Assembly: GCA_026710325.1 (NCBI GenBank)
Contig: JAPORH010000202.1
Coordinates: 1-47,018 of the forward strand
Reading direction: 5' to 3'
DNA from: Litoreibacter sp.
GTDB lineage: Bacteria; Pseudomonadota; Alphaproteobacteria; Rhodobacterales; Rhodobacteraceae
Length of the DNA stretch: 47,018 nt
Below are positions 1-47,018 of this stretch, piece by piece (position 1 is the first letter of the stretch; every line of letters begins with the position of its first letter). The position numbers and the translations under genes are program-made. The notes beneath the pieces are model-generated. The model made no database searches and was not told the DNA's origin. It saw only the letters and a list, made by a program, of their open reading frames with translations.

Positions 1-459
1 TGCTGAACTGATGCCAGAAGGCCTCGCAAACGCGGAGCTTTATAGCACAGGCATCATCACCAACATCGGCGTGCTCCACGAAGACGGGCACAAGGAGCCG
101 TGGATCATCGCCATGAATGTGGCCCCGTCTGAATACAGAATTCTCGACTATGGCATGCGATGGAGCATTGAGGCCATGTTCTCCGACTTTAAGACCCGGG
201 GTTTCGGCATCACCCAAAGCCAGATCAAAAAACCGGATCGATTGGCGCGGCTCATCCTTGTGCTCACCATCGCCATGTACTGGGCCGTCTCAACAGGAAC
301 CGCAGAAGAACACAACGTCGCGCAACGCGGCGAAAAAAGGGGGTTCGAAAGGCCCAGCGGTCCCTATGCTCGCTCTTCAAAGCCGGACTCCGCACCATCC
401 GAAGATGTCTCGCTGGCTACGCCAAAATACCCAAACTCTGGGAGATCTGGATAAACTGA
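1..459 (+). mobile_element. IS4-type transposase, C-terminal part, frameshifted
   Basis: This is the end of a DDE transposase. The frame is open from base 2 and cut by the window edge, so the N-terminal part is not visible. Residues around 'YGMRWSIEAMFSDFKTRGF' (bases about 149-205) carry the Y-x(2)-R-W-x-IE-x-MF-x-D-x-K motif typical of IS4-like enzymes, whose Glu completes the DDE triad. The frame used up to about 334 ends at 454 with an unrelated tail. A different frame continues with a convincing transposase C-terminus (SLFKAGLRTIRR...KLWEIWIN) and stops at 457-459. The switch lies at a run of six A and five G (333-343) and equals a -1 shift. It could be decay, a sequencing error or programmed slippage. 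The IS end must lie between 460 and about 487, but I cannot delimit its terminal repeat. Confidence 0.8.
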
Positions 460-487
460 GGGGTGGTAAGCGGGTGCCTTATAAAAC

Positions 488-1051
488 TTGAAATATGCGT
501 TGGGGAGCACGCTGATCGTAACAGCACTCGCAGCTTGCGAGCCTCAGCCTCCGGCGCTTGCCCCGGGGGCTGATCCATTTGCGACAGGCGTTGTGGCGCG
601 CGGCGAAGGGGTTGACGGACTGATCGTGGGGCACCGGCTGATGGAAGCCGGCGAATATGAGCTCGCGATCAAAGCCTATCTGCGCGCGGCCTCCAAGGTC
701 GGGACTAATGGCGATGTCCTCTCAGCGCTTGGATCGGCCAATTTGCAGCTGGGCCGGATCGGTCAGGCCGAGAAACTGCTGCGCCGCGCGATCAAGGAAG
801 ATCAGACATTTGTCCCCGCCTGGAACAATCTGGGCGTCGTTTTGATGGAACAGGGCAAAACTGCCGAGGCCGCACGTGTTTTTCAAACCGCCTTCGCGCT
901 CGATAGTGGCAATTCTGACGAAATCCGGGAAAATCTGCGCCGCGCGCTCGCAAATGTCGAAAACCCGGCCTACACTCGCGAAAAAGAAGAAAAAGCCTTC
1001 GACCTCGTGCGTCGCGGCAAAGGGCGGTACCTGATCTTATCCTCCCGTTAA
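488..1051 (+). CDS. TPR lipoprotein of the Tad pilus locus (TadD-like)
   Basis: A 187-residue lipoprotein with a short signal ending in the lipobox LAAC (Cys about residue 16), followed by about three tetratricopeptide repeats (residues 45-150). TadD-type TPR lipoproteins are thought to act as outer-membrane assembly or pilotin factors for Flp/Tad pili. The pairing with a second TPR lipoprotein and a CpaA prepilin peptidase directly downstream supports that role. The only usable start is TTG at 488, with no clear ribosome-binding site, 28 bases after the transposase stop. The native start and promoter may therefore have been removed or replaced by the insertion. The C-terminus is basic (RRGKGRYLILSSR). 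Function in the Tad system is inferred from context. Confidence 0.8.
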   Translation: MKYALGSTLIVTALAACEPQPPALAPGADPFATGVVARGEGVDGLIVGHRLMEAGEYELAIKAYLRAASKVGTNGDVLSALGSANLQLGRIGQAEKLLRRAIKEDQTFVPAWNNLGVVLMEQGKTAEAARVFQTAFALDSGNSDEIRENLRRALANVENPAYTREKEEKAFDLVRRGKGRYLILSSR

Positions 1052-1107
1052 GCTGCGTCTTCCGTTGTAAAGAGGGCGGTATTGAGAGCAGCAGAGGACG
1101 CCAAAAA

Positions 1108-1950
1108 ATGCGCCAAATGAAAGCCCTTTCCCTGTGCCTGGTGGGCACACTTGCCTTGGCCGCTTGCGAAAAAGCAGGCAAGGACGAGGTCACACGATCG
1201 AAAAACATCAATGTGATCGACGAAAGCAATCTCAGCGACATCATGCTGACCTCCGCGGATCCGAATGAGGCTGTAAGCTATTTCCAACGCACCATGGCCG
1301 ACAACCCAGAACGGATCGACCTGCAACGAGGTCTGGCCAAGTCACTGACCCGTGCCAAGCGTGGCGCGGAGGCAGTCGTGATCTGGAAGCGCGTTATTGT
1401 GCACAAGGACGCAACCTTTGAAGATCAGCTGGGTTATGCCGACGCATTGATCCGCACCGGCGATTGGGAATTGGCAGAGACTGTTCTCGACGGAGTCCCA
1501 CCCACACATGAAACCTTTGAGCGCTACAAGCTTGAAGCCGTGATCGCCGACAGCAACCAGGAATGGAAGAAGGCAGACAGCTTCTATGAAACGGCCGTCG
1601 GCATGACCACACGGCCCGGCAGCGTGCTGAACAATTGGGGCTACTCCAAGCTGACGCGTGGAGAGAACCGCGAGGCAGAGCGCCTGTTTGGCGAGGCGAT
1701 CACTTATGATCCGTCACTCTTCACCGCCAAGAACAACATGGTGCTGGCTCGGGCTGCGCAGAAAAACTACTCCCTGCCTCTGATTCAGATCACGCAGGTG
1801 GAGCGCGCGCAGCTGTTGCACACAATGGCTCTGGCCGCCATCAAGCAAGGCGACACTCTGAAAGGAAAAGACCTTTTGGAACAAGCCATTGAGGCGCATC
1901 CCAAGCATTTCGAGGCTGCGGTTCGCTCCCTCAAAAAACTAGAGGGCTAA
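1108..1950 (+). CDS. TPR lipoprotein of the Tad pilus locus (TadD-like, second copy)
   Basis: A 280-residue lipoprotein with signal peptide and lipobox LAAC (Cys at about residue 20), followed by several TPR-like helical repeats from about residue 50 to the C-terminus. The clearest repeats are near 178-212 and 240-275. The start at 1108 is backed by a GAGG sequence about ten bases upstream. Met at 1117 is a possible alternative. It lies 56 bases after the first TPR lipoprotein gene and six bases before the prepilin peptidase, so the three are likely one transcript. Many Rhodobacterales tad loci end with two such TPR genes and the peptidase. It probably works in outer-membrane assembly of the Flp pilus, inferred from context. 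Confidence 0.82.
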   Translation: MRQMKALSLCLVGTLALAACEKAGKDEVTRSKNINVIDESNLSDIMLTSADPNEAVSYFQRTMADNPERIDLQRGLAKSLTRAKRGAEAVVIWKRVIVHKDATFEDQLGYADALIRTGDWELAETVLDGVPPTHETFERYKLEAVIADSNQEWKKADSFYETAVGMTTRPGSVLNNWGYSKLTRGENREAERLFGEAITYDPSLFTAKNNMVLARAAQKNYSLPLIQITQVERAQLLHTMALAAIKQGDTLKGKDLLEQAIEAHPKHFEAAVRSLKKLEG

Positions 1951-1956
1951 GCCCGA

Positions 1957-2448
1957 ATGCTCCTAAGCGAGACGCAGGCCTTCTGGTTTCTACCCTTCGT
2001 GCTGCCCATTTGCGTTTGGGTGGCCTGGTCTGACCTCGCGACGATGAAAATCCCGAACAAGGCGGTCCTCGCCTTGATCGCAGTGTTTCTGGTCGTCGGG
2101 CTCATTGCCTTTCCCTTTCAGGTTTGGCTATGGCAAATTCCGCATTTCTTTGTCGTGCTGGCGATAGGCTTCGTGCTGAGTATCGCTGGCGTTATGGGAG
2201 CGGGCGACGCCAAATTTGCCGCCGCCGCGGCGCCTTTCATTTTGTTGCCTGACACCACAAACATTATTGCGATCCTTGGCATCAGCGCGCTCTTTGGCTT
2301 CATCAGCCACCGGATCGCGCGTGAAACCCCGATCCGCAATTTGGTGCCGCATTGGGAAAGTTGGGAACGGAAAAAAGACTTCCCCATGGGCTACCCGTTG
2401 GCTTTGACTTTGTTGGTTTATCTGATCCTCGCAGCGACCGGCTACTGA
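1957..2448 (+). CDS. cpaA: Prepilin peptidase of the Tad/Flp pilus (CpaA/TadV type)
   Basis: A 163-residue multispanning membrane aspartic protease of the A24 family, the short form without the N-terminal methylase domain. The two catalytic aspartates are visible: Asp in 'WSDLATMKIPN' (about residue 26) and the GxGD motif in 'GAGDAKF' (about residue 85). It cleaves and matures Flp prepilin and pseudopilins at the inner membrane. The ribosome-binding sequence AGAGGG lies in the end of the preceding gene, so translation is probably coupled. The 3' end overlaps the convergent gene on the minus strand by seven bases. The rest of the Tad machinery would lie to the left, beyond the insertion sequence. 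Confidence 0.9.
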   Translation: MLLSETQAFWFLPFVLPICVWVAWSDLATMKIPNKAVLALIAVFLVVGLIAFPFQVWLWQIPHFFVVLAIGFVLSIAGVMGAGDAKFAAAAAPFILLPDTTNIIAILGISALFGFISHRIARETPIRNLVPHWESWERKKDFPMGYPLALTLLVYLILAATGY

Positions 2449-4031
2449 TCCAGCGCGTAGAGCCGGTAAAGTTCTGTCTCCCGCAGCAAAGATAGCTCGA
2501 CCGCCTCACGTTCTTCGATGTCTTTTAGGATCGCTTTGAACGCCCGCGGCGTAATTGGGCAGGTCGGCACCAGCAGGTAATCCGCATTCTCAAACCCAGA
2601 CAAACCGCCATAATACCAAGGCGCGCCGCCTTGCAGGGGCTCGAACCCGCCAAACATCCAGATGCCGCCAAATGTATCGGCCGTGAAAATCCGGGCATCA
2701 TCGCCAAGGCCAAAATCGCGCAAATCCGCCCCAACCGCGCCCATCATGCCCAATAGCCCCAAATCCTGCACGCAAGATGGGTAAGTCACGCCAGCAAACT
2801 CAAGGTCCGGCTCCTTATCCGCAAACTCATTCAACATCGCAAATTGCGGGTCCTTGAAGGTGATCGTCCCCCGTTCCATCACCCGGAAGACGCGCGATCG
2901 CAAAGTGTAGAAATCATCATGCGGCGCGTCTGCAAAAACGGAAGTGTAATTTACCTTCCCCGCAAGCGCATGCCGCACCGGGCTGGTCGCCATATTGGCA
3001 AAGGACGGCGCAATCAGAAACGCTGCGCAAAGCGCTGTCATGCGATATTTCCAGTCTTTGCTGGCGGCGATCAAAATTACCGCCAAAAGCGCCAACCACT
3101 TGGGATCATTCCCATAATTCTGATAGGTTATATAGAGAAACCCGGGCGCCAGCAGAAGCAACGCAAACCCAAGATTGGCCCGCTCCGGGTCCCGACGTAG
3201 CAAGACGACAGCCGTCACCAATACCGCATTTCCTACCAAAAACTTGGGCGACATGAGCAAAGCGGCCCAGCTCTCGCCGGCGCGCGGGCGGATGCCAGAA
3301 CCGCTCACCTGCAAAATGTCCCCGACAAATGCAGTCCAAAATGCGGGGCCAGCCAAGAGCACTGGAACCAGCGCCGCGAGCAAAACGACTGCAACCGAAG
3401 CGACCATGGTACGCCACGCACCGCGTAGCGCCAAAGCAATCAGCAAACCGGGCGCAAGCGCTACCGCAAACGTCACCTTGCCCAGGACAAAAAATGCCAT
3501 GGCAAGCCCAAGGATCAGCCAGTCTGGCCACTCCATCCTGCTATTTTTTGGAGCAAACAGCGCGATCAGCACCGCCAAAAAGGCAAAACACCACGCCCAT
3601 CTATTATAATGCATGGAAAGCGAGACATTGGCCGCAGCCTCCCCGTGGATGAGCGCCAGCGCCATGATCAGGACCATTGCACCAAAAGCGAGCCGGAACG
3701 TGGGTTCCAACCGCGTCTGCGCAACCCAATAAACGGCGGGGACCAAGGCTAGGGCGAACAAGACCTGAGAGATCAGGATCGACATGCCGATTCCAAAGCC
3801 CGAGGCCACCAAAGCCGCAATCGGTACAAAAGAAATGCCGCCCAAAGGCGTCACGAAATCCAAATGCGGCCATTGACCCTGCGCCATGCGCCAGACGATT
3901 TCGGTCAAATGCAAGACATCGCCCTCGTGACGGTCGATATACAACCCGCCCTTGGAGAGGGTCATTACGGCAATTAAAGCAACAATCCCAAAGAGATAGG
4001 CAAGAAGCCTGCGCCCTGTAATCTGATCCAT
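2442..4031 (-). CDS. Large polytopic membrane protein, GT-C-like
   Basis: A 529-residue protein with about ten hydrophobic segments in its first 370 residues and a soluble C-terminal part of about 150 residues. Just after the first membrane segment it has an acidic loop with 'DRHEGDVLH' (about residues 33-41). A first-loop Asp/Glu like this is usual in GT-C glycosyltransferases, which use lipid-linked sugars at the outer face of the inner membrane. I do not recognise a specific family, so the GT-C reading is an inference from topology and this motif. The gene is single and convergent to the prepilin peptidase. Its start at 4031 faces the ATPase gene, with 142 bases between them for divergent promoters. 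Confidence 0.72.
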   Translation of the reverse strand: MDQITGRRLLAYLFGIVALIAVMTLSKGGLYIDRHEGDVLHLTEIVWRMAQGQWPHLDFVTPLGGISFVPIAALVASGFGIGMSILISQVLFALALVPAVYWVAQTRLEPTFRLAFGAMVLIMALALIHGEAAANVSLSMHYNRWAWCFAFLAVLIALFAPKNSRMEWPDWLILGLAMAFFVLGKVTFAVALAPGLLIALALRGAWRTMVASVAVVLLAALVPVLLAGPAFWTAFVGDILQVSGSGIRPRAGESWAALLMSPKFLVGNAVLVTAVVLLRRDPERANLGFALLLLAPGFLYITYQNYGNDPKWLALLAVILIAASKDWKYRMTALCAAFLIAPSFANMATSPVRHALAGKVNYTSVFADAPHDDFYTLRSRVFRVMERGTITFKDPQFAMLNEFADKEPDLEFAGVTYPSCVQDLGLLGMMGAVGADLRDFGLGDDARIFTADTFGGIWMFGGFEPLQGGAPWYYGGLSGFENADYLLVPTCPITPRAFKAILKDIEEREAVELSLLRETELYRLYALDQ

Positions 4032-4173
4032 TCCGCTGCTCGGTATTATCTTTTTCTAAACTTCGCTGAGGCTAATGTGACGTCGAATGCCGGTCTGGTT
4101 TTGACCGATATATGGCGATTAAAAGGTTAATTTCGCCCAATAAAAGTCGAAATCCTTGGGTAGGACTGAACGT

Positions 4174-5490
4174 ATGAATATGCACGCTCCCACAGGGGTC
4201 ATCCCCCCGTCGCCGCCGAAATCGCTGCAGGACACCGGACTCACCACGGTGATGATGCGCGATATCTTGTTGAAGACTATCTTCCGCAAGAACCTTGAAC
4301 ATGTCTCGGAAATGGCGAAAGCCGTTTGCATGTCGTTGCCGCTGACGCAGCAACTGGTCGAGATTGCGCGCGAGCAGCGCTTGATTGAGGCACAGGGTAC
4401 ATTGCATGCGGGCTCCAGCTCGGAGATGGCGTTCCAGCTGTCTGACGCGGGGAAGGCGCGCGCGCTCGATGCGCTCAGCCAGTCGGAATATTACGGGCCC
4501 ATGCCCGTCCCGCTCGAAAAATATAAAGAACAGGTACAAAATCAGTCGGTCAAAAACGTGCAGATCACGCGCGACCGCTTGCTCGCCAATATGGGCCACC
4601 TGATCTTGCCCGAACACTTGCTCGAACATCTCGGCCCCGCAGTTAGCTCCGGCCGTTCGGTGCTGCTGTATGGCCCACCCGGCAACGGTAAATCCGCGAT
4701 TTCAAACGGTATTCGCGATGCGCTTGGCGATGTGATCTACATCCCGCATTGCATCGAATATGCCGGTCAGGTGATCACGCTGTACGACCCGATCGTGCAC
4801 AATATGATCGACGAAAGCGATCAGGGCGGCGGGTCTGCGCTGCGCCGGACAGACAATAAATATGATAAGCGTTACATTCTGTGCGAACGCCCAACGGTTA
4901 TGACCGGCGGTGAATTGACGCTTGATATGCTCGACCTGAACTACAACCCGGTCTCGCGCACCTACCAGGCCTCGCTTCAGCTTAAAGCGACCGGCGGCGT
5001 TTTCATCGTGGACGACCTTGGCCGTCAGGAAGAGCCGCCTCAGGCGCTTATCAACCGCTGGATTGTTCCAATGGAAGCCGGCTACGACATCCTCGCCCTG
5101 CAATCCGGTGAGAAGTTCGAGGTTCCGTTCGATACGCTCGTCGTCTTCTCGACCAACTTCCACCCCAACAAGCTCTTCGATAGCGCGGCCTTGCGGCGGA
5201 TTTTCTACAAGATCAAGATCGACGGCCCTACACAGGAAGAATTCCTGAAGGTCTTCGCCATGGTCGCCAAGAAGAAAAATATGCCTTTGGATGAGGCGAC
5301 GCTTATTCACATGTTGAAGGTAAAATACCCGACCATCGACAATATCTACGCCAACTATCACGGCAACTTCCTTATCGACCAGATGATCAGTGTCTGTGAT
5401 TACGAAGGCATTCCAAACCAGATGTCGCCCGATCTGCTCGACCGGGCCTGGGCGAATATGTATGTGAAGGATGAGGAAATCGTTCACTAA
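4174..5490 (+). CDS. AAA ATPase with N-terminal winged-helix-like region
   Basis: A 438-residue cytoplasmic ATPase. Residues 25-105 look like a winged-helix fold, with a helix-turn-helix-like 'LPLTQQLVEIAREQRLI' and a wing ending in 'QLSDAGKARALDAL'. Residues 150-400 are an AAA module with Walker A GPPGNGKS (167-174), Walker B VFIVDD (276-281), sensor-1 Asn in FSTN (about 328) and a candidate arginine finger (Arg 341-342). ATG at 4174 has AGGA eight bases upstream, so I prefer it to the in-frame TTG at 4156. I recall this type of ATPase near Tad pilus genes in Rhodobacterales, but no role is established. A repeat element starts at its stop codon. Confidence 0.85.
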   Translation: MNMHAPTGVIPPSPPKSLQDTGLTTVMMRDILLKTIFRKNLEHVSEMAKAVCMSLPLTQQLVEIAREQRLIEAQGTLHAGSSSEMAFQLSDAGKARALDALSQSEYYGPMPVPLEKYKEQVQNQSVKNVQITRDRLLANMGHLILPEHLLEHLGPAVSSGRSVLLYGPPGNGKSAISNGIRDALGDVIYIPHCIEYAGQVITLYDPIVHNMIDESDQGGGSALRRTDNKYDKRYILCERPTVMTGGELTLDMLDLNYNPVSRTYQASLQLKATGGVFIVDDLGRQEEPPQALINRWIVPMEAGYDILALQSGEKFEVPFDTLVVFSTNFHPNKLFDSAALRRIFYKIKIDGPTQEEFLKVFAMVAKKKNMPLDEATLIHMLKVKYPTIDNIYANYHGNFLIDQMISVCDYEGIPNQMSPDLLDRAWANMYVKDEEIVH

Positions 5491-5590
5491 AGCGTTTCGC
5501 GTTTTTTGCAAGGCACAAGCCTCGAAAGGCGCGTTCGAGCGAAGCGAGATGCAGTGCCTTTTGGTTCAAATTAAACGAAAAGCGCTTAAA
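5488..5590. repeat. Nested inverted-repeat element after the ATPase gene
   Basis: About 100 bases that fold on themselves in three layers. The imperfect outer arms are AAGCGTTTCGCG (from 5490) against AACGAAAAGCGCTT (5574-5587). A perfect 7-base middle stem pairs AAGGCAC (5510-5516) with GTGCCTT (5554-5560). A perfect inner stem pairs CTCGAA (5521-5526) with TTCGAG (5534-5539). The stop codon of the ATPase gene overlaps the left edge. The form suggests a small non-autonomous element or REP-like unit. It may also act as a terminator or mRNA stabiliser. I see no second copy in the window. Confidence 0.6.
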
Positions 5591-5627
5591 CCCTGTCATT
5601 CATGCGCTGAGCCGCTAGGTTTGGCGC

Positions 5628-8081
5628 ATGACCGGGTTGCCATCAAAAATCGCCGACTGGTTTGCGGGGAAGGGTTGGGCAATCCACCCTCATCAGCAAA
5701 CTATGCTCAACTTGGCAGACGCGCCATCGGCCCTGCTCATCGCCCCCACGGGCGGCGGAAAAACAATGGCAGGGTTCCTGCCAACACTTTCAGATCTCAG
5801 CGAAAATCCTGGCGATGGCCTGCACACGCTTTATGTCTCCCCGCTCAAAGCACTCGCGGCCGATATCAAACGCAACTTGCGCAAACCCGCTGATGAAATC
5901 GGTCTCGACATCCGGATCGAGGATCGAACCGGCGATACGAGCTACACTCAAAAACGCAGGCAACGCGCCGATCCCCCGCATATTCTGCTGACCACGCCCG
6001 AGAGCCTCGCCCTCCTCCTGGCCTATGAAGACGCCCCACGGATGTTCGCCGGCGTCAAACGCATCGTAATTGACGAGATCCATGCGCTCGCCGAAAGCAA
6101 ACGCGGGGATCAGCTCATGCTCGCCCTTTCCCGTTTGCAAAGCCTAGCGCCCGACCTGCGCCGCGTTGGTCTGAGCGCCACGATCGAAGACCCGCAAGCC
6201 ATCGCGGATTTCATGGCATGCCACCCCGCACAACCGCAGATTGTGACGGCAGATCCCGGCCCCGATCCAGACATCCAGATGCTGCGTACCGAGGAACCTC
6301 CGCCTTGGGCTGGCGGTGGCGGAAAATATGCAATCCCGGCGGTGCTGGATCAGGTGCGCCGGCACAACACAACGCTGATCTTTCACAACACCCGCGCGCA
6401 GGCCGAACTATTCTTCCATCACCTCTGGCTTGCCAATGAAGACCAGCTACCGATCGGCATCCATCACGGCGCGCTCGCCAAAGAGCAGCGTTTGAAGGTG
6501 GAACAGGCGATGGTCGACGGCAGCCTCAAAGCCATCGTCTGCACCGGCTCGCTTGATCTGGGAATCGATTGGGGGGATGTTGACCTGGTTATTCAGATCG
6601 GCGCGCCCAAAAACGTCAAGCGGCTGGTCCAACGTATTGGCCGCGCCAATCACCGCTACAATGCGCCGTCCAAAGCGCTTCTTGTACCCGCGAACCGCTT
6701 CGAGATTGTCGAATGCAAAGCCGCGCTTGATGCTGTGAAGGCCTATGATCTCGACGGCGAGCCCAAAGGCCCCGGCCCGCGCGACGTGCTTTGCCAACAT
6801 ATTCTCAATTGCGCTGCCGCCGGTCCTTTTGATGCCGCGACCCTTTATGCGGAGGTGACAACAGCCGGCCCCTATCGCGAGCTGTCGCCTAAGGGCTTTG
6901 AGGAATGTTTGACCTATTGTGCGACGGGGGGGTACGCCTTGCGCGCCTATGACCGCTACCAGCGCCTCGTCGAAAAAAGCGGCAAATGGCAGCTGCGCGA
7001 CCCCCGCGCCGCCGCTCAAATCCGCATGAATCTCGGCACGATTATCGACACCGAAACACTCAAAGTCAGGCTCAAAGCCCGCCGGGGCCCGGGCAGCGGC
7101 GGCGCGCCCTTGGGCGAAATCGAAGAGGGTTTCGCGGCAACGCTGACCCAAGGCGACACATTTCTCATCGGGGGGCAGATCGTCAAATATGAAGGCCTGA
7201 ATGAGATGACGGTGCAGGTCACCCGGTCTCAAGCCGACAAACCGCGCATCGCAACCTTTCTTGGCACGAAGTTCGCCACCTCCACGCAACTTTCGAACCG
7301 GATCATCGAGATTTTCCAGCAAGACAGCTGGCCCGAATTGCCAAACCATACCGCCGAATGGCTGATGCTACAGCGCGAGCGGTCTCGCCTGCCTGAACCG
7401 GGTCGTCTCCTCATAGAGAGTTTTCCACGTGACGGGCGCGCAAACACCGTGATCTACGGCTTTGCCGGACGCAACGCGATGCAGACGCTGGGGCTCCTGG
7501 TCACGCAACGCATGGAGGAACAAGGCCTCGCGCCTCTCGGCTTCGTGGCGACCGATTACGCCACACTGATCTGGGGCCTAGACCCGCTCAAGGACCCCGA
7601 GCCCATATTTGATCTCGAAAACCTGCGGCAAGGGCTCGAGCATTGGCTGGCCGGCAATGCAGTGATGAAACGCACTTTTCGCGCCTCTGCCATCGTGGCT
7701 GGCTTGATTGATCGCATGACCCGCGGCGCGCGCAAATCGGGTCGGCAAGCGACGTTTTCCTCCGACATTCTGTACGACACGCTGCGCAAATACGACCCTG
7801 ATCACCTGATGCTCGCCATCACGCGGGAGGAAGCCATGAAAGGTCTTATCGACTTTGGCCGTGTCGAAGAAATGATCATTCGCACCCAGGGCCGCATCGA
7901 CCTGATCGAGCTCGACCGTGTCACCCCTTTGGCGGCACCACTCTTTCTGGAAGCCGGGCGCGTCCCAATCAAAGGTCTGGCCGAAGAGCGCCTCTTGGCA
8001 GAGGAGGCCGACCACCTCTTCGCAGATGCCGCTCTACCTGATGCAGTGACCCAGCCTAAACGTTGGGCGGTCCCCTTTTAG
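5628..8081 (+). CDS. Ligase-associated DEXH-box DNA helicase (Lhr-like)
   Basis: An 817-residue superfamily 2 helicase of the Lhr-core type, the size usual for the bacterial 'ligase-associated' branch. Visible motifs are motif I APTGGGKT (about 38-45), motif II DEIH in 'IDEIHALAESKRG' (about 150), motif III SAT (about 185), and motif VI QRIGRANHR (about 338-346), followed by the long Lhr C-terminal region. It probably translocates along single-stranded DNA during repair. Family members usually sit in an operon with a DNA ligase, an SNM1-like exonuclease and PdeM. Here only PdeM follows, 39 bases downstream. The start at 5628 has only a weak AGG upstream. Confidence 0.93.
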   Translation: MTGLPSKIADWFAGKGWAIHPHQQTMLNLADAPSALLIAPTGGGKTMAGFLPTLSDLSENPGDGLHTLYVSPLKALAADIKRNLRKPADEIGLDIRIEDRTGDTSYTQKRRQRADPPHILLTTPESLALLLAYEDAPRMFAGVKRIVIDEIHALAESKRGDQLMLALSRLQSLAPDLRRVGLSATIEDPQAIADFMACHPAQPQIVTADPGPDPDIQMLRTEEPPPWAGGGGKYAIPAVLDQVRRHNTTLIFHNTRAQAELFFHHLWLANEDQLPIGIHHGALAKEQRLKVEQAMVDGSLKAIVCTGSLDLGIDWGDVDLVIQIGAPKNVKRLVQRIGRANHRYNAPSKALLVPANRFEIVECKAALDAVKAYDLDGEPKGPGPRDVLCQHILNCAAAGPFDAATLYAEVTTAGPYRELSPKGFEECLTYCATGGYALRAYDRYQRLVEKSGKWQLRDPRAAAQIRMNLGTIIDTETLKVRLKARRGPGSGGAPLGEIEEGFAATLTQGDTFLIGGQIVKYEGLNEMTVQVTRSQADKPRIATFLGTKFATSTQLSNRIIEIFQQDSWPELPNHTAEWLMLQRERSRLPEPGRLLIESFPRDGRANTVIYGFAGRNAMQTLGLLVTQRMEEQGLAPLGFVATDYATLIWGLDPLKDPEPIFDLENLRQGLEHWLAGNAVMKRTFRASAIVAGLIDRMTRGARKSGRQATFSSDILYDTLRKYDPDHLMLAITREEAMKGLIDFGRVEEMIIRTQGRIDLIELDRVTPLAAPLFLEAGRVPIKGLAEERLLAEEADHLFADAALPDAVTQPKRWAVPF

Positions 8082-8120
8082 AGCTTGGCAAATTCGCGTC
8101 TCTCGCAGTAAGAACGTAAC

Positions 8121-8816
8121 ATGAACTTCCATGCGTTTGACTTTGCGGGCACTGCGCTCCGGGCTTATGGGTCCGGCGGTTTGTATTGGCCAGCGGAAGA
8201 AACGCTCATCGTCTCTGATTTGCATTTAGGTAAGTCCGAACGCATCGCGCGCCGATCAGGCCAGCTGCTACCCCCCTATGAAACGCGGGATACATTGGTG
8301 CAACTCGACGCGCTGCTCGAGCAGCTTGCGCCGCGACGGGTCATTTGCCTCGGCGATAGTTTTGACGATCTGGAGGCTAGTCACAGCTTGCCAGAGGAAG
8401 ATCAGGTCACACTCACGCAAATGATGATCGGCCACGACTGGATCTGGATCGAAGGCAACCATGATCCCGGCCCTTTGGCATTCGGCGGAACGCATTTGGA
8501 CCAACTCCAGGCACCCCCGCTCACCTTTCGCCACATCGCAGAAATCACTACTGAGGCCGAGATATCAGGCCATTTCCACCCCAAGACGCGCTTATTTCTG
8601 CGGGGTCGAAACGTGTCGCGGCCATGCTTCCTCGTCACTCAATCGCGGCTGATCATGCCAGCATTTGGCACCTATACGGGTGGCCTCTCTCTCGACCATT
8701 CGGCCTTCGAGCCGTTTATCGATGATAAAAGCTTTGCCATCGTGACCGGGCGCGCGCCCTGCGCGGTCCCGGTCAGGCGCGTGCGATCAGGCGGTCAGGC
8801 CGTCGGGTTCAGCTAA
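8121..8816 (+). CDS. pdeM: Ligase-associated DNA damage response endonuclease PdeM
   Basis: A 231-residue calcineurin-type metallophosphoesterase. The five metal-binding blocks are visible in order: SDLHLGK (about 33-39), GDSFDD (about 76), GNHD (about 112), a His-containing middle stretch, and GHFHP (about 149). PdeM proteins are SbcD-like nucleases paired with the upstream helicase, so both likely act in the same DNA repair step. The last 30 bases overlap the convergent folD gene, and the C-terminal tail beyond about residue 215 ([14 protein letters not shown]) is probably dispensable. No terminator is seen between the two. Confidence 0.9.
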
Positions 8817-9689
8817 CCCATTCGCGCGGCAACACGCCGTCAGCGTGTTTGCCAACAGACAGGCGATAGTCATTGGCCCGACGCCGCCCGGTACGGGCGT
8901 GATCGCACCGGCAACGGCCGCACAGCTTTCATAGTCTACATCTCCCACAAGACGGGTTTTGCCTTCGCCTTTTTCAGGCGCATCAAGGCGGTTGATGCCC
9001 ACGTCAATCACAGTGGCGCCTGGTTTAATCCAATCGCCCGGCACCATTTCCGGCCGCCCAACCGCGGCAACAACGATATCGGCGCGGCGGACAACATCCG
9101 CCAAATCCTTCGTGCGCGAATGCGCGATCGTCACCGTGCAGCTGTCACCCAATAACAGCTGCGCCATCGGTTTACCCACAATGTTCGACCGCCCAATGAC
9201 CACCGCATCCATGCCTGACAGCGACCCGTGATGATCGCGTAGCATCATAAGGCACCCCAAAGGCGTACACGGAACCATGGATTTCTGCCCTGTCCCCAGA
9301 AGTCCAACATTGGAGATATGAAACCCGTCCACGTCCTTTTCAGGCGCAATGGAGTTGATGACCAAGTCCTCGTCCAAATGCTTGGGAAGCGGCAATTGCA
9401 CCAGAATGCCGTGAATGCTCGGGTCCGAGTTTAGCTGTTCAATGATCCCCAACAGGTCGGCCTCGGACGTGTCTGCGTCGAGCTTATGCTCGACCGATTT
9501 CATCCCGACCTCGACCGTCATCTTGCCTTTAGATCGGACATAGACCTGACTTGCCGGGTCTTCACCAACCAGCACCACCGCTAGGCCCGGTGTAATGCCC
9601 TGCTCCTCTTTCAGTCGCGTGACATGTTCGGCCACTTGGCCCCGTACTTTCGCTGCGAAGGCTTTGCCATCGATCACTGTTGCGGCCAT
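8787..9689 (-). CDS. folD: Methylenetetrahydrofolate dehydrogenase / methenyltetrahydrofolate cyclohydrolase
   Basis: A 300-residue bifunctional enzyme that interconverts 5,10-methylene-, methenyl- and 10-formyl-tetrahydrofolate in the cytoplasm. Family motifs are clear: 'VYVRSKGKM' with the catalytic Lys (about residue 56), '[11 protein letters not shown]' (about 95-105), 'EKDVDGFH' (about 119), 'PCTPLGCL', the NADP-binding '[11 protein letters not shown]' (about 165-175), and the end motif '[10 protein letters not shown]' (about 277). A G-rich ribosome-binding site precedes ATG 9689. It lies downstream of fhs in the same direction, separated by a strong hairpin (9754-9788). The two probably form one C1-folate unit. 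Confidence 0.97.
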
Positions 9690-9753
9690 CCCGACCCCCT
9701 TTTCATTTCTTCTTTTGGTTAGTGTTATGTGGGGGAGCCGCGCAAGCGGTGAC

Positions 9754-9788
9754 GCGGTCCGAGGGGGCTCGATGCCGCCTCGGACCGC
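9754..9788 (-). other. Intercistronic hairpin between fhs and folD
   Basis: A perfect ten-base stem pairs GCGGTCCGAG (9754-9763) with CTCGGACCGC (9779-9788). It is extended by one G-C pair and has a loop of about 13 bases. On the minus strand it starts 13 bases after the fhs stop and is not followed by a T run, so it is a poor Rho-independent terminator in that direction. It could instead stabilise the fhs mRNA 3' end or reduce folD expression. Confidence 0.6.
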
Positions 9789-9800
9789 CCCCTTTTCGGC

Positions 9801-11477
9801 TCAGAACAGGCCTTCGATCTGACCGTCAGCGTTGAGATGAATGTTCTCAGCAGATGGAACGCGCGGCAGACCGGGCATGGTCATGATCTCGCCGCACACG
9901 ACAACGACAAACCCTGCGCCAGCCGAGAGGCGCACCTCCCGAATGGGAACAGAATGCCCAACAGGCGCACCGCGTAGATTGGGATCGGTCGAGAAGGAGT
10001 ATTGCGTTTTCGCCATACAAATCGGCAGGTTCCCATAGCCCTGTTCTTCCCACAGCTTCAGCTGGTCCCGAATTTTCTTATCCGCCAGAACTTCATCGGC
10101 ACGGTAGATCGATTTTGCGATCCTGTTGATTTTTTCCAGCAGCGGCAGCTCGTCGCCATAAAGCGGTGCGAACTGGCTGCTGCCGCTATCCGCGATTTCG
10201 GCCACGCGGGTCGCAAGCGCTTCCGAGCCTTTCGATCCATGCTCCCAATGCTGGCTGACAATCGCCTCGGAACCTTGTGTGGCAACATACTCCTTAACAG
10301 CTTCCACCTCAGCATCGGTGTCTGTCACAAAATGGTTGATCGCGACAACGACGGGTACGCCAAAGCTCTTGAGGTTGCCAATATGACGGCCAAGGTTGGC
10401 GCAGCCTTCTTTCACCGCATCGACATTTTCTTCGCCCAAATCGGCTTTCGCGACCCCGCCATTCATCTTCATGGCCCGCCCGGTGGCAACAAGCACGACG
10501 CAGTCAGGGGCAAGCCCAGCCTTGCGGCACTTGATGTTCATGAATTTCTCTGCCCCCAAATCGGCACCGAAGCCGGCTTCGGTCACAACGTAGTCAGCGA
10601 GTTTCAAAGCGGTCGTCGTCGCGATGACCGAGTTGCATCCATGCGCGATATTGGCAAACGGCCCACCATGCACGAAGGCCGGATTATTTTCCAAAGTCTG
10701 CACAAGGTTAGGCTGCATCGCATCTTTCAGCAGGACAGTCATCGCACCATCGGCCTTAATATCGCGGCAGAACACAGGGCTCCGGTCGCGCCTATAGGCT
10801 ACGATCATATCGCCCAAACGTTTCTGCAAATCGGCCAGATCGGTTGCCAGGCACAAGATCGCCATCACCTCAGAGGCCACGGTGATGTCAAACCCACCTT
10901 CGCGCGGGAATCCGTTGGCCACCCCGCCAAGCGATACGTTGATTTGGCGCAGAGCGCGGTCATTCATATCAACGACGCGCTTCCATTGGACGCGACGAAT
11001 ATCGATCTCACACTCATTGCCCCAATAAATGTGGTTGTCGATCATAGCGGACAACAGCGAATGCGCGGAGGTGATGGCGTGGAAATCCCCTGTGAAATGC
11101 AGGTTCATGTCTTCCATTGGCACGATTTGGGCATAGCCGCCGCCAGCCGCACCACCTTTCATCCCGAAATTGGGCCCGAGCGAGGCCTCGCGGATACAAA
11201 CAGCAGCCTTTTTCCCGATCCGGTTCAACCCGTCGCCAAGCCCGACAGTCGTAGTCGTTTTGCCTTCGCCTGCGGGTGTCGGGTTGATCGCAGTGACCAG
11301 GATCAGCTTACCATCGTCATTTGATTTGACCGAGTTGATAAACTCTTGGCTGACCTTCGCCTTGTCATGGCCATAGGGCAGCAGGTGCTCGCTCGGAATA
11401 TCCAGCTTCGCGCCGATCTCTTGAATTGGCTTCTTATTTGCCTCGCGAGCAATTTCGATATCTGACTTGTATCCCAT
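9801..11477 (-). CDS. fhs: Formate-tetrahydrofolate ligase
   Basis: A 558-residue enzyme that makes 10-formyltetrahydrofolate from formate, ATP and tetrahydrofolate. It has the ATP-binding loop '[15 protein letters not shown]' (about 66-80) and the family blocks '[18 protein letters not shown]' (about 98-115), '[19 protein letters not shown]' (about 132-150) and '[12 protein letters not shown]' (about 308). I chose ATG 11477 because GAGGGAAG sits just upstream and the N-terminus [13 protein letters not shown] fits the family. The frame stays open for 19 more codons. Marine Rhodobacterales use Fhs with FolD to handle C1 units, for example from demethylation or serine and glycine turnover. That setting is inferred. 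Confidence 0.97.
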
Positions 11478-11641
11478 CGGTCTTCCCTCATTGGCGCGTA
11501 TTCGCGGTTGGATGCTTTCGCTATACCGCTGCATGCAATTGCCGCTCAGGGCATTTCCGACATTCTGCCTTTAGGAATCGGCCCGCGTGGCCTTGGGAAT
11601 TTCGTATAAGAAACGGCGGCGCTTTCCGCTGTTATGATGAG

Positions 11642-12226
11642 CTAGATCTCAGGCGCCCAGGCACGCTGCCCAGGAATGTGCAGCGAAACTGTGTCACCAA
11701 CAGCCAAAACGCCCTCGCGTTCAACCCAGGCGGTCACCCCCCGCCGATCTTTCGCAGCCGCCTTGAAAGCACGCCCATGTCCGGGCGCATCTTCATCAAT
11801 AACGGGCGCTGGCAGATGGCAAGGTTGGTTTTCCATATCAATGGTAAGAGTAGTGCCGTTTTGCGTTTGCAGCCGGGAAGAGGGCGGAACATGCGTGAAA
11901 TCGGGAATTCCTTCGACGACCATATTTGCACCGCACCATTCCGGATCAAATGCCTCGACGCCCATTTCAGCGGCAACCGCTGCCATTTCCTCGGCTGAAA
12001 CGATGCACAACTGGCGTACATTACGGATGTCTGTTCCTTTGGGATATTGCGTCACAACCCGCGAACAAGAGGGGCGCGTCAGCCCACCATGATCATCACC
12101 GGCAAGCCCGGCATATGTTGCCTCGATCTGATCCGTTTTCAGGCTGCGCAAAGCAACGCTGCGATTGGCAAGCGCGCCGAGCCACACGATTTTTCCACTG
12201 ACCCCCGAGTTGATAAGCGCAGGCAT
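11642..12226 (-). CDS. MOSC domain-containing protein
   Basis: A 194-residue protein with a MOSC domain over nearly its full length. MOSC proteins (named for the MOCO sulfurase C-terminus) carry a conserved Cys thought to bind sulfur for metal-sulfur cofactor chemistry. The matching residue is likely Cys in 'NQPCHLPAPVI' (about residue 136). It also has 'YAGLAGDDHGGLTRPSCSRVV' features (His/Gly/Asp cluster about 37-55) usual for stand-alone MOSC proteins. ATG 12226 is preceded by GGAGA at good spacing and is preferred over the upstream start at 12280. It lies alone between the ftsH terminator and fhs. Substrate is unknown. Confidence 0.85.
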   Translation of the reverse strand: MPALINSGVSGKIVWLGALANRSVALRSLKTDQIEATYAGLAGDDHGGLTRPSCSRVVTQYPKGTDIRNVRQLCIVSAEEMAAVAAEMGVEAFDPEWCGANMVVEGIPDFTHVPPSSRLQTQNGTTLTIDMENQPCHLPAPVIDEDAPGHGRAFKAAAKDRRGVTAWVEREGVLAVGDTVSLHIPGQRAWAPEI

Positions 12227-12310
12227 GTTGGTCTCCAATTTATTTGAGGACACCATGCCATTCGTTGCGCCCAAGTCCAATCAGCGATTTTGATAGTGGG
12301 GCTCACAAAA

Positions 12311-12338
12311 AGAAAACCCCGGTGCAGGACCGGGGTTT
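12311..12338 (-). terminator. Rho-independent terminator of ftsH
   Basis: A ten-base stem pairs AAACCCCGGT (12314-12323) with ACCGGGGTTT (12329-12338) around a GCAGG loop. On the minus strand it lies just past the ftsH stop and runs into a T-rich stretch (TTTTCTTTTTG). It closes the long ybgC-to-ftsH gene string. Confidence 0.85.
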
Positions 12339-12343
12339 CTCAA

Positions 12344-14269
12344 CTATGCAGAGGGTTCGGGCTCCATACCCGGATCACCTTTTGGCGGTTTGTTCTTCTT
12401 GGTTTTTGGAATAGCTGCCAACGATGCTTTGCCACCAGCGTCAGGTGCGTCACGATCATCGTCGTCTTCGTGGTCGATCGGCAAGCCATTTATGACTTTG
12501 GTTATTTCGTCGCCTGTCAGCGTTTCATATTCCAGCAAGCCCTGCGCGAGACGCTCAAACTCTTCGTTGTGATCAGTCAGAATTTTGACAGCCGTCTCAT
12601 AGCCTTCATCAATAATGGCTTTGACCTCATCCTCAATCAACTGCTTCGTCGCAGCAGACACTGAGAAACCACCGGCCGCCCCATTGCCTTGGTAGCCATC
12701 CGCGGCTTCCTGATAGTCCACATTGCCGACCTTGTCAGACATACCCCAGCGCATCACCATCGATCGCGCCATCTGGCTGGCTTGTTGGATATCGCCGACG
12801 GGACCTGACGACACTGAATCCGCGCCGTATTTCAGGATCTCTGCTGCTTTGCCGGCCATCATCATCGCGATGCGTTGCTTGGCTTCATCCTTGAACAGTT
12901 GCAAACGGTCCATCTCAGGCAACGACACCACCATGCCCAGCGCGCCGCCACGCGGAATGATCGTCGCCTTATAGACAGGGTCACATTTGTCGAGATTCAA
13001 ACCTACAATTGCGTGCCCTGCTTCGTGATATGCCGTCTTTTCCTTCTGATCTTGCGTCATGACCATAGAGCGACGTTCGACACCCATCAGGACTTTGTCC
13101 TTGGCCATCTCAAAATCTTCCATAGTGACAACGCGGCGACCGATGCGCGCGGCAGACAGGGCCGCCTCGTTCACGAGATTAGCCAATTCAGCGCCAGAGA
13201 AGCCTGGTGCACCACGTGCGATGATGCGCAGGTCAACATCAGGGCCAAGCGGCGTCTTTCGGGCGTGAACGCGTAAAATTTTCTCACGCCCTTTGATATC
13301 AGGATTTGGAACTTGCACTTGGCGGTCAAAACGACCGGGGCGCAGAAGTGCTGGATCAAGAACGTCAGCGCGGTTGGTCGCAGCGACGATAATGATCCCT
13401 TCATTCGCTTCAAAACCGTCCATCTCTACGAGAAGCTGGTTCAAAGTCTGTTCACGCTCGTCATTGCCGCCGCCATAGCCAGCCCCACGGGAGCGGCCAA
13501 CGGCGTCGATCTCGTCGATAAACAGGATGCATGGCGCATTTTTCTTGGCTTGATCGAACATGTCCCGGACACGCGAGGCACCAACGCCGACGAACATCTC
13601 AACGAAATCAGAACCAGAGATAGTGAAGAACGGAACGCCCGCCTCACCCGCAATTGCGCGGGCCAGTAGCGTCTTACCGGTGCCCGGAGGGCCGACCAAA
13701 AGCGCGCCTTTGGGGATCTTGCCGCCAAGGCGCGAAAATTTTTGCGGGTTGCGCAGGAATTCTACAATCTCTTCCAGCTCTTCCTTGGCTTCATCAATGC
13801 CGGCCACATCGTCAAAAGTGACGCGGCCGTGTTTCTCGGTCAGCAGCTTTGCACGCGACTTGCCGAAGCCCATAGCACCGCCTTTGCCGCCGCCTTGCAT
13901 GCGGTTCATGAAGAAAATCCAGATGCCGATGATGATGATGAATGGCAGTAGCGTCCCGATATAGGCGAGCAGACCGTTCTGTTCCTGCGACTCCGCCTTG
14001 ATATCGACGTTGTTGGCCAGAAGCACCTCAGTCACGTCGACACCTTCGGGTTTGATAACCGCGAAAGTTTGTCCGCCAGCGACCCCGATTATGCGCTCGC
14101 CGTCGAGCGTCACTTCGCTCACATCGCCGCTTTCGACACGGTCAACAAATTCTGAATACGCGATCTCGTTGGACCGCATCTGGGTCTGACCGCCGCTAAA
14201 CAGGTTGAAAAGCGCTACGATCAGCAAAAGCAGAACGAGCCAGAAGGCGATATTGCGCGCGTTGCCCAA
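12344..14269 (-). CDS. ftsH: ATP-dependent zinc metalloprotease FtsH
   Basis: A 641-residue inner-membrane AAA protease that degrades misfolded membrane proteins and selected regulators. Two membrane segments (about 7-25 and 102-121) flank a periplasmic domain. The ATPase has Walker A GPPGTGKT (193-200), Walker B LFIDEID (about 249-255), and the SRH with NR...RPGRFDR (299-316). The zinc site is HEAGH (415-419). I chose TTG 14269 as start because GGGAGA lies six bases upstream and the N-terminus (GNARNIAFW) and length then fit the family. ATG codons at 14293 and 14320 lack a ribosome-binding site. It follows tilS by 78 bases, the usual alphaproteobacterial order. Confidence 0.96.
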
Positions 14270-14347
14270 GGAATGTCTCCCAAATCTCAGCATGGAGTGC
14301 GCCGTTCTTACGACGCTCACATTAAAATAGGGGTAATGGCAGGTAGT

Positions 14348-15622
14348 TCAATGCGAGAAAAGCCAAGAAAGGAACTGTTCGCGGGATCGTGTCAATCTGG
14401 CGCACCACCCGTCTGCGCGCCCAGCGAGCGGAGCCGCGACCAATTCGTCCCCCCGCCAAAGCGCAGGCGATGCCAAAAGGGAACGGTATGGAAGACCCGT
14501 TTCGCGCCAATCCGGGCAGCGCTTCAACCCTCGCTCCCCCAAGGCGCGCAGTTGCAAATCCGGCCCGCTGGGGCCATCCAGCATCCAACGCCCGTCCCAT
14601 ACGTCACCAAATTCGCCGACCAAACTCTCAACAGCTTTATGCTCCCGTACAACGCGCAGCGTCTCAGCCGACTGGGTCACCAAACATCCGTTCAAACTAT
14701 GCGTGCTGTTTGCGAGCAATTGGGCTTGCAACTCCGCCACGGCCTCTGCACGCGGCGGGTAGTCGGTTCCACCCACCCATTGCAGCATCGCGTTTAACAA
14801 GCGCCGCTGCATTTCACGCGGTACAGCACGCCACGCGGCCTGGGCTACGACAAGGTCGCCACCTTGAAATTCTACAATCTTTTCAGCTGTTTCCTTGGTA
14901 TATCTGCGAATGAGAGATTTTACCGATTGCAGCTCCCCTGCGGCGCGCGCAATTTCCTCGGAATCCACTCCAAGTGAGGCAAGCTCCTTCAAAACCGAAC
15001 GCGTTTTCACACGTTGAAACCGTGCATCTTCGTTGCTCGGATCTTCGCACCAGCGATATCCGTGGCTTGCAAGAAACAGGCGCAACGTCTCGCGTCTCAA
15101 GCCCAATAGCGGCCGCGCAAATGTGGCGCCATACCGCTCGAAATGGCGCTCCATGGCGGCCAAACCATCCAGCCCGCTGCCGCGCGCCAATCGCATAAGG
15201 AAGGTTTCAGCCACGTCGTCGCACGTGTGGCCAAGCGCGACCACGTCGAGACTATTTGCCGTGCTCCATTCCGACAAAAGCCGGTATCGCGCCGCCCGCG
15301 CCTCGGATTGAACATTCCCCGAGCCGTCCCAATCATCCCAGCTCAAAACCTCATGCGGCAGGTGGTATTCCGCACAAACCTCCGCGACAAAACGCGCCTC
15401 ATCTGAGGCTTCTTTTCTCAACCCGTGGTTAACGGTGGCAACAAACAGCTGAGCACTACGCGCCGCCGCGAGAGGCGCAAAAAGATGCAGCATCGCGATA
15501 GAATCGCCGCCGCCGGACACAGCCAAGCCAATTTTGGGCGCATCAGCGTTTGGGGCGATCCAGGAAAAACACGCATCAACCGTTGCGTGCAGCGTGTCTT
15601 CGTCAGCTTTGCTCAGCTGCAC
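14348..15622 (-). CDS. tilS: tRNA(Ile)-lysidine synthase
   Basis: A 424-residue cytoplasmic enzyme that changes the wobble C34 of the AUA-reading tRNA-Ile to lysidine, using ATP and lysine. The PP-loop motif is SGGGDS (about residues 36-41), and 'GHTCDDVAETFLMRLARGSG' carries the family's second block (about 130-150). The C-terminal half is more variable, as usual. The start is uncertain. GTG 15622 overlaps the end of ybgF by ten bases and gives a typical length, while the frame is open to ATG 15706, which would overlap by 94. Being essential and co-transcribed with the Tol-Pal genes and ftsH, it probably depends on the upstream promoter. Confidence 0.92.
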   Translation of the reverse strand: MQLSKADEDTLHATVDACFSWIAPNADAPKIGLAVSGGGDSIAMLHLFAPLAAARSAQLFVATVNHGLRKEASDEARFVAEVCAEYHLPHEVLSWDDWDGSGNVQSEARAARYRLLSEWSTANSLDVVALGHTCDDVAETFLMRLARGSGLDGLAAMERHFERYGATFARPLLGLRRETLRLFLASHGYRWCEDPSNEDARFQRVKTRSVLKELASLGVDSEEIARAAGELQSVKSLIRRYTKETAEKIVEFQGGDLVVAQAAWRAVPREMQRRLLNAMLQWVGGTDYPPRAEAVAELQAQLLANSTHSLNGCLVTQSAETLRVVREHKAVESLVGEFGDVWDGRWMLDGPSGPDLQLRALGERGLKRCPDWRETGLPYRSLLASPALWRGDELVAAPLAGRADGWCARLTRSREQFLSWLFSH

Positions 15623-16428
15623 CCAAGGCTCACACGGGCTTGGTTGGCGGGCGCAGCTTGGGGCGAAGCCGGGTAGCGGGTCATGACCTCTTGCAGCATC
15701 AAACACGCCTCATCCATCTGCCCCAATGCGTCGAGCGACAGACCCAATTTGAACAAAGCTTCAGGCGCACGGGGGCTTTGCGGAGCGCCCGAGAAACTTG
15801 CCAGAAACGCCCGGGCCGCCCCGCGCATGTCACCCACCTGCTCAAGGGCGGAGCCACGCAAAAACTCCGCATCTGCCTCTAGCGGGCTGCCCGGGTAGGA
15901 TTGGGTGAAGGCCGCAAACTTTTCTGCGGCGCCTTGAAAGTCACCGGATGCGAGCGCCTCCTGCGCCCGCTCGTAATCCGATTGCTCGCCAATAGCCAAT
16001 TCCGGGCCTTCGGTCGCAGCCGGGGCCGTTGGGACCACCGGCACCGTAGCACCTGTTGCTCCGCCCAACTGCGCCGTCTCCCCGATGGCGCCAAGATCGC
16101 CGCCTTCCAGCTCCACCAGGCGGAACTCGATATCTCCGATCCGGTTGGTACCATCGGCTACGACCCGGTTAATGCGGTTTTCCAGCTCTTCGGCTTTGGC
16201 GTTGAGCCGGGTCAGCCCCGCTTCAATCGCGTCTACGCGTTGTAAAGTATCGCCTGTAATCGGGGTGCTGCTGCCCGCCCCTGTCGGCGAAAGTTCGGCG
16301 CGCAGCCGGGCCATCTCGCCCTGCAAAACGCGAAGCTCCGTCCGGATATCGCCGAGCGTTTCTGCGTCCTGCGCAAATGCGGGAAGGCTCAACGCAAAAA
16401 CCGTCAGAACAACACCTAACAAACGCAT
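15613..16428 (-). CDS. ybgF: Tol-Pal system protein YbgF / CpoB
   Basis: A 271-residue periplasmic protein. It has a signal peptide ending near 'PAFAQD' (cleavage about residue 19-20), an N-terminal coiled coil (about 25-95), a Pro/Ala-rich linker (about 120-145), and three C-terminal TPR repeats (about 150-270). In E. coli CpoB links Tol-Pal constriction to peptidoglycan synthesis by binding TolA and PBP1B. The same role is inferred here. It starts 13 bases after pal, and its end overlaps tilS. It ends in 'SLGCS', so the mature protein has Cys near the C-terminus and at 'DEACLM'. Confidence 0.92.
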   Translation of the reverse strand: MRLLGVVLTVFALSLPAFAQDAETLGDIRTELRVLQGEMARLRAELSPTGAGSSTPITGDTLQRVDAIEAGLTRLNAKAEELENRINRVVADGTNRIGDIEFRLVELEGGDLGAIGETAQLGGATGATVPVVPTAPAATEGPELAIGEQSDYERAQEALASGDFQGAAEKFAAFTQSYPGSPLEADAEFLRGSALEQVGDMRGAARAFLASFSGAPQSPRAPEALFKLGLSLDALGQMDEACLMLQEVMTRYPASPQAAPANQARVSLGCS

Positions 16429-16441
16429 GCGGGTAATCTCC

Positions 16442-16969
16442 CTAGCTGATCGCGCCGGCGCCGATCACAGTGACCGAGCGGCGGTTCTTGGCATAGCACG
16501 CCTCGTCAGAGCACAGCGCAAGTGGCCGTTCCTTGCCGTAGGTCACGATCTGCAACCGCGCGTCGGAGACGCCTTGCGACACAAGGAAATCGCGTACCGC
16601 CGCAGCGCGGCTGGACCCGAGGTTAAGGTTGTAGATCCGGGTGCCTTGCTCATCCGCATGACCTTCGATCACCGCGGTGAAGCTGGGGTTGGCCACCAAC
16701 CAGGCGGCTTGCTGGGTCAACACGCTGCGCGCCTCAGGCGATAGGGTCGACTGATCCACTGCGAAAAGCACCGTGTTGCCGATGGTTTGGTCGAAGTAAG
16801 CGACCGAGTTCGGCGCGAGCGCGCCGGCGGAAATATCGCTGCCGCCCGCGCCGTTCACGCCGTTGGCACCGGTGCCGCCCAAGCGGCTATTGGAGTCAAA
16901 CAACCCGCCGGAGCAGGCCGACAGGGTCAGGGCTGCGCTCAATACTGCAATGGTGGAAAAGGTTTTCAT
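16442..16969 (-). CDS. pal: Peptidoglycan-associated lipoprotein Pal
   Basis: A 175-residue outer-membrane lipoprotein. The signal ends in lipobox LSAC (Cys about residue 19), followed by a Gly/Asn/Ser-rich linker. An OmpA-like domain (about 65-170) binds diaminopimelate of peptidoglycan. The diagnostic block is 'IEGHADEQGTRIYNLNLGSSRA' (about 112-133), with the binding Asp and Arg. ATG 16969 has GGACAG upstream and gives the proper signal peptide. The longer open frame to 17077 lacks one. Its partner TolB is encoded 86 bases upstream. Confidence 0.96.
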   Translation of the reverse strand: MKTFSTIAVLSAALTLSACSGGLFDSNSRLGGTGANGVNGAGGSDISAGALAPNSVAYFDQTIGNTVLFAVDQSTLSPEARSVLTQQAAWLVANPSFTAVIEGHADEQGTRIYNLNLGSSRAAAVRDFLVSQGVSDARLQIVTYGKERPLALCSDEACYAKNRRSVTVIGAGAIS

Positions 16970-17055
16970 CTCTGCTGTCCTTATGGCTCTTATTGGCTCG
17001 ATTATTGTCAGGGTAACACGGTCCGGGTCTCTGTGGGAAGCGCTCTCGCCCCCCA

Positions 17056-18375
17056 CTATTTCAAAAGCGGTGACCAACTTGGATCAGACGCATTGGGGCG
17101 GATCGCGCGCAGGTTGCGGCCCGAGATATCGACGGAATACAGCGTCGAAGTTCCAGCCTCCCCGGGGCTCTCCCGCGTGAACATCAAAACCCGGCCATTG
17201 GGCGCCCAGGTGGGGCTTTCATCTAGGAAAGACGCGGTCAAAAGCCGCTCCCCCGACCCGTCAGCATTCATCACCCCGATATGAAAGCGGCCGCGGTTTT
17301 GCTTGGTAAAGGCGATCAGGTCCCCGCGCGGCGACCAAACCGGTGCGCTGTAGCGTCCTTGCCCAAATGAAATCCGTGTGGCCTCGCCCCCGATGGCAGG
17401 CATTACATAAAGCTGCTGCGTGCCGGAGCGGTCGCTTTCGAAAACGATCTGGCTGCCATCGGGCGAAAAGCTCGGTGCTGTTTCAATCGTCGGGTCATTG
17501 GTCAGCCGCTGCGGCGCGCTGCCATCCAGGCTCATGCGGAAGATGTCGTTGTTGCGACCTGTGGTCAGCGAATAGACGATCGACCGCCCGTCGGGTGAAA
17601 ACCTTGGTGCAAAAGTCATCGTTCCCGGCTGCTCCGCCAAACGCTGGCGCGTCACAGTGCCAAGTTCCAGCACGTAAATCTGCGGCTCGCCCGTCTCATA
17701 GCTGGTGTAAATCACCCGGTTGCCATCTGGCGAGAAGCGCGGGGCCAGCACAATCGACTGATCCGTCGTCAAAAACTGCGTGTTCTCGCCGTCATAATCC
17801 ATGATGCCGATGCGCTTCTGGCGCGCGTTCTTGGGGCCGGTCTCTGAGACAAAGGTCACGCGGCTGTCGAAATAAGGTCCTTCGCCGGTGATGCGCGAAT
17901 AGACCGCGTCCGCCACCTTATGGGCCATGCGACGCCAGCCATCGATGGAGCCCACAAACTGCAGACCGCCACCGAGCTCTTGCTCGGCGAAAACATCATA
18001 GACCCGGAACTTTACCGCGATCTGCCCGTCCCCCACCGTACTGACCGCGCCGGTGATCAAAGCCTGCGCGTTGATGGCCTTCCAATCGGAAAACTGCACC
18101 GGGCTGTCGAAATTGGTCAGCGTGGAGATGAAGGCGTTTTGCGGTATTTCGCGAAACAGGCCGGAGCCTGTCAGGTCTGATGCCACGACCCGCGCAAGGT
18201 TCGCCGCGTATTGATCCGCGCCGGAGGTCTCAGCAATGAACTCAGGAACAGCAAAAGGAAGCGGTTCGATATTGGGGTTGTCGATCTCAATGCGCAGCGG
18301 GCTTTGCGCCGCCGCCAGGCCTGCCCAAAGGCTCATGCATACAAGGCCCAGAATAGCCAGAACGCGTGTCATCAT
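17056..18375 (-). CDS. tolB: Tol-Pal system periplasmic protein TolB
   Basis: A 439-residue periplasmic beta-propeller protein that binds Pal. It has a signal peptide ending at 'GLAAAQS' (about 22-24), an N-terminal domain (about 25-165), and a six-bladed propeller (about 190-435) with repeated 'FSPDG' segments: '[15 protein letters not shown]', '[15 protein letters not shown]' and '[15 protein letters not shown]'. Two adjacent ATG codons (18375 and 18372) follow GGGAGGA at good spacing, so I use the first. A 103-base gap separates it from tolA. The position between tolA and pal is the standard order. Confidence 0.97.
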
Positions 18376-18478
18376 GCTCTCATCCTCCCACGCTGCAGGT
18401 AAATTGCAACGTCTCTGTCCCTTTGCGGGCTCTTCATAGGCAACATCAGGCCTACCCACGTGTTATTCAATAACGCGC

Positions 18479-19600
18479 TCACCGAATTTCCTTCGTCGTC
18501 GCGTTGAATTGCACCTCAATCAGGCGCCATTGCTCATATTTGTCAGCCGGTAAGTCGAAACCGGCGGAGCCGCAGCGGATCACTGCCCGCCGCGCCGCTT
18601 CATAGGCGCGATTCACTGCATCGCCTGTGCCGCCCTCAGCGCTCACAAGGTTGATCGAACCAATTTCAGGCTTCGCGTCCGGCGTCATGGTGAATCCAAG
18701 CGTCACCGTCACCCGGAGCGCGTCCGTGCTCAAAGCACCAACATTCCAGCAGCGACGAATGCCAAGGATCAACGCCCCTTTTTCGGCGCGCGTAATAGGA
18801 TTACCGAGGCCCGCGCTGGTCTCAGCCGTTTCGGTCGCAGGTTCAGCCTCATTCGCTTCCGTTACAGCGTCTTCGATCAGGTCTTCCAAAGCCGGAGCGC
18901 TTGGCGTTTCTTCCTCCGGCGCGTCTGCCACTTCCGTCTGTGTGGGCGCAGGCGCAGGTGGGGTCGGCTTCTGGCCGGGACGCCGAGAAATCGTGGGCGC
19001 TCGGGTCACTGGCTCATCGGCTTCGGTTACAATCTCGGTTGTCGTCTCCTCCGGCGCGGCTTCCTCCTGCGCCTCTTCGACAACCACATCTGCCTCCGCC
19101 TCAGGCGCGGCCTCTTCTTGTGCAACCTCCGCCTCCTGCGCCTCAGGCTCGGGGGCTTCTGTCACCTCCTGCGCGATGATGTCGGCCGCTTGCGGGGTTG
19201 GGTCCTCCTCCGCCTCGCCAATCTCAGTCGCGCCGGGCTCGCCCTCCGTGGTCACAGGTTCTTCTGGCGGCTGAGGGGCTTCAACCGGTTCGGGCGGCGC
19301 GCTTGGCTCTGGCGGGGCTGGCGCGGGGGCCGGTTCTGGCGGGCTTGGTTGGGGCTCTGGTTCAGGCTCCGGCTCCGGGGCGGGCGCTTCCTCTGGTTCC
19401 GCCGCAGGCAAGCTTGGCGCTTCCTCAGCAACCGCCGGCCCCGCCGCAAGCTGCGCCTGGTATTCGTCAAAGGACAGGATCGACACATCGGTGACCGAGA
19501 CTGCATCGAAGTCATCCCGCGCAACAAAAAGCCCGCCGATCAGCAGCCAAAGGAAAAGAGCTGCATGGGCAACGCCTGAAACGTAGGCGCCTGTCTTCAT
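18479..19600 (-). CDS. tolA: Cell envelope integrity protein TolA
   Basis: A 373-residue protein that spans the periplasm and carries force from TolQR to Pal/TolB. One N-terminal membrane anchor (about 8-28) is followed by a linker of about 200 residues (roughly 60-265) made mainly of Pro, Glu and Ala, then a C-terminal domain (about 275-373) with two Cys (in 'RRCWNVG' and 'VIRCGSAG'). I chose ATG 19600 because 'MKTGAYVSG' fits the family start and GAGG lies upstream. ATG 19624, six bases after the tolR stop, is a real alternative (381 aa). The linker is strongly acidic, unlike the Ala/Lys helix of E. coli TolA. Confidence 0.9.
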   Translation of the reverse strand: MKTGAYVSGVAHAALFLWLLIGGLFVARDDFDAVSVTDVSILSFDEYQAQLAAGPAVAEEAPSLPAAEPEEAPAPEPEPEPEPQPSPPEPAPAPAPPEPSAPPEPVEAPQPPEEPVTTEGEPGATEIGEAEEDPTPQAADIIAQEVTEAPEPEAQEAEVAQEEAAPEAEADVVVEEAQEEAAPEETTTEIVTEADEPVTRAPTISRRPGQKPTPPAPAPTQTEVADAPEEETPSAPALEDLIEDAVTEANEAEPATETAETSAGLGNPITRAEKGALILGIRRCWNVGALSTDALRVTVTLGFTMTPDAKPEIGSINLVSAEGGTGDAVNRAYEAARRAVIRCGSAGFDLPADKYEQWRLIEVQFNATTKEIR

Positions 19601-19630
19601 GTCCTCTTTGTCCTCGGGGCGCATCCGCGC

Positions 19631-20104
19631 TTACTCGCTCACGCCGTCAAATGTCGGCCCATCCGCCTCGGTCACAAGGCCGATATTCGAAAAGCCCGCA
19701 TTGTTCAGCGCGCCCATCACTTGCACGACTTGCGCATAGGACACGGCACCGTCGGCTCGCAGGAACACCTTATCGGTGGTCCGCTCAGCCGCAATCGCGC
19801 GCAGGCGGCCAATCAGCTCGGAAGACGCCACTTCCGTATTCTGGATCGAAAATTGGCCCGAAGCTTCGACGGTGATCGTCAGCGGCTCTTCTTCCTCAGT
19901 CGGCAATGCGTTGGCTGCGGTGCGTGGCAATTCCACCGGCACGCCCACAGTCAAAAGGGGTGCCGCCACCATGAAGATGATCAAAAGCACCAACATCACA
20001 TCCACGAAGGGCGTGACATTGATCTCCGACATTGGTTTTGCCTTCGACTTGCGCCGCCTGCCCCTGCGGGAGCCTGACGCCGCACCTTGTACGCCTGGTC
20101 CCAT
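19631..20104 (-). CDS. tolR: Tol-Pal system protein TolR (ExbD family)
   Basis: A 157-residue inner-membrane protein with one membrane helix (about 35-55). The family block 'MSEINVTPFVDVMLVLLIIF' (about 25-44) contains the protonatable Asp used for proton-driven work with TolQ. A basic N-terminus precedes the helix, and a small periplasmic domain follows. ATG 20104 comes three bases after the tolQ stop, so the two are translationally coupled. An acidic stretch (PTEEEEP) lies just after the membrane. Confidence 0.95.
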   Translation of the reverse strand: MGPGVQGAASGSRRGRRRKSKAKPMSEINVTPFVDVMLVLLIIFMVAAPLLTVGVPVELPRTAANALPTEEEEPLTITVEASGQFSIQNTEVASSELIGRLRAIAAERTTDKVFLRADGAVSYAQVVQVMGALNNAGFSNIGLVTEADGPTFDGVSE

Positions 20105-20107
20105 GGC

Positions 20108-20803
20108 TCAGGCGTCCAGCTGGCGCGACAGGATGGTCGAAAATTCGTCGGCGAAGGCCTCGTAGCCGCTCGCGATCCGGTCCGCGTCGGCCGAGAGCTT
20201 GTTGTAGAAAATCACCGCCGGGATGGCGGCGAGAAGGCCCAAAGCCGTGGCCACCAGCGCCTCCGCAATGCCGGGGGCAACCACCGCCAAATTGGTGTTC
20301 TGCGCAATCGCGATCTCTTCAAAGGCGTGTTTGATGCCCCAAACCGTGCCAAAGAGCCCCACAAACGGGGCCGTCGCGCCAACGGTCGCCAGAAAGCCAA
20401 GCCCGTAATTCAGTTTCTCGTCTTCCTTGGCAATTGCCACATCCATGGATCGGTCGATCCGTGCTGAAGCCCCCGCGATCAACTGGCCGTCCTCTCGGTG
20501 AGACCTGCGCCATTCAGTCATCCCGGCGGCAAAAATGCGCTCTGAAGCGCCCGTGGGGCTGCCGCCCACCTTGTCAAACAGCTCATCCAGCGGCTCCCCC
20601 GACCAGAAAGCGCGGTCAAACGCATCCGCCTGCCGCCGCGCTACGCGGTAGTTGATGAATTTCTGGATGATGATCGCCCAGCCCCAGAAAGAGGCTGCAA
20701 TCAGCATCAACATGACGATTTTTACAGTAGGAGTTGCCCGCCAGAACAACGCGGTGACAGAGAAGTCCACCTCGCTGGCCAGGCCAATTGCCTCAGCTTC
20801 CAT
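20108..20803 (-). CDS. tolQ: Tol-Pal system protein TolQ (ExbB/MotA family)
   Basis: A 231-residue inner-membrane protein with three membrane segments (about 15-40, 130-155 and 170-195). It forms the proton channel with TolR that energises TolA. The family block 'ATVGATAPFVGLFGTVWGI' (about 138-156) and 'APGIAEALVATALGLLAAIPAV' (about 173-194) are typical. ATG 20803 has AAGAGCGGG upstream and gives the usual N-terminus. A longer open frame to 20854 has no support. A 117-base gap separates it from ybgC. Confidence 0.96.
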   Translation of the reverse strand: MEAEAIGLASEVDFSVTALFWRATPTVKIVMLMLIAASFWGWAIIIQKFINYRVARRQADAFDRAFWSGEPLDELFDKVGGSPTGASERIFAAGMTEWRRSHREDGQLIAGASARIDRSMDVAIAKEDEKLNYGLGFLATVGATAPFVGLFGTVWGIKHAFEEIAIAQNTNLAVVAPGIAEALVATALGLLAAIPAVIFYNKLSADADRIASGYEAFADEFSTILSRQLDA

Positions 20804-20920
20804 ATACCCGCTCTTTTCCTCAGCGCCGCTTTGATGCGGCTTGTTATGCCTCATCTATACTATGTCAGACGCGGCAAAGCTATTATTCCTTGGCCCGTTT
20901 TGGGCAGATACGCGAAAAAA

Positions 20921-21328
20921 CTAATCGTGAGCGCGCAATTTTGCGCGGGTTTCCTCCGGGATGCGCGAGGGTTTGCCGGTCTCTGACAGGCAAACAAGCG
21001 TCACAGCCGCCCGAAATAGCACGGCCTCGTCGCGCAAAACGGTTTGGGTGAGCTTGATCCGGGTGCCTGTCATCTCGTCGAGGCTCGTTTGAACGTCAAG
21101 CACATCGTCAAACCGGGCCGGGCTCAGGTAATCCGCCTCGACGCGCCTGACCGCAAAAACCAACCCGTCTTGTTTCATCTTAATCTGGTCAACGCCCAGC
21201 TTTCGCACCCATTCGCTGCGCGCGCGTTCGATGAATTTCAGGTAGTTGGCGTAATAGACAATGCCCGCGAGGTCCGTGTCCTCATAATAGACGCGACAGG
21301 TAAAATGATGGGGCGCAGTTTGGGTCAT
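20921..21328 (-). CDS. ybgC: Tol-Pal-associated acyl-CoA thioesterase
   Basis: A 135-residue hot-dog-fold thioesterase. The active-site block 'YYEDTDLAGIVYYANYLKF' (about 14-32) includes the catalytic Asp (DTDLAG). YbgC enzymes hydrolyse acyl-CoA or acyl-ACP and bind acyl carrier protein. The gene heads the Tol-Pal cluster in many proteobacteria, although its physiological link remains unclear. ATG 21328 fits the family N-terminus (MTQTAPHHFTCRVYYEDTD). The ribosome-binding site is weak. The open frame to 21445 would run into the divergent gene's start and is not credible. Confidence 0.95.
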   Translation of the reverse strand: MTQTAPHHFTCRVYYEDTDLAGIVYYANYLKFIERARSEWVRKLGVDQIKMKQDGLVFAVRRVEADYLSPARFDDVLDVQTSLDEMTGTRIKLTQTVLRDEAVLFRAAVTLVCLSETGKPSRIPEETRAKLRAHD

Positions 21329-21443
21329 ACTCTTAACTGGCGCATTGGTCGTGCATACGCAAGCGCGGCAAAAACCCGCCGGTTTCGCAAGAGTATGATT
21401 CCGCCTACTTTTTTTGAAAGCCGTACCGTCCCAAATTATTGGC

Positions 21444-22019
21444 ATGGCTGATCTATCTCAAACACTTCCCGGCGCGGCCGATGGTGCGGCGGTTATGACA
21501 CCTGACCAGCGGCTGCAATTGCGGCCTGGTTTCGAGGATTTGGGCGAAACCTCTTTCTACCCCGCCCTCATGCTCACCTGTTTACTTCTTATTTCGCCTG
21601 CGAGCAGCATACCGCCGCTAGCTGTGCTGTTTGGTGCGATATTGCTGGCGCTCAGCATACAGTTGGCCATGCGCCTTCCCTGCTTGACGCTGCCTGCGGT
21701 CTTTCGCGACCCGATTGTAAATACAAAGCTTTTTCAGCACATACTGGGGAAACATCTGTCACGCCAGTCCGACACCCCAGAGCGCAAGCGCTATGTCCAT
21801 TGGGCGGTCTTGCCGCCTTTCGACCTCGTGCCGCGCATGCTGATTGGCGTTACCGGACTGGTTGCCATTCTCGGTGCAGGCCTGCCCGGCCTGCCGATGG
21901 TCATGGGTCTGGCTGCGCTCTTGATCACAGTATCGCTGATGTTTCGCAGCGTCCTGGCGCTGCTCTTCGGAGCCGCAACGCTCAGCCTGTCGAGCCTGAT
22001 CCCGATCCTAAGCAGCTAG
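21444..22019 (+). CDS. ExoD-like membrane protein (exopolysaccharide-associated)
   Basis: A 191-residue protein with three to four hydrophobic segments (about 40-75, 125-145 and 150-185) separated by a loop with conserved-looking 'RDPIVN' and 'RKRYVHW'. The layout and the 'PPLAVLFGAILLALSIQLAMR' segment resemble the ExoD family. ExoD was named for an exopolysaccharide mutant in rhizobia, but its biochemical role is not known. I chose ATG 21444. The frame also opens at TTG 21414. It is divergent to ybgC, with 115 bases between the starts, and ends on a CTAG shared with the stop of the convergent gene. Confidence 0.7.
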   Translation: MADLSQTLPGAADGAAVMTPDQRLQLRPGFEDLGETSFYPALMLTCLLLISPASSIPPLAVLFGAILLALSIQLAMRLPCLTLPAVFRDPIVNTKLFQHILGKHLSRQSDTPERKRYVHWAVLPPFDLVPRMLIGVTGLVAILGAGLPGLPMVMGLAALLITVSLMFRSVLALLFGAATLSLSSLIPILSS

Positions 22020-22639
22020 CTTGGTTTCGCTATCCGCGCCTGCACCCGCAGCGCGTGGCTCGGATCATCGGCCGTCACCGGCATTACGGGATCATAGCTT
22101 GCGCGGATGATCTCGCTGACATCTGGCCGCAAGATCGCGACATTGTCACCTGTCAAAGCCAGCGGCGAGGCGTTCAGGAAGGCCTCGTCGGACCAAAGCA
22201 CAATAGATTGCACCACCTGGCCCAAACACAGCGTATCGGCAGGCACCTCCGACATCACCGCATCCATCTTCAAAAAAACGAAACAGGCTTTGATGCCCCC
22301 AGCCTCGTCAAACCTAAAAATCCGGTATTGGTTGGCCTCCGCATCCCGCAGCCGCGGCACCAATTGATCCAACTCGGGGATAAGTTTATCGAGGTTCGGG
22401 GTATCCAAAAGCTCCTGCCATTCGCGCAGGAAGAAGACTATGAAATTGACGCCCAGGTCCGGGTCGGTTTCCGCCATTTCATGGCCCGCGAGCTGGCACA
22501 CCGCCTCAATCGCGCCCTTCAAGACACTGACGGTTTCATCCTCGACCCCAAAGGCCACTGGCGCGATCGGGCGGCCCCAACAGGCGAATAGATATGTGCC
22601 GTCGGAACGCGTGAAAAACGGGGCTACATCAACAGTCAT
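22016..22639 (-). CDS. Conserved hypothetical protein downstream of ruvB
   Basis: A 207-residue soluble protein without signal or membrane segments. It contains 'CWGRPIAPVAFGVEDETV' (about 20-37), 'GHEMAETDPDLG' and 'ANQYRIFRFDEAG'. I recognise this as a protein that follows ruvB in many Rhodobacterales genomes, with no known function. It starts three bases after the ruvB stop, so it is the fourth gene of the ruvCAB transcript and would share its LexA control. A role in recombination or the SOS response is possible from position only. Confidence 0.75.
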   Translation of the reverse strand: MTVDVAPFFTRSDGTYLFACWGRPIAPVAFGVEDETVSVLKGAIEAVCQLAGHEMAETDPDLGVNFIVFFLREWQELLDTPNLDKLIPELDQLVPRLRDAEANQYRIFRFDEAGGIKACFVFLKMDAVMSEVPADTLCLGQVVQSIVLWSDEAFLNASPLALTGDNVAILRPDVSEIIRASYDPVMPVTADDPSHALRVQARIAKPS

Positions 22640-22642
22640 GTC

Positions 22643-23665
22643 TCACCCTTCAAATAAATCCGATTGGCCCTTCGGCGCGGAAAGCCCCAAATGCGCCGAG
22701 GCTTTCGCCGCCAGCATCCGCCCGCGTGGCGTTCGCTGGATCAGGCCCTGCTGCAAAAGATAGGGCTCAATCACCTCTTCCAACGCGTCGCGGCTTTCCG
22801 ACAGGGCGGCTGACATCGTTTCAATTCCAACAGGCCCGCCCTGGTAATTCTCGGCAATCAAGCTCAGATACCGTCTGTCCGCGCCATCCAGCCCCAGATC
22901 ATCCACGCCCAGCCTTGTGAGCGCGTTGTCAGCCAGCGCACGGGTAATCGTCCCGTCGCCCTCAACCAGTGCAAAATCCACCACTCGCCTCAGCAGCCGC
23001 CCGGCAATCCGTGGCGTTCCGCGCGCACGTTTGGCAATTTCCCGTGCACCGTCTTCTTCTGTCGCTATTCCCAGCAGACGCGCCCCGCGCCGCACAATCT
23101 CGTGCAACTCATCAGTGGTGTAGAATTGCAGCCGCGTCGGGATCCCGAACCGGTCGCGGAGAGGCGTGGTTAGCAGCCCCAAACGGGTTGTGGCGCCCAC
23201 CAGCGTAAAGGGCTGTAGCTCAATCCGCACCGTGCGCGCGGCAGGCCCCTCGCCTATCACCAAATCCAGCTCAAAATCTTCTAATGCCGGATACAGCACC
23301 TCCTCCACCACCGGGTTCAGCCGGTGAATCTCGTCGATAAACAGCACATCACGCGCTTCCAGGTTGGTCAGGATCGCCGCCAAATCGCCTGCCTTGGCCA
23401 GAACGGGCCCGGAGGTCATGCGAAAATTCACCCCGAGCTCCCGCGCCATGATCTGGGCCAGCGTCGTTTTGCCGAGGCCCGGCGGCCCATGAAACAACGT
23501 GTGATCCATCGCCTCGCCGCGTTGCTTCGCGCTTTCGATAAAGACTCGCAGGTTCGCCCGTGCCTCGCGCTGCCCGATAAATTCCTCCAGCCCTTGGGGC
23601 CGCAACGCGCGGTCGGCATCTTCGGGGCGGCGGTCTGGTCGCAAAGTGGGGTCAGGCTCGGTCAT
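22643..23665 (-). CDS. ruvB: Holliday junction branch migration ATPase RuvB
   Basis: A 340-residue AAA+ motor that drives Holliday junction migration as two hexameric rings on RuvA. Motifs are '[11 protein letters not shown]' (about 22-32), Walker A GPPGLGKT (about 60-67), Walker [10 protein letters not shown] (about 109-117), the sensor/arginine-finger region '[18 protein letters not shown]' (about 156-173), and a C-terminal winged helix with '[12 protein letters not shown]' (about 307-318). The start follows ruvA by 19 bases. Length and order are standard. Confidence 0.98.
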
Positions 23666-23684
23666 AGGCCCTCATATGCAACGA

Positions 23685-24320
23685 TCAGCCCGAAGGTGCC
23701 AGCAGCTTCAGCGCCGCGCGGATCAGATCCGAGGTCTCGCTTGCCCCTTCACCTGCCTGCGCCACGGCGCTCGCCGCGTCGCCTTGCGCATATCCCAGAT
23801 TAACCAAGGCGGACAGAGCCTCGGCCTGCGCCGCGCCAGAGGCGCCCGCGACCGGTTCAATCACTTGTGCCTCCACCGTGCCCGTGACCTGAGGCAAGCT
23901 GCCCCCCATAGCCATTACGTTCGGCGCTTTGTCCTTCAACTCAATCACAACTTTCTGCGCTGTCTTTGGTCCGACGCCCTTGGCCGCTTTAATTGCGTTC
24001 CAGTCTCCCAAAGCAATCGCCCGCGAGACGCCATCCGCGCCAAGCGCGCCCAAAATCGCCATCGAGGCCTTCGCCCCGATCCCCTGCACCCCCATCAACA
24101 GCTTGTGCCACTCTTTCTCGACCGGAGTGGTGAAGCCGAAAAGCTGCAACAAATCTTCGCGCACCAGCAGGTCGGTATAAAGCGCCACCGCCTCGCCCGG
24201 CCCCGGCAACGCCGCCAAAGTCCGCTCGGAACAATACACGACATATCCAATGCCACCCACGTCGATCATCACATGGTCGAGCCCGCGATACTCCAACCGC
24301 CCAGATAATTTGCCGATCAT
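23685..24320 (-). CDS. ruvA: Holliday junction branch migration protein RuvA
   Basis: A 211-residue protein that forms the tetrameric junction-binding platform for RuvB. The N-terminal OB domain starts '[13 protein letters not shown]' (1-13). The central region has two helix-hairpin-helix motifs, '[19 protein letters not shown]' (about 70-90) and '[20 protein letters not shown]' (about 105-125). A flexible Ala-rich linker leads to the C-terminal RuvB-binding domain ('[19 protein letters not shown]'). ATG 24320 overlaps the ruvC stop in ATGA. The open frame to 24383 is not used. Confidence 0.97.
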
Positions 24321-24823
24321 GCGCTGGCCCTCTGGATTGCCGCTGAAAGCCCTGTCTGCGCGCGCCCATGCCAAGCGTGGCACAGGGCAATCGCCAAAGC
24401 ATCCGCGGCGTCAGGGCCCGCAATCTCTGCGCCCGGCAATTGCAACCTCACCATATGGTCAATTTGGCGTTTGTCGGCATGGCCCACGCCGACCACGGTT
24501 TTCTTAATCTTGTTCGGGGCGTATTCGCCTACCGTTAGACCCGCCTGCGCAGGCACCAACATCGCAATCCCGCGCGCCTGGCCCAGCTTTAGGGTTCCCG
24601 CGCCGTCCTTGTTTACAAATGTCTGCTCAACTGCGGCGCTGTCGGGTTTATGCGCCATGATCACTTCACTTAACTGTACATGAAGGCTCAAAAGCCGCAG
24701 CGCCAAATCATCCCCATCCGAGCGACAAATACCGTTGGCAACATGTGTCACGCGCGAGCCATGAACTTCGATCACGCCCCAGCCCATGTTCCGGAGCCCC
24801 GGATCAATTCCCATCACGCGCAT
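24317..24823 (-). CDS. ruvC: Crossover junction endodeoxyribonuclease RuvC
   Basis: A 168-residue nuclease that resolves Holliday junctions. The four acidic catalytic residues are visible: Asp in '[12 protein letters not shown]' (about residue 6), Glu in '[10 protein letters not shown]' (about 66), and the Asp pair in '[12 protein letters not shown]' (about 137 and 140). ATG 24823 has AAGGTG upstream. GTG 24832 is a less likely start because it lacks a ribosome-binding site. It is the first gene of ruvC-ruvA-ruvB-hypothetical, with a candidate LexA box 51 bases upstream. Confidence 0.97.
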
Positions 24824-25173
24824 ACTGCTCACCTTGGCGCTAACCTTACGGTTAATTCTGTTTAACTGAGTCTAGCACGAAACAAGAACATTTGCCAAGC
24901 TGAGAGGTGATGAGCCAAAAACGGCATCGCGCTCGTCGCTTTTATACACAAACGCTCGTTCACATTCTCGAAACCTTTCTTACCAAACTCGAAACATAAG
25001 AATTTATCTATTTTTACCGTTTTAAAACAGTGCGTTAAATGAAACTTGACCCATGCTGAAAACGCATAGGAGCAATGCAAAAATCGCGATTGTCGCGGCA
25101 TGAAATCACCCCTATCTACCGGATTAGAAATCACAACGCTGAAAATTTCAGCAAGAACAAAAGGATGACTTCA
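24824..25173. other. Non-coding control region between ruvC and the DUF1127 gene
   Basis: A 350-base divergent intergenic region that is AT-rich compared with its surroundings. It holds the candidate LexA box (24875-24889) and a cluster of TTAA-type half-sites (24842-24864, including an inverted TAACC/GGTTA pair). A TTGACC at 25046-25051 could be a -35 element for the DUF1127 gene, but the matching -10 is poor. The small open frame on the minus strand here (24862-25134) has no family features, and I do not call it. Confidence 0.5.
24875..24889 (-). promoter_or_regulatory. Candidate LexA (SOS) box of ruvCAB
   Basis: On the minus strand the sequence reads GTTC-TTGTTTC-GTGC. The alphaproteobacterial LexA box is GTTC-N7-GTTC, so seven of eight fixed positions match with exact spacing. 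It lies 51 bases upstream of the ruvC start, a usual place for a repressor site. ruv genes are SOS-induced in many bacteria, which supports the call. Confidence 0.65.
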
Positions 25174-25365
25174 ATGGCTGTTTTCGAACCGTCCCGCGCG
25201 CTGTCTGAAGGCGTCCGGGCTAACCCGTCGACCCTCTTCTCCCGCGTTTTGGGCATCGTCATGGATTGGAATGACCGTCGCGTAACCCGCAATGCGCTTC
25301 ACACTCTCAGCGAGCGTGAGCTTTCCGACATTGGCCTGTCCCGCAGCGATGTTGAGAACATGTAA
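25174..25365 (+). CDS. DUF1127 domain protein (YjiS-like)
   Basis: A 63-residue basic protein with a C-terminal DUF1127 motif: 'RRVTRNALHTLSERELSDIGLSRSDVENM', with the Leu-Ser-x-Arg-x-Leu-x-Asp-Ile-Gly-Leu core at about 47-57. Small alphaproteobacterial proteins of this kind include ones linked to RNA binding or phosphate responses, but no role can be assigned here. ATG 25174 has AAGGA eight bases upstream. ATG 25165 overlaps that site and is less likely. A strong terminator follows 15 bases after the stop, so it is monocistronic. Confidence 0.85.
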   Translation: MAVFEPSRALSEGVRANPSTLFSRVLGIVMDWNDRRVTRNALHTLSERELSDIGLSRSDVENM

Positions 25366-25380
25366 AAGGCGCAACGCGCC

Positions 25381-25422
25381 AAAATGAAAAAGCCACGCAA
25401 ATCGCGTGGCTTTTTTCATTTT
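25381..25422. terminator. Bidirectional Rho-independent terminator
   Basis: A perfect stem pairs GCCACGC (25392-25398) with GCGTGGC (25404-25410). It is flanked by complementary AAAATGAAAAA (25381-25391) and TTTTTTCATTTT (25411-25422). The extended symmetry lets it end transcription both from the DUF1127 gene and from the convergent gene on the minus strand. Confidence 0.9.
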
Positions 25423-25457
25423 AGGGATATCATCCCCTGAAGGCTATCGTATCCGCG

Positions 25458-25847
25458 TCAATTCAAAAACGTCTTGAGCGTATTGGCGATGGCTTGAGTC
25501 GCCGGATCCATGTCTAGAAGAAAGGCCGCAGCCACTTCCATGGCGGAGCCGGTTTTCATCCCATCAATACGCTCCAAGTATTCGGTCTCGCCAAGTTCGG
25601 CGAGCAGGAAAGACTTGAAGGCCAGAAAAATAATTCCGGTCGCGATGAGCCCTTTGATGGGCAACAAACTACGAGCTGCAGATTTGGTCTGTGCCACATC
25701 AACGACAAGGCCATCTTCCTGAACACGGCGCACGACGCGCACATTGGGATCTGCTTTTTTCTTCAGCACACCAACGCGCTGATTAAATCTATCTCTGTTA
25801 ACATCCGCCACGGTGGAACGAAGCTCCCCAGCTAAAGGTTCCCACAC
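25458..25847 (-). CDS. Small single-pass membrane protein, conserved hypothetical
   Basis: A 129-residue protein with a basic N-terminal half (about 17-60), one membrane segment (about 63-82, 'LPIKGLIATGIIFLAFKSFL'), and a C-terminal part with 'LGETEYLERIDGMKTGSAMEVAAAFLLDMDPATQAIA'. Similar proteins with a 'LG...Y..R...L..G...E....' stretch after one helix occur widely in Rhodobacterales and are uncharacterised. The start is uncertain: GTG 25847 gives the longest form, and GTG 25811 is possible. It lies downstream of prmA in the same direction, across a 37-base gap. Confidence 0.65.
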   Translation of the reverse strand: MWEPLAGELRSTVADVNRDRFNQRVGVLKKKADPNVRVVRRVQEDGLVVDVAQTKSAARSLLPIKGLIATGIIFLAFKSFLLAELGETEYLERIDGMKTGSAMEVAAAFLLDMDPATQAIANTLKTFLN

Positions 25848-25884
25848 CCGAAATTGAACTTAGCACATTGAGATCAACGAGTCG

Positions 25885-26754
25885 TTAATTTTTCACCATG
25901 CGCAACGCGGTCCACTCTCCGATGTCGCGTCTGTGTGACAGTTTGAAACCAACTTGTTCGTAAGCTTCAACAATCTCCTGCCCTTGCTCGACCAGAAGTC
26001 CGGACAAAATAACCGTGCCACCGGGTGCCACATGACGCGCCATATCGCCCGCCAATGCCAAGAGCGGAGGCTTCAAAATATTTGCAAAAACAAGGTCATA
26101 GGGCGCAGCATCCGCAAGCGCTTGGTGCTCAAATCCAGCCGCCTCGACGCAGGTTACCATCCCCGTCATGTCGTTGGCGGCAAGATTGGCTTCCGCCACT
26201 TCTACAGCCACCGGGTCAATATCACTCGCGATCACAATCTTGCCCCAAACGGAGGCCGCCGCCATCGCCAAAACAGCTGTCCCGCAGCCAATATCGGCGC
26301 AACGCTCCGAAGTTCCGCCCTCTTCAATGAAATCTTCCAGCGCCAGCAGGCAACCCAGAGTTGTGCCATGATGCCCCGTACCAAAGGCCATCGCCGCCTC
26401 GATCAGTAAACAAGTTTTGTCGGCTCGCGCTTTGTCTGCGTCATGCGACCCGTAGACGAAAAATCGCCCAGCCTCGACGGGCGCTAGCTCGCGGCGCACA
26501 TGCGCCACCCAATCCTGATCCGGAACCTCCGAGACAACAAACGGCTTTGCCCCATGGGCCGCCGCCAAAAGCGCCAAGGCAATCTCATCAGGCGGCTCCA
26601 AAAAGTAGCCGCCCACTTCCCAAAGGCCAGAGCCATCTTCGACTTCAAACACGCCAACGCCAGTAGGCTCTGGCGAAAGCCCTTCCAACGCCTCCCCGAG
26701 GGCGGAGGCGGGGCCCTCGCCCATCAAGGTCGTCAAAGCGGTAAATGTCGGCAT
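25885..26754 (-). CDS. prmA: Ribosomal protein L11 methyltransferase
   Basis: A 289-residue S-adenosylmethionine enzyme that trimethylates ribosomal protein L11. The N-terminal substrate-recognition domain (about 1-95) leads to a class I methyltransferase domain with 'MAFGTGHHGTTLGCLLALE' (about 125-143), the SAM motif 'ADIGCGTAVLAMAAA' (about 155-169), and the catalytic-region motif 'DLVFANILKPPLLAL' (about 221-235). ATG 26754 has GGAGGG six bases upstream and is preferred over 26775. Its promoter probably lies in the repeat-bearing gap towards msrA. Confidence 0.93.
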   Translation of the reverse strand: MPTFTALTTLMGEGPASALGEALEGLSPEPTGVGVFEVEDGSGLWEVGGYFLEPPDEIALALLAAAHGAKPFVVSEVPDQDWVAHVRRELAPVEAGRFFVYGSHDADKARADKTCLLIEAAMAFGTGHHGTTLGCLLALEDFIEEGGTSERCADIGCGTAVLAMAAASVWGKIVIASDIDPVAVEVAEANLAANDMTGMVTCVEAAGFEHQALADAAPYDLVFANILKPPLLALAGDMARHVAPGGTVILSGLLVEQGQEIVEAYEQVGFKLSHRRDIGEWTALRMVKN

Positions 26755-26819
26755 GCGCAGCCCTCCAAAAGTCACGCGCAGCGTTAGGCCCCTCGGAAAA
26801 TAGCGTCAACAGGCTTCAT

Positions 26820-26870
26820 TGCTTTAAAAATATCCCGGGGGAGGCGCAGCCGGGGGCAGAGCCCCCAACC
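26820..26870. repeat. Rhodobacterales-type intergenic repeat with hairpin
   Basis: The string TGCTTTAAAAATATCCCGGG, followed by GGAGGCGCAGCCGGGGGCA and a GCCCCC arm, matches a motif I recognise from many intergenic sites in Rhodobacterales genomes. It holds a perfect stem of GGGGGC (26852-26857) and GCCCCC (26861-26866) with an AGA loop. A shorter GGCGCAGCC repeat occurs at 26843 and again near 26887. It lies between the prmA start and the msrA stop and may end msrA transcription. Confidence 0.6.
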
Positions 26871-26912
26871 CCAGTATCGCGCGCGGCGCAGCCGCACATT
26901 TTGGTCAGTTGT

Positions 26913-27563
26913 TTAAGCCACAGTTCCAATTGGGCAGGTCACCCCGGTTCCGCCGATCCCGCAATAGCCATTTGGGTTCTTGGCCAGGTATTGCTGGTGG
27001 TAATCCTCGGCAAAGAAAAACTCGGGCGCCTCGACAATCTCGGTCGTAATCGCGCCAAAGCCAGCTTCAGACAAGCGTGGGGCAAAAGCCTCTTTGCTCG
27101 CGCGCGCTGCTTCAAGCTGAGCATCGGAATAGGTATAAATGCCAGACCGGTATTGCGTGCCCATATCATTGCCCTGCCGCATCCCTTGGGTCGGGTCATG
27201 GCCTTCCCAGAACACTTGCAATAGCGCGTCGTAAGAAATCACCGCAGGGTCATAGACCACCCGCACAATCTCGTTGTGCCCGGTTTGCCCGGTGCACACT
27301 TCCTGATAGGTGGCGTTCGGGGTAAAGCCGCCCGCGTACCCCACCATGGTCAGGTAAACGCCCTCCAAGCCCCAGAACATCCGCTCGACGCCCCAAAAAC
27401 AGCCCATGCCGAACATGGCCTCTTCCATGCCCTCGGGCACATCAAGGGTCAAAGGCCGGCCATTCACAAAATGCGTCTCTGCGGTCGGGATCGCATTCGC
27501 GCGTCCCGGCAACGCTGTCGACGGGGTGACCATCTCGATTTTCTTGCGGGCAAATCCAAACAT
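26913..27563 (-). CDS. msrA: Peptide-methionine (S)-S-oxide reductase MsrA
   Basis: A 216-residue enzyme that repairs methionine S-sulfoxide in proteins, driven by thioredoxin. The catalytic Cys lies in '[13 protein letters not shown]' (about residue 55). Further family blocks are 'VGYAGG', '[12 protein letters not shown]' (about 95-106) and 'GTQYRSGIY' (about 135). The C-terminal '[15 protein letters not shown]' (about 198-212) carries the two resolving cysteines. ATG 27563 has GGAGG eight bases upstream. There is no signal peptide, so it acts in the cytoplasm. It lies downstream of the MFS gene with a 54-base gap. Confidence 0.96.
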
Positions 27564-27617
27564 TCCGAAGCCTCCGATGTTTCTTGTCCAAAGATATAAA
27601 CGGCGCGCTTGAAATTG

Positions 27618-28874
27618 CTACTCTGCCGCACCGATTTGCGCACGCGTTCGGGCGGAGGCAAAGATCGTCTCATGGCCCGGCATCGGGTGGCGCGGGATCA
27701 GCGCTGATAGGACCAAAGACGTAATCGCCATCCCGGCGGCCAACACGAACACGCTCACTTGGCTCACGACCCACAGATACCCCAGCCCCGCGGGCAAAAA
27801 CACCGCCGCGATATGGTTGATCGTGAACGCGACTGCGGCGGTCGGTGCGATATCCTCAGGTGCCGCGATCTTCTGAAAGTAGGTCTTGATGGCAAAGGCC
27901 ATAGAGAAAAACAGATGGTTCATCACGTAAAGCGCCGCGCCGACCATCAGGCCCCAACCAAAATAGTAAATCCCGCCATAGGCCAAAAACACCAGGCTCA
28001 AGCCGGTATATTCGACGATCAGCATGTTGCGTTCGCCGTATTTGTGGATCGCGTTCCCAACCAAAGGCGCGATGATCATGTTTGCCACGTAATTGATCAA
28101 AAACAGCGCCGTGACCTCATGCACTTCGAACCCGAAATGCTCCACCATCATGAAGGCGGCAAAAACGATAAAAATCTGCCGCCGCGCGCCAGAGACGAAT
28201 TGCAGCGCGTAGTAAAGCCAATAGCGCCTGCGCAGAATCATCTTCTTGACCTGCGGATTCGGGGCCTCAAACTGCGGGAAGTAGAAGAAGGCGAAGACAG
28301 CAATCGCCACGGTGATCCCGCCCGAGGCCATGTAGACAAACTCGTAGCTCAGATCGAAGGTCTTCCAGGTCAAAACCAGCGCGCCGTAGGACAAAAGGGA
28401 CGCAAGCGAGCCCGCTGCAGTCAGCCAGCCCAGCACTTTTGGGGCGCGCTCCTTCTCGATCCATTGCAGCTGCAACGATTGGTTGACCGTCTCGTAGTAG
28501 TGAAACCCGATCGATGACAGAAGGGTCAGAAGCAAAAGGCCACCAAAGCTCGGAAAATAAGCCGTTACGGCCGAGGCCGCACCAAGCAAGACAAGGGACG
28601 CCAGCCCCAGCACCTGTTCGCGCACATAGATGATCAAAAAGATCACACCGACGGCCAAAAAGCCTGGTATCTCGCGCACCGTGTGCAGCCAGCCGATCTC
28701 AACCCCTGTGAAATCCGCCACTTCGATGACGAAATTGTTCAAAAGCGCGGACCAGGTGGCGAAGGTCATCGGCATGGCAAAGGCCATCAGAAACAGCAGA
28801 AACACTGGCTGCTTCAGGAAGGGAAGCGCCCGGGCCTCCTCGAGGCCAACCCGTCTGATACTATCGCCGATCAT
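27618..28874 (-). CDS. MFS transporter
   Basis: A 418-residue protein with about twelve membrane segments in two groups, split by a basic cytoplasmic loop near 'KKMILRRRYWLYY' (about 212-224), as in the major facilitator superfamily. The first loop lacks a clear GxxxDRxGRR motif, so it is a divergent member. The substrate cannot be told from the sequence. ATG 28874 has GTGAGG very close upstream. It is divergent to an SDR gene, with 109 bases between the starts, and precedes msrA. That may reflect shared regulation, but nothing proves it. Confidence 0.82.
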   Translation of the reverse strand: MIGDSIRRVGLEEARALPFLKQPVFLLFLMAFAMPMTFATWSALLNNFVIEVADFTGVEIGWLHTVREIPGFLAVGVIFLIIYVREQVLGLASLVLLGAASAVTAYFPSFGGLLLLTLLSSIGFHYYETVNQSLQLQWIEKERAPKVLGWLTAAGSLASLLSYGALVLTWKTFDLSYEFVYMASGGITVAIAVFAFFYFPQFEAPNPQVKKMILRRRYWLYYALQFVSGARRQIFIVFAAFMMVEHFGFEVHEVTALFLINYVANMIIAPLVGNAIHKYGERNMLIVEYTGLSLVFLAYGGIYYFGWGLMVGAALYVMNHLFFSMAFAIKTYFQKIAAPEDIAPTAAVAFTINHIAAVFLPAGLGYLWVVSQVSVFVLAAGMAITSLVLSALIPRHPMPGHETIFASARTRAQIGAAE

Positions 28875-28983
28875 TCCTCACCGATACGCCTGCCAAGGCG
28901 CTTTGGCGAGCACAAAACGTAATTCCCCTTCCCGTCGGTGGACCAACCGCTATATCAAGCGCGCATCAAATGAAGGGGGAGCC

Positions 28984-29754
28984 ATGAGCGATCTAGCAGG
29001 AAAATCAGTCCTAATCACCGGCGCATCGCGCGGCATAGGGGAGGCCACGGCCCGCCATTTCGCAGCCCAAGGCGCGAAGGTCATGCTGGCCGCGCGCTCA
29101 TTGAAAGAGATCAACCGCATCGCGGCGGAAATCAACGCAGCGGGCGGCACGGCGCAGGCTAAGTCCTGCGATGTCTCTTGGCACCACGATGTCGCGTCGG
29201 CTGTTCAGGCGACAGTTGAAGCTTTTGGTTCCCTGGACATTCTGATCAACAATGCAGGGTTGATCGACCCAATCACGCGGATCACAGACGCAGACCCGGA
29301 AGACTGGGCGCTGGTCATCGACGTCAACCTCAAAGGCGTCTTCTACGGCTATCACGCCGCTATGCCGGTCATGCAAAAGCAAGGCGGAGGCACGATCATC
29401 AATATCTCCTCCGGTGCTGCCACCGGCGCGCTGGAAGGTTGGAGCCATTATTGCGCAAGCAAGGCCGGCGTGCTGTCGCTGACTAAATGCGGGCACAAGG
29501 AGATGGCGGAGCACGGTATCCGTGTGATGGGCCTTTCGCCCGGAACAGTCGCCACCGAAATGCAGGTCGAAATCAAGGCCAGCGGGATCAACCCGGTCAG
29601 CCAGTTGGACCCAGGGGTGCATATCCCGGCCGACTGGGTCGCCAAAGGCCTCGCCTATCTCTGCGGTCCCGGCGGCGACGATTGGGTTGGCCAAGACTTC
29701 TCGCTCAAAACGGATGAGGGCCGCGCGGCGGTCGGGCTGCCGCCCATCACCTAG
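28984..29754 (+). CDS. Short-chain dehydrogenase/reductase (classical SDR)
   Basis: A 256-residue NAD(P)-dependent oxidoreductase. The cofactor loop is TGASRGIG (12-19), the NNAG motif lies at about 88-91, the catalytic Ser in 'NISSGAATG' (about 139), and Tyr/Lys in 'YCASK' (about 153-157). The PG motif 'LSPGTVATEM' follows (about 183). ATG 28984 has GGGGGA just upstream. The frame is open far upstream (to 28630), but that part is the shadow of the MFS gene. Substrate is unknown. The gene ends on a CTAG that also supplies the stop of the convergent gene. Confidence 0.9.
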   Translation: MSDLAGKSVLITGASRGIGEATARHFAAQGAKVMLAARSLKEINRIAAEINAAGGTAQAKSCDVSWHHDVASAVQATVEAFGSLDILINNAGLIDPITRITDADPEDWALVIDVNLKGVFYGYHAAMPVMQKQGGGTIINISSGAATGALEGWSHYCASKAGVLSLTKCGHKEMAEHGIRVMGLSPGTVATEMQVEIKASGINPVSQLDPGVHIPADWVAKGLAYLCGPGGDDWVGQDFSLKTDEGRAAVGLPPIT

Positions 29755-30957
29755 TTGGCTTTAAACAATCGACCCAGAAAACCGCCCGAACGAGCGGGCT
29801 TTGAGGTCTCGATCACTTCGGCCTCATAGACCACGCGGGGCTTCACATGGCCCGAGGCTTTTTCAGGCGCGGGTGCAAGCTCTTTCAGGACGTCATCGAT
29901 CGCGGCGCGCGTCGCGGGTCTGGTGCTGCGCACAGGCGCAGGTTGCGCTGCTAAGGTCTCGGCTTCGATCCGTGGCGGGGCGTCTGCGGGCAGACCTGCA
30001 ACCCAGACCTCAATCAATCCGCGCGGCGGTTTTGGCTCAAACGCCGTCATATCCCGCAGCAAAAATCCGAGCGTCTCGGACATGCCCCTGGCCTCCGGCA
30101 AGTCAGCGCGGTCATAGTAGCGAATGTGAGATTGGGAGATCTCGAACCCAACAATCCGTGGGCTGAGATGCGGCGACACTGAATCGCGCCAGCGCGCCGT
30201 CGCGTGACGTTTTGGCCATGCCCTCGGGCATAAACACCTTAAGTGGGCGCTCGGCGCTGCTCCCCGAATGGCGTATGGCCAGCACGGCATCGGCAGCTGT
30301 CACTTGCGGCTCATTTGGCAACGCGGCTAAGGCGGCAGGCTCGCTCAATCCGGCAAGCGGAACGACCACCGACTGAACAGGATTGGAAGCTGCCTCAAGC
30401 TGCGGAGCGCGCTCAGGATGGCTGCCCCAGACCCCGATGCTGGTCACCCCCAAGACGCTCGCAGACCGCGGCATGGTCGCAAAGGCCCGATCCACCATTT
30501 GCGGCTTTTCGACAAAAAGCGAGACCAGAGGCGCGGAGACAAGCTGCACCTCGGTTGCGGGCACCTTCGTCAAAAGTTCCTCTTCGCCACGATCCACGCC
30601 GTCCGAAAGCACCAAGACCACCAATCCATAAAGCATGAGGACCGGCGCGGCCCATAGCAGTTTCAGGTCTTCTTCACGCACCAGCGGCAACGTGACCAGC
30701 ACTTTGATCCGGGCTTTCAAAAAAGCGCCCGCGCCCGAGAGGACTTGGCCAATCGGCAAAGCTGGCACCGGGACATGGGCCTCTTGAGCTGTCGGCTCGA
30801 CAAGGATCAAAGGTGCCGGTTCGGTCGTCACACCGTCGGAGGCGCGCTCTTTGAGCGAAATCGCACGCCGGGCACGCGCCTCCTCGAGGCGGGTGAGGAA
30901 ATCCTGGCTATGGCGGGCGGACTGCCCAGACTGGGAACGATGCGGTGGCACAGACAT
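29751..30957 (-). pseudogene. Single-pass membrane protein gene split by a frameshift
   Basis: Two overlapping minus-strand frames together make one protein. The first (30957 down to 30112) has a cytoplasmic N-terminal part (MSVPPHRSQSG...), a membrane helix near 'LLWAAPVLMLYGLVVLVLSDG' (about residues 99-119), and a periplasmic region. The second (ending at 29751) carries 'RIVGFEISQSHIRYYDRADL' and 'RDMTAFEPKPPRGLIEVWVAG', which look like the natural C-terminal domain and have no start of their own. A single +1 step at about 30160-30200 joins them. GAGG six bases upstream supports ATG 30957. Proteins of this layout are found in other Rhodobacterales, with unknown function. It may be real decay or a sequencing error. 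Confidence 0.7.
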
Positions 30958-31097
30958 ATCGGGCCTCATCGTAGGACATCAATAGTTCTGGCAGCGCGCC
31001 CCCGTCTCCCCAGTCGGCAAAGCGCTCAGGGATAATAACGAACAATCGCAAAATTTGTTTTTGATTTGGAAACAAAGACGAAAGGCGTGGCTTTCAT

Positions 31098-31131
31098 GCA
31101 AAAAGGCCGCCCCTGGGAGGGACGGCCTTCT
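31098..31131 (-). terminator. Rho-independent terminator of rpsD
   Basis: A stem pairs AAGGCCG (31103-31109) with CGGCCTT (31123-31129), with further CCCT/AGGG pairing inside. On the minus strand the hairpin lies about 20 bases after the rpsD stop and is followed by TTTTT. Confidence 0.85.
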
Positions 31132-31151
31132 GAATAGAATGGCGCGAAAGC

Positions 31152-31772
31152 TTAGTTCTGCGCGTAATATTCGATGACGAGGTTTGGCTCCATCATCACC
31201 GGGTAAGGCACGTCGCCCAGACCCGGGGTGCGCACGAAAGTCGCAGTCATTTTGGAGTGATCTGCCTCGATGTACTCAGGCACATCGCGCTCAGCCAGTT
31301 GCACAGCCTCCAGAACGGCCACGTTCTGCTTGGAGCGGTCACGCACCTCGATCACGTCGCCTTCTTTGACGCGATAGGATGGGATGTTGACCTTCTTGCC
31401 GTTCACTTTGACATGGCCGTGGTTCACGAACTGACGGGCCGCAAACACGGTCGGCACGAACTTGGCGCGATACACAACAGCGTCCAGACGGCGCTCTAGC
31501 AATCCGATCAGGTTTTCGCCGGTGTCGCCTTTGACACGCGCGGCTTCCAGGTAAATGCGCTTGAACTGCTTCTCTGTCAGGTCGCCGTAATAGCCTTTCA
31601 GCTTTTGCTTGGCGCGCAGCTGCAGGCCAAAGTCGGACAGTTTGCCCTTGCGGCGCTGACCGTGCTGGCCGGGGCCATATTCACGGCGGTTCACTGGGGA
31701 TTTTGGACGACCCCAGATGTTTTCGCCCATCCGGCGGTCAATTTTGTATTTGGCAGCAGTACGTTTCGTCAC
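31152..31772 (-). CDS. rpsD: 30S ribosomal protein S4
   Basis: A 206-residue primary-assembly protein of the small subunit that binds the 5' domain of 16S rRNA. It starts (M/V)[20 protein letters not shown] and has the S4 RNA-binding domain with '[30 protein letters not shown]' (about 93-122). No zinc-binding cysteines are present, as in other alphaproteobacteria. GTG 31772 is the start because AAGGAGA lies at ideal spacing. The open frame to 31844 has none. It is monocistronic, with its own promoter and terminator and a structured leader of about 100 bases. Confidence 0.98.
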
Positions 31773-31876
31773 TTGCTGATCTCCTTCGTTTGGGTTTCGA
31801 AGGGCGTTGTCCTCTCTGCAGATTTGGCTGCAGCGACAGGGCATCCCCTTGCGGGGGCCACCAACACCAATGAAGC
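31773..31876 (-). other. Structured 5' leader of rpsD
   Basis: The untranslated leader has two small hairpins: CTGCAG-ATTTGG-CTGCAG (31816-31833) and CCCC-GCAA-GGGG (about 31845-31856, minus-strand reading). Ribosomal protein genes are often autoregulated by leader structures, and S4 is a known repressor in E. coli. A similar role here is only inferred. Confidence 0.35.
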
Positions 31877-31880
31877 CGCG

Positions 31881-31908
31881 CTTATATAAGGGTTTGGCAG
31901 GGAGTCAA
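31881..31908 (-). promoter_or_regulatory. Sigma-70 promoter of rpsD
   Basis: On the minus strand TTGACT (31908-31903) is followed after 16 bases by TATAAG (31886-31881). Both hexamers match the housekeeping consensus well. The -35 element overlaps the stop codon of the upstream M50-like gene. Confidence 0.75.
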
Positions 31909-32600
31909 CGCCCGGTTTTGCCAAATCGCACATTGCTGGGATGACGCAGCGCGACCCGCAGCGTCCAGCCGATCACAACAAGGCTGATGACAAGCCAAAC
32001 CCCACCCCACATCACCGTGGTTCCGCCGAACTCTTCAGCCATCATCCGCGCGTCCGATCGCAGGAAAGACCTGCGGATTGTGTCGTCGAAAATGTCGAAC
32101 GGTACGTAGATGATGCTCGCCAATCCGATGACCCGCAGCACCAGATCATTCATCGCGTGCCCGCACCACACAGCAATCGCTAAGAGCATGGCAGCCGTCA
32201 AAGCCCCATAGGCAATCGCGAAGCCGTCGCGCATATAGGCGGCCGTGACGATGAAGGTCAAAACCGCGAGCCCGCCGGTCACGTAGCGGTCCGCCACGCT
32301 GCGCAAGGCCGCCAGCAAAAGTCCGGCCCCCAGCACCAGCGACCCCAGATAGCCCGCCGTCAAAATCGCAAAAAGATTGCCACCTTGGGTCACTGCGAAA
32401 CCGCCGACTTGCGCCGAAACGCTCATCTCCAGGACCCGACCGCCCGTCAGGACGGCGGCCAACCCGTGGGACAGCGCATGCAAGTAAACCACTGTCAATT
32501 TCAGCGGAAAGACCAGCGGCGTTTGCCAAAGCGCGAAAAGAGCCGTGATCAGGCTGAGGAGTTGCCAATGATCGAGCAGAAACTGGCGCGCGCGCCGCAT
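31905..32600 (-). CDS. M50-like integral membrane protein with a lost catalytic Glu (HAxxH)
   Basis: A 231-residue protein with about six membrane segments, like the M50-type zinc metalloproteases of Rhodobacterales and other bacteria. The family signature is normally HELSHGLAAxLTGGR. Here it reads HALSHGLAAVLTGGR (residues 41-55), with codon GCG (32477-32475) for Ala in place of the catalytic Glu. The C-terminal 'YVPFDIFDDTIRRSFLRSDA' (about 169-188) keeps Asp residues that could serve as the third zinc ligand. It may still bind metal and peptides but should not cut. Its ATG directly follows the stop of the Hint gene, so the two are translationally coupled. Confidence 0.82.
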   Translation of the reverse strand: MRRARQFLLDHWQLLSLITALFALWQTPLVFPLKLTVVYLHALSHGLAAVLTGGRVLEMSVSAQVGGFAVTQGGNLFAILTAGYLGSLVLGAGLLLAALRSVADRYVTGGLAVLTFIVTAAYMRDGFAIAYGALTAAMLLAIAVWCGHAMNDLVLRVIGLASIIYVPFDIFDDTIRRSFLRSDARMMAEEFGGTTVMWGGVWLVISLVVIGWTLRVALRHPSNVRFGKTGR

Positions 32601-33653
32601 CTAATGCGGTGCGTTCAAAAGGATCGCCGCCTCAGCTTGCGTCAAATTGCGCCGCGCGCTCGGGCCGTAGTGATGCGCATCTAGCTCAAGCTCGGGGCGA
32701 AGCGCGTAGAGAAGGTCGCGCTGCACTGCATCGAGGCTGGCCATGCTTGTCTGTGCCGGATGGAAGCTTTCGCTCGGCACGCCATTGGCCCAGACGATCT
32801 GATGGTGATCAAAAAGCAGGTGGTAATAGACGACCTCCCGCAGGGTATGGTCGACCATAACTTTATGATCATCGACCATATCCGCAGCCCGGATCAGCAC
32901 CTCATCCTCGTTGAACAAGGCGCGCGCCTTGTCTCCCTGAAACAGCATCCGATGATGGGGGGAGACCAGCAAATCCTGATCCGGCGCGCCGTCTTCCAAA
33001 GCGCCCGCCCGAATGCGGACCGGACGTAGCTCTGGCAAAACATGCAACCGCGCCCCGGAGATGCGGCGGGACCCAACCCATGTGATCTCTTGCGCCCCAT
33101 TGTCACGCGTCAGCACAGTGTCGCCGGGACCAAGGTGTTCAACCGGAACAGCGCCGCGCTCTGTGGCGATACTGGTCCCAGCTGTGAAACAAATCACGTC
33201 GCCGCGTATCCCTGTGTCGCGGCGCAAGCGTCCATGATCCTGGGAGACATAGCTCACCTCGTAATCACGCTTCGCAAAAGGCACCCCATCGGGGCACCAC
33301 AGAAGCGGGGAGCTCGCCTCGTCCGTCAAAATGGGGACCAGCAAATAGTGATAGGCGCCGTCGCTGATGATAAAACCGCCGCGTAAATCATCGTACTCGG
33401 CATCCTCCAGCGCGTCGCGATACGGTAGGTCAAACCGCCGTTCCAACGTTTTGGCGACGCGCGCGCGCAATGCGCTTTGTCCCGAGGGATGATCCAGCGT
33501 CAATATGGATTGTGACCCGTCCAACCGGGTTGCCGCCCCTTGCCAACGCCAAACCTGCCCAACACGCGGTGCGCGCCCCGGAAGCGCCGGTGCGCCATCA
33601 AGTGTTGTTTGCGTCATCGAGAGAACGTAGGTGCCGCCAAAGCCCGCGCCCAT
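32601..33653 (-). CDS. Hint domain-containing protein
   Basis: A 350-residue protein. The N-terminal part (about 1-150) starts 'MGAGFGGTYVLSMTQTTLDG' and is mixed alpha/beta without a signal peptide. The Hint domain begins at Cys155 in 'VICFTAGTSIATERGAVPVEHL' and runs to about 320, with 'LLVSPHHRMLF' (about 250-260) and 'VWANGVPSESFHP' (about 307-320). Hint domains come from inteins and hedgehog proteins and cleave the bond before the leading Cys. Whether this one cleaves is unknown. ATG 33653 has AGG upstream and fits related N-termini. A perfect CtrA-type box lies 41 bases upstream. It is coupled to the M50-like gene. Confidence 0.88.
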   Translation of the reverse strand: MGAGFGGTYVLSMTQTTLDGAPALPGRAPRVGQVWRWQGAATRLDGSQSILTLDHPSGQSALRARVAKTLERRFDLPYRDALEDAEYDDLRGGFIISDGAYHYLLVPILTDEASSPLLWCPDGVPFAKRDYEVSYVSQDHGRLRRDTGIRGDVICFTAGTSIATERGAVPVEHLGPGDTVLTRDNGAQEITWVGSRRISGARLHVLPELRPVRIRAGALEDGAPDQDLLVSPHHRMLFQGDKARALFNEDEVLIRAADMVDDHKVMVDHTLREVVYYHLLFDHHQIVWANGVPSESFHPAQTSMASLDAVQRDLLYALRPELELDAHHYGPSARRNLTQAEAAILLNAPH

Positions 33654-33693
33654 ATGTCCAACCTGCTCTTTTTTCTTGTCGTTGCTTAATTCG

Positions 33694-33708
33694 TTAACAC
33701 AAAGTTAA
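33694..33708. promoter_or_regulatory. CtrA-type box upstream of the Hint/M50 genes
   Basis: TTAA-CACAAAG-TTAA matches the CtrA consensus TTAA-N7-TTAA at all eight fixed positions. A third TTAA lies at 33686-33689. It is 41 bases upstream of the Hint start, suited to activation or repression by the CtrA response regulator, which controls motility, gene transfer agents and release genes in Rhodobacterales. Confidence 0.6.
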
Positions 33709-33804
33709 GAACTTGAGAAGAGTCATAGGCTTCAACCACTTGAGCGCAAACGAGCTGGCTCGCAAAGGAGCCATAGGTAATCGACGAAGCACAATCAGCC
33801 TGGC

Positions 33805-34710
33805 TCAGAAGCGGAACCTCAAATCTAAAGAGCCCAGGATCTGCCCCTCCTCCTGGTTATCAAACTCTTCGCTGAGATAGGTGATCCCATAAAACACGCT
33901 ACCACCCGGCACGCCCGCATTGACACCGGCGCGCAGGCGCGACCGCGTTTCGCGCGAGCCTATGCCTTGCGTGTCGAGATATTGGCTCTCGGCGACATAA
34001 GCCACGTCACCGCCAAGAAAGAAGGAGGCGCCCTCGGGCGGCCCGCTCATAATGCCGTGATACCTGTGACCGGTCGCGCTGTCGCGCAGCTGCAACCCGC
34101 GCCCTGCAACCGGCCCGACGCTGACGTCGCCCCCAATGCGAAGAAATGTCTCGGCCCCGGCCTGAAGCTCAACGAAAGGCCGCATCTCGACACCGTCGCC
34201 CTGATAGGGCCGGCCCGCTTCAAAGACTACAGTGGGCCGGATGGCATTGCCGACCTGGACGCCATCAACCCGCGGGCGCGGCGCACTAAACAGGTCATGA
34301 AACGCGTCTTGAAGCGTATCGAGCCCGGTTTGCGGGCCAACTACGATCACGTCAAGGCCAAGTGCCATCTCGGTGCCCGCGCGTTGCCAATGGGAATGCA
34401 CGCCCGCCGACAAGGCCCCTACATAGGGCCTGTTACCAGTCTGCGGGTTCGCGACATCGCGCGGGGCAATGATTTCGGCCCTGAAACGGTATTCAAGAAG
34501 GCTGCCAAACTGCTCCGGCACCTCCCCGTCCCATTCAGGGCCGCGCAGCTGGCTGACCGTGTAGCCGCCTGTCCGCCAACGATCCTCCCCATCCCCGATG
34601 AGGTCATTGTTGAAAAAGCTGCCATAGCCCAGCACCCGGCGGTCTTGCGCCGTAGCCGAGGTCGCAAAACACAACCACATCATCACGAAAAGGAGCCCAA
34701 AGGCTTTCAT
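33805..34710 (-). CDS. Lipid A deacylase LpxR family protein
   Basis: A 301-residue outer-membrane beta-barrel with a signal peptide cut near 'SATAQD' (about residue 21) and a C-terminal Phe, typical for barrels. LpxR enzymes remove the 3'-acyloxyacyl group of lipid A. The block 'SFFNNDLIGDGEDRWRTGGYT' (about 31-51) matches the N-terminal active-site region with Asn-Asp. The His in 'LQDAFHDLF' (about 138) may be the catalytic histidine. It lies between the Hint gene and modC as a single gene. The call is from motifs. The substrate modification in this organism is inferred. Confidence 0.82.
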   Translation of the reverse strand: MKAFGLLFVMMWLCFATSATAQDRRVLGYGSFFNNDLIGDGEDRWRTGGYTVSQLRGPEWDGEVPEQFGSLLEYRFRAEIIAPRDVANPQTGNRPYVGALSAGVHSHWQRAGTEMALGLDVIVVGPQTGLDTLQDAFHDLFSAPRPRVDGVQVGNAIRPTVVFEAGRPYQGDGVEMRPFVELQAGAETFLRIGGDVSVGPVAGRGLQLRDSATGHRYHGIMSGPPEGASFFLGGDVAYVAESQYLDTQGIGSRETRSRLRAGVNAGVPGGSVFYGITYLSEEFDNQEEGQILGSLDLRFRF

Positions 34711-34792
34711 GCGCGCTTATCCCCACATAATCGCTACGTTCGGGACAGCATTACGCCACAGAGATTACCAACCCCCTACCGCGCTAGAAGTT

Positions 34793-35881
34793 TTAGCGCT
34801 TGGTCACGCTGCTGGGCGCCACCGAGACGGATTTGATCACCGCAAAGACCTGCGCGCCTTCCGCCAGTTGCATCGCGCGCGCCGATTTCGCGGTGATCCG
34901 CGCGAGCAATCGGTCTGACCCGGCCCGCAACCCCACCGCGACCCCGGGGCCAGCCCCGAAATGCATCTCGGTGATGGTCGCAGCCATGCAATTAAGCGCC
35001 GACAGCCCGTCGGGCCGATCTTTTGACAGGATGATATCGACCGCGCGGATTCTTACACGCATCGCCGCCCCCGCATCCGCATCGACATTTGGCAGCCATA
35101 AAACGCTGTTAGAGCTGCGTAATGTGCTCAACCCGTCGCCCGCATCCACCTCTACTACGGTCACGTCAATGACGCTGCCCGCTTCGCGCAGACCGACCTC
35201 CGGCATCGCCCTGGGATCCGACAGGATATCTCCCAGAGGCCCGGCGCGCATCGCCCGCCCCCCGCGCATCAACACCAGCGTATCGGCCAGCCGGGCAACC
35301 TCATCCATCGCATGTGAGACATAGAAGGCCTGCACGTCCGAGACCTCCCGCAGCCGGTCGAGATAGGGCAAAATCTCGGCCCGGCGCGGCGCGTCCAGTG
35401 CTGACAGCGGCTCGTCCAGCAGCAAGATATCTGGTGCGCTCATCAATGCGCGTCCAATGGCCACGCGCTGCGCCTCGCCGCCCGACAGGTCACGCGGGGA
35501 TCGTTCCAGCAACGCACCGATGCCCAAAACATCCAGAACCGCATCCCAATTTGCCGGCCGCCCGCCGCGCGCTCCGTATTCAAGGTTTTGGAGCACATTC
35601 AAATGCGGAAAGAGCCGCGCATCTTGAAAAACGTAGCCCACGCGACGCTCATGCGGCTTGACCAAAACGCCGCGCGCGGTGTCGGTCAGCACCCGGTCGC
35701 CTACCCGAATAAACGCCTCGTCCGCTTTCAACAGCCCCGCAATGGCCCGGATCACGCTGGTCTTGCCGGAGCCCGATGGCCCAAACAGCGCGCAGACCCC
35801 GCCCGCTTCGCTTTGCGCTTCAAAATCCAACGCAAAACCTGACCAGCGCTGTTTGATCCTGATCTCGAACCCGTCGTTCAT
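34793..35881 (-). CDS. modC: Molybdate ABC transporter ATP-binding protein
   Basis: A 362-residue ATPase with the ABC domain (about 1-230) and a C-terminal TOBE/Mop-like molybdate-binding domain (about 290-355). Motifs are Walker A GPSGSGKT (about 34-41), the signature LSGGEAQRVAIGRAL (about 130-144), Walker B 'ILLLDEPLSALD' (about 151-162), and the switch His in 'FYVSHAMDEV'. It powers molybdate uptake through ModB. Its ATG overlaps the modB stop in ATGA. No ModE regulator gene is seen nearby. Confidence 0.95.
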   Translation of the reverse strand: MNDGFEIRIKQRWSGFALDFEAQSEAGGVCALFGPSGSGKTSVIRAIAGLLKADEAFIRVGDRVLTDTARGVLVKPHERRVGYVFQDARLFPHLNVLQNLEYGARGGRPANWDAVLDVLGIGALLERSPRDLSGGEAQRVAIGRALMSAPDILLLDEPLSALDAPRRAEILPYLDRLREVSDVQAFYVSHAMDEVARLADTLVLMRGGRAMRAGPLGDILSDPRAMPEVGLREAGSVIDVTVVEVDAGDGLSTLRSSNSVLWLPNVDADAGAAMRVRIRAVDIILSKDRPDGLSALNCMAATITEMHFGAGPGVAVGLRAGSDRLLARITAKSARAMQLAEGAQVFAVIKSVSVAPSSVTKR

Positions 35882-36555
35882 CGCTGCGCCGCCCGTGCTG
35901 CCACGCGTTCTGAGACCAACAAGGCCCCCACAGCAATCACCACCGCAATGAGCGTCAGCCGCAGCGCAGGCCCCTCCCCGCCCGGCACCTGCAGAAACGC
36001 GTAGATGGCAGAGGGCAGCGTCCGGGTTTCGCCCGGGATGGAGGCCACAAAGGTGATCGTTGCGCCGAATTCGCCCAAAGCCTTGGCAAAGCCCAGCACC
36101 GTGGCCGCGATGATCGAATTGACCGACAGCGGCAGGGTCACAGTCGCAAAGACCCGCCAGGGGGAAGCGCCGAGCGTCGTGGCGGCCTCCTCCAACCCCG
36201 GATCAGTCGCCTCAAACCCCAGCCGGATGGCGCGCACCATCAGCGGGAAGGCCATGACGCCAGCCGCCAAGGCGGCCCCGGCCCAGTTGAACGCAAAGCT
36301 TATCCCGACTTTCGCCAATATCTGCCCAATCGCCCCTTGCGCGCCAAAGCTCAAAAGCAGCAGGTAACCCGTCACCACCGGCGGCAGGACGAGCGGCAGA
36401 TGGACCAAGGCGTTGACGACCTGCTTGCCCGGAAAACTCTTGCGCGCAAGCAAGTAGGCCACGGCAATGGCAAGAGGCAGACTCACCAGCGTCGCCACCC
36501 CTGCCACCTGCAGCGACAAAAGCACCGCGCCCCATTCTTCCGGCCCGAACGTCAT
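35878..36555 (-). CDS. modB: Molybdate ABC transporter permease
   Basis: A 225-residue inner-membrane permease with five to six membrane segments. The ABC-permease loop 'EEAATTLGASPWRVFATVTLPL' (about 139-160) matches the EAA motif that contacts ModC. 'LPLVLPPVVTGYLLL' (about 54-68) is typical of ModB. ATGA overlaps with modA upstream and modC downstream show translational coupling of all three genes. Confidence 0.95.
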   Translation of the reverse strand: MTFGPEEWGAVLLSLQVAGVATLVSLPLAIAVAYLLARKSFPGKQVVNALVHLPLVLPPVVTGYLLLLSFGAQGAIGQILAKVGISFAFNWAGAALAAGVMAFPLMVRAIRLGFEATDPGLEEAATTLGASPWRVFATVTLPLSVNSIIAATVLGFAKALGEFGATITFVASIPGETRTLPSAIYAFLQVPGGEGPALRLTLIAVVIAVGALLVSERVAARAAQR

Positions 36556-37259
36556 AGCAGTGCAAAGCCCGCATCACGGTATATCGCGCGGGCGCCTTCG
36601 CCTGACAGAGCATCAACCTGCGGGCGGGCGGTGTCGCGCAACAGGGCAAGCGGGTAGCGGATTTCGGGATGCAGCTCCGGCGCGAAACGGGCAAGCATGC
36701 TGACGCGCGGCTCCGCGATTGCATCGGTTTCATAGACAACACCAAACGGCACCGCACCGCGCGCCACCAAGTTCAGAGCGGCGCTCACGCTTTCAACCTC
36801 GATCACATTGGGGGCAACGGCCTCCCATATCCCGAGCGCTTTAAAGGCGGCCTGCCCGTATTGCCCGGCGGGCACAGAGCGCAAAAAACCCATGGCGACG
36901 GCCGCTTCTGGCTGCCAACCAGCCAGTTCCACAGGCACCGCCCCGGCGGGCCCGACCAGCACCAACCGGTTGCCGAGCAACTCTCGCCGCTCCAGCACCA
37001 ACCCCGCCTGCGCGACGGCGTCGGTCCAAACCGGGTTCGCGCTCAAAAACAGGTCCGCTGGCGCGCCCGCGATGATCTGGCGCGCCAAAGCGCCGCTGCC
37101 GCCATAGGATAGGCGCAAAGGCGTTACCTCGGCCGAAATGCGGTCCAAGACCAATTTCAAGCTGGCCGCCGCGAAGACCAAGGGCGCGTCAGCAGCTCTG
37201 GCGGGCATGGCGCAGGCGGCAAGACCGGAGGATAAAAAGGCGCGGCGGGTCAAACTCAT
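36552..37259 (-). CDS. modA: Molybdate ABC transporter substrate-binding protein
   Basis: A 235-residue periplasmic protein with a signal that starts 'MSLTRRAFLSSGLAACAMPARA'-like (RR at 5-6, cleavage about residue 23). The twin-Arg hints at Tat export. The ligand site is suggested by 'VFAAASLK' (about 27-34) and 'YGGSGALARQI' (about 50-60), which carry the Ser residues that bind the oxyanion. ATG 37259 is chosen for the signal peptide. The open frame to 37349 would overlap the divergent dehydratase start. First gene of modABC. Confidence 0.92.
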   Translation of the reverse strand: MSLTRRAFLSSGLAACAMPARAADAPLVFAAASLKLVLDRISAEVTPLRLSYGGSGALARQIIAGAPADLFLSANPVWTDAVAQAGLVLERRELLGNRLVLVGPAGAVPVELAGWQPEAAVAMGFLRSVPAGQYGQAAFKALGIWEAVAPNVIEVESVSAALNLVARGAVPFGVVYETDAIAEPRVSMLARFAPELHPEIRYPLALLRDTARPQVDALSGEGARAIYRDAGFALL

Positions 37260-37347
37260 GGCCCGTGATACTGGCCCCCAGATCTCAGCAGGCGCAAGCG
37301 CAATTTCAAGTCTTGAGTCTGCGCAGGCCCGCGTTAGGGTCAGCGCC

Positions 37348-38322
37348 ATGAAAAGTATGACACGATCCGATCTCGAAGACGCGGCAGCGCTGGTTCACAC
37401 CCAGATGGCGCCCACGCCAGAATATAGCTGGCCATTGCTCAATCAGGCCACCGGGTGCGAGACCTGGGTAAAGCATGAAAACCACGGCCCCACAGGCGCG
37501 TTCAAAGCGCGCGGCGGGATCACCTTTATCGACTGGCTGACGCGAGCTCATCCAAACGCGCGTGGCATTTGTACCGCCACGCGCGGCAATCACGGACAAA
37601 GCCAGGCGCGCGCGGCCACGGCGCGAGGCCTCAGAGCGCTTGTTTATGTTCCGCGCGGCAACTCTGTTGAGAAAAACGCCGCGATGGAGGCCTTCGGGGC
37701 CGAGCTGGTCGAGTTTGGCGATGATTTCGACGAAGCCCGGGTGGAGGCGTTTCGGGTGGCAGAAGAGGAGGACCTTTTCATCGTGCCGCCCTTTCACCCC
37801 GAGCTGGTGCGCGGCGTCGCGACCTATGCACTAGAGCTCTTCACCAACGCGCCGCCTCTCGACGTGGTCTACGTCCCCATTGGCTGCGGCTCCGGCATTT
37901 GCGGTACAATCATGGCCCGCGATGCATTGAACCTGAAGACTGAGGTGGTGGGCGTCGTCTCGACAGCAGCACAAACCGCCAAGCTCTCCGTTGAGGCGGG
38001 CCGGTTGATCGAAACCAACTCCGCCGACACATTTGCCGACGGCATGGCCGTGCGTGTGCCGGTGCAGGAGGCGTTCGACATCTATTCCAAAGGCGCATCC
38101 CGGATTGTGGCGGTCAGCGATCACGAGGTCGCTGCTGCCATGCGGCTCTATTACACCAAGACGCATAACGTGGCCGAGGGCGCGGGCGCAGCCCCTCTCG
38201 CGGCCCTCATGCAGGAACGCGCGCAAATGGCGGGCAAACGCGCAGGCGTGATCCTATGCGGCGGCAATGTCGACACGAATTGGTTCCAGACCGTCCTCGC
38301 GGGTGGCACTCCGGAGGTTTAG
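37348..38322 (+). CDS. Threonine/serine dehydratase (PLP fold type II)
   Basis: A 324-residue pyridoxal-phosphate enzyme. The PLP lysine lies in 'GPTGAFKARGG' (about residue 50), a Gly-rich phosphate loop in 'GCGSGICGT' (about 180), and the pyridine-contacting region in 'ILCGGNVD' (about 308). It lacks the C-terminal ACT domain of IlvA, so it is the short catabolic type that deaminates Thr or Ser. Some relatives act on hydroxyectoine-derived or other hydroxy-amino acids, so the substrate is open. The start at ATG 37348 has AGGG upstream. It is divergent to modA, across 88 bases with a TCAAG-T-CTTGA palindrome (37306-37316). Confidence 0.88.
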   Translation: MKSMTRSDLEDAAALVHTQMAPTPEYSWPLLNQATGCETWVKHENHGPTGAFKARGGITFIDWLTRAHPNARGICTATRGNHGQSQARAATARGLRALVYVPRGNSVEKNAAMEAFGAELVEFGDDFDEARVEAFRVAEEEDLFIVPPFHPELVRGVATYALELFTNAPPLDVVYVPIGCGSGICGTIMARDALNLKTEVVGVVSTAAQTAKLSVEAGRLIETNSADTFADGMAVRVPVQEAFDIYSKGASRIVAVSDHEVAAAMRLYYTKTHNVAEGAGAAPLAALMQERAQMAGKRAGVILCGGNVDTNWFQTVLAGGTPEV

Positions 38323-38421
38323 CGGCGATGTGTCAATATCCGTGGGGCCAGCTGGAAAGCATCTGCGGACACGTCGCACAAAGCGGGGACCCAGAAGGTC
38401 AGATGCGCTACGCGGCCAGAC

Positions 38422-39033
38422 CTAGTCGTCTTTTATAACGGCGCTGTACTCCCCGCTCAATTGCAGAGTGATGGTCACGGCCTCGTCATCGCGGTTGCGC
38501 CAGAACCAGCCGTGATCTCCCGCGAAGGGTGTCTCAAAGCTGCCTGCGCCTTCGCTTTGGCCACGCCCCTTTTGGTAGCTAACATTCTCGTCATCAGTAT
38601 GGGCGTGCAGGTCAAAGTTGATCCGACCTCCCTTTGAGCTCCAAGCGTAGAACAACGTTGCGCCTTTCTCCATTGTCGCCTTGATCTCGGTAAATTCGCC
38701 CGGCGCAAGGGTGAAAGTGAGTGTGTCTTGCCAAGCCGCCTGTCCTTGCGCCATTGCGCCGGAGAGCCCGATTGTGTCGTTCACCTCACCTGAGTGCTCC
38801 TTGCCCTGAGAGAGGGCTTCAGCCGCAGCTTCATATTTCAGCTGCTGCTTGATCTCGCCCATTTCTTTGAGTCCGAGTATCTTGCCAACACCAGTGGGAT
38901 CGCGACCATGTTCGGCGGGCAGATAGATGGCCACGGCGATGAAGGCGGCTCCGACGCCTGCGACAATGAACGACCAAATAAGCCGCGCTGTGCTGGGCAG
39001 GTCCTCGGGCTTGGGTGTGGGGGCGTTGAGCAT
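38422..39033 (-). CDS. Transmembrane anchor protein partnered with HupE/UreJ
   Basis: A 203-residue protein with one membrane helix (about 17-40) and a periplasmic domain (about 85-203) rich in aromatic and acidic residues, with 'HAHTDDENVSY' (about 143-153) and 'DHGWFWRNRDDEAVTITL' (about 171-188). The domain looks like a beta-sandwich. I recall such anchor proteins beside HupE/UreJ-type genes in marine alphaproteobacteria, with unknown function. The His/Asp-rich motif could bind metal, which is inference. It starts 12 bases after the HupE/UreJ stop, so the pair is co-transcribed. Confidence 0.72.
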   Translation of the reverse strand: MLNAPTPKPEDLPSTARLIWSFIVAGVGAAFIAVAIYLPAEHGRDPTGVGKILGLKEMGEIKQQLKYEAAAEALSQGKEHSGEVNDTIGLSGAMAQGQAAWQDTLTFTLAPGEFTEIKATMEKGATLFYAWSSKGGRINFDLHAHTDDENVSYQKGRGQSEGAGSFETPFAGDHGWFWRNRDDEAVTITLQLSGEYSAVIKDD

Positions 39034-39045
39034 GGTTATCTGTCC

Positions 39046-39747
39046 TTACGCGCTTGCGACATACCCTGCGACCTGAACATAGGTCAGGATGGCCCCCAAG
39101 ATCACCATGATCCAGTTGGCGTAGATGGCCTGTTGCATGAAGTTCGGGCTGCGCCGCCAAAAGCCCATAACGATCAAAATGACAAACAGCGCCAGCAATT
39201 GCCCGAGCTCAACCCCGACATTGAAGGCAAGCAGGTTCGCCAAAAGCCCCTCTTGCGAGATGTTGTAGTCGAGGATTTTGGTCGCGAGGCCGGTGCCATG
39301 GAACAGTCCAAAAACAAACGTGGCCCATTTGGTGTTGGGCTGCACACCGAGCCACCGCTGGAAGGCTCCGAGGTTGTCCAGCGCCTTATAGACCACCGAC
39401 AGGCCGATGATGGCGTCGATAATATAAGCGTTGATGCCCCAGCCGAACCATACGCCCAAAAGCATTGTGATCGAGTGCCCGACCGCGAAGAGGCTCACAT
39501 AGATTGCCACATCCCTCATGCGGTAGAGGAAAAACACAATGCCCAGAAGGAACAGGATATGGTCATACCCCGTGACCATGTGTTTGGCGCCGAGGTAGAG
39601 GAAGGGGATGATGTGTACCCCCCAGATCTCCTGGATGTAGCCCGCGTCACCGGGGGCGACGTCATGGGCCAACGCGGCGCTCGTTGTAAGCGCCGCACAA
39701 ATCAACACGGCCAACACTGACTTCACACTAAACATCGTAACTTTCAT
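39046..39747 (-). CDS. HupE/UreJ family membrane protein
   Basis: A 233-residue protein with a signal peptide (cleaved near 'AALAHD', about residue 27) and about six membrane helices. The metal-related signature is 'GAKHMVTGYDHILFLLGIVFF' (about 52-72), and 'FGLFHGTGLA' (about 146-155) is a second family block. HupE/UreJ proteins are nickel permeases linked to hydrogenase or urease, but neither enzyme is encoded here. The start may be ATG 39747 or 39735. I prefer the first, since it leaves a longer signal. Its transport substrate is therefore unclear. Confidence 0.82.
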   Translation of the reverse strand: MKVTMFSVKSVLAVLICAALTTSAALAHDVAPGDAGYIQEIWGVHIIPFLYLGAKHMVTGYDHILFLLGIVFFLYRMRDVAIYVSLFAVGHSITMLLGVWFGWGINAYIIDAIIGLSVVYKALDNLGAFQRWLGVQPNTKWATFVFGLFHGTGLATKILDYNISQEGLLANLLAFNVGVELGQLLALFVILIVMGFWRRSPNFMQQAIYANWIMVILGAILTYVQVAGYVASA

Positions 39748-39904
39748 GAGCTCGCTGCAGGCCGCGATCAAATACGGCCAAAGGTTACTGCCACACGCTT
39801 GGGAGAACAAGCGGATGGAACTTTGGGTTGGGTGTTGCGGTTATCGCGGCTCGAAGCCTTGTCTGGCCAACCGAGCTGTGCTGCATCGCTCTCTGCGCGT
39901 AGCT

Positions 39905-41032
39905 TCAAGTGCCCGACTTGCGTCGCAGAACCGCGACATCCGCACGCAAAGCGTCGCGCACCAGGCCGCCGCGCGGGGCGTCGCGCAAGGTAGTGAACCA
40001 GTGCTCGGGCGGGTTGCGGCCACGTCTATTGCCGTCAAATCGTAAGCCGCGCAGCACGCCCTCCGCCTCGGCGGGAAGCCTGTCGGGGATCTCGAACCCG
40101 TTCAACACCGCCCAGTTCCCTGCCCACAGCCGCCCCACAGACCATGGGTTGTAGCCGCCGCCGCCCTGCACCAAAAGGCGCGGTGCCATCCCTTTCAACG
40201 CAGCCACGACGCCCCAATGCGCGTTATTTGACAGGGTTTGATGGGACAAAGGGTCCTCCTCAACCGCATCCGCCCCGCATTGCAACACAATCGCATCCGG
40301 GGCGAAGCGCTCCACCAGAGGCAAGATCAAAGCCTCACAGACAAAAGCCATTTCGTTATCATTCATCCCGCGCTCCACGGGCAGGTTGTAGGTCTCGGTC
40401 CCGCCAGTCGCCAAATCACCGGTACGCGGCCACAACCCCGCCTCATGGACCGAGACAAACAAACAGTCCGGGTCATCGCCAAAGGCATGCTCCACCCCGT
40501 CCGCGTGATGCGCGTCGATGTCGATATAGGCCACCCGCCGCGCGCCATTTCGTCGCAAAGATAAAATGGCAAAGACCGGGTCATTGAGGTAGCAAAACCC
40601 GTTGGCGCGCCCCGGCATGCCGTGATGGGTTCCGCCGCCGGGTTGAAACACCACCCCACCTTTGGCCAAAAGCTCGCCGGCCAAAAGGGCACCGCCAACG
40701 CCCGTGGCCGGGCGGGTGAACATCTCCGGGAAGACGGGGTTGGTGACGGTGCCCAGATGGAACCCCTCGCGCTCCTCCCCCGTGACCTCCTGCCGCTCCG
40801 CCACGCGTGACAGCGCGGCGACATAAGGCTCTTCGTGCCAGGCCAGAAGCGCTTTGGGCTTGGCCTGCGGGGAGGTGACATAATTGTTTTGATCCAGCCA
40901 CCCCATGGTCCGGGCAAGGTCCATCACGGTCGACACCCGTGGTACGCGCAGCGGATGCCATCGCCCATAGGTGGAGCCGCGGTAAATCTCAGACCCGATA
41001 AAGCGCGGGGCCCCATCCAGCGGCGCTACCAC
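39905..41032 (-). CDS. Histone deacetylase family protein (AcuC/HDAC class II-like)
   Basis: A 375-residue zinc-dependent deacetylase. The active site is clear: the His pair in 'GGGTHHGMPGRANGFCYLND' (about 133-152), zinc ligands Asp and His in 'DIDAHHADGVE' (about 171-181), the third Asp in 'GADAVEEDP' (about 254-262), and the transition-state Tyr in 'GGGGYN' (about 290-295). Substrates of bacterial members include acetylpolyamines and acetylated proteins, so the target is open. The start is probably GTG 41032. No ATG is available near it. A perfect CtrA-type box lies 26 bases upstream. Confidence 0.88.
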   Translation of the reverse strand: MVAPLDGAPRFIGSEIYRGSTYGRWHPLRVPRVSTVMDLARTMGWLDQNNYVTSPQAKPKALLAWHEEPYVAALSRVAERQEVTGEEREGFHLGTVTNPVFPEMFTRPATGVGGALLAGELLAKGGVVFQPGGGTHHGMPGRANGFCYLNDPVFAILSLRRNGARRVAYIDIDAHHADGVEHAFGDDPDCLFVSVHEAGLWPRTGDLATGGTETYNLPVERGMNDNEMAFVCEALILPLVERFAPDAIVLQCGADAVEEDPLSHQTLSNNAHWGVVAALKGMAPRLLVQGGGGYNPWSVGRLWAGNWAVLNGFEIPDRLPAEAEGVLRGLRFDGNRRGRNPPEHWFTTLRDAPRGGLVRDALRADVAVLRRKSGT

Positions 41033-41057
41033 CAGGCCAAGCCCAAAAAACCGGATG

Positions 41058-41072
41058 TTAACAAAACCTTAA
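41058..41072. promoter_or_regulatory. CtrA-type box between HDAC and NUDIX genes
   Basis: TTAA-CAAAACC-TTAA matches TTAA-N7-TTAA at all fixed positions. It sits in the 127-base divergent region, 26 bases from the HDAC start and 88 from the NUDIX start, so it could control either gene or both. Confidence 0.6.
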
Positions 41073-41159
41073 AACCCCTTGTTTATATGGCTCACTTGCC
41101 TTTTGCGGCGCAAACGCGCAGAATAGGCGTAGATAAAAACCAAGGTAGCGCGCAGTGCA

Positions 41160-41639
41160 ATGTCTTTGCTCAGACTGAAACAGGCACCTCTGAAAATGAC
41201 CGGCTCCCAAAAACGAGAGGTCCGGACACAATTTGGCGCGCTCTGCTACCGTGTCCACAACGAAGAGACGCAGGTGCTGCTGATCACCAGCCGGACGCGG
41301 GGCCGCTGGATCATCCCGAAAGGCTGGCCAGTGGAAGGCGCCACCCCGGCGGAGGCTGCTGCGACCGAGGCTTATGAGGAGGCTGGCGTCAGCGGCAAGA
41401 CCTTCAATATCTGCCTCGGGCTCTACTCCTACACCAAGATGATGGCCGGCGACGACATGGACCTGCCCTGCGCCGTTTCGGTCTTCCCGGTAAAGGTCAA
41501 GAAAGTGCTGCGCGACTACCCCGAGAAGGCGGAGCGCAAGCGCAAATGGTTCTCCATCAAAAAGGCCGCAGGCAAAGTGCGGGAGCCGGAACTGCGCAAG
41601 ATCCTCAAGCATTTTGACCCCAGCCTGCTCGAGCGTTGA
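41160..41639 (+). CDS. NUDIX hydrolase, 'PKGWP' type
   Basis: A 159-residue hydrolase of the Nudix fold. The box reads 'GWPVEGATPAEAAATEAYEEAG' (about 55-76). The E-x-x-E-E metal-binding core (EAYEEAG) is intact, but the first Glu and the Arg of the classic GX5EX7REUXEEXGU pattern are replaced by Ala and Thr. Related proteins include diadenosine- and diphosphoinositol-polyphosphate hydrolases, so the substrate is open. The ribosome-binding site at ATG 41160 is weak, and ATG 41196 is an alternative start. It is divergent to the HDAC gene and shares the CtrA-box region. Confidence 0.86.
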   Translation: MSLLRLKQAPLKMTGSQKREVRTQFGALCYRVHNEETQVLLITSRTRGRWIIPKGWPVEGATPAEAAATEAYEEAGVSGKTFNICLGLYSYTKMMAGDDMDLPCAVSVFPVKVKKVLRDYPEKAERKRKWFSIKKAAGKVREPELRKILKHFDPSLLER

Positions 41640-41732
41640 GCTGCGCATTAACCCGATACTTGCAAAGCCTGTGCTAGGGGTTATGTCAATTTTGGTGTCA
41701 CGAAACCGCATAATGATGGGTAAAGGCTATCA

Positions 41733-42179
41733 ATGATCCGCTATTCGCTCACTTGCGACAAAGACCACCGGTTTGAAAGCTGGTTCCAATCCGCTGATGC
41801 CTTCGACAAGTTGTTGGCCGGCGGCATGATCAGCTGCGCGGTCTGCGGCAGTACAGATGTGCGCAAATCCATCATGGCGCCTCGTATCGGGAAATCTGGA
41901 AATACCGAAACCGCCATTGTTCCAGCAGAGGTAGAACGCCCCCTCTCCGCCCCTGCCAGCACCGCCGAACAAGCGCTCAAAGAACTGCGGGAAAAGATCG
42001 AGACCAATTCAGAGGATGTCGGACACAATTTCGCTGCTGAGGCCCGCAAAATCCACAATGGCGAAGCGCCTGAGCGGCCGATCTACGGGGAGGCAAAGCT
42101 GCAAGACGCCAAATCACTGATCGAAGACGGTGTCCCTGTCATGCCGCTGCCCTTCATGCCATCGCGAAAGACCAACTAA
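41733..42179 (+). CDS. DUF1178 family protein
   Basis: A 148-residue cytoplasmic protein with the DUF1178 pattern. 'MIRYSLTCDKDHRFESWF' (1-18) holds a Cys and a His, followed by 'CAVCGSTDVRKSIMAP' (about 35-50) with a CxxC pair, so a zinc ribbon is likely. The C-terminal half is helical with 'GHNFAAEARKIHNGEA' (about 97-112). Function is unknown. ATG 41733 has AAAGG six bases upstream, and the stop touches the next gene's start (TAAATG), so the two are co-translated. Confidence 0.85.
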   Translation: MIRYSLTCDKDHRFESWFQSADAFDKLLAGGMISCAVCGSTDVRKSIMAPRIGKSGNTETAIVPAEVERPLSAPASTAEQALKELREKIETNSEDVGHNFAAEARKIHNGEAPERPIYGEAKLQDAKSLIEDGVPVMPLPFMPSRKTN

Positions 42180-42839
42180 ATGGCCGATATCCTGATCACC
42201 GGGGCCAATCGCGGCATCGGCCGGGCGCTATTTGATCGCTACGCCGCGCGCGGCGATGCCGTGACAGGCACCTACCGGACATCTGCACCGGAGGACGGGT
42301 CCTGGCTGCAACTCGACGTGTCAAACCCTGAACAATTCGACACGCTCTGCCATGATTTCAAGCCTGAGTCGCTGGACCTGCTCATCTGCAATGCCGGCGT
42401 CTATCTCGACAAAGGCCATTCGCTAGCCGATGGCTTCCCCGCGCAGCTTTGGGCTGACAGCTTCGCCACGAACGTCACGGGCGTGTTCCTAAGCGTGCAG
42501 GCCATGCTGCCGAAACTGCAACTGTCAGAAATTCCAAAGATCGCGATCATTTCCTCCCAGATGGCGTCCTCGGAGCGCGCGCCCGGCGGATCCTACATCT
42601 ACCGCGCGTCAAAGGCGGCGGCGCTGAACCTTGGGCGCAACCTCGCTTCTGATCTCAAAGGGCTGGGCATCGCGGTCGGCATTTACCACCCGGGCTGGGT
42701 GCAAACCGATATGGGTGGCGGCGCGGTAGATATCACGGTGGACCGCTCGGCTGAGGGACTGATCACACGCTTTGACGCGCTCAGCCTTGAGACGACAGGG
42801 TGTTTTGAGACCTATGACGGGACGGAACATCCGTACTAA
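42180..42839 (+). CDS. SDR family oxidoreductase (C-factor-like)
   Basis: A 219-residue short SDR. The cofactor loop is TGANRGIG (7-14), NAG lies at about 71-73, Ser in 'IISSQMAS' (about 122), and Tyr/Lys in 'YRASK' (about 140-144). The 'HPGWVQTDMGG' motif (about 170-180) is typical of the short SDRs related to the myxobacterial C-signal protein, though that role is not implied. Its ATG follows the DUF1178 stop with no gap. The substrate is unknown. Confidence 0.86.
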   Translation: MADILITGANRGIGRALFDRYAARGDAVTGTYRTSAPEDGSWLQLDVSNPEQFDTLCHDFKPESLDLLICNAGVYLDKGHSLADGFPAQLWADSFATNVTGVFLSVQAMLPKLQLSEIPKIAIISSQMASSERAPGGSYIYRASKAAALNLGRNLASDLKGLGIAVGIYHPGWVQTDMGGGAVDITVDRSAEGLITRFDALSLETTGCFETYDGTEHPY

Positions 42840-42936
42840 GCGGCGCATGCCAAGAATGGCGGATTGTCACTCAAAATTGCCATAATCCGCATTTAAAATT
42901 CGTATTGTTTTCAGTTTTAGGTGAGAGTGCAGTCGC

Positions 42937-43740
42937 ATGCATCTTTTATATCAGACACGGTTTTCCTATCTCGGGCAGTCCGGCTGGCAATCTGAGGCCA
43001 GCAAGGATGAGACCCTGCTTTTTGCGCCGGAACGGATGCAGCGCCGCTTCGAGCTGTTTGAAAAAATCACGCTCGCCAGCCTGAAAGCCCAAAGCGATCC
43101 TGAATTCAAACTGATCCTGCTCACCTCCTCTCGCATGCCAGATCAAGACGCGACGCTCCTGGCAGAGCTCACCCAAGACATGCTTGGCGGTGACCGTGTC
43201 GAAATTCTCTCTCGTGCCCCGCGCATGGCGGGCCGCGTTTTTCGGGGCCATGTACAGGACCGCTACGCCGCCGAAGAGCAGCTATGCCAGGTTGTGCTGG
43301 ATGATGACGACGCGCTTTCCCTCGATTTTACCGAGGTGTGCAGGCGGGAGGCGATCCGCGCGCTGGAAACCGACTATGACGGCGACCCCTCACGCTTCCT
43401 CTCCTTCGCGCGCGGGGCGAATATGCTTCTCGAAGAGGGGCAGCCGATCCGGCTGTCGGACAAATACACGCCTATGGTCAATCTCGGCCTCGCCCTTGCG
43501 TCACGCGCTGACACGGAAAAACACCCTTACCTCACCCATCACCTCGCCATCGGGCAGAACCACCCATCGGTCATCATCAACACGCTCAGGCCCTTCTACC
43601 TGCGCACCATCCACGACCAGAATGACAGCCGCACACCGCATAAAACCAATTGGATGGGGCCGGAGGAGGTCGCGCAGGTTTTGGATTACTTCCCCTTCAT
43701 GCGACCCTATTTTGATCTCGCTGAAGACACCGCCGCCTAA
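42937..43740 (+). CDS. Putative rhamnosyltransferase-family protein
   Basis: A 267-residue soluble protein that I recognise as the type annotated as putative rhamnosyl transferase. It has an N-terminal 'YQTRFSYL' start, 'ITLASLKAQSDPEFKLILLTSS' (about 46-67) as in glycosyltransferase A folds, and an acidic metal-binding run 'VVLDDDDALSLDF' (about 121-133). The DDD cluster supports a nucleotide-sugar-binding glycosyltransferase. The sugar and acceptor are unknown. ATG 42937 has GGTGAGAG upstream. A 97-base gap separates it from the SDR gene, so it may have its own promoter. Confidence 0.8.
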   Translation: MHLLYQTRFSYLGQSGWQSEASKDETLLFAPERMQRRFELFEKITLASLKAQSDPEFKLILLTSSRMPDQDATLLAELTQDMLGGDRVEILSRAPRMAGRVFRGHVQDRYAAEEQLCQVVLDDDDALSLDFTEVCRREAIRALETDYDGDPSRFLSFARGANMLLEEGQPIRLSDKYTPMVNLGLALASRADTEKHPYLTHHLAIGQNHPSVIINTLRPFYLRTIHDQNDSRTPHKTNWMGPEEVAQVLDYFPFMRPYFDLAEDTAA

Positions 43741-43825
43741 GCGAATTTCCCGGCCCTTGCCCTCCCCCGCCCATGGGCCTAAGACGCATCCCGAAAGATG
43801 TGACTGACAGAAAGACCTTAGCGGC

Positions 43826-45076
43826 ATGTCCAGCCCGAAAAAACGGCTTGTAATGAAGTTTGGCGGCACCACGGTGGCCAATCTCGACCGGATCAAACGC
43901 GCGGCCAAACGCGTGGGCGTCGAGGTTGCAAAGGGCTATGAGGTGATTGTCATCGTCTCCGCCATGTCTGGCAAAACCAACGAGCTGGTGGGTTGGGTCG
44001 AAGAAACTTCCCCCCTCTATGACGCGCGCGAATATGATGCGATCGTGTCGTCGGGCGAGAATGTCACCGCCGGGCTAATGGCGCTGACCTTGCAGGAAAT
44101 GGACGTGCCCGCGCGCAGCTGGCAGGGCTGGCAGGTACCGCTCAACACCACCTCCGCCCATGGCGCCGCCCGGATCGAGGAAATCCCGACCGACAACCTC
44201 GACGCCAAGTTCAACGAAGGCATGAAAGTCGCCGTGGTTGCGGGCTTTCAGGGCATCAGCCCGGAGGGCCGGATCACCACGCTTGGCCGTGGCGGCTCCG
44301 ACACCACCGCCGTGGCTTTCGCCGCCGCGTTCGAGGCGGAGCGCTGTGACATCTACACCGATGTCGACGGGGTCTACACGACCGACCCGCGCATTGCCGA
44401 CAAGGCGCGCAAACTTGACCGCATCGCCTTTGAAGAAATGTTGGAGCTGGCCTCGCTTGGTGCGAAGGTTCTGCAAACCCGCTCGGTCGAGCTCGCGATG
44501 CGCTACAAGGTGAAGCTGCGCGTGCTCTCGAGCTTTGAAGAAATGGATGATGCGGCCGGAACCTTGGTCTGCGACGAGGAGGATATTGTGGAAAGCAACG
44601 TAGTGGCAGGCGTGGCCTATTCGCGCGACGAGGCAAAGATGACGCTGATCTCGGTTGCCGACCGCCCGGGCATTGCAGCAGCGATCTTCGGCCCGCTCTC
44701 TGAGGCCGGGGTCAATGTCGACATGATCGTGCAAAACATCTCGGAAGAAGGGCGCACCGACATGACCTTCTCCTGCCCGGTCAATGAGGTCGCGCGCGCT
44801 GAAAAAGCCATGCAAGACGCCAAGACCTCCGGGTCAATTAATTTCCACGACCTTGTGGCCGATACCGATGTGGCCAAGGTCTCCGTCGTGGGGATCGGCA
44901 TGCGCTCCCATGCGGGCGTCGCGGCCAAGATGTTCAAGGCGCTGCAGGATGACGGGATCAACATCAAGGTCATCACCACGTCCGAGATCAAAATCTCCGT
45001 CCTGATCGACCGTAAATATATGGAGCTGGCCGTCCAGGCCCTGCATGACGCGTTTGAACTCGACAAGGCGGCCTGA
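43826..45076 (+). CDS. lysC: Aspartate kinase
   Basis: A 416-residue monofunctional aspartokinase that makes aspartyl phosphate, the first step to lysine, threonine, methionine and diaminopimelate. The kinase block 'VMKFGGTTVANLDRI' (about 9-23), the substrate site 'VSSGENVTAGLM' (about 73-84) and 'GRGGSDTTAVAFA' (about 155-167) are intact. Two C-terminal ACT domains (about 270-415) give feedback control by lysine and threonine. Length is typical. It lies 85 bases after the rhamnosyltransferase-like gene and is followed by a candidate terminator. Confidence 0.97.
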   Translation: MSSPKKRLVMKFGGTTVANLDRIKRAAKRVGVEVAKGYEVIVIVSAMSGKTNELVGWVEETSPLYDAREYDAIVSSGENVTAGLMALTLQEMDVPARSWQGWQVPLNTTSAHGAARIEEIPTDNLDAKFNEGMKVAVVAGFQGISPEGRITTLGRGGSDTTAVAFAAAFEAERCDIYTDVDGVYTTDPRIADKARKLDRIAFEEMLELASLGAKVLQTRSVELAMRYKVKLRVLSSFEEMDDAAGTLVCDEEDIVESNVVAGVAYSRDEAKMTLISVADRPGIAAAIFGPLSEAGVNVDMIVQNISEEGRTDMTFSCPVNEVARAEKAMQDAKTSGSINFHDLVADTDVAKVSVVGIGMRSHAGVAAKMFKALQDDGINIKVITTSEIKISVLIDRKYMELAVQALHDAFELDKAA

Positions 45077-45105
45077 CGCTTTTCTCTCCGCTGCGCTGAC
45101 AAAAA

Positions 45106-45133
45106 CCGGGGGCTCTCACTGAGCCCTCTTTCG
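45106..45133 (+). terminator. Candidate terminator of lysC
   Basis: A six-base stem pairs GGGCTC (45110-45115) with GAGCCC (45121-45126) around TCACT, followed by TCTTTC. It starts about 30 bases after the lysC stop. The T run is short, so termination may be partial. Confidence 0.5.
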
Positions 45134-45283
45134 GCAATGTCCGCTGTCGCGATCTCTTTGCGCGCCTCATCTAAACGGTTTTCTCAAAACAATACGGCTC
45201 ATTTTAATAAGAGCTGAGGGCCTTCACTCTTCCTTAAACCGAGCCCCGTATAGCGCTTATCAAGAATGTTTGATGAGTGGAAA

Positions 45284-45574
45284 ATGCGTCTTTTGATCTT
45301 GGGTTTTGGCTTTGTCCTCTGTGCTTTGACTGGACCCGTCATGGTTTTAGCAAGCGCCGGGCCTGCGGATGCAAAAGGCCCCGTTTTGGTGATTGCGCCA
45401 AACGCCGCACACCATGTCGTTCAAGCGGAGGGGCGCCTGATAGGCCCCACAATTGCACCGCTTGCCGCTCTGGCAACCGGGCCGGACGGGTTCCTCGACC
45501 AACTGAGCAAGTCAGACATTTGGTTTGCCATTGATGGCGAATGGGTCGCCAAAATATGTGGAGTGAATATATGA
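45284..45574 (+). CDS. Small exported or membrane-anchored protein coupled to the chemoreceptor
   Basis: A 96-residue protein with an N-terminal signal or membrane helix ('MRLLILGFGFVLCALTGPVM', about 1-20) and a small periplasmic part. It contains 'GPVLVIAPNAAH' and ends 'AIDGEWVAKICGVNI'. I recall similar small Rhodobacterales proteins with a VLVI strand and a final 'W..A..LCG', of unknown function. The frame also allows ATG 45266 (102 aa). The stop overlaps the next ATG in ATGA, so it is co-translated with the chemoreceptor gene. A role as a periplasmic partner for that receptor is inferred from coupling alone. Confidence 0.68.
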   Translation: MRLLILGFGFVLCALTGPVMVLASAGPADAKGPVLVIAPNAAHHVVQAEGRLIGPTIAPLAALATGPDGFLDQLSKSDIWFAIDGEWVAKICGVNI

Positions 45575-46947
45575 GCGAAAAGAGCGTGGGCACCCAGGGA
45601 CCAAAGGTTGCACTCATCTGCGTCGTTGGCTTCTTGCCTATAGTCATTCTCTCGGCCTACCTCTCAGGTACGAGCATCACAACTGCGATCGTGCTGTCGC
45701 TTGTCGCAGCAGGCTTGGGATTGATTGGCGCATTTGCATTCAACGCGCCGGTCAAACCGTTGCTCGGTGTTGCTTTGATAGGCCAATGTGCCGCGTTCAC
45801 TGCCTCGATGGCGGGCCAACCCTGGCAGTTGGACAGCCATATGGTCTTTTTCGCGGCATTGGCCATTCTGGTGGTCTTACGCGATATACCAACGATCCTT
45901 GCCGCGACCGCGGCCATTGCAGTACATCATCTCAGTTTCTCGGTCTTCTTCCCAGCGATGGTATACCCAAGCGCAGAACTTGCCGGAAATCTTGGACGCA
46001 CAGCTCTGCATGCCGTTGTTGTTCTCGCTGAAGCGGCCGCACTTTGTTTCGCAATCAAACGCCAAAACATATTGATGGATAATGTTAAAGAGCAGTCGGC
46101 CGAAATCGAAGCCGCCATAGAAGATGCACGCGTTGCGGCTAAGGAACGCGAAACTCTGCAAGCGCATCAATCCCTTATCATACAAAAGCTAAGTGAGGGC
46201 CTGTCAAGGCTCGCAAAAGGGGACCTGACGCGCAAAATCGAAGTGGACGTAGATGGCGAGTTTGAGGTCCTCAAAACAGATTTCGACGCAACTATCGACC
46301 AACTGACGGCACTGCTCAATGATGTGTTTTCAAGCACACAGGCGATTTCTGAAGGTTCCGACAACCTTTCGAGCACCTCAAGCCAGCTCGCCACGCGCAC
46401 TGAACAACAAGCCGCATCACTGGCCGAAACGACGACGACCCTTACCCAATTAAAGGAGTCTGTTACGAGTACCGCTCAGAACGTCAATGATGCCAATGAT
46501 ATGGCTAATGCGACCCGCGCTTTGGCCGAGGATGGCACAAGGATTGTATCCGAAACCGTCGACGCGATGCATGAAATCAAGAACGGCTCAGATGAAATTG
46601 CGACGATTATTCTCACAATTGAGGACATTGCATTTCAAACCAATTTGCTTGCGCTGAATGCCGGCGTAGAAGCAGCGCGGGCCGGACCATCGGGACAAGG
46701 CTTCGCCGTTGTTGCCTCAGAGGTAGGGGCCCTTGCGCAAAGGTCGGGCCAGGCCGCGAAAGAAATCGCAGCATTGATCAAAGCGACGCAAAACAAGGTC
46801 GATGGTGGCGTGAATTTGACAGAGAAAGCAAATGATGCGCTGAAGACAATCTCTGAAAAAATCACCAGCGTCAGTGACGCCGTCATAGAGATCAAGGTGG
46901 TGTCGCGAATTTGGTGGAAATTTGAAGTTGGCGTAATCTCCGGGTGA
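45571..46947 (+). pseudogene. Methyl-accepting chemotaxis protein, truncated by a mobile element
   Basis: The gene keeps the first 442 residues of a chemoreceptor. It has five to six membrane segments (about 15-160, including 'HHLSFSVFFPAMVYPS'), a HAMP-like linker (about 205-250) with 'LAKGDLTRKIEVDVDGEFEVLK', and the signalling domain to about 442. The signalling tip 'AFQTNLLALNAGVEAARAG' and 'GFAVVASEVGALAQRSG' is intact. At 46896 the natural frame (…DAVIEIK) ends, and 16 foreign residues (VVSRIWWKFEVGVISG) follow before the stop. The returning C-terminal helix and its methylation sites are lost, so normal signalling is unlikely. Confidence 0.85.
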
Positions 46948-47018
46948 ACAAAAACACCCAAACCTGGCGGTAGAAGCCGCCATAGGAGATCACACCATGA
47001 CACGCACCTGCGGTGCTA
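46897..47018 (+). mobile_element. Left end of an insertion element, cut by the window edge
   Basis: At 46897 the chemoreceptor sequence stops, and unrelated DNA begins with GTGGTGTCGCGAATTTGG. After about 80 non-coding bases there is a small hairpin (GGCGG-TAGAAG-CCGCC, about 46966-46981), a ribosome-binding site (AGGAGA), and ATG at 46997 for a frame that starts MTRTCGA. The first residues would fit small cysteine-containing HGGxSTG-type proteins as well as other openings, so I do not assign the family. Seven residues are too few. Confidence 0.6.

Follow-up and report, generated by a model that had tools for sequence, protein, structure and literature searches.

The window analysed here is a stretch of 47,018 nucleotides on contig JAPORH010000202.1 of the Litoreibacter sp. 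assembly GCA_026710325.1. A gene for a Peptidase_M50B-like membrane protein, predicted to be catalytically dead, lies on its minus strand at 31905–32600. The product of 231 amino acids matched Pfam family PF13398 (Peptidase_M50B) with an E-value of 2.3e-40 and 138.9 bits against a cut-off of 26, over profile positions 2–200 of 201. The initial annotation had called the gene intact, and the reading frame was indeed open, with no stop, frameshift, or truncation over 231 codons. NCBIfam profiles gave no match for the protein, and no relative of it was found on viral contigs. Scans of 31500–34000 were uninformative for promoters (0 promoter-like sites versus 0.7 expected) and for terminators (3 terminator-like sites versus 3.3 expected). 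The genome is a 4.19-Mb draft of 240 contigs with 99.75% completeness, in which the M50B gene is the sole close copy (single match). Two other M50 proteins were found in it, each with an intact HExxH and LDGG, on contig 11 (HEYGH; labelled RseP-like by us) and contig 176 (HELGH). Takeover of catalysis by another M50B copy was rejected, since the genome has no second close copy.

Upstream of the M50B gene lies a Hint_2 domain gene (32601–33653, minus strand; PF13403, E 6.7e-56), whose TAG stop directly adjoins the M50B ATG (TAGATG). The downstream flank of the slot is the ribosomal protein S4 gene, rpsD (31152–31844, minus strand; PF00163 and PF01479); its listed start was set mechanically, and translation probably begins further inside the listed frame. 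The tight coupling of M50B to the Hint gene claimed initially held within the genus, where the Hint-M50B order was present in 14/14 congener loci fetched, with small gaps or overlaps. It did not hold around non-genus relatives: no Hint relative (tblastn to the window Hint, E ≤ 1e-6) was found beside M50B in the flanks examined, which were 1.5 kb for most loci, up to 3 kb for 15, and about 10 kb for six genomes. A functional Hint-M50B pair as a general rule was not supported, with no Hint in these flanks. Since the link was seen only inside the genus, it gives no general clue to function and says little about mechanism. The Hint_2 gene is one of a large related set, with 9 matches in the same genome and 6–23 in congeners. 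Just upstream of it, at 33805–34710, is a gene for an LpxR-like outer membrane protein (PF09982, E 3.4e-20), a relative of which was present in 8/14 congener loci.

The catalytic motif of the M50B protein is HALSH instead of the family's HExxH. The plus strand at 32466–32480 is GTGGGACAGCGCATG, and the minus-strand reading is CAT GCG CTG TCC CAC, giving His41, Ala42, Leu43, Ser44, and His45 (residues 41–45). The Ala42 codon GCG lies at 32475–32477. This direct read of both strands bore out the replacement of HELSHGLAA by HALSHGLAA. Both histidines are present and Glu is gone. The protein passes the curated cut-off of PF13398 across the domain and lacks its HExxH motif. By descent and profile it is classed here as a PF13398 member without an intact peptidase active site.

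The motif was read in overlapping sets of relatives, with a readable motif in at most 30 loci per set. An M50B match was found in 15/21 genomes of the genus set, own genome included, and in 30/295 genomes of the family set; the named-genome set had 17 loci. The class set, searched with the Pfam model, gave 86/386 at E ≤ 0.001, 35 of them over the cut-off. The phylum set gave 36/397, and three further sets of relatives 13/13, 15/195, and 6/7. The last motif count started from 116 loci with a tblastn match and gave 102 distinct sequences spanning the motif after duplicates of the same core stretch were dropped; it leaves out loci refetched at greater length or to cover other genes (L067–L086, L140–L178) and contains no other protein from the same genome. 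HExxH was present in 101/101 distinct relatives with a readable motif, 74 of them at ≥40% identity and 27 below, and HAxxH in the window protein alone (1/102), a contrast that goes beyond chance. A profile search of 53 further loci (L087–L139), some of which repeat earlier ones, gave 47 matches, each with HExxH; two also hold another HxxxH. The Litoreibacter albidus entries of the genus set (L006) and the named set (L017) are the same protein. Ala at this position in close relatives, which the initial annotation suggested looking for, was therefore not seen; it was found in one genome only, and the sets contained no second genome of the same species. An earlier count of relatives with ≥40% identity gave GAG as the Glu codon in 40/61 and GAA in 21/61. 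Since GAG was commonest, a single A-to-C change from GAG to GCG, as proposed initially, would be the simplest path to Ala42.

The remainder of the protein was compared across 55 aligned sequences (the window protein and 54 relatives), from which the duplicates L016–L018 and the broken copies L056, L060, and L061 were left out. A conserved Asp pair in the C-terminal half, D169-x3-D173 (32082–32096, minus strand), lies in the stretch YVPFDIFDDT; both Asp were present in 54/54 aligned relatives, and one Asp of the pair probably serves as the third ligand of zinc. The retention of the two zinc-binding His and the Asp-rich stretch was thus confirmed. Of 31 columns invariant across all relatives, the window protein keeps 30, the sole break being the catalytic Glu. 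Eight other rows of the 55 likewise break exactly one invariant column, none within the HExxH motif. At columns with ≥90% conservation, the window protein breaks 5/69 (E42A, R72Q, G112A, F131Y, and L146C), tied fifth of 55 rows. Gln72 (CAA, 32385–32387, minus strand) stands where 52/54 aligned relatives have Arg. At columns invariant in the 14 congeners, M50B of the window breaks 8/74, Arg72 included, the most of 15 rows. The corresponding values for neighbouring genes were 7/109 for Hint, 10/128 for modC, 2/48 for modA, 3/111 for modB, 7/272 for MFS, 2/174 for g37138, 4/176 for g39905, and 0/175 for S4; the modC, modA, modB, and MFS labels are our assumed names. The M50B excess appears mild and not clearly beyond the fast neighbours.

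The three-dimensional structure was predicted with AlphaFold2 from a 16-row alignment (pLDDT 89.3, pTM 0.85). In the model, the HALSH motif lies in a helix at 28–51, followed by a hairpin at 55–72, whose second strand (66–72) ends at Gln72, and then by more helices. This order presumably resembles the core of site-2 proteases (S2P). The best Foldseek match had E 0.62, far above the threshold of 0.001, with no S2P among the best 50 of 277 rows, and a sequence search for a solved relative found no S2P. Because Foldseek gave no credible match, the putative S2P fold of the window protein is taken from its Pfam family.

A proposed role of the HExxH Glu in S2P proteases is activation of the water bound to zinc (PMC10202637). 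In SpoIVFB, the E44Q change is reported to abolish activity, with the substrate still bound and co-purified (PMC11486902). Because Glu was present in 101 relatives and SpoIVFB E44Q is inactive, the window protein is predicted to be catalytically dead and probably does not cut peptide bonds. The dead protease of the initial annotation is well supported as a prediction on these grounds. The protein is nevertheless predicted to fold, possibly holding zinc and substrate.

Selection was investigated with a two-ratio codon model written for this analysis. The dN/dS of M50B was 0.083 on the window branch versus 0.048 elsewhere (2ΔlnL 0.33, not significant); with five taxa, saturated synonymous sites, and 7.7 neutral changes per codon (about 2.6 per site) on the window branch, these values are rough. 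The adjacent Hint gene showed a larger rise (0.114 versus 0.039), also non-significant. The M50B share of tree length on the window branch was 0.206 (0.162–0.232 in 30 bootstraps) without the congeners G010 and G014, at the top of the range of seven neighbours (0.079–0.206) but not outside it; MFS was equal at 0.206 and the other six were 0.079–0.172. Long-standing relaxation was not clearly shown by the share with all 15 rows (0.112 versus 0.108 for concatenated neighbours), an unreliable value because the fast-evolving G010 and G014 inflate the underlying tree. Averaged over the long window branch, the aligned codons clearly indicate a constrained protein. If all constraint had ended at the substitution, at most about 0.1 amino-acid changes per site would have followed, because the other 30 invariant columns are unchanged. 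Either Ala42 is recent or constraint went on after it, and the data are consistent with both. The low dN/dS proposed as a check was thus found for the whole branch, but a branch average cannot date the Ala42 change.

The distribution of the gene was examined in the genus. No M50B match was found in 6/21 genus genomes. In five of the six (G008, G009, G015, G016, and G020), the Hint and S4 matches are only 102–214 bp apart, and tblastn with M50B at E ≤ 10 gave no match in these gaps. G009 is 79% complete, yet both flanking genes are on one contig; the sixth genome, G011, is 57% complete and uninformative. A weak tblastn match in G008 (L178; E 0.002, one relative as query) was rejected as M50B, as the frame read has no HExxH; its protein looks to us like a transporter. 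The five congeners sit at four places on a tree of neighbouring proteins, several deep forks of which are weak (45–74% support); the gene would therefore have been lost or gained more than once. The M50B copies of G010 and G014 in the Hint-rpsD slot (L015, L014) are strongly diverged (45–47% identity). Because they group in the gene tree and are apart in the locus tree, transfer or gene replacement at the slot is suggested. Among the 30 family matches, 3 (G070, G112, and G228) are broken by a stop or frame break, and the G1050 copy also has stops and a frame break. The broken copies (L056, L060, L061, and L189/L192) span four other genera, and some may be assembly errors. In L182 and L185, one stop each was marked in one search and was absent from our own alignment of both. 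The gene is thus optional, as the empty slots show inside the genus itself.

Recent inactivation of a dispensable gene is the best reading of these results, and we give it about an even chance. It leads because Ala42 is confined to one genome, the gene is optional, and broken conserved sites are in mild excess. The gene encodes a multi-pass, S2P-like M50B membrane protein, whose ancestors would have had a zinc site of two HExxH His and an Asp, and Glu as general base. In the window lineage Glu would have been removed, most simply by GAG to GCG. Folding probably survives this change, and zinc and substrate may still be bound, but hydrolysis of peptide bonds is not expected. The M50B gene fills an optional Hint-rpsD slot that is empty in several congeners. 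Most likely this lineage no longer needed the protease, and Ala42 arose recently, early in a decay that has so far spared frame and fold. Ala42 may thus belong to the onset of gene loss and not to a new function. Against decay are the intact frame, 30/31 invariant columns kept, the non-significant rise of dN/dS, and a branch share within the range of the neighbours. L056, L060, and L061, the broken copies with a readable motif, all still have HE, which indicates that decay elsewhere did not start at the catalytic Glu. A first lesion at a random site would seldom hit exactly the catalytic residue, so the decay reading must assume chance and selective notice by the scan.

A retained pseudoprotease is possible but rather unlikely. 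Such a dead protein would keep its fold, perhaps with zinc bound, and would bind clients or partners that it leaves uncut (e.g., shielding or presenting membrane substrates). Ala42 supplies the missing catalytic residue, the frame is intact and adjoins the upstream gene, strictly invariant columns are kept except the catalytic one, the branch average points to purifying selection, and the fold is predicted with confidence (pLDDT 89.3). Precedents are EGY3 (PMC10978774) and SpoIVFB E44Q, which is reported to co-purify with substrate (PMC11486902). However, an inactive form shared across species was not seen, Ala being found in 1/102 sequences of one genome. No conserved feature or signal specific to a non-catalytic role was found, M50B is repeatedly absent in the genus, branch averages are blind to selection after the substitution, and genus-invariant columns are broken in mild excess (8/74). 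The chaperone, partner, or regulator role suggested in the initial annotation is accordingly not favoured over decay: one genome, an optional gene, and no role-specific signal speak against it. The specific form, a bacterial M50B pseudoprotease that lost nothing but its catalytic Glu and was kept, zinc site intact, to bind substrates or partners, is a doubtful proposition.

An error of sequencing or assembly at one base, with the real protein an ordinary active M50B, is improbable. The difference is a single base in a draft of 240 contigs, and Ala was found in 0/101 distinct relatives; however, neighbouring S4 breaks 0/175 invariant columns, which gives no hint of more frequent errors in this region, and the near-universal Arg72 is changed too, which suggests real change in the protein. 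Residual hydrolysis despite Ala42, by another acidic residue or a zinc-bound hydroxide, is very improbable: the two His and the conserved Asp pair remain, but the protein has no other HExxH, Glu58, which is close by, belongs to the predicted hairpin and not to the motif helix, and a Gln change in SpoIVFB is reported to abolish activity (PMC11486902).

If the gene is kept by selection, it would represent a minimal, one-residue change from protease to pseudoprotease in a family of bacterial intramembrane metalloproteases for which little work was found. With its zinc site intact, such a pseudoprotease would be a natural counterpart of laboratory Glu mutants that hold substrate. If the gene is decaying, it would be an ordinary case of an accessory gene whose activity has gone while the gene itself is still there. 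Close relatives with an intact active site allow direct comparison with the window protein.

In the literature searched, with thin coverage of subscription journals, no work on the function of PF13398 was noticed, and EGY3 was the only S2P pseudoprotease noticed, none being bacterial. A term search of a metallopeptidase pseudoenzyme review (PMC11266112) gave no mention of M50, S2P, site-2, or EGY3. Intact PF13398 members such as Litoreibacter albidus (L017) share with the window protein the whole-domain profile, a similar length, the same His and Asp, and, in the genus, the Hint-M50B order. The window protein differs in having Ala for Glu (Glu in 101/101) and Gln for Arg72 (Arg in 52/54). S2P pseudoproteases are already known in plants: EGY3, a chloroplast S2P homologue without HExxH, is reported to stabilise chloroplast proteins (PMC10978774). 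Here, the missing catalytic residue is in an M50B protein. Both are homologues of S2P-type intramembrane proteases without proteolysis, which is only predicted for the window protein; EGY3 is described as having no zinc-binding motif (PMC10978774), whereas the window protein loses Glu alone and both His stay. SpoIVFB E44Q also lacks the HExxH Glu of an S2P, and there fold and substrate binding are kept; it is a designed Gln mutant of an active enzyme (PMC11486902), whereas the window protein has a natural Ala in an uncharacterised family. Like iRhoms, which are rhomboid pseudoproteases (PMC3149277), the window protein would be inactive kin of an intramembrane protease family. iRhoms are of serine type and form a conserved subfamily, whereas the window protein is of metalloprotease type and occurs in one genome.
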